DNA of 33,544 bases from Oscillospiraceae bacterium (GTDB lineage: Bacteria; Bacillota; Clostridia; Oscillospirales; Oscillospiraceae): NCBI GenBank assembly GCA_017412585.1, contig JAFPXK010000069.1, positions 1 to 33,544 on the forward strand. The letters are read 5' to 3'. The notes beneath the pieces are model-generated. The model was given only the letters and a program-made list of their open reading frames with translations. It did no database searches and was not told the DNA's origin. The position numbers and the translations under genes were made by a program. Positions 1 to 33,544 of this stretch are shown here, one piece after another. Position 1 is the stretch's first letter. Each line of letters opens with the position of its first letter.

Positions 1-339
1 CAGTGGCTGGGCGAGGTCATGGGGAAGCTGAAACGCGGCGGCTTCACCGAGCCGGTGAGCGCGATCTCCATGAACGGCAATTTCGCGCCGGTGCTCAGCG
101 TGGACTGCACGCTCTCCCATCTGCGCAGGCAGAGCGAGGAGGCCAAATCCGTGCTGGCGCCTATGTTTGCCGCCATTGAGGCCGTCGCCCAAGCCAGGAA
201 GTTCTCGGTAGAGGGACTGATGGCGGCTGTGGGCAACAACACCGCCCGGGAGATCATGGAAATGGTGCAGATCCCAGCCGAGTCGATCACGGAGATCGAC
301 AAGGCGCTGCATCAGATGGTCAACAATCTGGAGGGTTAA
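1..339 (+). CDS. C-terminal end of an unidentified protein (5' end outside window)
   Basis: The frame is open from base 1 and ends with TAA at 337-339, so at least 112 residues of a longer protein are present; an ATG at 19 is possible but has no ribosome binding site. I do not recognise the family. The last 60 residues look helical and charged, with no signal peptide, membrane segment or glycosidase motif in the visible part. It ends 4 bases before the GH3 gene, whose ribosome binding site (GGAGGG, 330-335) lies inside this frame, so the two are probably co-transcribed. Its place at the head of a glycoside operon suggests a related role, but that is context only. Confidence 0.6.
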   Translation, partial: QWLGEVMGKLKRGGFTEPVSAISMNGNFAPVLSVDCTLSHLRRQSEEAKSVLAPMFAAIEAVAQARKFSVEGLMAAVGNNTAREIMEMVQIPAESITEIDKALHQMVNNLEG

Positions 340-343
340 TGAT

Positions 344-2785
344 ATGGTCAGAATCGATTCTCCTGAAGTGCAGGCGTTTGAAAAAGAACATCTGGCGACA
401 CTCCGTGCGCTTGCGCCGGAGTGCATGGTGCTGCTGAAAAAGAACGGAGATTTCCCGCTTTCTTCTCCCTGCGAGATCGCCCTTTACGGTGCGGGTGCGC
501 GGGAAACCATCAAGGGCGGCACCGGCAGCGGTGACGTGAATGTGCGCCACTATGTAACGGTGGAAGAAGGCCTGGAGAACGCCGGTTTCACCGTTACCAC
601 AAAGGCGTGGATGGACGGCTATAAGGCCATCCGGGACGAGTCCATCAAGGGCTTTTATGAGGGTATCGCACAGGAGGCGAAGGAGCTTGGCAAATCCGTC
701 TTCCTCGTCGGCATGGGGCGGACGCCCCCGGAGCCCCGCTACGCGCTTCCCCTTGACGGCAAGGGCGAGGTCTGCGTTTACGTGCTTGCCCGCAACTCCG
801 GCGAGGGGGCGGACCGTCCCGGAGGCGAGGGCGACTATCTGCTCACGGCGGACGAGAAGCGGGACATTCTGCGCTGCGCGGAGCAGCACAGGAAATTCCT
901 GCTGGTGCTGAATGTGGGCGGCCCGGTGGATCTCTCGCCGGTGCTGGACAGGGTGGAAAACGTTCTGCTGTTAAGCCAGCTGGGCAGCGTCACGGGAGAC
1001 GCCTTTGCGGACGTGCTGCTGGGCAAGACAAGCCCCTCCGGCAAGCTCACCACCACCTGGGCCAGGGCCGAAGATCTTCCCTCCGTCGGTGGCTTTGCCC
1101 AGCGGGACGACACCCGTTACCGGGAGGGTGTGTTCGTGGGCTACCGCTATTATGACGCGGCGCCCGTCAAGCCGCTCTTCCCCTTTGGCTACGGCCTGAG
1201 CTATACGGAATTCGAGACGGACTGCGCCGGGTTTGCGGTGGAAAACGGAATTGTCACCGCAGAGGCGACGATACGCAATACCGGCCGCTTCCCCGGAAAA
1301 GAGACTGCACAGCTTTACTATTCCGCACCGGACGGCAAGCTGAAAAAGCCCCTGCGGGAGCTGGGCGCTTATGCCAAGACGAAAGAACTGGCTCCCGGCG
1401 AGAGCGAGACGCTTATCCTGAAGCTTCCGCTGGAAAACATGGCCAGCTGGGATGCGGAAAACGACTGCTGGCTCCTGGAGCGGGGCGAATACCTGTTCTC
1501 CCTCGGCGGGACAGCCATCGGGGTCGTGTCTCTGGACGGGGATGCTGCTTCCGCGCCCCTCAGCCATTCCGGCGGTGAGGCGGATTTTGACGACTGGACG
1601 CCGCAGATCACGCGCGAGCTTCCCGGCGACCTGCCGTGCATCCCGGTTTCCGCAGCCTCCCTTGGCCAAATTGGACACTATGACAGTGAGATAGCCCCCA
1701 GAGAACATATCGGTTTGGAGGATCTATCCGCCTTTTCTGACCGGGAGCTGGCCACGATCTGCGCCGGCAAGCACTCGGACGCGGAGGGCATGGCGGCCAT
1801 CATCGGCAACTCCGCCTCCCGCCTGGCGGGCGGCGCGGGTGAGACCGCGTCTGTCGTGGCGGAAAAGGGCTATGGCGCCATGGTCATGGCAGACGGCCCT
1901 GCGGGACTGCGGCTGGCAACCAGGTACATGGAAACGGAGGATGGCCAGGAGGGGCTGGACTCCGACGCCTTTACCAGCATCCTGAACATCCTGCCGCCCG
2001 AGATCCAGCAGCTGATCCGCATGAAGCTGCGGCAGAATGAGGAAAAAGCCAAATCAAACACCGTGCTGTATCATTATGCTTCCGCGATTCCCATCGGCAC
2101 GGCCCTGGCCCAGGCCTGGAATCCGGCAGTTGTGGAGGCCTGCGGCGATCTGGTGGGCGAAGAGATGGAACTCTTCGGCGCCAACGTCTGGCTGGCGCCG
2201 GCGCTGAACATCCATCGCAGTCCTCTCTGCGGCCGGAACTTTGAATACTATTCCGAGGATCCGCTGCTCTCCGGCAAAACCGCGGCGGCGATGACCCGCG
2301 GCGTACAGAAGCACGAGAAGTGCGCCGTCACCATCAAGCACTTTGCCTGCAACAATCAGGAGACCAACCGCTTCGGCTCCAACAGCGTCCTTTCCCAGCG
2401 GGCCCTGCGGGAGATCTACTTGAAAGGCTTTGAGATCTGTGTGAAGGAAGCAGCCCCGAAAGCGCTGATGACCTCTTACAATCTGCTCAACGGCACCCAT
2501 ACCGCAAACCGCGGCGATCTGATCACAACGGTGCTGCGGGGCGAGTGGGGCTTTGAGGGCGTCGTCATGACCGACTGGGGCACCACCAACGACAAGTTCA
2601 ACCTGGGCGTCTACGGCGCGTCCAGCCCGGCGCTCTGCGTCAAAGCGGGCAACGATCTGATCATGTCCGGCACCAAGGAGGACGTGGACGGCATTCTCGC
2701 CGGGCTGAAGGACGGGACGATCACCCGCGCCGAGCTGGAAGCGTGCGCCGGACGCATTCTGGCACTTTCCAAGGAGTTGAGCTGA
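344..2785 (+). CDS. GH3 beta-glucosidase-type hydrolase, reversed domain order
   Basis: An 813-residue retaining glycoside hydrolase of family GH3 without a signal peptide, so probably cytoplasmic. The domains are in the reverse of the usual order. The alpha/beta-sandwich domain comes first (about residues 20-280, with the loop SGEGADRPGGEGDY), then a fibronectin-III-like part starting near FPFGYGLSYTEFE, and last the (beta/alpha)8 barrel (about 500-813). The barrel shows DGPAGLRL, GRNFEYYSEDP, IKHFACNNQE and the nucleophile motif VVMTDWG, with the catalytic aspartate at D744. This order is known from beta-glucosidases of Ruminococcus albus and Butyrivibrio. The ATG at 344 has GGAGGG 8 bases upstream. 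The stop overlaps the next start by one base. The likely role is release of a terminal beta-linked glucose (or xylose) from imported oligosaccharides; the exact sugar cannot be read from sequence. Confidence 0.93.
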   Translation: MVRIDSPEVQAFEKEHLATLRALAPECMVLLKKNGDFPLSSPCEIALYGAGARETIKGGTGSGDVNVRHYVTVEEGLENAGFTVTTKAWMDGYKAIRDESIKGFYEGIAQEAKELGKSVFLVGMGRTPPEPRYALPLDGKGEVCVYVLARNSGEGADRPGGEGDYLLTADEKRDILRCAEQHRKFLLVLNVGGPVDLSPVLDRVENVLLLSQLGSVTGDAFADVLLGKTSPSGKLTTTWARAEDLPSVGGFAQRDDTRYREGVFVGYRYYDAAPVKPLFPFGYGLSYTEFETDCAGFAVENGIVTAEATIRNTGRFPGKETAQLYYSAPDGKLKKPLRELGAYAKTKELAPGESETLILKLPLENMASWDAENDCWLLERGEYLFSLGGTAIGVVSLDGDAASAPLSHSGGEADFDDWTPQITRELPGDLPCIPVSAASLGQIGHYDSEIAPREHIGLEDLSAFSDRELATICAGKHSDAEGMAAIIGNSASRLAGGAGETASVVAEKGYGAMVMADGPAGLRLATRYMETEDGQEGLDSDAFTSILNILPPEIQQLIRMKLRQNEEKAKSNTVLYHYASAIPIGTALAQAWNPAVVEACGDLVGEEMELFGANVWLAPALNIHRSPLCGRNFEYYSEDPLLSGKTAAAMTRGVQKHEKCAVTIKHFACNNQETNRFGSNSVLSQRALREIYLKGFEICVKEAAPKALMTSYNLLNGTHTANRGDLITTVLRGEWGFEGVVMTDWGTTNDKFNLGVYGASSPALCVKAGNDLIMSGTKEDVDGILAGLKDGTITRAELEACAGRILALSKELS

Positions 2786-5115
2786 TGGCAAAGTGGATCT
2801 GTCATCCGGGAGATAACCGGAACACGCGCCTTGTGCCCGTGTTCCGGCGGCGCTTTGAAGTACATAAAACGGTGGTAAAAGCCACGCTGCGCCTGACAGC
2901 TCACGGCGTGTATGAGGCAGAGCTGAACGGCGTGAGCGTGACCGAAAACAAGTTCATGCCGGGGCTGACCAGCTACTACTATCGCATTCAGGTGCAGGAA
3001 TATGACGTTACCGCTCTCTTAAAAGAGGGCGGCAACGAGCTGCGCGTCACGGTGGGCGACGGCTGGTGGCGCTGGAACAACAACTTTGGCTATACGCTCT
3101 CGCTCTGGGGCGAATTGACGCTGCGCTATACCGATGGAAGCGAAGAGACGCTCTCCACGGATGAAAGCTGGGGTGTCGGCCTCGGTCCTGTTATTCATAC
3201 CGATCTGCAGAAGGGCGAAGTCTACGATGCCAGAATCGAGCCCCACGGCTGGCAAAAAGCCGCCCTCTGCACCGAACACACCGAGGGCGAGCGGATCGAA
3301 AACCAGAGCGTCCCCGTGCGGGAAAAGGAGCGCTTTCCCGGGAGGCCCATGCGCGACGCCGCCGGAAACCTGGTCATCGACTTCGGGCAGAACATCGCGG
3401 GCTATGTCCATATGACCCTTCGGGGCACCAAACGCGGGCAGACCGTGCACCTCCGGCACGGCGAAGGGCTGGACAAGGACGGCAAATTCTCCACCGCCAA
3501 CTGCGACGGCGGCCGGGCGGAATTTCAGGAGATCACCTACATCTGCAAGGGTGCGGAGGTGGAGGAATACACGCCGCACTTTGCCGTATTCGGCTTTCGC
3601 TACGCCCTTGTGGAGGGCATCGAAGACGCGGACTTCGAGGCCATCGCCGTCTACTCCGACATGGGGGAGGTTGGAGATTTCAAATGCTCCAACCCTCTTA
3701 TCAACAAGCTGGTGGAGAGCGCCCGTTGGAGCCAGAAGGGCAACTTCCTGGACGTGCCGGTGGACTGCCCCACGAGGGAGCGCAACGCCTGGACGGGCGA
3801 CGCCATGATCTACTGCCGCACGGCGGCGTATTTCATGGACGTGCGGCAGTTTTTCAAAAAGTGGCTGCCAGACCAGACCATCGAGCAATACGCCTCCGGT
3901 AAAGTCGGCATCACCTTTCCATCCACCTCCAGCGTCCACAATCCGGAGGAACTGAAAGCGGTGCAGGCAAAGGACCCCGCCATGGCGCTGGCCGGGCCCA
4001 CCGGTGACGGCAACATCGGTGAGGACAGCGTGGGCTGGGGCGATTCCGCCGTATGGATCCCGTACCAGATGTATCTGATGTACGGCGATGTGGATTATCT
4101 GAAAGAACATTACGGCACGGCGAAAAAGTGGGTCGAGTTTTCGCTCCGCTGCATGAAGGAGCAGAATCCCCTGTATGCGGACAAGCCCTGGTATGCAAAC
4201 GGTGACGGGGACTACATCTACGACACCCGCTTTCATTACGGCGAATGGAACGAACCCCTGCCTCCCGACCCGGAGGTCATTGCGCTCTTTGCCAAGGGCG
4301 GCACGGCGGCGGACTATGTGACCCACATGGCCAAATACGGCAAGCCCGAGGTGGCCACAGCCTATACCAAGCGCAGCTGCGACAATCTCTCCCACATGGC
4401 GCGCATCCTCGGCAAAGACGAGGACGCGCAGCACTATGCCGTACTCTCCGGGAAAATCAAAGCTGCCTATGACAAGTACCTGATCGGCCCTGACGGCACG
4501 ATCCAGCCGGGCCATCAGGCGGCGTATATCCGCGCCCTGGCGCTGGATCTGGTCAGCGAAGCGAAGAAACCTTTGGTGATCGCGCAGCTCAAACGCGAAC
4601 TGGAAGCCGCCGACTACCACCTGAACACCGGCTTCCTCTCTACGGTGTATCTGCTGCCTACCCTCTGCGACAACGGGCTTGTAGACGAAGCCTTCCGCAT
4701 TCTGGAGCAGACCACCGCTCCCGGCTGGTTGCACCCCATCACCCTGGGCGCGACCACCATGCTGGAGAACTGGAACGGCATGGACGTGTTCCGGGACAGC
4801 TTCAATCATTACTCTTTCGGCGCAGTCTGCCAGTTCCTGTTTGAATACGTGGCGGGCATCCGTCCGACCTTTGACGCGCCGGGATTCAAGGAATTTGAAT
4901 TGCGGCCCGTCATCGGCGGCAGTCTTTCCTGGGCGGAGGGCCGCTATAAAACACGGTATGGAACGATAGAATCCCGCTGGGAGCGGGAGGGAAAGCGTTT
5001 TGTCTATACCTGCACCGTGCCGGAGGGAACAACGGCCCGCCTGACCCTGCCGGACGGCAGCGCAAAGACGCTGCGCGCCGGGAACTATCGCTTTGAAGGA
5101 GAACACCATGGATAA
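2785..5115 (+). CDS. GH78 alpha-L-rhamnosidase
   Basis: A 776-residue inverting glycosidase that removes terminal alpha-L-rhamnose. The start is the ATG at 2785, which overlaps the GH3 stop (TGATG) and has AAGGAG at 2771-2776; a frame-matched ATG at 2743 lies inside GH3 and is rejected. The N-terminal third is beta-sandwich. The (alpha/alpha)6 barrel follows, opening with DCPTRERNAWTGD at residues 327-339. D327, E332 and D339 keep the exact 5- and 7-residue spacing of the acidic residues D567/E572/D579 of Bacillus GH78 RhaB (recalled from the literature). E661 in MLENWNG corresponds to the general base. There is no signal peptide, so the enzyme is probably intracellular and its substrate is likely a rhamnosyl oligosaccharide or glycoside that has been imported. 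The gene overlaps the downstream phosphorylase by 8 bases. Confidence 0.92.
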   Translation: MAKWICHPGDNRNTRLVPVFRRRFEVHKTVVKATLRLTAHGVYEAELNGVSVTENKFMPGLTSYYYRIQVQEYDVTALLKEGGNELRVTVGDGWWRWNNNFGYTLSLWGELTLRYTDGSEETLSTDESWGVGLGPVIHTDLQKGEVYDARIEPHGWQKAALCTEHTEGERIENQSVPVREKERFPGRPMRDAAGNLVIDFGQNIAGYVHMTLRGTKRGQTVHLRHGEGLDKDGKFSTANCDGGRAEFQEITYICKGAEVEEYTPHFAVFGFRYALVEGIEDADFEAIAVYSDMGEVGDFKCSNPLINKLVESARWSQKGNFLDVPVDCPTRERNAWTGDAMIYCRTAAYFMDVRQFFKKWLPDQTIEQYASGKVGITFPSTSSVHNPEELKAVQAKDPAMALAGPTGDGNIGEDSVGWGDSAVWIPYQMYLMYGDVDYLKEHYGTAKKWVEFSLRCMKEQNPLYADKPWYANGDGDYIYDTRFHYGEWNEPLPPDPEVIALFAKGGTAADYVTHMAKYGKPEVATAYTKRSCDNLSHMARILGKDEDAQHYAVLSGKIKAAYDKYLIGPDGTIQPGHQAAYIRALALDLVSEAKKPLVIAQLKRELEAADYHLNTGFLSTVYLLPTLCDNGLVDEAFRILEQTTAPGWLHPITLGATTMLENWNGMDVFRDSFNHYSFGAVCQFLFEYVAGIRPTFDAPGFKEFELRPVIGGSLSWAEGRYKTRYGTIESRWEREGKRFVYTCTVPEGTTARLTLPDGSAKTLRAGNYRFEGEHHG

Positions 5116-7528
5116 ACTGCCCTATCAGTTTCACGATGATCGGCGGGAGATCCGCTTTGATCGCTTCGATCTGCCCGCGCCCTGGATCAACTATCTCTCG
5201 GGCGGCAGGATGCACGCCTTTGTCTCCCAGGCGGGCGGGGGCATGAGCTGGTGGCTGTCCCCGATGATGTTCCGCCTGACCCGCTATCGTTTTTACAATA
5301 TGCCCATCGACTCCCCGGGCTTCTATGTGTATCTCCGCATGGCCGACGGCGCTGTCTGGTCGCCCACGTTCCGCCCCTGTGAGACGCCGGTGGACTTCCG
5401 CGAGGCCGGCCACGCGCCGGGATATTCTACCTTCACCGCGAAAAAGGACGGTCTGACCGCCACCCTGAAGCTCTTTATGGCCCAGGACTATGACACGCTG
5501 GTGTGGGAGTTGAAGCTCACCAATGACAGCGGCGAGGAGATCTCCTGCGATGTGTTCGCCTATGTGGAGCTCAGCCAGTTTCTGGCGCGGGAGGAGAATA
5601 TCCTTGGCTACTATCTCAAGTGGAACACCCGCGCGGTGTTCGACGAGGAATTGCAGGCTATCACTTACGCCTACACCGCCTGGATGCACCCGCGCAAGGA
5701 CGAATCTCCACTGGTGACTTTCGGCTCGGACGCCAAGATCGACTCCTTCTGCTGCAACCGGGACGTGTTCTGCGGCAATTACCGGGATGAGAGAAATCCC
5801 GTTGAGGTCCAGAACGGACGCCTGTCCAACACAAATCTTCAGGGCGGCGAGCCCTGCGGCGCGCTGCACACCCATGTTTCGCTTGGCAAAAACGAGGGCA
5901 AGCAGCTTCATTTCTTCCTCGGCGTGAGCGAGGGGGCCCTGTCCGACTATGACAAGGCTGTGGCAGGCGCAAAAGAAACGCTGACCGCCCTCCGGAAGGA
6001 CGGCGCAGCAGACCTGCAGTTTGCAAAGCTGCAGAGCTGGTGGGACGAGCACCTTGCTGTGTATCAGTGCGACATTCCCGACGCGGACGCCCGGCGGATG
6101 ATCAACATCTGGAATCCGTTGCAGAGCGTCCAGACCGCCCGCTATTCCCGCTCCATCAGCTCAGACGCCTCCGGTGTGCGGGGCATCGGCTTCCGGGACA
6201 CGGCCCAGGACATGCTGGCCCAGGCCTACCGCAAGCCGGAGTGGGCCACGGAGATGCTGTGGTATCTGGCCTCCCAGCAGCTGGAGGACGGCCACGCCGT
6301 TCACACCGCCTGGCCGGAAGAAAAACGCCCGCCGCAGGACATCACTCGCTCGGACGATCATATCTGGATGGTGTATCTGACCTATGCCATCGCTGCCGAG
6401 ACCGGCGATCTGCGCTTCCTGGACAAAGAGATCCCGTTCCTCGGAACAGATCTTGTCACGCCGGTTGGTTCCGCCACGCTGTGGGAGCACCTGCTGCGGG
6501 GCGTGGACTTTACGGAAAAGCACCTGGGCGCACACGGTCTGCCGCTGATCCTGTTCTCCGACTGGAACGACCACCTCGGCCCCTTTGGCCGCAAGGGCAA
6601 AGGTGAGAGCATCATGGTCTCCCAGCAGCACATCTACGCCCTCCGACAGCTTTCCGAGATGGCAGAAATGCGCGGCGAAAGTGCAGAGCCTTTCCGGAAA
6701 CTTATTGAGAAGCAGGAAAAGGCGCTGGAGCAAACCGCTTGGGATGGCACATGGTTCCTGCGGGGTCTGGACGACGAGGCAAAGCCCATCGGCACCCACA
6801 CCCAGGAGCACGCCCGGATCTGGCTCAACGCCCAGAGCTGGATGGTGATCGCGGACGCCTGCCGGGAGCATCAGGTCGAGGCCATGGACAGCGCCGCCCG
6901 GGAGCTGGATACCGGCATGGGCCTGCTGCTCAACACCCCCGGTTATCCCGGCTGGCCCAGCAAGGAATCCGCCATGGTCAACGGTCTGCCCGCCGGGTAT
7001 TCCGAAAACGGCGGCGTGTTCTGCCAGGCCAACTGCTGGGCCATCATGGCCGAGGCCCTGTTGGGGCGCGGCGATCGGGCCTGGCAATACTACAAGCAGA
7101 TCATGCCGCATGAGGTCATCAAAAAGGTCGGCGTGGAGCGCTATCACGCGGAGGCCTACGCCTACTGTTCCACCCTGCTGGGCAAGGACAATGAGAAGTT
7201 TGGCTGGGGCTGCGTCAGTCAGGTCACCGGTACGGCGGCCTGGATGGACGTGGTGGCGACCCAGTACCTGCTGGGCATCCGCCCCACGCTGAAAGGATTG
7301 CGGATCGATCCCTCGATCCCCGCGGACTGGGACGGCTTCACCGTGGAGCGCACTTACCGGGGCTGCCATCTGACGATCAAAGTGGAAAACCCCGATCACG
7401 TCCAGCACGGGGTCAAAGAAATACGTGTTGCCGGCGAAAAAATCGACTTGAAGAACGGGCCTCTGCTGGCAGAATCCATTCTGAGCGGCCGGTCAAAAGC
7501 GAGTATTCAAGCAACCATGGGAATATAA
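5108..7528 (+). CDS. GH94 beta-glycan phosphorylase (cellobiose phosphorylase-like)
   Basis: An 806-residue protein of family GH94, whose members cleave beta-glucosyl disaccharides with phosphate to give alpha-glucose 1-phosphate. The length is close to that of cellobiose phosphorylases. The N-terminal beta-sandwich shows the family pattern NYLSGG, RYRFYNMPID and VWSP. The barrel has IGFRDTAQDML, the acid-bearing SDWND (residues 484-488), GGVFCQANCW, and near the end QVTGTAAWM. Residue 640 is Gln where many family members that I recall have His (FCHxNxW), a position tied to phosphate binding; this needs an alignment. The ATG at 5108 has AAGGAG at 5096-5101; an ATG 15 bases upstream is in frame but less well placed. 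No signal peptide is present, in line with an intracellular, ATP-saving route. The disaccharide specificity is unknown. Confidence 0.9.
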   Translation: MDKLPYQFHDDRREIRFDRFDLPAPWINYLSGGRMHAFVSQAGGGMSWWLSPMMFRLTRYRFYNMPIDSPGFYVYLRMADGAVWSPTFRPCETPVDFREAGHAPGYSTFTAKKDGLTATLKLFMAQDYDTLVWELKLTNDSGEEISCDVFAYVELSQFLAREENILGYYLKWNTRAVFDEELQAITYAYTAWMHPRKDESPLVTFGSDAKIDSFCCNRDVFCGNYRDERNPVEVQNGRLSNTNLQGGEPCGALHTHVSLGKNEGKQLHFFLGVSEGALSDYDKAVAGAKETLTALRKDGAADLQFAKLQSWWDEHLAVYQCDIPDADARRMINIWNPLQSVQTARYSRSISSDASGVRGIGFRDTAQDMLAQAYRKPEWATEMLWYLASQQLEDGHAVHTAWPEEKRPPQDITRSDDHIWMVYLTYAIAAETGDLRFLDKEIPFLGTDLVTPVGSATLWEHLLRGVDFTEKHLGAHGLPLILFSDWNDHLGPFGRKGKGESIMVSQQHIYALRQLSEMAEMRGESAEPFRKLIEKQEKALEQTAWDGTWFLRGLDDEAKPIGTHTQEHARIWLNAQSWMVIADACREHQVEAMDSAARELDTGMGLLLNTPGYPGWPSKESAMVNGLPAGYSENGGVFCQANCWAIMAEALLGRGDRAWQYYKQIMPHEVIKKVGVERYHAEAYAYCSTLLGKDNEKFGWGCVSQVTGTAAWMDVVATQYLLGIRPTLKGLRIDPSIPADWDGFTVERTYRGCHLTIKVENPDHVQHGVKEIRVAGEKIDLKNGPLLAESILSGRSKASIQATMGI

Positions 7529-7541
7529 AGGAGAAGGACAA

Positions 7542-8657
7542 ATGGGAAAGAAAAAACGCGGAAAAGTGAAAACAGTCCTGCTCATTATCGCCTGCGTTAT
7601 CGTCGCTCTTGCGGTGGGTGTGTTTGCGCTGCTGAAAATGACCTTTCTCAAGAGCTTCCCGAAGCTGACGGGTGAGCCTGAAATCGGAAAGTGGTATAAT
7701 GTGGCGGTAGAAGGCACCCAATCCTCTGACGGCAGCGAGTGGCACGGGATATTCAAAAAGGGCACCGAGAACAAGGTCGTCGTCTATTTCTTCGGCGGTG
7801 GCGTGAGCATTACGCCGGAAACTTCAGAGAGCGGAACAATATTTTACGCAACAACCATGCAGGCACAGGACTTTGTAGCAGAGGGTGGAATCGGGAGTAA
7901 TGCAGAAAACAACCCCTTTAAGGACTGGAGCTTTATTGTGATTCCCTACGCCACCGGCGATTTCCATTCAGGCACAGGCGTCTATGCGGGTAATAAGACG
8001 GTTTACCACACCGGCTACAGCAATTATGCGGCGTTCGTGGAGCAGATCAAGCCCTACGTGGGCGAGCCGGACACCCTGCTGGTAACGGGCTTCTCCGCAG
8101 GCGGCTTCGGCACGTCCCTCCTGGCTGACGATGTGATTGACCGCTTCCCCAGCGCGGAAAATATCACGGTCTGTGTGGACAGCTCCCTGCTGCTCTACGA
8201 CGGATGGCATGAGACGGCGGTGAATCTCTGGCAGTCACCCAAGGAAATCTCTGACCGGCTGACGACGGACAATTTGGTATTGGACAGCTTGACAGCCCTG
8301 CACGAAAAGCGCGGCGACAGCGTCAAGATCCTGTTCGACTGCTCCTACCGGGACGATACGCTGATGCAGTATCAGTCCTACATCAACACGGGGAAGATGG
8401 ACAAAACCAAGGCGTTGGGAGACCAGTTCCAGGCGGACCTTTCCGAAATGGTGGCAGGGCTGCAGGAGAACATTCCCGGCGTCGGGATCTACATTTGGAA
8501 TTATGGAGAAGACCCGGAAACCCACAACACGCAGCACACCATCATTTCCGGCAACGTGTTTGACAAGCTGGAGGACGGCGTCAGCGTTGCGGAGTGGATC
8601 TATGCTGCTGTAAACGGTGATGTGCAAACCCACGGCCTTGCGCTGCTGGGACAATAA
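7542..8657 (+). CDS. Membrane-anchored pectin-acetylesterase/Notum-like hydrolase
   Basis: A 371-residue alpha/beta hydrolase resembling pectin acetylesterases (CE13) and Notum. A Lys/Arg-rich start is followed by one membrane segment (about residues 11-31) with no lipobox, so the catalytic part probably faces outside. The active site can be followed: oxyanion stretch YFFGGGVS near residue 87, DFHSGTG, nucleophile S185 in GFSAGGFG, acid D213 in CVDSS, and a histidine in THNTQH (H328 or H332). The start has AAGGAG 8 bases upstream and lies 13 bases after the phosphorylase stop. In this operon it probably removes acetyl or other acyl groups from the glycan before uptake. The family assignment is good; the substrate is inferred. 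Confidence 0.82.
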   Translation: MGKKKRGKVKTVLLIIACVIVALAVGVFALLKMTFLKSFPKLTGEPEIGKWYNVAVEGTQSSDGSEWHGIFKKGTENKVVVYFFGGGVSITPETSESGTIFYATTMQAQDFVAEGGIGSNAENNPFKDWSFIVIPYATGDFHSGTGVYAGNKTVYHTGYSNYAAFVEQIKPYVGEPDTLLVTGFSAGGFGTSLLADDVIDRFPSAENITVCVDSSLLLYDGWHETAVNLWQSPKEISDRLTTDNLVLDSLTALHEKRGDSVKILFDCSYRDDTLMQYQSYINTGKMDKTKALGDQFQADLSEMVAGLQENIPGVGIYIWNYGEDPETHNTQHTIISGNVFDKLEDGVSVAEWIYAAVNGDVQTHGLALLGQ

Positions 8658-8676
8658 GATGTGACGGAGGATAGAA

Positions 8677-9639
8677 ATGAAGAAAGTTATGAAAATCGTA
8701 TTATTCCTGTTAGCGGTACTTCTCGTACTGGGCGTCGCCGCATTCTTTTATATCAAGTCCATGATGCCCAGCGGCGATGGGAACAATGATATTGTCGAAG
8801 GCTATTACAAAAACTTCAAATCTGATGCTCCGCTGGAGATGAAATATTCCCAGCTTGGTGGTTTTGAAACTGCCTATACAGAGTTTACCTCTGAAAACGG
8901 GACGATCGGAAAAGTGCGCGTCTGGTATCCGAAGGAATTGGAAGACGGCGACAAAACCTGGCCGATGATCCTGGTGGTCAACGCCAGCGGTACGCCTGCC
9001 GCCTCCTATGAGCCGTTCTTCCCGCGTTTGGCCTCCTGGGGCTTTATCGTGGTCGGCAACGAGGACGGACAGACCGGAAACGGGGAAACAGCCTCCCTTA
9101 CCCTGGATTTCATGCTGAACATCCCCGCCGACAGCGTCCTTTCCGGGAAAATCGACTATGACAGTATGGGCATTATCGGCTATTCCCAGGGCGGCGCCGG
9201 TGCGATCTGCGCCGTGACGAACTATGAAAACGGCGCACGATACAAGGCGATGTTTACGGGGAGTGCCGCCTATCCCACACTGGCCAAAAACATGGGCTGG
9301 GAGTATGACGTGTCCAAGGTTGCGATTCCCTATTTCATGGCTGCCGGTACCGGCAAATCTGACGATTCCGGCAATGATCCGGAAACAAGCTACGGCGGCG
9401 TCTCTCCGCTTCCCGCGCTGATTGCCAACTACGACAGCATCGCGGACGACGTGCCAAAGGTCCGGGCACGGGCCGTCGGGGCCGAGCATGAGCAGATGCT
9501 GATGCGCTCGGATGGCTACATGACCGCCTGGATGCTGTATCAGCTCACCGGCGATGAAGAAGCCGGATCGGTATTTCTCGGAGAAAACGCGGAAATCCTT
9601 CACAACGCCAACTGGCAGGACGTGGAGAAGAATCGTTGA
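8677..9639 (+). CDS. Membrane-anchored alpha/beta hydrolase (dienelactone-hydrolase/esterase-like)
   Basis: A 320-residue protein with an N-terminal membrane anchor (about residues 5-27) and an extracytoplasmic serine-hydrolase domain. Visible features are the strand-and-turn region PMILVVNASG, GFIVVGNEDG, the nucleophile elbow GYSQGGAG with S170, and the catalytic His candidate H271 in GAEHEQM; the acid is probably an Asp near DDSGND. The fold resembles the dienelactone hydrolase/acetyl-xylan-esterase group. The start has GGAGG at 8666-8670 and lies 19 bases after the preceding esterase. Two adjacent, similarly anchored esterases of different families suggest a substrate with more than one kind of ester. 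It is the last gene before the first clear intergenic region. Confidence 0.78.
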   Translation: MKKVMKIVLFLLAVLLVLGVAAFFYIKSMMPSGDGNNDIVEGYYKNFKSDAPLEMKYSQLGGFETAYTEFTSENGTIGKVRVWYPKELEDGDKTWPMILVVNASGTPAASYEPFFPRLASWGFIVVGNEDGQTGNGETASLTLDFMLNIPADSVLSGKIDYDSMGIIGYSQGGAGAICAVTNYENGARYKAMFTGSAAYPTLAKNMGWEYDVSKVAIPYFMAAGTGKSDDSGNDPETSYGGVSPLPALIANYDSIADDVPKVRARAVGAEHEQMLMRSDGYMTAWMLYQLTGDEEAGSVFLGENAEILHNANWQDVEKNR

Positions 9640-9711
9640 CTCTCATGAAGATCCACCGGTTGGATCAGCTTCCGATATTGGCTTTTCAACAGGTAAGATC
9701 AAATAAGAAGC

Positions 9712-9851
9712 GGGCCTGTTGCAAAATAGGAATTCCAAAAAATTACTTGTTATAAAAGTTATCGGGGACTGTCAAACGGACAGTCTCCGATAACTTTTTA
9801 GCCACATCATTTTTGTAATTTGGGCCAAAAACCGCATTTTGCAACAGGCCC
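9712..9851. mobile_element. 140-bp MITE-like element with perfect terminal inverted repeats
   Basis: The left end GGGCCTGTTGCAAAAT (9712-9727) is matched exactly in inverse by ATTTTGCAACAGGCCC (9836-9851). The 108 bases between contain no gene, only a 20-bp hairpin centred at 9776. The outer repeats resemble the ends of IS6-family elements (GGxxCTGTTGCAAA type), which I recall rather than compared. No target-site duplication is evident at the borders. This fits a non-autonomous element or the two ends of an insertion sequence that has lost its transposase. Confidence 0.55.
9754..9798 (+). terminator. Hairpin with U-tract, probable (bidirectional) terminator of the GH operon
   Basis: The 20-base arms 9754-9773 and 9779-9798 pair with one G-U and a 5-base loop. 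An A-run precedes the stem and the downstream arm ends in a run of five Ts (9795-9799). It lies about 115 bases after the esterase stop and inside the inverted-repeat element, so the element may supply the operon's terminator. Confidence 0.6.
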
Positions 9852-9888
9852 TGAGCCTGTCCAAAAACGGCTATGCAGTTTTTTGACA

Positions 9889-9921
9889 GTCAGGACCTCC
9901 GGCTAAGCCGGAGGTCCTGAC
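9889..9921. other. Perfect 15-bp hairpin, CCTCCGGC/GCCGGAGG core
   Basis: The arms 9889-9903 and 9907-9921 are exact inverted repeats with a 3-base loop (TAA). No T-run follows on either strand, so it is not a classical terminator. The core GACCTCCGGC...GCCGGAGGTC returns with a different loop at 32080-32102. Confidence 0.6.
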
Positions 9922-10011
9922 TTCATGGGTTCACGCCTGCGGGCGCGAAATCTGCGATGCTTTTTTGACAATCTGGGGCGCCCCGCGGGGTGCCTGGGAA
10001 GCGCCTGAGGC

Positions 10012-10040
10012 TTGCACGGCGGTGTAGGCTGTGCTACAAT
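10012..10040 (+). promoter_or_regulatory. Candidate promoter of the surface-polymer operon
   Basis: TTGCAC (10012-10017) and TACAAT (10035-10040) are separated by 17 bases. It is the only good match seen before the glycerophosphotransferase gene and would leave a leader of about 270 bases that includes the start-less frame at 10043-10318. Confidence 0.5.
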
Positions 10041-10042
10041 GA

Positions 10043-10318
10043 GCTGAAAACGGACACAAGCTGGGCGGCGGCCTCTTTGGCTTCCGGGATACCACAGGCG
10101 AATACGGCACGCTGGAGGACTTCTTTGCCGCCGTGGACGGGAACATGCCCTGTAATATGGCGGAGCTGGCGGGCCACTGCTCGGCCCGGGCCGCCGTGGG
10201 CGGCAACGAGAACCGGAAGCTGACAGCGGAGGAGGAGACGGCCATGCTGGCCATCCTGGAGAAGGCGCTGCGCCGGAAGGCGAGACGACACCGCATTGTG
10301 AGGGAACAGAGCGTATGA
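10043..10318 (+). pseudogene. Start-less reading frame, probable 3' remnant or small leader ORF
   Basis: From the stop at 10040-10042 to the TGA at 10316-10318 there are 91 open codons with protein-like composition: an acidic, globular first half (GTLEDFFAAVDGNM) and a helical, Arg/Lys-rich end. No ATG occurs until 10145 (57 codons) and only a GTG at 10133 before that, neither with a good ribosome binding site. The stop overlaps the next start as ATGA, the usual sign of translational coupling. It may be the tail of a truncated operon gene or a short coupled ORF. I do not recognise the family. Confidence 0.4.
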
Positions 10319-11562
10319 AGAATTCTATTTTGAAGAGGCTTTCAAAAACGGTACGGTCAAAGGCGAAGGGCGGCTTAAAATTCGTCGTATATAAGTGGCT
10401 GCTGCCATTGCTGTTCAGGTGGTACTCACGCAGGCCTGTAGATGAAAAGCTGGTGCTGTTTGCCGACCACCGCGACAGAGATATGCCGGACAACCTTGCG
10501 AAGATGTATGAGATATGTCAGGCGAGAGGCTACCACTGCGTTGCTTTTACGGGAAAGCCATTTGCTCGGTCTGTGCCAAAATGGAAGAGGCGAAAAGAAA
10601 AAGCAAAATTTTTCCTGAGGTTTATCCGGCTTTACGCACAATGCGGCGTTCTGTTTCTGGCGGAATATTTCCCGCTGGCCTATATCGTAAAGGCACGGGC
10701 GGAAACGCAGGTGGTCCAGCTGTGGCACGGCTGCGGACTGCTGAAAAGAGTGGGGTATGCCGTGCCGGGTGAAAAATGGGGGCTGTCGGAGGCAGACCGC
10801 CGCCGATACCCTATGCATACCAACTATACGCTGGTGCCGACATCGTCCCCGTACCTGCGGGACGGGTATATGGAAGCCTTCCGGTGCGACGCGGAGGTGA
10901 TCCGACCGCTGGGCGTTCCCCGCACAGACATTTACTTTAACAAAGATTTTGTCGCGAAGGCCAAAGAAAAGGTCCGTGGGCTTTTCCCCGGGATCGGGGA
11001 CAGAAAAATCATTTTATATGCCCCGACCTATCGCGGACGCAGCATTGCCATGTCTTTTCTGCAGTGCAACCTTGACTACGGCGAGCTGAAGCGGAGGCTT
11101 TCGGAGCAATACGCGATGGTTACGAAATTCCATCCGCTGATGGCGCAAGGGGGCTTGACGGAGGCTGACAGAGCGAGCGCGTCGGGCTTTGTGTATGACG
11201 CAAGCGGAAAACTGACGCCGGAAGAGGCGCTTTGCGCGGCGGACATACTGATTTCGGATTACTCCTCCATCATGTTTGAGTACCTTCTGCTGGAGAGGCC
11301 GATGATCTCGTATATCTACGACATCGACGCGTACACCCGGGACCGCGGGTTTTTCTTCCCGTATGAAGAGACGCTCCCCGGGCCATACGTTTTAGACCAG
11401 AAGGATTTGACGGATAAACTGCTGAGCGTTGCCGATTGGTTTGACATAGAACGGACCCGGGCATATCGGAACAGATACATGTCCGCGTGCGACGGACACA
11501 GCACGGAGCGAATCTACGATTACATTTTCAAAAGAAATCATGGAGAGAGGCAACAGCAATGA
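10315..11562 (+). CDS. CDP-glycerol glycerophosphotransferase family protein (TagB/TagF-like)
   Basis: A 415-residue membrane-associated transferase of the family that moves glycerol phosphate or ribitol phosphate from CDP-polyols to teichoic-acid-like acceptors. Family signs are VVQLWHGCG with H138, KFHPLM with H273 (the two histidines expected to be catalytic), ILYAPTYRGR, the nucleotide-binding SDYSSIMFEYLLLERP, and YDIDAYTRDRGFFF. There is no separate membrane segment; a basic amphipathic N-terminus (about residues 1-30) could dock it to the membrane. GAGGGA lies before the ATG. It overlaps the preceding frame and the following cytidylyltransferase by ATGA junctions. It is less GC-rich than the two following genes. 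The actual polyol donor is uncertain. Confidence 0.88.
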   Translation: MKNSILKRLSKTVRSKAKGGLKFVVYKWLLPLLFRWYSRRPVDEKLVLFADHRDRDMPDNLAKMYEICQARGYHCVAFTGKPFARSVPKWKRRKEKAKFFLRFIRLYAQCGVLFLAEYFPLAYIVKARAETQVVQLWHGCGLLKRVGYAVPGEKWGLSEADRRRYPMHTNYTLVPTSSPYLRDGYMEAFRCDAEVIRPLGVPRTDIYFNKDFVAKAKEKVRGLFPGIGDRKIILYAPTYRGRSIAMSFLQCNLDYGELKRRLSEQYAMVTKFHPLMAQGGLTEADRASASGFVYDASGKLTPEEALCAADILISDYSSIMFEYLLLERPMISYIYDIDAYTRDRGFFFPYEETLPGPYVLDQKDLTDKLLSVADWFDIERTRAYRNRYMSACDGHSTERIYDYIFKRNHGERQQQ

Positions 11563-12269
11563 CAATTGCTATTATTATCGCCGGCGGCAGCGGGCAGCGG
11601 ATGCGGGAGGAGATCCCCAAGCAGTTTATAGAGGTGGATGGCCGGCCCGTAATCATTTACACGCTGGAGACCTTTGAGAAAAGCCCGGAGATCGACGCCG
11701 TTGCGGTGGTGTGCGTGGAGGGCTGGCAGGAGGCGCTGCGCGCCTACGCGGCACAGTACGGCATCACCAAGCTGCGATGGGTGATAGACGGCGGCGCCAC
11801 GGCCCAGGAGTCCATACGGAACGGCGTCTTTGCCCTGGAGGGCGTGTGCCGCGGGGACGACATCGTGGTGGTACACGACGGAGTGCGGCCCATGGTGGAG
11901 GACTACGTGCTGACGGACGTGCTGGCCACGTGCCGGAAGTACGGCAACGCGGTGACGGCCATGCCCTACAACGAGCAGATCTTCATCGCCGACGACGGCC
12001 TGTCCACCACCCGGTATATCCCCCGGGAGACGCTGCGCAGGGTGTCCACGCCCCAGGCCTACCGCTTCGCCCTGCTGGATGAAAAATACCACGAGGCATA
12101 CGAGAAGAAGATCGGCATCTGCGGCTCGGCCTACGCCAACACCATGATGGTGGAGCTGGGACAGCGGCTCTATTTCGCGGCGGGGTCGGACAAGAACATC
12201 AAGCTGACCACCCAGGACGACCTGGCGCTGTTTAAGGCGTATTTGAAAATGAGCGAGGAAAAGGCATGA
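11559..12269 (+). CDS. IspD/TarI-family cytidylyltransferase
   Basis: A 236-residue nucleotidyltransferase that makes CDP-activated alcohols. The start is the ATG at 11559, overlapping the previous stop, with GGAGAGAGG just before it; an in-frame upstream start at 11487 lies inside the previous gene. The CTP-binding loop IAGGSGQRMREEIPKQF (about residues 6-23), VVHDGVRPMV and the end motif SDKNIKLTTQDDL are typical of IspD and of TarI. Its place between a TagF-like transferase and a sugar-modifying SDR argues for a CDP-polyol or CDP-sugar of a surface polymer rather than isoprenoid synthesis, but sequence alone does not exclude IspD. Confidence 0.85.
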   Translation: MTIAIIIAGGSGQRMREEIPKQFIEVDGRPVIIYTLETFEKSPEIDAVAVVCVEGWQEALRAYAAQYGITKLRWVIDGGATAQESIRNGVFALEGVCRGDDIVVVHDGVRPMVEDYVLTDVLATCRKYGNAVTAMPYNEQIFIADDGLSTTRYIPRETLRRVSTPQAYRFALLDEKYHEAYEKKIGICGSAYANTMMVELGQRLYFAAGSDKNIKLTTQDDLALFKAYLKMSEEKA

Positions 12270-13333
12270 CAAAGGTGCATCAAAACCCGGCTTACAGGGA
12301 GGACGTGGCCTATGTGGCGGGCCTGGCGCTGCCCTGGGAAAAGCTGGAGGGCAGGACGCTGATGATCTCCGGCGCAACGGGGCTGATAGGCAGCTTTCTG
12401 GTGGACGTGCTGCTGCACCGCAACCGCTGCCACGGGGCGCAGTGCACCATCATCGCCCTGGGGCGGAACGCCGGGAGAGCCGCGGAGCGGTTTCCCTACG
12501 GCGGAGAGGCGCTGCGATTTATCCCCTGCGATATCAACGCTCCCTTCCCCCACCAAAGCGTGGGGGCGGTGGACTACGTGCTGCACCTGGCCAGCAACAC
12601 CCATCCTGTGGCCTACGCCACAGACCCCATCGGCACCATTCTCACCAACCTGACCGGTACGGCGCATATGCTGGAGGCGGCCCTGGCCCACGGCGCGGCC
12701 CGGTGCCTCTTTGCCTCGTCCAATGAGGTTTACGGGGAGAACCGGGGGGACACGGAGCTGTTTGCGGAGGACTACTGCGGCTACATCGACTGCAACACCC
12801 TGCGGGCAGGCTACCCGGAGAGCAAGCGGTGCGGCGAGGCGCTCTGCCAGGCCTACATCCGCCAGAAGCACATGGACATTGTGATCCCCCGCTTCACCCG
12901 CTCCTACGGCCCCACCATGCTGCCCGGCGACACCAAGGCCATCTCCCAGTTTATCCGCAAGGCGGTGGCGGGAGAGGACATCGTGCTGAAAAGCGAGGGA
13001 ACGCAGTACTATTCCTATACCTACGTGGCAGACGCCGTTTCGGGGCTGCTGACTGTCCTGCTGTGTGGAAAGAGCGGCGAGGCGTACAATATTGCGGATG
13101 CGGCCTCTGACATAACGTTAAGAGATTTGGCCGAACTCATTGCCGAATGTGCCGGGACAAAGGTGGTATTTGCGCTGCCTGATGCAGTGGAGCGGGCGGG
13201 ATACAGCACCGCCACAAAAGCCAGACTGGACGGCACAAAGCTGAAGAAGCTGCATTGGGAAGCAAAATATGATATCGCGTCCGGCATAGCGCGCACAATC
13301 GCCATATTGCGCGAAGCAAAGGAGCCGATTTAG
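12266..13333 (+). CDS. Extended-SDR NAD-dependent epimerase/dehydratase
   Basis: A 355-residue sugar-nucleotide-type short-chain dehydrogenase. The NAD-binding GATGLIG sits at residues 36-42, an acidic DINAPF follows the third strand, LHLASNT lies near the cofactor, SSNEVYG carries the catalytic Ser, and the Y183-x3-K187 pair (YPESK) is intact. FTRSYGPTML and the C-terminal NIADAASDITLRDLAELI are typical of GalE/RfbB-like enzymes. It overlaps the cytidylyltransferase by ATGA. It probably makes or reduces the CDP- or NDP-linked unit used by this cluster. The precise reaction (epimerase, dehydratase or reductase) cannot be told. Confidence 0.88.
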   Translation: MTKVHQNPAYREDVAYVAGLALPWEKLEGRTLMISGATGLIGSFLVDVLLHRNRCHGAQCTIIALGRNAGRAAERFPYGGEALRFIPCDINAPFPHQSVGAVDYVLHLASNTHPVAYATDPIGTILTNLTGTAHMLEAALAHGAARCLFASSNEVYGENRGDTELFAEDYCGYIDCNTLRAGYPESKRCGEALCQAYIRQKHMDIVIPRFTRSYGPTMLPGDTKAISQFIRKAVAGEDIVLKSEGTQYYSYTYVADAVSGLLTVLLCGKSGEAYNIADAASDITLRDLAELIAECAGTKVVFALPDAVERAGYSTATKARLDGTKLKKLHWEAKYDIASGIARTIAILREAKEPI

Positions 13334-13373
13334 GGCTGTCCCGGGCCGCCGTGAACGCGGCGCGATCGACAGA

Positions 13374-13406
13374 ATGAAGCCTGCGAAACCGGCCCGCAGG
13401 CTTCAT
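13374..13406. other. 12-bp perfect hairpin between epimerase and licD
   Basis: The arms 13374-13385 and 13395-13406 (ATGAAGCCTGCG and its complement) enclose a 9-base loop. No T-run follows, so it may be an mRNA processing or stability element rather than a terminator. It lies 27 bases before the ribosome binding site of the licD-like gene. Confidence 0.5.
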
Positions 13407-13445
13407 CGGCACGACCGACCGGCGCAATGAAAAAGGAGGCATTTG

Positions 13446-14348
13446 ATGAAGCTGTCCACATTTGAGGCGATGAAGCTGGCAGAGGACGATACTGCCATTC
13501 AGCTTGGGGAAGAGGCGCTGCGGAAATGCCAGCAGCTTCTTCTGGAGATAGCGGATGATATCACAGCGGTTTGCGACGACAACGGCATCAACTATTCCCT
13601 CAGCGGCGGAACGGCTCTCGGCGCTGTGCGCCATCAGGGCATGATCCCGTGGGACGACGACGTTGACCTGAATATGTTCCGGGCAGACATTGACCGCTTT
13701 TTGCGGGCGTTTCGGGAACGGTTCGGGGATAAATACTGGATTCACACGCCGGAGGAGACAAAGCATTACGGTCTTCTTTTCATCCGCGTTCGCCTGAAGG
13801 GGACGGTCATGCGGGGCAGGGAGGACCAGGATACGGACGAGTGCGGCATAGCGGTGGATATTTTCCCCTATGAGAATACATACGATCTGAAGGCCCTGCG
13901 GATTCTCCACGGCGTTTTGTGCCTGGGCATGAAATTTGCCCTGTCCTGCCGCAAAACGTGGCAATACAGGGCGCTGAACCTGCGGCTTATGGAGAACAAT
14001 CCCGAAGGGAAGAAGGCGATCCTGATAAAATGCGCGCTGGGCGCGGTCTGCTCCCTCTTCAGCGTGGACGCCTGGACCCACGGGGCGATCCGCTGCTTCA
14101 AGATGTGCGGGAATGACCGGTCGCGGTATGTGACGATCCCAGCGGGCAGAAAGCAGTTTTTCGGCGAGATGTACCGGCGGGACGCAACGGAGGCCACGAG
14201 CAAGGTCCCCTTTGCGGGGCGCGCATACAGGCTGACCGATGACTATGACAATTATCTGCGGATCATGTATGGGGACTATATGCAGATCCCGCCGCCGGAA
14301 AAAAGAGAGCGCCACATCATATACGAGCTGGATTTCGGCCGGCGGTAG
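13446..14348 (+). CDS. LicD-family phosphotransferase
   Basis: A 300-residue protein of the LicD (nucleotidyltransferase-fold) family, whose members attach phosphocholine or other phospho-groups to surface glycans and teichoic acids. The signature SGGTALGAVRHQGMIPWDDD runs into VDL, with W69 and the aspartates D70-D72 and D74 that bind metal. The C-terminal part is helical with a moderately hydrophobic stretch (about residues 150-165). The start ATG at 13446 has AAGGAGG at 13433-13439; the in-frame TTG just before it is too close to that site. It lies 112 bases after the epimerase, in the same direction, and probably decorates the polymer made by the three preceding genes. The transferred group is unknown: no choline kinase or LicC is visible. 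Confidence 0.88.
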   Translation: MKLSTFEAMKLAEDDTAIQLGEEALRKCQQLLLEIADDITAVCDDNGINYSLSGGTALGAVRHQGMIPWDDDVDLNMFRADIDRFLRAFRERFGDKYWIHTPEETKHYGLLFIRVRLKGTVMRGREDQDTDECGIAVDIFPYENTYDLKALRILHGVLCLGMKFALSCRKTWQYRALNLRLMENNPEGKKAILIKCALGAVCSLFSVDAWTHGAIRCFKMCGNDRSRYVTIPAGRKQFFGEMYRRDATEATSKVPFAGRAYRLTDDYDNYLRIMYGDYMQIPPPEKRERHIIYELDFGRR

Positions 14349-14440
14349 AGAGGCGCCGCGCGGCGGCGGGGCAAAGGCGGGATAACGGACAGAGGCGCGG
14401 GGCGGACGTATTTGCGAAAAAACGTTCATCGGACGGATTT

Positions 14441-14472
14441 TTAAGGTTAATTTAAGGTAACGGAGGTATGCT
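14441..14472 (+). promoter_or_regulatory. Direct-repeat response-regulator box and -10 upstream of the beta-helix lipoprotein
   Basis: TTAAGGT occurs at 14441-14447 and again at 14452-14458, 11 bases from start to start, which is the geometry of OmpR/PhoB-family tandem sites. A possible -10 (TATGCT, 14467-14472) follows at the distance expected when such a box replaces the -35. No OmpR-type regulator gene is in the window. Confidence 0.5.
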
Positions 14473-14503
14473 TCCGCCAGACAAGGAAAGGAAGGAATAC
14501 CTT

Positions 14504-15904
14504 ATGAAAAATTTGAAAAAAGCATTTTGCATTCTGTTGGCGCTGGCGATGATCGGCAGCCTCTGCGCCTGCGGAAGCACCACTGCCGACACTGCCGATA
14601 CCGGCGACACCGCTGCGGCGGAGGAGATGCCCCAGGGTGGGCCCGGCGGCGGAATGCCCGGCGGCGCTCCCGGCTCCGCCAGCAGCGCGGACGTGGACTA
14701 TGCCGGCGCGGTGGAGATCGTCTCTGCCGACAGCCAGATCGGCCAGACCTATGCCAGCACCACTGCTGACGAAAGCGCCCTGCTCATCAGCACCTCCGAT
14801 GCGGTGACCATCACCAATCCCACAGTCACCAAGTCCGGCGACTCTGACGGCGGTGACAACTGCAATTTCTACGGCCTGAACGCGGCGGTGCTGGTGAAGG
14901 ACGGCGCCACGGCCACCATTACCGGCGGCACCGTCACCTCCGATGCCGAGGGCGCCAACGGCGTATTCTGCTACGGTGGCAACGGCGGGCAGAACGGCGC
15001 CTCCGGCGACGGCACCACTGTGTATATCTACGACACCGCCATCACCACCACCGGCAACGGCTCCGGCGGCATCATGACCACCGGCGGCGGTGTGACCTAT
15101 GCCTATGATCTGACGGTGGAGACCTCCGGCCAGTCCTCTGCGGCCATCCGCACCGACCGGGGCGGCGGAACCGTGGTGGTGGACGGCGGCAGCTATACCA
15201 GCAACGGCCTGGGCTCCCCCGCCATCTATTCCACGGCGGACATCACGGTGTCCAACGCCACGCTGCTCTCCACGCTCTCTGAGGGCGTGTGCATTGAGGG
15301 CCTGAACGCCATCACACTGACGAACTGCGATCTGACGGCCAACAATACCAAGTGCAACGGCAACGCCACCTTCCTGGACACCATCATGATCTACCAGTCC
15401 ATGTCCGGCGACGCCGCCAGCGGTACCAGCAGCTTCACCATGACCGGGGGCAGCCTCACCAGTAAAAACGGCCACGTCTTCCACGTGACCAACACCAGCG
15501 CCGTCATCACCTTGGAAGGCGTGGAGATTGTCAACGAGGACGGGGACAATATTCTCCTCTCCGTCTGCGCGGACGGCTGGAGCGGCGGCAGCAACATCGC
15601 CACCCTCAAAGCCATTGCCCAGAAGCTGGCGGGCGCCATCAAGGTAGGCAGCGATTCTGCGCTGACCATGATGCTGACCGATGGCTCCTCCTTCGAGGGC
15701 AGTATCGACGGCAGCATCGTGAATGCCTCCGGCACCACCGTCTCCACCCAGGTCGGCACCGTTTCCGTGACGCTGGACGACACCAGCACCTGGACGTTGA
15801 CCGGCGACAGCTATGTGACCGAGTTCAACGGTGATGCGGCCAACGTGATCGCCAACGGCTACACGCTGTATGTAAACGGCGTGGCGCTGACGGGGACGAA
15901 GTAA
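14504..15904 (+). CDS. Secreted lipoprotein with beta-helix (adhesin-like) repeats
   Basis: A 466-residue lipoprotein. A Lys-containing start and hydrophobic core lead to the lipobox LCA-C23, followed by an Asp/Thr-rich then Gly/Pro/Met-rich linker. From about residue 60 to the end the chain is built of short beta-strand turns rich in Thr, Ser, Gly, Asn and Asp (for example TITGGTVTSDAEG, VVDGGSYTSNGLGSP, FTMTGGSLTSKNG), the pattern of right-handed beta-helix proteins that present carbohydrate-binding or adhesive surfaces. No catalytic motif is seen. The start ATG 14504 is chosen for its signal sequence and the purine-rich AAGGAAAGGAAGG; an in-frame ATG at 14468 lacks both. It is probably regulated through the 14441-14458 direct repeat. 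Confidence 0.75.
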   Translation: MKNLKKAFCILLALAMIGSLCACGSTTADTADTGDTAAAEEMPQGGPGGGMPGGAPGSASSADVDYAGAVEIVSADSQIGQTYASTTADESALLISTSDAVTITNPTVTKSGDSDGGDNCNFYGLNAAVLVKDGATATITGGTVTSDAEGANGVFCYGGNGGQNGASGDGTTVYIYDTAITTTGNGSGGIMTTGGGVTYAYDLTVETSGQSSAAIRTDRGGGTVVVDGGSYTSNGLGSPAIYSTADITVSNATLLSTLSEGVCIEGLNAITLTNCDLTANNTKCNGNATFLDTIMIYQSMSGDAASGTSSFTMTGGSLTSKNGHVFHVTNTSAVITLEGVEIVNEDGDNILLSVCADGWSGGSNIATLKAIAQKLAGAIKVGSDSALTMMLTDGSSFEGSIDGSIVNASGTTVSTQVGTVSVTLDDTSTWTLTGDSYVTEFNGDAANVIANGYTLYVNGVALTGTK

Positions 15905-15965
15905 AGCGCATAAAAGGCAGAGGCGTTCACAGCCCGCCCTGCCATCGACCACACCCACAGCTTGC

Positions 15966-15997
15966 AGCCCCCCGGCTCCCATGGGAGCCGGGGGGCT
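15966..15997 (+). terminator. Strong GC hairpin after the lipoprotein gene
   Basis: The arms 15966-15980 and 15983-15997 are exact inverted repeats around CATG, followed by a weak pyrimidine-rich stretch. It lies 62 bases after the lipoprotein stop and is probably its terminator, though the T-run is poor. Confidence 0.55.
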
Positions 15998-16055
15998 TGC
16001 TGGTCTTTCCGGCGCGACAAAAGCCGCCCTTTTTCTGCTTTTTTCTGCCTTTTTT

Positions 16056-16157
16056 CTACCGCTTCTCCGCAAGGCTGCTGGAGAGGCGGTGGGCGATGCG
16101 CTGCTTCCCGGCCGCGTCAATGTGACCGTGGATCATGGCGGGCACCTTGATGCCGAA
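16056..16157 (-). pseudogene. Possible short gene remnant
   Basis: On the minus strand the last 34 codons before a TAG at 16056-16058 read as a protein-like sequence (FGIKVPAMIHGHIDAAG, then QRIAHRL). No start or family is recognisable. It borders the AraC remnant in a stretch that otherwise looks like decayed sequence. Chance is a real alternative. Confidence 0.2.
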
Positions 16158-16189
16158 TGGGCAAACAAAAAACCCCTTATGCCCATTCT

Positions 16190-16339
16190 TCATGCCGTCT
16201 TGTGCTTTGTCCTATAAGCCGCCGGGGCACAGGCGTAGGTGGCGGAAAAAATGCGGTAAAAGCTGCTGAGAGTGGCATAACCAATGTCCTGGGAAATCCT
16301 GGCGATCGGCGTGTCTGTGCCTTTGAGCAGCAGCGCGCC
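16190..16339 (-). pseudogene. Remnant of an AraC-family regulator (second HTH only)
   Basis: About 48 codons ending in TGA (16190-16192) match the end of the AraC/XylS DNA-binding domain: LLLKGTDTPIARISQDIGYA, then LSSFYRIFSATYACAPAAYR. The first helix-turn-helix and the whole effector domain are missing, and upstream sequence is the terminator of the kinase operon. An in-frame ATG at 16373-16375 would give 61 residues but only half a DNA-binding domain, so a decayed gene is more likely than a functional small protein. Confidence 0.65.
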
Positions 16340-16356
16340 GGGGACAACAGAATAAG

Positions 16357-16386
16357 AAGGCCGCTCGATACACATCGGGCGGCCTT
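16357..16386 (-). terminator. Terminator of the two-component operon
   Basis: The arms 16357-16368 and 16375-16386 pair over 12 bp with one G-U and a 6-base loop. On the minus strand the stem is followed by a T-rich run (CTTCTTATTCTG). It starts 13 bases after the kinase stop. Confidence 0.65.
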
Positions 16387-16399
16387 TCCTGTGGCTGCG

Positions 16400-17674
16400 T
16401 TATTCCTCGGGCTTTGGCAGGGGGATGGACACCGTTACCGCCGTGCCGCCCTCCTTGCGGGAGGCGATGGTGAGGGTGCCGCCGCACATCATGGCCAGCC
16501 TCCGGCGGATGTTTTGCAGGGCGATGTGGGGCTCGTCGCTGTCGGCGGGGCGGAAGCCGGGGCCGTCGTCCTCCACCACGATTTCGCTGGCCGTGCCGGT
16601 GTTCCTTGTGACGACGGAGATGTGGATGGGCGCCTTGGTGGCCCGCATGCCATGTACCACGGCGTTTTCCACAATGGGCTGCAGCGTCAGCGGCGGCAGG
16701 CGGAACGCGGTGTGGGGCGTGTCGAAGCGGACGAAAAGACTGTCCTCAAACTGGGCCTCTTCGATGGCCAGATAGGCCCGGGTGTGCTCCAGCTCCTCGG
16801 TGAAGGAAATGGTGTCCTCGCTGGCGATGGCGGCAAAATTCTTGCGGAGATAGGAAGTGAAGTCCAGGGTGACCCGCTTGGCCTTTTCGACGTCCTGGTC
16901 GCAGAGGTAGTAGATGCCCATCAGGGAATTGTAGATAAAATGGGGCCGCATCTGCAGCACGGCGATGCTGGCCTGCTGGTTGGCGATTTCCCGCTGCTGG
17001 CGCAGGTACTGGTGCATATTGTCCGTGAGAATGAGGCTGAACATAATCAGCGCAAAGAGGGCCATGCCGAACACCATCACAATTTCAATGGAGACAAACA
17101 TGTGGACCAGCACCGCGGCGCACATGGGCAGCAGGTACGCCAGAAGCCCGATGTAATACGGCCGGGCAAGGGCCTTTCGCCGCCGGATGGTGCCCGCGAT
17201 GTTGAGCAGCAGAATCAGGGACATGGGCGCCAGGGACAGGGCGTAGAGAGGGCCGTAGAAAAAGCGGTTATCCGCCGTAACGTAGTAGAATACGTCGGTA
17301 AACTGCGACAGCACCAGCATGATAAAGTAGGCCCCCAAAAGGGCCATTACCGCCCCAAACAGGGGGCTGCCCTTGTGCGATTCGTGGGAGCAATGGAGCA
17401 AAAAGACCGTCGGCATAAAAAACGGCGCCGAAAGGAGAGTCGATTCAAAGAAATAGATGACCCTCTGCACCTGCGCCATGGTGGGGTCGCGGTAGAACAG
17501 CAGCTCCAGAAAGCAGGTGACGGCGCACAGGAACAGCAGCGAGAACAGCGTGATGAAATACCGCCTGCTCCACCTGTCCAGCGAGGGGATAAGGGCGGAG
17601 ACCATAACGCCCAGCGCCATGGTCATGAGGATGGCGCCGCTGAGGGAGAAATGGAGAATATCCACCCAGCTCAT
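16400..17674 (-). CDS. LytS-like sensor histidine kinase
   Basis: A 424-residue membrane kinase. The N-terminal half has about six hydrophobic membrane segments (to about residue 220) with no large extracellular domain, so the signal is probably sensed in or near the membrane. The His_kinase domain follows with LQMRPHFIYNSL carrying the phosphorylated H245. The ATPase domain then shows LQPIVENAVVHG (N-box), VEDDGPGF and NIRRRLAMMCGG. The start overlaps the regulator stop by ATGA, so the two are translationally coupled. Kinases of this class usually pair with LytTR or AraC-type regulators; here the partner is an XRE-receiver fusion. Confidence 0.9.
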   Translation of the reverse strand: MSWVDILHFSLSGAILMTMALGVMVSALIPSLDRWSRRYFITLFSLLFLCAVTCFLELLFYRDPTMAQVQRVIYFFESTLLSAPFFMPTVFLLHCSHESHKGSPLFGAVMALLGAYFIMLVLSQFTDVFYYVTADNRFFYGPLYALSLAPMSLILLLNIAGTIRRRKALARPYYIGLLAYLLPMCAAVLVHMFVSIEIVMVFGMALFALIMFSLILTDNMHQYLRQQREIANQQASIAVLQMRPHFIYNSLMGIYYLCDQDVEKAKRVTLDFTSYLRKNFAAIASEDTISFTEELEHTRAYLAIEEAQFEDSLFVRFDTPHTAFRLPPLTLQPIVENAVVHGMRATKAPIHISVVTRNTGTASEIVVEDDGPGFRPADSDEPHIALQNIRRRLAMMCGGTLTIASRKEGGTAVTVSIPLPKPEE

Positions 17675-18270
17675 ACGCTCTCGCCCCCTGCCGAAAAGGG
17701 ATACCGCAGATGCTCCAACTGCGCCCGGACGCCTTCCTCCGTGATGGGCTTGAGCATAAAGCCGCTGGCGCCGGTGCCCCAGGCGTCCAGGGAATAGTCG
17801 GCGTAGGCGGTGAGATACACCACATTGGTGCGGGGGTTGGCGTTCAGCAGGTCACGGCACAGGTCCAGCCCGCTGGTGTTGCGCAGCTCAATGTCCAGAA
17901 AGGCCAGGGCCACGGGATTGGCCCGGGCGAAGGCGACGGCCTCGTCAGCGTCGGTGAAGCCGGTGACGGCGGCGTAGGGCATCACGGCGGAGAGCACCGG
18001 CAGGCCGCCGGTGAGAATCAGCTTTCTGTCGTCCACCATGATGACGTTGGGACGCGCCCTGCTCCGGCCGGCGGCGGAGAGCAAAAAACTGACATCCACC
18101 CCCAGGGCCTCGGCAAGCCGGGGTATCATAACGGCGTCGGGCAGACGAATCCCGTTCTCCCACCGGGCCACAGTAGACCGGGTGACGAACAGCCTGTCGG
18201 CAAGGGCCTGCTGGGAAAGCCCTCTCCCCATCCGCAGCTTTTTCAGGGTTTCGGAGAATAATTGGCGCAT
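17671..18270 (-). CDS. Response regulator with N-terminal XRE HTH and C-terminal receiver domain
   Basis: A 199-residue regulator with its domains in an unusual order. Residues 5-60 are a Cro/CI-type helix-turn-helix (LRMGRGLSQQALADRLFVTR, then STVARWENGIRLP). Residues 75-190 are a complete receiver domain: acidic pair D80-D81 in MVDDR, phosphoacceptor D126 in AFLDIEL, conserved Thr in YLTAYAD and Lys in FMLKPI. Standard regulators have the receiver first, so phosphorylation here must act on a DNA-binding domain at its N-side. It is the first gene of the minus-strand operon. The leader from the promoter is about 35 bases and the ribosome binding site (GGGGGTG) is modest. The palindromes in the divergent space are plausible targets for an XRE dimer. 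Confidence 0.88.
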   Translation of the reverse strand: MRQLFSETLKKLRMGRGLSQQALADRLFVTRSTVARWENGIRLPDAVMIPRLAEALGVDVSFLLSAAGRSRARPNVIMVDDRKLILTGGLPVLSAVMPYAAVTGFTDADEAVAFARANPVALAFLDIELRNTSGLDLCRDLLNANPRTNVVYLTAYADYSLDAWGTGASGFMLKPITEEGVRAQLEHLRYPFSAGGESV

Positions 18271-18311
18271 TTTTTCACCCCCACAGCGTCCTTTTTCTTT
18301 GTTAACATTTT

Positions 18312-18340
18312 ATTATACAACGTTTTCCGGTATAAAACAA
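18312..18340 (-). promoter_or_regulatory. Promoter of the two-component operon
   Basis: On the minus strand TTGTTT (18340-18335) and a perfect TATAAT (18317-18312) are 17 bases apart, about 40 bases upstream of the regulator start. TGTTAACA (18300-18307), a palindrome, overlaps the predicted transcription start. Confidence 0.75.
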
Positions 18341-18365
18341 GACAAATTCAGCATCTTGTGAAAAA

Positions 18366-18402
18366 TGTTCCATTTTGGAACACTACCTTGTAAGGGTTAC
18401 AA
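18366..18402. promoter_or_regulatory. Two palindromic operator candidates in the divergent region
   Basis: TGTTCC-N5-GGAACA (18366-18382) lies just upstream of the plus-strand -35, and TTGTAA-N3-TTACAA (18388-18402) includes the -35 itself. Both have the size and symmetry of sites for dimeric XRE-type repressors. The first sits where it could affect both promoters. No footprint is known; this rests on symmetry and position. Confidence 0.5.
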
Positions 18403-18416
18403 AAAAACGGTAAAAT
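18388..18416 (+). promoter_or_regulatory. Promoter of the giant surface-protein gene
   Basis: TTGTAA (18388-18393) and TAAAAT (18411-18416) are 17 bases apart. Transcription would begin near 18423 and leave a leader of about 60 bases. Confidence 0.7.
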
Positions 18417-18481
18417 ATGACAGAATATGTATACCTTGGGCGTATAGCGCAAAATCGTGTGAAAAGACAAGGAGAAGGGAC

Positions 18482-21400
18482 ATGAAAAAGAACGTACTGT
18501 CAAGAGTGCTGAGCCTGTTCCTGGCGCTGATTCTGGCGCTGGGCACGGTTCCGGTCACGGTGATCTCCGCCTATGCGGAGGGCGCGCCGGAGATGCTGGT
18601 GACGTCGCTGACCGAGCTTTACTCCGGCGACGAGACCCGGGCGCGGGAGGACCTGGAGGCCCTTTCTGCCGCCGGACTTCTGGGCGCCGACGGCAAGCTG
18701 ATCGACCTGGACATCCGCGAAAACGGCGAGAGCATAACGCTCTCGGCGCTGGCGGAGCGCATCGCCAAGGGCGAGACCGTGGGCACGATCACCGTCAACG
18801 GCAACGCCGCCACGGCGGAGCAGATCGTGCAGATCCAGTCGGTGCAGGCGGCTATCGAGATCGCCGAGCTCCTTGACGAGGAGATCGACGTGACGGACGA
18901 GCACGTGGAGAACCTGGAGGGCCTGCTCACCGGCATCCAGAACGGCAACGTCGATCTTGAGACCGCTCTCGAGAGCGGCACCCTGAGCCTAAAATCGGCG
19001 AACACCGGCACGCTGAGCCTGCAATCGGCGGACACCGCCACGCCGAAGGAGGAGACAAATGCGCTTGAAGGTTCATATAAAGGTTGGGACTTGTATAAGT
19101 TTGGGGCTCCAGATCTGGTTTATTCTGGTTATTATAAGGACAAATCTGTATATAAACTTCCGGCGGATGCGGTGGATGATAACCTGACTGGTTATTATGA
19201 TCAATATTTCAATGGCAGCGAATATGAAGAAAATCATTTTTTCCAGTTTCGCGATATGGCTCTGCATCAGAATCAGATGACGAGGCGATATTATTATATT
19301 GACAACCGGTACACAGGAGACGCATCCGGCACAATCGGCACTACTGGTAAGAACGAATTTATCGATTGGAATAATGTTAAGTGGGGCATAGACAGTAGTA
19401 AAGGAAAAGGGGCGACGGTGACGATCTTATTGCCGCTCAAATCCGATGAATCTCTTCAGGATCAGATTAAACAGTGGATTACTAATGAGAGCGCAAGCTG
19501 CCAGACAAGTGGCAGCGGCATTGCAATGAGTTTGCCGGAACCGTATGGCGCAACTACCATAAACTTTTATATGACCAGCATGTATTTTGGTACTAAGGAT
19601 TATACATACTGGGATACAATAATTCCCGGTAAGAAATATCCGGTATATGTTGTGACGTCCTCCGGTGAGCAGCCGGTGGCCCTGGTGGCTCGTTATTCTC
19701 CGGTAACAAACAACGAAGCTTATCTTCGCAAAGAAACGGTCAATCTGTATATGAAATCTGCAATAGAGGCAACTGCCGGTTTCAATTGGGAAAACGCGCC
19801 GACTGATCCTTTGGGGTATCATTATTACGCTGGAACATCATGGAACAAAGTAAGCGGCACCAGTTATTCGTACTATGTTGGAACCCTTGCCAAGATTAAC
19901 CTTGATCAGTATGTAAGCAGAACGCAACAATATGTAAATCTCAATAATGGTTTCATCAAATTGACGGACGACAATACCGAGTTTCCCTATGTTTATCTTA
20001 AGGATGAAAGTCATCCGGAACTACAGTGCGATTTAGAGATTCGCGTCACGGAGGATATGTATAATATCCTCTCTAAAGACCCAAAAGTTCTTTATATGGG
20101 AGAAGATCAAGACCTCAGATTGACGTATCAAATAAGTGATCGCATAGATTTCGACTGCGTAACGCCTAAAGAAGATATTCGTTATAAGATTTTAATTAGG
20201 GATAGCGGCGGTGGTTATATGGTCGGAGGTGGCGACGTACTTGAATCAAGTGATGACGGAAGAGTGTATACTCTGAATCCGACTAAGCCCGGCGAAGCAT
20301 CACATCTGTATCTTGTGGCGCTGAACGGCTCTTCCGACGATACCGCTAACACTTGCACACGCCATGATATTGAACTCGCCGTCAAAGAGGGGTCGGCGCC
20401 ATATATGATGATCCCTCGTTCTTCCCGCACGCGCGAGACTATGTCGGGGGTCAGTACGGACATCTTTTTCTCATCCAATGCCGCGCAGTCCAACAATCGC
20501 AATACAGACATCACGCTGAAGCTCTACAGCTTTGACGGGGGCGACATTGACAGCTTTACTCCCAGCGGAACCCCATATTATACGACAAAAGGAACCAGCA
20601 CGGTAGCAAATCCGCTGACGCACATCACCATCCCCGGTGAAAAGCTGACGGCGGGGAATTACGCGGTGGTGTTGAGTACCAGCATTGGAGGCACAACGAT
20701 GACCGCCAAGGCGCTGCTTAAGGTGAAGCAGAGCCCGGCGAAGGTCACGCTGGATAAGCTCGACAGCTACTATGTGGAAAAAAGCGATCTGCCCAATATT
20801 TCATACACGCTGACCTCGGCGGCGGAGGGCGCTGAGGTGAAATACACCATTCAGCAGTCCGGCGGAGAAGTCAGTGCGATGCAGGATGCCTCCGACGGTA
20901 CGATTCCGTTCACTGCGGACACCGTGGGCACCTTTGAGGGCTTGAAAAAAGCCTATACCATCACAGTCTACGCCCGCAACAAAGACGAAGATCCGTGGAG
21001 CGTGGATTCCATGCTGCTGACGGTGTATAACACCAACCCGCTGAAGCTGATCCTGAAGGACGTTCCCTTCGGCGAGGTGGGCGGCACCACCGGCGGCAAG
21101 GCGGGAGACGGCAGCAGCGAAGCCGGAACGAGCCTCGTTTTGGACAACAGCGACGACATCCAGACCCTGCTGAAAAAGCTGAGTTCGGATGCAAACTACA
21201 GTTTTGACGACCTGCGCTCCGACGTCAACCTGCAAAAGCTCATCTCCGCCAACTACGGCAGCGGCGCCTGGGGCATCATCTCGGACAAAATGCAGTGGTC
21301 CGCCACGGAAGGCACCGGAGACAACAAGACAGCCAGCGATAGAGTCACGCTGAACTATGAGGAGCGCGGCAATTACGCCGATCTCCGCAGCTACAGCTAT

Positions 21401-24400
21401 ACCTCTTTCATCCCCACCTCGGATTTTCTGATTGTGGCGACCGATGATGTAAGCGGGGAAGCGCCGGTCACCATCACCGCGAAACATGTCAGCACCGGCA
21501 TGACAAAGGATGTAACGGTCAGCGTCAACACTCTGAAAAACAAGCTTTACCTGTTCCGCTTCAACCCGAAAGCGCAGACTACGGTGACCTATTACACCAC
21601 CGACAATCAGCCGCATACGGTGACAACCAACAGTAATGGCGAGCTTGCCATCTATGAGGCCGGCGGGATCACCGGTGACATTGTGGCGATGTCAAAGGTT
21701 GGGGACGAAACCTATATCGGCACCTATAATAGTAAGGATTTTGTTAGCGGCGAGCAGAACATTGTCAAACTCGAGCTCTATCCCTGCAACAACCTGACGC
21801 TGAAGCCCATTTCCAGCACAACGCTGACATTCCTCCAACCGAATGGTCAGCCCTACACCGGCGAGGTGATCCTCCGCGGCGGCGTTTATGTGAATGGAGA
21901 TTACTGCTCTGAGGCAGATCTTCGTAACACCAATTCAACCGATGCTGAACGGTATCTCCGCAAGGACATGACGGTCAACATCGGCGCAGACGGCAAGACC
22001 ACCGTATGGCTTGACCCAACGCAGTTTATTCCCACGAGCGGCGGGATACGGAGATTGCAGTATGTCTTTGAATATCGCTTTGAGAGCGGTTACCAGCCAG
22101 GCTACGTTATCATCGACGTCGCCTCTAATAACCATACTAACTCCATCGTGAATCTCCAGACCCTCCGCGGCAGCGGCAATGTGCCAACGATCGTACGGCA
22201 GGAGTATCAGCAGTATTACTGGGATGCAAATGCGAAACAGTACAGAGCGACTGACTATACGCGCAACGTAATCGATTATACGGATAACATCGGTATTTCC
22301 CCGGACTTCAGCAAGGCTGAGCTGTATACCGACGCTGTAATGTTGGGCGAGAGTGTCGGCACAGACGAAAACGGCTTTTCGACCTATTCGGGTGAGAATG
22401 CTGCCAGCTTCGCCCTCTACACTGCCGGTGGGACGCTGCTCACCGGTCAGAACAAGTTGTCAGAGGCAAAGACAATAACGAAATTGGACGAGCTGGATAA
22501 TGCAACCTACTTCGTGTTCCCGTTCTCCACCGTCCCGATGCTTCGCAGCACCTATACGATGACGAACACGGATATGACGGCGGACGGCATCGGCGGCGAT
22601 ACCCCCACCGCTCGAATCAAGGCGGTCTTTAAAAAGAGCGATGTAACGGTCAGAACCATCACCATGCCCTTTGGTGTCACCAACGTTTCCCAAAAGACAA
22701 GCCTGAAGGATGGAACCACCGGCGCGCTTGCGATCGGCAAAGAGGTGCGCAGTGAGCTGAATAGTAAAACCGACATTGGCTCGATCTTCCGGAGCATCAA
22801 TGTCAACGACATGATCAAAAAGGGCTTCGTCTTCCTCGGCAATCTTGCCGGAGCGGGCGGCTACAACCCGATCAATATGATGATCCTGCCCACGGCGGAC
22901 CCGTCAACCTTCCGCATCATTGCCTTTGTCGGCTCCAATGCCCGGAAGGAGAGCGACGCCTCTGAGGGCGGCGTTTCCGTCAACTTCAACACCGACGACC
23001 TCGCCGAGGATATGAGCAAGTACATGAAGGAGATGGAGGACGACGGCGACGACAGCGACTCCAACGGCGAAGGCTCCATGGAGTTCAACTTCTACGGCAC
23101 GATCATCCTCGAAGCGCGTGTCGGCAACGGCAATTGGAACATCGAGTTCCGCGGCGGCAACGTGGGCACCAACGTAAAGGGCAAGTACGAGTGGGGCCAG
23201 ACCTTCATGTGTGGCCCGTATCCCGCGTATATCTCCTTCGAGGTGGGCTTCAACGCCGACCTGGAGGTGGCCTTCGGCAACAAGGACTCTGCCCGCGCCA
23301 TGCTGCTTGACGCAGCCCTGGGCGTGTCCATCGAGGCGTTTGCGGGCCTCGGCTTCGACCTGTCCCTGGTGGCGTTGCAGCTGGGCATTTACGGCCGGAT
23401 CGGCGCGGATGTGAACTTCCTGCTCCTGACCCCCAGCGATGAAAGCGCCAAGACCGGCACGAAGCTCACCATCGCCGGTGAGATCGGCATCAAGCTGAAG
23501 GTCAAGCTGCTGTTTATCTCTTACACCAAGAAATTTGCCTCCACCGGCTTCGACTGGACGAAGAAGTGGAACAATTACGACAAGATCAAGGACTACTGGA
23601 ACGACCAGGGCTTCGCCCAGCTCTTCGGCACCACACGCAGCGGCAGAGCGTACACCATGTACCTCTATGCCGACGGCAGCACTATCGTGGAGATCGACGG
23701 CGGCGCCGAACTGGAAAGCCGCGACTATCTGGAGCTGTCCGAGAGAGCCTGGACGAGCGGCGTCAGCCTCATGCGGGCCGCCGGCCCCATGACCGGCGCG
23801 TTCAACAACGTGCAGACCAATGCCTATCCCTATTCTCACCCGGCGTTTACCGACGACGGCGAGCTGTTCCTGTACGTCTCTGATAACGACAACGCCAGCG
23901 AGGTGGAAAGCGTCGTGAGCTACGCCGTGAAGAACGGAAACGGCTATGACAATGCGGGCCGCGTGGACACCTCCGAGGATAACGTTCTCGCTGACCTGGA
24001 TATCGTCGCCAGCGGCACCAGGGACAGCGCCTTTGCCGCCTGGGTCAAGCAGATCGAAACGCCTCAGGCCGAGCAGCATGAGAACGTCTCCAACGATGAG
24101 CTCACCATGATGTTCAACGCCACCGAGGTCTACGCCGCTTCCTATAATGGAACGGCGTGGACGACCACACGCCTGACAGACAACTCCGTGGCGGATATGG
24201 CGCCCACCGTGGCAAGCTACGGCGACAAGGCCATCGTGGCCTGGCGCAGCCTGAACACGACCTCCCTGTCTGTGAATGGGATGGACGATCTCACCGCGGC
24301 GTTCAACGTGGAAAACAATATCAACTACCGTATCTATAACGGCACAGAGTGGATGACCGCCCAGGTGGCCTATAACGGAAACGCCGGCACGGTGAACGCC

Positions 24401-27400
24401 ATCGACTCCGCCATGCTGGCTGACGGCACGGCGATCCTGGTCTACACCGTCCGCACCGGCGAGGACGTGACTACCACCGAGACCTTCTACACCGTGATCA
24501 ATGCAAACGGCGAAACGGTCACCACCGGACGCCTGACCAACGACAGCTACACCGATACCAACGTGCAGGTGACGGCGGTCAATGAAAACGGCGGCTACTT
24601 CGTCCTGGGCTGGTATTCTGAGCACGACGCAGGCCAGGGCACCACCGCAGCTGAATATGACGCGGAAGGGAATGTCACCGCAACGAAGGCTGTTGTGGCC
24701 CACGACATCCGCCTGGCACGCATCAACGCCAACGGCAGCTATGACATCAGCTTCCCGGAGAGTGTCGGCGGCACCGGAGAGACGGGCATCACCGCTGATT
24801 TCCACTTCTCCGCGCCTGTCAATAATGGGAATCTGGAAAACGTCTCCGTCGTCTGGTCCCAGCGCAAGAACAGTGACACGGCGGAGGACGCGGGCAAGTA
24901 TGAGCTGAACGCGATTCGCTTCTACAAGGCGGACGGCGTGACCGGTATGACCGCGCCCACGGATATTGCGGAGACGGATAAGAACTACACCATCGACCGG
25001 TTTGATGCCTATACCGACAGCGCCGGCGCGATCCATGCCATCATCCTCGGCACGGATTACAACACCATTGAGGGAATCGATACATATGACTCGATCGACC
25101 TCGATGCAGCGGCAGGTAACACCGTTGACAGCAACTCCGCCGAGCCGAACAATCTGGATATTCTCGACGGCGAGGCCATCTCCTCGCTGAAGCTGGCCAC
25201 CGGAACCTTCCCGGAGACGGCGGCAAACGTGACCGCGGATATCAATATCTCCGAGGTGATGCCCGGCTTCACCACGCCGGTGCAGTTCACCGTGACCAAC
25301 ACGGGCACCGACAAACTTACCTCCGTTACGGCGAAGGTCGGCAGCCAGAGCAAGGATTTCACCGATCTGAACCTGCTCCCGAACCAGTCCACCACGCTGC
25401 TGATGAGCTACAGCGTCCCCGAGGGCGCGGTGGCTGACGCGACGTACAGCGTAGCCGCCAACAGCCAGGCTCTTGCCACAGGCACACTGGCCCTGAACCG
25501 CCCGGATGTGGGCATCTCCGGCATCAAGCTCCTGCAGGAGTACGACGGCAAGCGGGATATCCAGATCACGCTGAGCAACAGCTCCGAGATTCCGCTCTCC
25601 GGCAGCGGCAAGACCGTCAAACTGGCCTTCTATAAGGATCCCTTCCACGAGAGGATGATCGGCAGCGAGGTCTCCATCACCGGCACCGCTCTTGCGGATA
25701 TTGATGCGGGCACCTACACCACCGTCCAGACGCTCAACGTCACCGATGTTGTTAGGCTCAATGATGACGGAGAGATCCCCGAAGACGGAGCTACGGTGTA
25801 TGTCCGCGCCTGGGTGGATGGTGTTGAGGAGCCGAATACCTATAACAACGACAACTTCATTTCCCTCACAGGCCTGCTGGCCAGGAACAACGGTGAGAAG
25901 CTGACCATAGACACCTCGGTTGAAGCGAATACCAATGAGCAGAGCGAGGTCACAGGTTATACCGTCTATGCGGACATCCGCAACAACTCCATGCATGCGC
26001 CGGGCGATATGATTCCCGTTGCGGTGCTTCTGGATAGCACTGGCAGAGAAATCGCCAGAAAGGATATGTTGACGGAAGCCAATCCCCTGCAGCTGGGCGC
26101 GGAGGGCAGAAACAGCGATCTGCACGTTGTCATCCCTGTGGAAGAGGTGAATAACGGTGAGCCTGCCACCCCGGCGCAGGCGGTTATCCGCTTCCGCTAC
26201 AAGGTGTCGTTTGACACGACCACAAACGGCGGCAGCGGCGACATCAGCGCGGTATATACTGACATGGAGGGGAAGATAGCGCTTCCGGAAGGTAAACCTA
26301 CCCCGCCGGAAGGGAAGGGCAACGTCTTCACCGGCTGGTACACGGCGGCGGAAAACGGCACCAAGATTACTGCGAATACGGTGTTCACGGAGAGCACAAC
26401 GGCCTATGCAAAGTACGTCACCCATTTCCACGAATTCAGTTACAGGGTAGATGCACAAGACAGCAGTAAAATCATCGCGACCTGTGCAGACAGTGACCAC
26501 TATTGTTATCTTGAAGACTTAACGGCAACGATGCAGATCACGGCTCCGACCCTGACCGTCTACGGCGGCACGGGAAGCGTCGCGGCAACTGTGAGCAACG
26601 GCCTTGACGGCGTCGATACCCCGACCGTCGTGTATAAGAAGGGTGAGACGGAGCTGACTGCCGCTCCCACCGGCGCCGGCACTTACACCGCCAGCATCAC
26701 GGTCGGTACCGGCGATAACGCGGCCACCGCCAGCGTGGAGTACACGATTGGGTGTGCCACGATGACCGACGTCAGCGTGGCGCAGAAAGGCACGCTGACC
26801 TATACCGGCAGCGCCCAGACCCCGCAGGTTACCACTGCCGCCACGACGGTGAATAACCAGAAAGTGACCTTCACCTACAGCAAGACGGAGAATGGCCCGT
26901 TTGGTGCTATGCCCACCTTCACCAACGTTGCTGACGCCGGAACGGTCTATTACAAGGCCAGTGCGCCGAACCACGAACCGGTAACCGGCAGCTTCACGGT
27001 CACGATGAACAAGGCCAATCAGACGGCACCTGCCGCGCCCGCGCTGGCTGCCCACACCGCGAAAACGATCACGCTTACAGAGGTGGAGGGCTGCGAGTAC
27101 AGCAAGGACGGCACCACCTGGCAGGAGAGCGCCACCTTTACCGATCTGGCGAAGGGAAAGGAGTACACCTTCTATCAGCGCCTCAAGGAGACTGCGAACT
27201 GCAACGCCTCTCCCTCCAGCGCCGCCGCGACCATCTCCACCTCAGACCACGATCACCAGTGGGGCTTCACCGCCGACGGCGCCACCATCACCGCGACCTG
27301 CCTGAATGAAGATGAAGGCCATTCCGGTGAGCTGAGCGCCACCATTACCATTACGCGTCCTGCCCTGACGGTCTACGGCGGCACAGGAAGCGCGGCGGCG

Positions 27401-29803
27401 ACAGTGACCAACGGCGTTGACGGCGTGGACACCCCGATTGTGGTGTATAAGCAGGGCGAGAAAGTGCTGACTGCCACGCCTACCGACGCCGGCACCTACA
27501 CCGCCAGCATCACCGTTGGCACCGGCGACAACGCAGCCACCGCCAGCGTGACCTACACCATCGAAAAGAAGTCTGTCACCCTCACCGCCGATAACAAGAC
27601 CATGACTTACGGCGATGCCGAGCCCACGCTGACGGCTACCAATACCGACCTGGTGGGCAATGACACGCTGAACTACACGCTGTCGAGAGTCGAGGGCAAT
27701 AACGTCGGCGAATACGTCATCACCGTTACCCTGGGCGACAACCCCAACTACGATGTAACCGCCATCAACGCCAAGCTGACCATCAATAAGAAGGCCGCCA
27801 GCATTACCGCCGATAACAAGTCCAAGACCTACGGCGACGCCGATCCCGCGCTGACGGCTACCGCCACCGACCTGGTGGGCAGCGACACGTTGAACTACAC
27901 CCTGTCGAGAGCTGAGGGCGAGAACGTGGGTGAGTACGCCATTTCCATCACCCTGGGCAATAACCCCAACTACGACGTGAGCGTGACGGGCGCCAAGCTG
28001 ACCATCGACAAGAAGGATGCCAGCGTCACCGCCGATGCCAAGTCCAAGACCTACGGCGATGCCGATCCCACGCTGACCGCTGCGGTGGAAGGCACTGTGG
28101 GTGATTACGCGCTCAACTACACGCTGACGAGAGCTGAGGGCGAAAACGTGGGCGATTACACCATCACCGTTACCCTGGGCGAGAACCCCAACTACAATGT
28201 GAGCGCCGCAGGCGGCAGCTTCACCATCACGAAGAAGCCTGTCACCCTCACTGCCGTGGACGTGGGCAAGATCTTCAGCGAAAGCGATCCCGCGCTGACA
28301 GCTACCAACACGGACCTGGTGGGCGAAGACACGCTGAATTACACGCTGTCGAGAGCCGAGGGCGAGAACGCCGGCGAGTACGTCATCACCGTTACCCCGG
28401 GCGAGAACCCCAACTACGACGTGACCGCTGTAAACGGCGTATTCACGATCGGGAAGAAGCCCGCCACCATCACGGTTACCAACCTGAGCAAGGTCTACGG
28501 CGAGGATGACCCCGCGCTGGAGGCCACCGTGGAGGGCACCGTGGGCGATGACACGCTGGAATACACGCTGTCGAGAGCCGAGGGCAAGAACGCCGGCGAG
28601 TACGTCATTACGGCCACCCCGGGTGAGAACCCCAACTATGACGTGACTGTTTTGAACGGCCTGTTCACCATCCTGAAGAAATCCGCTGGCGTGGTGGTTA
28701 CCGTCCACAACGCGGGCAAGGTCTACGGCGAGGGCGATCCTCGGCTGACCGCCACTGTTTCCGGCCTGGAGGGCGATGATACGCTGGACTACACGCTGTC
28801 GAGAGCCGGCGGCGAGGATGTCGGTACGTACACCATCAGCGTCAGACTGGGCGGCAACGCCAACTACGAGGCGGCTACATTGAACGGCCTGTTCACCATC
28901 AGCCAAAAGCCTGCCACCATTATCGCCAACAATGTGAGCAAGGTCTACGGCGAGGACGATCCTGCGCTGACGGCCACCACGGCCAACGTGGAGAGCGGCG
29001 ACACCCTCAACTACACGCTGTCGAGAGCCGAAGGCGAGAACGTGGGCGAGTATCGGATCACGGTGCGTTTGGGCGATAACCCCAACTACGACGTGTCCAC
29101 CGTGGGCGGCAAACTGACGATCACCAAGGCGGATCCCGCTCCGGCCACCTTTACCGAGGAGAAGATCGTTTACAACGGAACGAAGCAGGCGCTTATGGCG
29201 GTTGCCGGTACGGTGAAGGGCGGCAGAGTGATGTACGCTCTCTCCACCAGCGCTTTGGCCGCTCCCGAGGAGGGCTGGAGCACGGAGATCCCCACCGAGA
29301 CCAACGCGGGCACCTACTACGTATGGTACAAGGTGGTGGGCGACGAGAACCACAACGACACGGAACCGGCTTGCGTGGAGGTGGCCATTGCTCCCGACTA
29401 CGGCGTGGCGTCCATGTCCGGCCTTTCCGGCGCCAACGAGGACCAGTGGACCAAGAGCAGCGACAACGGCCTGGCCATCACCATGAAGCCCTCCGGTGAA
29501 GAGGACAGCTTGGCCCACTTTGTGGGCGTCAGACTGGATGGCGAGGACCTTGTCAGAGACGTGGACTACACCATCGGGGAAGACGGCGCCACCGTGACGC
29601 TGAATCCGGAAACCCTGGAGGCGCTCGCTCCTGGCAAGCATACCGTCACCGTTGTCTACGACAACGGCGAGGCCGACACCACCTTCACCGTTTCGGCGGC
29701 GGACAGCCATGTGGGCCTTTGGATTGCTGTGGCTGCCGTGTCTGTGGCTGCCATGGTTGTCATCCTTCTGTTTGTCAGAAAGAAAAAAGCGAAAAAGCAA
29801 TAA
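18482..29803 (+). CDS. Giant multidomain surface protein with CARDB-like, InlB-like and MBG repeats
   Basis: A 3773-residue exported protein, probably an adhesin or scaffold on the cell surface. The start ATG 18482 has AAGGAG at 18469-18474 and begins a clear signal peptide (about residues 1-34); the frame is open 39 codons further up but without start signals. In order: a helical segment (35-160), two 10-residue repeats (166-185), an AT-rich-coded segment (about 192-680), Ig-like parts, an acidic linker DDGDDSDSNGEG (about 1519), a beta-rich domain (about 1545-1720), a propeller-like region (about 1780-2200), CARDB-like domains (about 2250-2565), an InlB/Listeria-type repeat (about 2573-2646), two His/Cys modules flanking Ig-like repeats (2648-3027), seven MBG repeats (3029-3548), a last Ig-like region, a membrane segment (3744-3765) and the tail RKKKAKKQ. 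No LPXTG precedes the membrane segment. Ligand and function are unknown. Confidence 0.9.
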   Translation: MKKNVLSRVLSLFLALILALGTVPVTVISAYAEGAPEMLVTSLTELYSGDETRAREDLEALSAAGLLGADGKLIDLDIRENGESITLSALAERIAKGETVGTITVNGNAATAEQIVQIQSVQAAIEIAELLDEEIDVTDEHVENLEGLLTGIQNGNVDLETALESGTLSLKSANTGTLSLQSADTATPKEETNALEGSYKGWDLYKFGAPDLVYSGYYKDKSVYKLPADAVDDNLTGYYDQYFNGSEYEENHFFQFRDMALHQNQMTRRYYYIDNRYTGDASGTIGTTGKNEFIDWNNVKWGIDSSKGKGATVTILLPLKSDESLQDQIKQWITNESASCQTSGSGIAMSLPEPYGATTINFYMTSMYFGTKDYTYWDTIIPGKKYPVYVVTSSGEQPVALVARYSPVTNNEAYLRKETVNLYMKSAIEATAGFNWENAPTDPLGYHYYAGTSWNKVSGTSYSYYVGTLAKINLDQYVSRTQQYVNLNNGFIKLTDDNTEFPYVYLKDESHPELQCDLEIRVTEDMYNILSKDPKVLYMGEDQDLRLTYQISDRIDFDCVTPKEDIRYKILIRDSGGGYMVGGGDVLESSDDGRVYTLNPTKPGEASHLYLVALNGSSDDTANTCTRHDIELAVKEGSAPYMMIPRSSRTRETMSGVSTDIFFSSNAAQSNNRNTDITLKLYSFDGGDIDSFTPSGTPYYTTKGTSTVANPLTHITIPGEKLTAGNYAVVLSTSIGGTTMTAKALLKVKQSPAKVTLDKLDSYYVEKSDLPNISYTLTSAAEGAEVKYTIQQSGGEVSAMQDASDGTIPFTADTVGTFEGLKKAYTITVYARNKDEDPWSVDSMLLTVYNTNPLKLILKDVPFGEVGGTTGGKAGDGSSEAGTSLVLDNSDDIQTLLKKLSSDANYSFDDLRSDVNLQKLISANYGSGAWGIISDKMQWSATEGTGDNKTASDRVTLNYEERGNYADLRSYSYTSFIPTSDFLIVATDDVSGEAPVTITAKHVSTGMTKDVTVSVNTLKNKLYLFRFNPKAQTTVTYYTTDNQPHTVTTNSNGELAIYEAGGITGDIVAMSKVGDETYIGTYNSKDFVSGEQNIVKLELYPCNNLTLKPISSTTLTFLQPNGQPYTGEVILRGGVYVNGDYCSEADLRNTNSTDAERYLRKDMTVNIGADGKTTVWLDPTQFIPTSGGIRRLQYVFEYRFESGYQPGYVIIDVASNNHTNSIVNLQTLRGSGNVPTIVRQEYQQYYWDANAKQYRATDYTRNVIDYTDNIGISPDFSKAELYTDAVMLGESVGTDENGFSTYSGENAASFALYTAGGTLLTGQNKLSEAKTITKLDELDNATYFVFPFSTVPMLRSTYTMTNTDMTADGIGGDTPTARIKAVFKKSDVTVRTITMPFGVTNVSQKTSLKDGTTGALAIGKEVRSELNSKTDIGSIFRSINVNDMIKKGFVFLGNLAGAGGYNPINMMILPTADPSTFRIIAFVGSNARKESDASEGGVSVNFNTDDLAEDMSKYMKEMEDDGDDSDSNGEGSMEFNFYGTIILEARVGNGNWNIEFRGGNVGTNVKGKYEWGQTFMCGPYPAYISFEVGFNADLEVAFGNKDSARAMLLDAALGVSIEAFAGLGFDLSLVALQLGIYGRIGADVNFLLLTPSDESAKTGTKLTIAGEIGIKLKVKLLFISYTKKFASTGFDWTKKWNNYDKIKDYWNDQGFAQLFGTTRSGRAYTMYLYADGSTIVEIDGGAELESRDYLELSERAWTSGVSLMRAAGPMTGAFNNVQTNAYPYSHPAFTDDGELFLYVSDNDNASEVESVVSYAVKNGNGYDNAGRVDTSEDNVLADLDIVASGTRDSAFAAWVKQIETPQAEQHENVSNDELTMMFNATEVYAASYNGTAWTTTRLTDNSVADMAPTVASYGDKAIVAWRSLNTTSLSVNGMDDLTAAFNVENNINYRIYNGTEWMTAQVAYNGNAGTVNAIDSAMLADGTAILVYTVRTGEDVTTTETFYTVINANGETVTTGRLTNDSYTDTNVQVTAVNENGGYFVLGWYSEHDAGQGTTAAEYDAEGNVTATKAVVAHDIRLARINANGSYDISFPESVGGTGETGITADFHFSAPVNNGNLENVSVVWSQRKNSDTAEDAGKYELNAIRFYKADGVTGMTAPTDIAETDKNYTIDRFDAYTDSAGAIHAIILGTDYNTIEGIDTYDSIDLDAAAGNTVDSNSAEPNNLDILDGEAISSLKLATGTFPETAANVTADINISEVMPGFTTPVQFTVTNTGTDKLTSVTAKVGSQSKDFTDLNLLPNQSTTLLMSYSVPEGAVADATYSVAANSQALATGTLALNRPDVGISGIKLLQEYDGKRDIQITLSNSSEIPLSGSGKTVKLAFYKDPFHERMIGSEVSITGTALADIDAGTYTTVQTLNVTDVVRLNDDGEIPEDGATVYVRAWVDGVEEPNTYNNDNFISLTGLLARNNGEKLTIDTSVEANTNEQSEVTGYTVYADIRNNSMHAPGDMIPVAVLLDSTGREIARKDMLTEANPLQLGAEGRNSDLHVVIPVEEVNNGEPATPAQAVIRFRYKVSFDTTTNGGSGDISAVYTDMEGKIALPEGKPTPPEGKGNVFTGWYTAAENGTKITANTVFTESTTAYAKYVTHFHEFSYRVDAQDSSKIIATCADSDHYCYLEDLTATMQITAPTLTVYGGTGSVAATVSNGLDGVDTPTVVYKKGETELTAAPTGAGTYTASITVGTGDNAATASVEYTIGCATMTDVSVAQKGTLTYTGSAQTPQVTTAATTVNNQKVTFTYSKTENGPFGAMPTFTNVADAGTVYYKASAPNHEPVTGSFTVTMNKANQTAPAAPALAAHTAKTITLTEVEGCEYSKDGTTWQESATFTDLAKGKEYTFYQRLKETANCNASPSSAAATISTSDHDHQWGFTADGATITATCLNEDEGHSGELSATITITRPALTVYGGTGSAAATVTNGVDGVDTPIVVYKQGEKVLTATPTDAGTYTASITVGTGDNAATASVTYTIEKKSVTLTADNKTMTYGDAEPTLTATNTDLVGNDTLNYTLSRVEGNNVGEYVITVTLGDNPNYDVTAINAKLTINKKAASITADNKSKTYGDADPALTATATDLVGSDTLNYTLSRAEGENVGEYAISITLGNNPNYDVSVTGAKLTIDKKDASVTADAKSKTYGDADPTLTAAVEGTVGDYALNYTLTRAEGENVGDYTITVTLGENPNYNVSAAGGSFTITKKPVTLTAVDVGKIFSESDPALTATNTDLVGEDTLNYTLSRAEGENAGEYVITVTPGENPNYDVTAVNGVFTIGKKPATITVTNLSKVYGEDDPALEATVEGTVGDDTLEYTLSRAEGKNAGEYVITATPGENPNYDVTVLNGLFTILKKSAGVVVTVHNAGKVYGEGDPRLTATVSGLEGDDTLDYTLSRAGGEDVGTYTISVRLGGNANYEAATLNGLFTISQKPATIIANNVSKVYGEDDPALTATTANVESGDTLNYTLSRAEGENVGEYRITVRLGDNPNYDVSTVGGKLTITKADPAPATFTEEKIVYNGTKQALMAVAGTVKGGRVMYALSTSALAAPEEGWSTEIPTETNAGTYYVWYKVVGDENHNDTEPACVEVAIAPDYGVASMSGLSGANEDQWTKSSDNGLAITMKPSGEEDSLAHFVGVRLDGEDLVRDVDYTIGEDGATVTLNPETLEALAPGKHTVTVVYDNGEADTTFTVSAADSHVGLWIAVAAVSVAAMVVILLFVRKKKAKKQ
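18977..19036 (+). repeat. Two 30-bp in-frame repeats (GTLSLxSAxT) in the surface protein
   Basis: Codons 166-175 and 176-185 encode GTLSLKSANT and GTLSLQSADT. They lie at the end of the GC-rich N-terminal part, about 20 bases before the AT-rich segment begins, and may form a linker. Confidence 0.75.
19056..20530 (+). other. AT-rich segment within the giant gene
   Basis: From about 19056 codons such as AAT, TAT, GAT, ATA and TTA become frequent, while on either side GC-ending codons dominate. The change is sharp at the 5' side and gradual near 20500. The frame stays open. No known domain is recognised in the encoded aromatic-rich stretch (many Tyr and Trp). It looks like a segment brought in by recombination, judged by eye. 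Confidence 0.6.
26552..27562 (+). repeat. Duplicated 66-residue module (two copies, with His/Cys headers)
   Basis: Residues 2691-2756 (26552-26749) and 2962-3027 (27365-27562) share the backbone LTVYGGTGS, AATV, DGVDTP and GTYTASITVGTGDNAATASV with no length change. Each is preceded by a similar header with two histidines and an ATC cysteine: H2648/H2650/C2668 and H2923/H2925/C2940. Between the copies are Ig-like repeats of another type. The duplication therefore covers a unit of about 100 residues. Confidence 0.75.
27566..29125 (+). repeat. Seven tandem MBG-type repeats (222 bp each)
   Basis: Seven units of 74 codons (the sixth has 76) encode the pattern KKxxxxTAxxxxKxYGDxDP, then LTA, DTLNYTLSRAEG, NVGEY, LGxNPNYDV and a final beta-strand. 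This is the MBG domain of mucus-binding-like surface proteins. Repeat 4 has FSESDP in place of the YGD/E-DP motif. The Leu-Ser-Arg in the middle is encoded as ctgtcgaga in six of seven copies (ctgacgaga in the third), so the copies are alike at DNA level as well as in protein. Confidence 0.88.
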
Positions 29804-29822
29804 GGTACCCATAGCCTAACCG

Positions 29823-29859
29823 AAAATCGCGGCGGAGCATTTGCTCCGCCGCGATTTTT
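29823..29859 (+). terminator. Terminator of the giant surface-protein gene
   Basis: The 16-base arms 29823-29838 and 29843-29858 are perfect inverted repeats around ATTT. The downstream arm ends in five Ts. It begins 19 bases after the stop. The A-run on the other side makes it potentially bidirectional. Confidence 0.85.
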
Positions 29860-29869
29860 ACTTGAAAAA

Positions 29870-30045
29870 AGGCTGCCGCCGCAGACCGTGCCGCGTTACG
29901 GCAACACCGCCTCCCTGGCTGCGGAAAAGGTGGTTTTGATCTGGAAAAAAACACTCTGCGATGGGGGAGAAGGCCTGGTATTTCTTCCACACGAGATACA
30001 GCTTTGCCTCCCGCCGGGACGCCGGCAGAGGGGACGTCACCCCAC
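29870..30045. other. Intergenic stretch without a recognisable gene
   Basis: Short open frames exist on both strands but none has a start signal or a familiar motif. I see only non-coding or decayed sequence here. Confidence 0.4.
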
Positions 30046-30074
30046 TTGCGGCGACGGCGTAAAGGGGGTATAAA
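30046..30074 (+). promoter_or_regulatory. Candidate promoter before the lipoprotein remnant
   Basis: TTGCGG (30046-30051) and TATAAA (30069-30074) with 17 bases between. It would read into the small frames at 30106 and 30190. Confidence 0.4.
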
Positions 30075-30105
30075 GCAATAGCAAAGAGGGAAAGAAATGG
30101 CCTAT

Positions 30106-30193
30106 GCACCGGGATGGCACCGTAGAGCGCAGCCTGCAGGACGCCGGGCGGGGCCGGGTGGCCCTGCCTGTGAATGGGGGTGATGTGCCATGA
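30106..30193 (+). pseudogene. Short frame coupled to the lipoprotein remnant
   Basis: A 29-residue frame (starting MHRDGTVERSLQDAG) ends in an ATGA overlap with the next start at 30190. It could be the end of a lost gene, since the frame stays open some codons upstream, or a small leader. The family is not recognised. Confidence 0.25.
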
Positions 30194-30258
30194 AAATACG
30201 GCTGCTCGCCATGGCGGTGCTGCTCCTGCTCTGCGGCTGCGGGGCGCAGAAAATAGAA
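30190..30258 (+). pseudogene. Truncated lipoprotein gene (signal peptide only)
   Basis: From ATG 30190 the first 20 residues are a typical lipoprotein signal with lipobox LCG-C. After a few residues the frame runs directly into a terminator hairpin and an 18-bp tandem repeat, and continues only as Arg/Phe-rich, unlikely protein. The body of the gene seems to have been deleted. Confidence 0.45.
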
Positions 30259-30288
30259 AAAGCGGAAAGAGGAAGCTCTTTCCGCTTT
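30259..30288 (-). terminator. Terminator downstream of the GH39 remnant
   Basis: The arms 30259-30271 and 30276-30288 form a perfect 13-bp stem with a 4-base loop. On the minus strand the stem runs into a T-rich stretch (CTTTTTCTATTTT), so it faces transcription from GH39. Confidence 0.65.
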
Positions 30289-30319
30289 CTGCATTTCCGG
30301 GGCTTTCTGCATTTCCGGG
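30284..30319. repeat. Two exact tandem copies of an 18-bp unit
   Basis: GCTTTCTGCATTTCCGGG occurs at 30284-30301 and 30302-30319, and a partial third copy begins right after (GCTTTC at 30321). The first copy starts inside the arm of the adjacent hairpin, as expected from slippage. Confidence 0.8.
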
Positions 30320-30333
30320 CGCTTTCGGCGCAG

Positions 30334-30358
30334 CACAGGCGCTTTTGCCTGTGTTTTT
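30334..30358 (+). terminator. Small intrinsic terminator, plus-strand direction
   Basis: CACAGGC (30334-30340) and GCCTGTG (30347-30353) pair around a 6-base loop, followed by five Ts (30354-30358). It would end transcription coming from the lipoprotein remnant. It lies 19 bases from the GH39 stop on the other strand. Confidence 0.6.
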
Positions 30359-30376
30359 CTCGTCCCCGGCAGATGC

Positions 30377-31430
30377 TTACCTGGGCTTGACCACGATCAG
30401 CCTGACCTCCAGCATGTCCAGCATGGCGTCCAGCCGCATCACGCCGTCCTCGGCGGCCACCGTATATTTGTTGACGGCGGGGACGGACCGGGCGGCCAGG
30501 GTGTCCAGCTCCGGGCCGCTGCTCAGCGCCATGGCGCCCATGGCGAGCCATTGGTCAAAGGCGCTGCCGGAGGCGCGGTTGATCACCGTTTCGGTGACGA
30601 TATAGTCCCCCGGCTTTGCGTCGCTTATGTGGAGGTGTACGTCCAGCAGCTGCTCCGGGGAGAAGGGCGTATAGCGCTCGGTGAAGGTCATGTCGAAGCG
30701 CTCCCCCTGGGCGTAGAGGTGGGAGAAGTGGCGGTAGTGATACAGCATGATCCGGTAGCTGTCGCCCTGGCGGGTCGCAAACCAGCCCTCACCCCGGCCC
30801 AGCAGGGTGTCGCCCAGCTGCCGCAGCAGGGTGAAGGCGTAATAGCCGGCCTTGGGAATGCCGTTTGCGGTGAACAGGCCCAGCCCGCCAAAGAACATCT
30901 CCTCCGGCTGCGCGGCCTCGCCCATCCAGTCGGTCAGCGACCAGTAGGAAAAGCTCTCCAGCCGGTCGTAGTTTTCCAGAATGTTTTTGACGATGTAGCA
31001 GGACTTGAAGCAGGTGTCGTTCAGGAGATCCTGCTGGCTGGGGGTGTTGTTCCACTCGGTGAGGAACAGGGGCATGGCGTCTGCGCCCAGCTGATGGCGC
31101 TCGCTGCGCACCTGGGTGACAAAGCCGCTGAGGCCGTCGGTGCTCTCCCGCAGCGCCATGGACGCGGTGAAGCCAAAGGCCTCCTGCCCGCCCTCGCTCT
31201 CGTTGAATACCAGGTCATAGTAGCAAAAGTTGAGGAAATCCGGGGTGCAGTCCTGCTCCCGGCACCATTGCAGGAAGGGGATATACCAGTTCCGGTAGCC
31301 CGGCTGCATCAGATAGTAGGTGGACGGCGCGCCGAAGAACAGCCCCCGGTCGCAATCCTTCACCGCCCGGAACGTGGCGCGGTAGAATTGGTAGAAGGCC
31401 TCGTCGCAGGAAAAGCCGTACATACTGTCC
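30377..31430 (-). pseudogene. GH39 glycosidase (beta-xylosidase-like), N-terminus missing
   Basis: About 350 C-terminal codons of a GH39-type retaining glycosidase. Recognisable parts are FYQFYRATFRAVKDCD (after the lost acid/base region), FFGAPSTYYL, the nucleophile region PLFLTEWNNT (Glu codon at 31055-31057), ENYDRLESFSYWSLTDWMGE, and the C-terminal beta-sandwich ending at the TAA (30377-30379). The frame stays open to 31477, but upstream of about 31430 it is only the reverse of the neighbouring GH78-like fragment. The first part of the barrel, including the acid/base motif, is gone, so the product should be inactive. No promoter or ribosome binding site is seen at the broken end. Confidence 0.8.
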
Positions 31431-32006
31431 GACGTGCTGGGCTGGTGCTTCCTGGACTGGAACCTGGCCCTCAACAAGCAGGCCGGGGCCCAGGGCGTGT
31501 ATCTCTACGCCCTGAAAGCCGCCGGCAAGATCGCCGCCATTTTGCAGGACGATGAAAAGGCGGCGTGGATCGCAGCGGACTATGAGACGAAAAAACAGGC
31601 GGCCATCGACGGCCTGTACGATGGGTCGCTGGGCCTGTTTGTCAGCGGGAAAGAGCGGCAACTCTCCTGGGCCAGCCAGATCTGGATGGTGCTGGGGGGC
31701 GCGGCGGACGCCGCTGTGCTCCGCCGCATCGCGGCGCGGCCCGACGCTGTGGGCATGGTCACGCCCTATCTCTACCACCACTACGTCCAGGCCCTGCTGG
31801 ACGTGGGGGAGAAGGACAAGGCCCTGCAGGTGCTCACCGATTATTGGGGCGGCATGATAAAAGAAGGGGCGGACACCTTCTGGGAGCTCTACGACCCCGC
31901 CGACCCCAACGCCTCCCCCTACGGCGGCACCATCGTCAACAGCTACTGCCACGCCTGGAGCTGCGCCCCGGCGTACTTCCTGCGGGAATACTTCCCGCCC
32001 CGCTGA
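31428..32006 (+). pseudogene. C-terminal fragment of a GH78-like alpha-L-rhamnosidase
   Basis: About 190 codons matching the end of the (alpha/alpha)6 barrel of GH78-type enzymes: LGWCFLDWN, YLYALKAAGKIAAIL, GLFVSGKERQLSWASQIWMV, YLYHHYVQALLDVGEKDKAL, TFWELYDP, NSYCHAWSCAPAYFLREYF. The acidic catalytic motif lies in the missing N-terminal part. The only in-frame start near the break is a GTG at 31434 without a ribosome binding site. It begins exactly where the head-to-head GH39 fragment ends. It is a different protein from the complete GH78 at 2785. Confidence 0.75.
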
Positions 32007-32077
32007 TGGCTCCCTCGGCCGGTCGCGCCGCAAACCCAAGGCGGCGCAGCGCCGCTTCGCCCCCCAAAATAAGCTCC

Positions 32078-32104
32078 AAGACCTCCGGCACGGCCGGAGG
32101 TCTT
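32078..32104. other. 12-bp hairpin sharing its core with 9889-9921
   Basis: The arms AAGACCTCCGGC (32078-32089) and its complement (32093-32104) enclose ACG. The inner 10 bp are the same as in the hairpin at 9889-9921. No proper T-run follows. It sits 71 bases after the GH78 fragment. Confidence 0.6.
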
Positions 32105-32162
32105 GCCTTAGCTGGACGGAATAATGTGGCAATGCAAATCGCTGAAAGAATACTGGAAAAAC

Positions 32163-32191
32163 TTGACAAACCCCTCCGGCGGGTCTATACT
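32163..32191 (+). promoter_or_regulatory. Promoter of glmS
   Basis: A perfect TTGACA (32163-32168) and TATACT (32186-32191) with a 17-base spacer. Transcription should start near 32198, a few bases before the leader hairpin. Confidence 0.85.
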
Positions 32192-32197
32192 CACCAG

Positions 32198-32262
32198 TGT
32201 TCTGAGACAACGGCGTCTCAGAGGGCTCCGTGTCCCCTGCGCGCCGTTGTCTCCTTTTTTTG
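32198..32262 (+). promoter_or_regulatory. Attenuator-like leader upstream of glmS
   Basis: Two exclusive folds are visible. An early hairpin pairs CTGAGAC (32202-32208) with GTCTCAG (32215-32221), one more U-A pair being possible. A terminator pairs GAGACAACGGCG (32204-32215) with CGCCGTTGTCTC (32242-32253), with an inner GGG/CCC helix, followed by seven Ts (32255-32261). The whole 5' arm of the terminator lies inside the first hairpin. The structure starts right after the predicted transcription start and ends 27 bases before the glmS ATG. No glmS ribozyme core, T-box or known riboswitch motif is recognised. It could also be the end of a small RNA of about 60 nt. Confidence 0.6.
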
Positions 32263-32288
32263 TTTTCAAATTGCGAAGGAGGGATACT

Positions 32289-33544
32289 ATGTGTGGAATC
32301 GTTGGATTTACCGGAGCGCGGGATGCCGCGCCGGTGCTGCTGCAGGGGCTGGAGCGGCTGGAATACCGGGGCTATGACTCCGCCGGCATCGCCGTGTTCC
32401 ATGACGGCGCGATACAGGTGGAGAAGGTCAGCGGCCGCATCGCCGGACTCCGCGAAAAAACGGACAACGGGGCGGGCGCTCCCGGTGCCGCCGGCATAGG
32501 CCACACCCGCTGGGCCACTCACGGCGCACCCACGGATCAGAACGCCCATCCCCATCTTTCCAATGACGGTCGCTTCGCCGTGGTACACAACGGCATTATT
32601 GAAAACTACCTGGCCCTTCGCCAGGAGCTGATGGACTATGGCTATGTCTTTCATTCTGAGACGGACACGGAGACCATCGTCCACCTGCTGGAGCACTACT
32701 ACGACGGCGATTTGAAGGCTGCCGTCATGAAGACTGCGGCCCGTCTGGAGGGCTCCTACGCCCTGGGTATTCTCTGCACCGAAACGCCGGGCGTCCTCTA
32801 CGCGGTGCGGGAGGCAAGCCCTCTGATCCTGGGCGTCGGGGTGGGGGAGAACTACTTCGCCTCGGACGTGACGGCGCTGGTGGCTCACACGAAAAACGTG
32901 ATTTATCTGGACGACGGCGAGCTGGCCAGGCTGACGCCGGACAGCATCACCGTATATGACTGTGCCGGCCGAGAGACGCAAAAGCCCGTCAGCCGCGTGA
33001 CCTGGAGCGTGGAGGCGGCGGAGAAAGGCGGATATGCCCACTTCATGCTCAAGGAGATCATGGAGCAGCCCGCCGCCGTCAAAGCTGCCCTGGCCCCCCG
33101 TATCCGGGGGGGACGCGTGGAGATGGACGGCTTCGACCTGGACGCAGGTGAGCTCCGGGACGTGCGTAAGATCGTGATCACTGCCTGCGGCTCGGCCTAT
33201 TACGCGGGCTGCTCCGCCCGCTATGCCGTCGAGAAGCTCTGCCGCATCCCCGTCCAGGTGGAGCTGGCCAGCGAGCTGCGATACTGCGACCCCATGGTGG
33301 ACGAACACACGCTGGTGCTGGTGGTTTCCCAGTCCGGCGAGACGGCGGACACCATTGCCGCGCTGAAGGAGTGCAAAAGCCGGGGGGCGAAGGTGATCGG
33401 CATCGTCAACGTGGTGGGCAGCACCATTGCCAAGCTGTCCGACCATGTGCTGTACACCTTCGCCGGGCCGGAGATCGCCGTGGCCACCACCAAGGGCTAC
33501 ACCACCCAGCTGGCGGTGCTGTATCTCTTCGCCCTCTACGCCGC
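32289..33544 (+). CDS. glmS: Glutamine-fructose-6-phosphate aminotransferase (3' end outside window)
   Basis: The first 418 of roughly 610 residues of GlmS, which makes glucosamine 6-phosphate from fructose 6-phosphate and glutamine, the first step to UDP-GlcNAc for the cell wall. The N-terminal glutaminase domain starts with MCGIVGF, Cys2 being the nucleophile after Met removal, and shows RLEYRGYDSAGIA, GHTRWATHG and HNGIIENY. After a linker the first sugar-isomerase (SIS) domain shows TACGSAYYAG and SQSGETADT. The ATG has AAGGAGGG 5 bases upstream. The gene has its own promoter and an attenuator-like leader. The sequence runs off the window in the second half of the isomerase part. Confidence 0.96.
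   Translation, partial: MCGIVGFTGARDAAPVLLQGLERLEYRGYDSAGIAVFHDGAIQVEKVSGRIAGLREKTDNGAGAPGAAGIGHTRWATHGAPTDQNAHPHLSNDGRFAVVHNGIIENYLALRQELMDYGYVFHSETDTETIVHLLEHYYDGDLKAAVMKTAARLEGSYALGILCTETPGVLYAVREASPLILGVGVGENYFASDVTALVAHTKNVIYLDDGELARLTPDSITVYDCAGRETQKPVSRVTWSVEAAEKGGYAHFMLKEIMEQPAAVKAALAPRIRGGRVEMDGFDLDAGELRDVRKIVITACGSAYYAGCSARYAVEKLCRIPVQVELASELRYCDPMVDEHTLVLVVSQSGETADTIAALKECKSRGAKVIGIVNVVGSTIAKLSDHVLYTFAGPEIAVATTKGYTTQLAVLYLFALYA

Follow-up and report, generated by a model that had tools for sequence, protein, structure and literature searches.

The locus analysed here raises the question of what controls glmS in a member of the Oscillospiraceae that carries a near-consensus promoter and two overlapping helices immediately before this gene, the place that a glmS ribozyme (RF00234) occupies in most members of its genus. 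In the window, by which we mean the whole 33,544-nt stretch of DNA, this leader is very probably an attenuator of the ANTAR type, in which a protein governs transcription and would switch glmS together with a glutamine regulon. Its parts are the following.

32163-32168, + strand: -35 box TTGACA (direct reading of the letters and promoter scan)
32186-32191, + strand: -10 box TATACT, 17 nt from the -35 box (letters and promoter scan)
About 32198, + strand: predicted transcription start, placed from the position of the -10 box
32202-32221, + strand: putative antiterminator hairpin of the ANTAR type with a single hexaloop, CUGAGAC[AACGGC]GUCUCAG (folding; kept and covarying in 73 distinct relatives)
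32202-32208 and 32215-32221, + strand: the two arms of this hairpin (stem CUGAGAC/GUCUCAG)
32209-32214, + strand: hexaloop AACGGC with A1 and G4 and a closing C-G pair (letters; A1/G4 enrichment in the scan)
32204-32215, + strand: 5' arm of the terminator, shared with the 5' arm and loop of the hairpin (letters, folding)
32242-32253, + strand: 3' arm of the terminator, giving a 12-bp stem (letters, folding)
32255-32261, + strand: run of seven Ts (letters)
About 32276-32283, + strand: ribosome binding site AAGGAGGG (letters)
32289-33544, + strand: glmS with its ATG at 32289, cut by the contig end to residues 1-418 of about 607
32127-33544, + strand: promoter, leader and glmS as one unit, which recurs uninterrupted in another genome, RUG674 (L110), with 82% identity up to 33538 (blastn)

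On re-reading, every coordinate that an earlier note had assigned to the consensus promoter, the hairpin, the long terminator with its seven Ts and the ribosome binding site of glmS holds. The promoter has 11 of the 12 consensus letters, and the promoter scan detected two promoter-like sites in the 2.5 kb scanned against 0.3 expected. The full leader (32198-32262) folds with -33.8 kcal/mol (z = -6.9; 0 of 200 shuffles as good). When its 5' part is folded alone, the first hairpin is formed (-9.4 kcal/mol for 32202-32221), followed by a small second hairpin (GGGCUCCGUGUCC) whose loop, UCCGU, has neither A1 nor G4. Because both use positions 32204-32215, the first hairpin and the terminator are mutually exclusive. 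The Rfam search of the window, at the gathering threshold and at a permissive E-value, returned no relevant family and no glmS ribozyme, and the RF00234 covariance model had no match before the window glmS, which bears out the previous statement that the ribozyme is missing from this position. Just upstream, at 32077-32105, there is a 13-pair inverted repeat that is terminator-like on the - strand and has a T-rich tail.

A single relative of the glmS leader was found in the same genome, on contig C72, with 86-89% identity (89% over 75 bases). It is located directly before glnN, which encodes a type III glutamine synthetase of 697 residues (PF12437, 260 bits), and the contig additionally carries the GS-I gene, pyrG and the only ANTAR gene of the genome. 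The pyrG gene has a leader of its own, in which the promoter TTGACA-17-TATCCT is followed by the hairpin GAAC[AATGAC]GTTC that overlaps a terminator. The hairpins of the glmS, glnN and pyrG leaders all have loops of six bases, the first of which is A and the fourth G, and such an A1/G4 hexaloop is the recognition signature of ANTAR antiterminators (PMC3369931, PMC8934654).

The same architecture proved to be widespread. The genus regions and 80 clostridial loci that had been found with an ANTAR alignment were scanned with fixed script thresholds for leaders consisting of a promoter, an A1/G4 hexaloop hairpin and an overlapping terminator. This yielded 119 A1/G4 leaders across Clostridia, compared with 1-26 for each of the 15 other letter pairs, and at least one leader was present at 61 of the 80 clostridial ANTAR loci. 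The stem sequence varies; fixed are A1 and G4 of the loop and the C-G pair that closes it (118/119 leaders). The largest group of targets is glnN, and the others are a gltB-like gene (a class II glutamine amidotransferase, PF00310), pyrG, GS-I, gdhA, purA, guaA, asnB and glmS; most of them serve the synthesis of glutamine or glutamate or the use of glutamine. As a guard against circularity, 162 upstream regions were picked by gene, with neither a terminator nor a promoter filter, and 113 of them contained a hairpin with an A1/G4 hexaloop and five or more stem pairs, versus 22 in simple shuffles. Two overlap geometries were distinguished: in the glmS leader and some glnN leaders the terminator takes in the 5' arm and loop of the hairpin, and in those of pyrG and further glnN genes it takes in the loop and 3' arm. 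Some glnN genes are preceded by a tandem pair of single-hexaloop units (G017, L167, L177; L058 at about 1349-1450).

Within the genus, an ANTAR gene was found in 14 of 32 genomes, 13 of which have a leader-type glnN (70-99% identical; 79% in one partial gene), and in 11 of these 13 both genes are on the same contig. The other type of glnN (about 57-59% identical) showed no such leader in the copies that were inspected. The fourteenth genome, G006, is without a leader-type glnN, and its ANTAR protein is of another kind, in which a regular receiver (D present) is combined with two ANTAR domains (L088, L091; G006:C22:14740-15039).

In EutV of Enterococcus faecalis, which acts on the eut RNAs, two hexaloops are needed in vivo (PMC3369931, PMC8934654). 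It could be argued that the glmS leader is a canonical dual-hexaloop target, with the second hairpin serving as P2 or with a P1 missed upstream, and the small hairpin that follows the first one in the 5' fold would suit such an arrangement. We regard this as improbable, since the loop of that hairpin lacks A1 and G4 and is not conserved. Moreover, 105 of the 110 strong-promoter leaders have the first base of the hairpin 3-13 nt downstream of the -10 box, which places it at about +1 to +9 from the predicted transcription start. None of these 105 has a hexaloop upstream of the hairpin, where 0-9 transcribed nucleotides leave no room for P1, and a second A1/G4 hexaloop downstream occurs in 10 of them against 5.5 in shuffles, which is near chance. 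The leaders thus share with dual-hexaloop ANTAR targets the A1/G4 hexaloop, a short stem with conserved pairing and closing pair, the overlap with an intrinsic terminator and an ANTAR protein encoded in the genome, but not the P1 and P2 pair of hairpins. Because it lacks the pair of hexaloops, the family is best described as a single-hexaloop variant that would work like an ANTAR attenuator. Like the EutV system, it combines a mutually exclusive intrinsic terminator with an ANTAR-domain protein encoded nearby and nitrogen-linked genes. It differs from that system in its lone hexaloop, whose hairpin sits right at the 5' end of the RNA, in the pseudo-receiver of its protein, whereas the receiver of EutV is phosphorylated, and in its glutamine regulon. 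A EutV dimer touches the hexaloops singly, and the work on the EutV-RNA structure of 2022 did not settle why two are obligatory and raised the question of how far targets with a single hexaloop function (PMC8934654). More than 100 natural lone hexaloops that overlap terminators make the single-hexaloop question directly testable. In the literature searched, we found no description of single-hexaloop clostridial glutamine leaders.

A still less probable explanation is that the terminator is a plain one, which would yield a short RNA constitutively or keep glmS at a fixed low level, with the first hairpin being incidental. The terminator is indeed strong (-33 kcal/mol) and would be dominant at equilibrium. 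However, throughout Clostridia the hairpin, its loop letters and the way it overlaps the terminator have been kept, with compensatory changes, whereas the terminator sequences differ among leaders and come in the two overlap geometries. The earlier note had named conservation and covariation of the first helix among relatives as the check on its proposal, and this was performed on 73 distinct hairpins that were chosen by loop, closing C-G pair and promoter, the rest of the stem being unfiltered. Paired stem cells amounted to 90.6% versus 71.4% in shuffles, both sides had changed in 104 cells versus 39, and the covariation score was 0.641 versus 0.285; when the partner column was slid by 1-3, pairing dropped to 34-48%. 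As pairing and double changes exceed those in the shuffles and the slid columns, the first helix is a conserved RNA structure with extensive covariation. Because both states are conserved, a constitutive short RNA is unlikely.

A metabolite riboswitch, in which the first hairpin would sense GlcN6P, UDP-GlcNAc or glutamine, appears hardly credible. The control of glmS by a ribozyme in most of the genus and the presence of two exclusive folds would be in line with it, but a hairpin of 20 nt whose stem varies in sequence has no conserved core the size of a pocket, glnN, pyrG, gdhA and purA are preceded by this hairpin too, Rfam gave no match, and an ANTAR gene is linked to the hairpin. The earlier proposal had left the effector as an unknown ligand or protein; the protein, likely an ANTAR protein, is the part that survives, while the small-molecule ligand does not, and the regulon points to glutamine and nitrogen rather than to an amino-sugar response.

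The single ANTAR gene of the genome (PF03861, 53 bits) lies beside the glnN and pyrG leaders, and PF03861 is the only domain match in its product of 194 residues. The protein matches Rv1626 (1s8n), EutV (6wsh) and AmiR (1qo0), and judged by its sequence the ANTAR assignment is clear. The phospho-accepting Asp is missing from its receiver domain, and at this position all 58 relatives scored have N, H, Q, R or S, which makes a partner protein a likelier input than a kinase. AmiR is likewise a pseudo-receiver protein, with AmiC as its partner. NasS-NasT is a further partner-controlled ANTAR system (PMC3795266). In contrast to both systems, where the ANTAR protein is known to be governed by a partner, here there is a candidate: because 48 of the 63 loci that could be tested have GS-I upstream of the ANTAR gene, it is reasonable to hypothesise that GS-I is the partner that reports glutamine. 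EutV residues K143 and K147 (in our own numbering) align with invariant Arg in the ANTAR relatives, and the K143 and K147 double mutant of EutV has been studied for RNA binding (PMC8934654). The leaders would give an orphan pseudo-receiver ANTAR protein a concrete regulon.

According to the attenuator reading, RNA from the 32163-32191 promoter would begin with the one-hexaloop hairpin. Left unbound, this hairpin would give up its 5' arm and its loop to pairing with 32242-32253, and transcription would terminate before glmS. The orphan ANTAR protein, whose gene is beside GS-I, glnN and pyrG, would bind the hexaloop, stabilise the hairpin and block the terminator. In this way glmS would be switched on with the glutamine regulon, i.e., glnN-glmS-guaA-asnB and pyrG, and in relatives also the gltB-like gene, gdhA, GS-I and purA. 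The on/off direction and the signal are assumed by analogy with known ANTAR systems. The signal is probably not phosphorylation; rather, a partner, plausibly the neighbouring GS-I, may report low glutamine or ammonium. The target genes, together with the mention of NitR, a glutamine synthetase antiterminator of Clostridium acetobutylicum (PMC4676874), suggest that the system is turned ON when glutamine or ammonium is low. To the extent that it is described there, NitR resembles the present system as an ANTAR-type antiterminator tied to a glutamine synthetase gene. In the literature searched, glmS was not reported as a NitR target, and no paper was found that ties ANTAR to glmS.

The window glmS (TIGR01135, 545.7 bits against a cut-off of 418) differs in its setting from that of most genus members, in which RF00234 stands directly before glmS and whose glmS are 55-59% identical. 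Members of the window's clade (G022, G028 and most of the rumen MAGs L106-L113) have glmS behind a leader and glnN, and the operon often continues as glnN-glmS-guaA-asnB. In the window, the start of glmS is joined straight to a promoter, a leader and a 5' UTR such as glnN has. This junction is rare: among 394 genomes sampled in the order with one tightly defined pattern it was found in the own genome only, to which RUG674 is added. The other matches to the pattern were due to chance, except for two asnB leaders. In RUG674 the same junction is in the original locus, with glnN missing. As each glmS is closer to its own lineage (the window gene is 94% identical to that of G022 versus 82% to that of L110), the junctions may have arisen independently of each other.

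The own genome has two glmS 5' ends, one in the window and one after glnN on C72, and two distinct 3' ends, on C8 (followed by guaA) and on C88 (followed by a transporter operon), each of which overlaps the end of the window by exactly 141 bases. By elimination among these ends, the window glmS continues into C88. The same glmS-transporter order as on C88 occurs in G015 (96% over 6.1 kb), whose glmS is 99% identical to the window protein. As a second glmS, the copy in the window has a leader of its own. That the junction is an assembly chimera is just as hard to credit as a riboswitch: the contig belongs to a MAG and ends inside glmS, and two truncated glycosidase genes that stand head to head at about 31420-31434 suggest a join there, but 32127-33538 is contiguous and collinear in RUG674, the genome has two 5' ends and two distinct 3' ends of glmS, the latter overlapping the window end exactly, and the glnN-glmS operon form exists separately.

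The idea that attenuation takes the place of the ribozyme holds as far as the window leader lacks RF00234 and most glmS of the genus have it; the wording that it replaces the ribozyme needs care, since relatives still have the ribozyme, before glmM-nagB or nagB. The ribozyme precedes glmM, with nagB downstream, in G015, G022 and G028 (loci L042:3983-4188, L043 and L044). It stands directly before nagB in six rumen MAGs (L186-L191, about 1501-1650 of each locus). The ribozyme-glmM region of the relatives was not found in the own genome, probably owing to an assembly gap, and neither was nagB by PF01182 in this fragmented assembly, perhaps for the same reason. The assemblies of all genomes close to that of the window are fragmented, and the lack of the ribozyme refers to the window leader and not to the whole genome. 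The glmS ribozyme, which has the same place before glmS in the genus, acts by self-cleavage, whereas the window leader would act by protein-controlled attenuation. The nagB and glmM-nagB targets of the ribozyme are unusual and would suggest that NagB works in the synthetic direction.

More broadly, we tentatively propose, as a reading with somewhat less than an even chance, that widespread clostridial attenuators with a single 5' hexaloop suffice for ANTAR control and coordinate the synthesis and use of glutamine, and that in the rumen-associated clade GlmS has passed from GlcN6P feedback to nitrogen control. If so, the ribozyme that moved to nagB or glmM-nagB would perhaps exert feedback control over ammonia-dependent GlcN6P synthesis by NagB, and GlmS would serve under nitrogen scarcity. 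Amino-sugar synthesis would then follow nitrogen status, where the textbook arrangement has the glmS ribozyme.

Elsewhere in the window, a truncated GH39-like gene (30377-31420, - strand) meets a C-terminal rhamnosidase-like fragment (31434-32006, + strand), and their junction at 31420-31434 is either an inversion breakpoint or a misassembly. Finally, a single open frame at 18365-29803 encodes 3812 residues; its product, which has long repeated domains and ends in a membrane anchor at the C-terminus, is probably a large surface protein.
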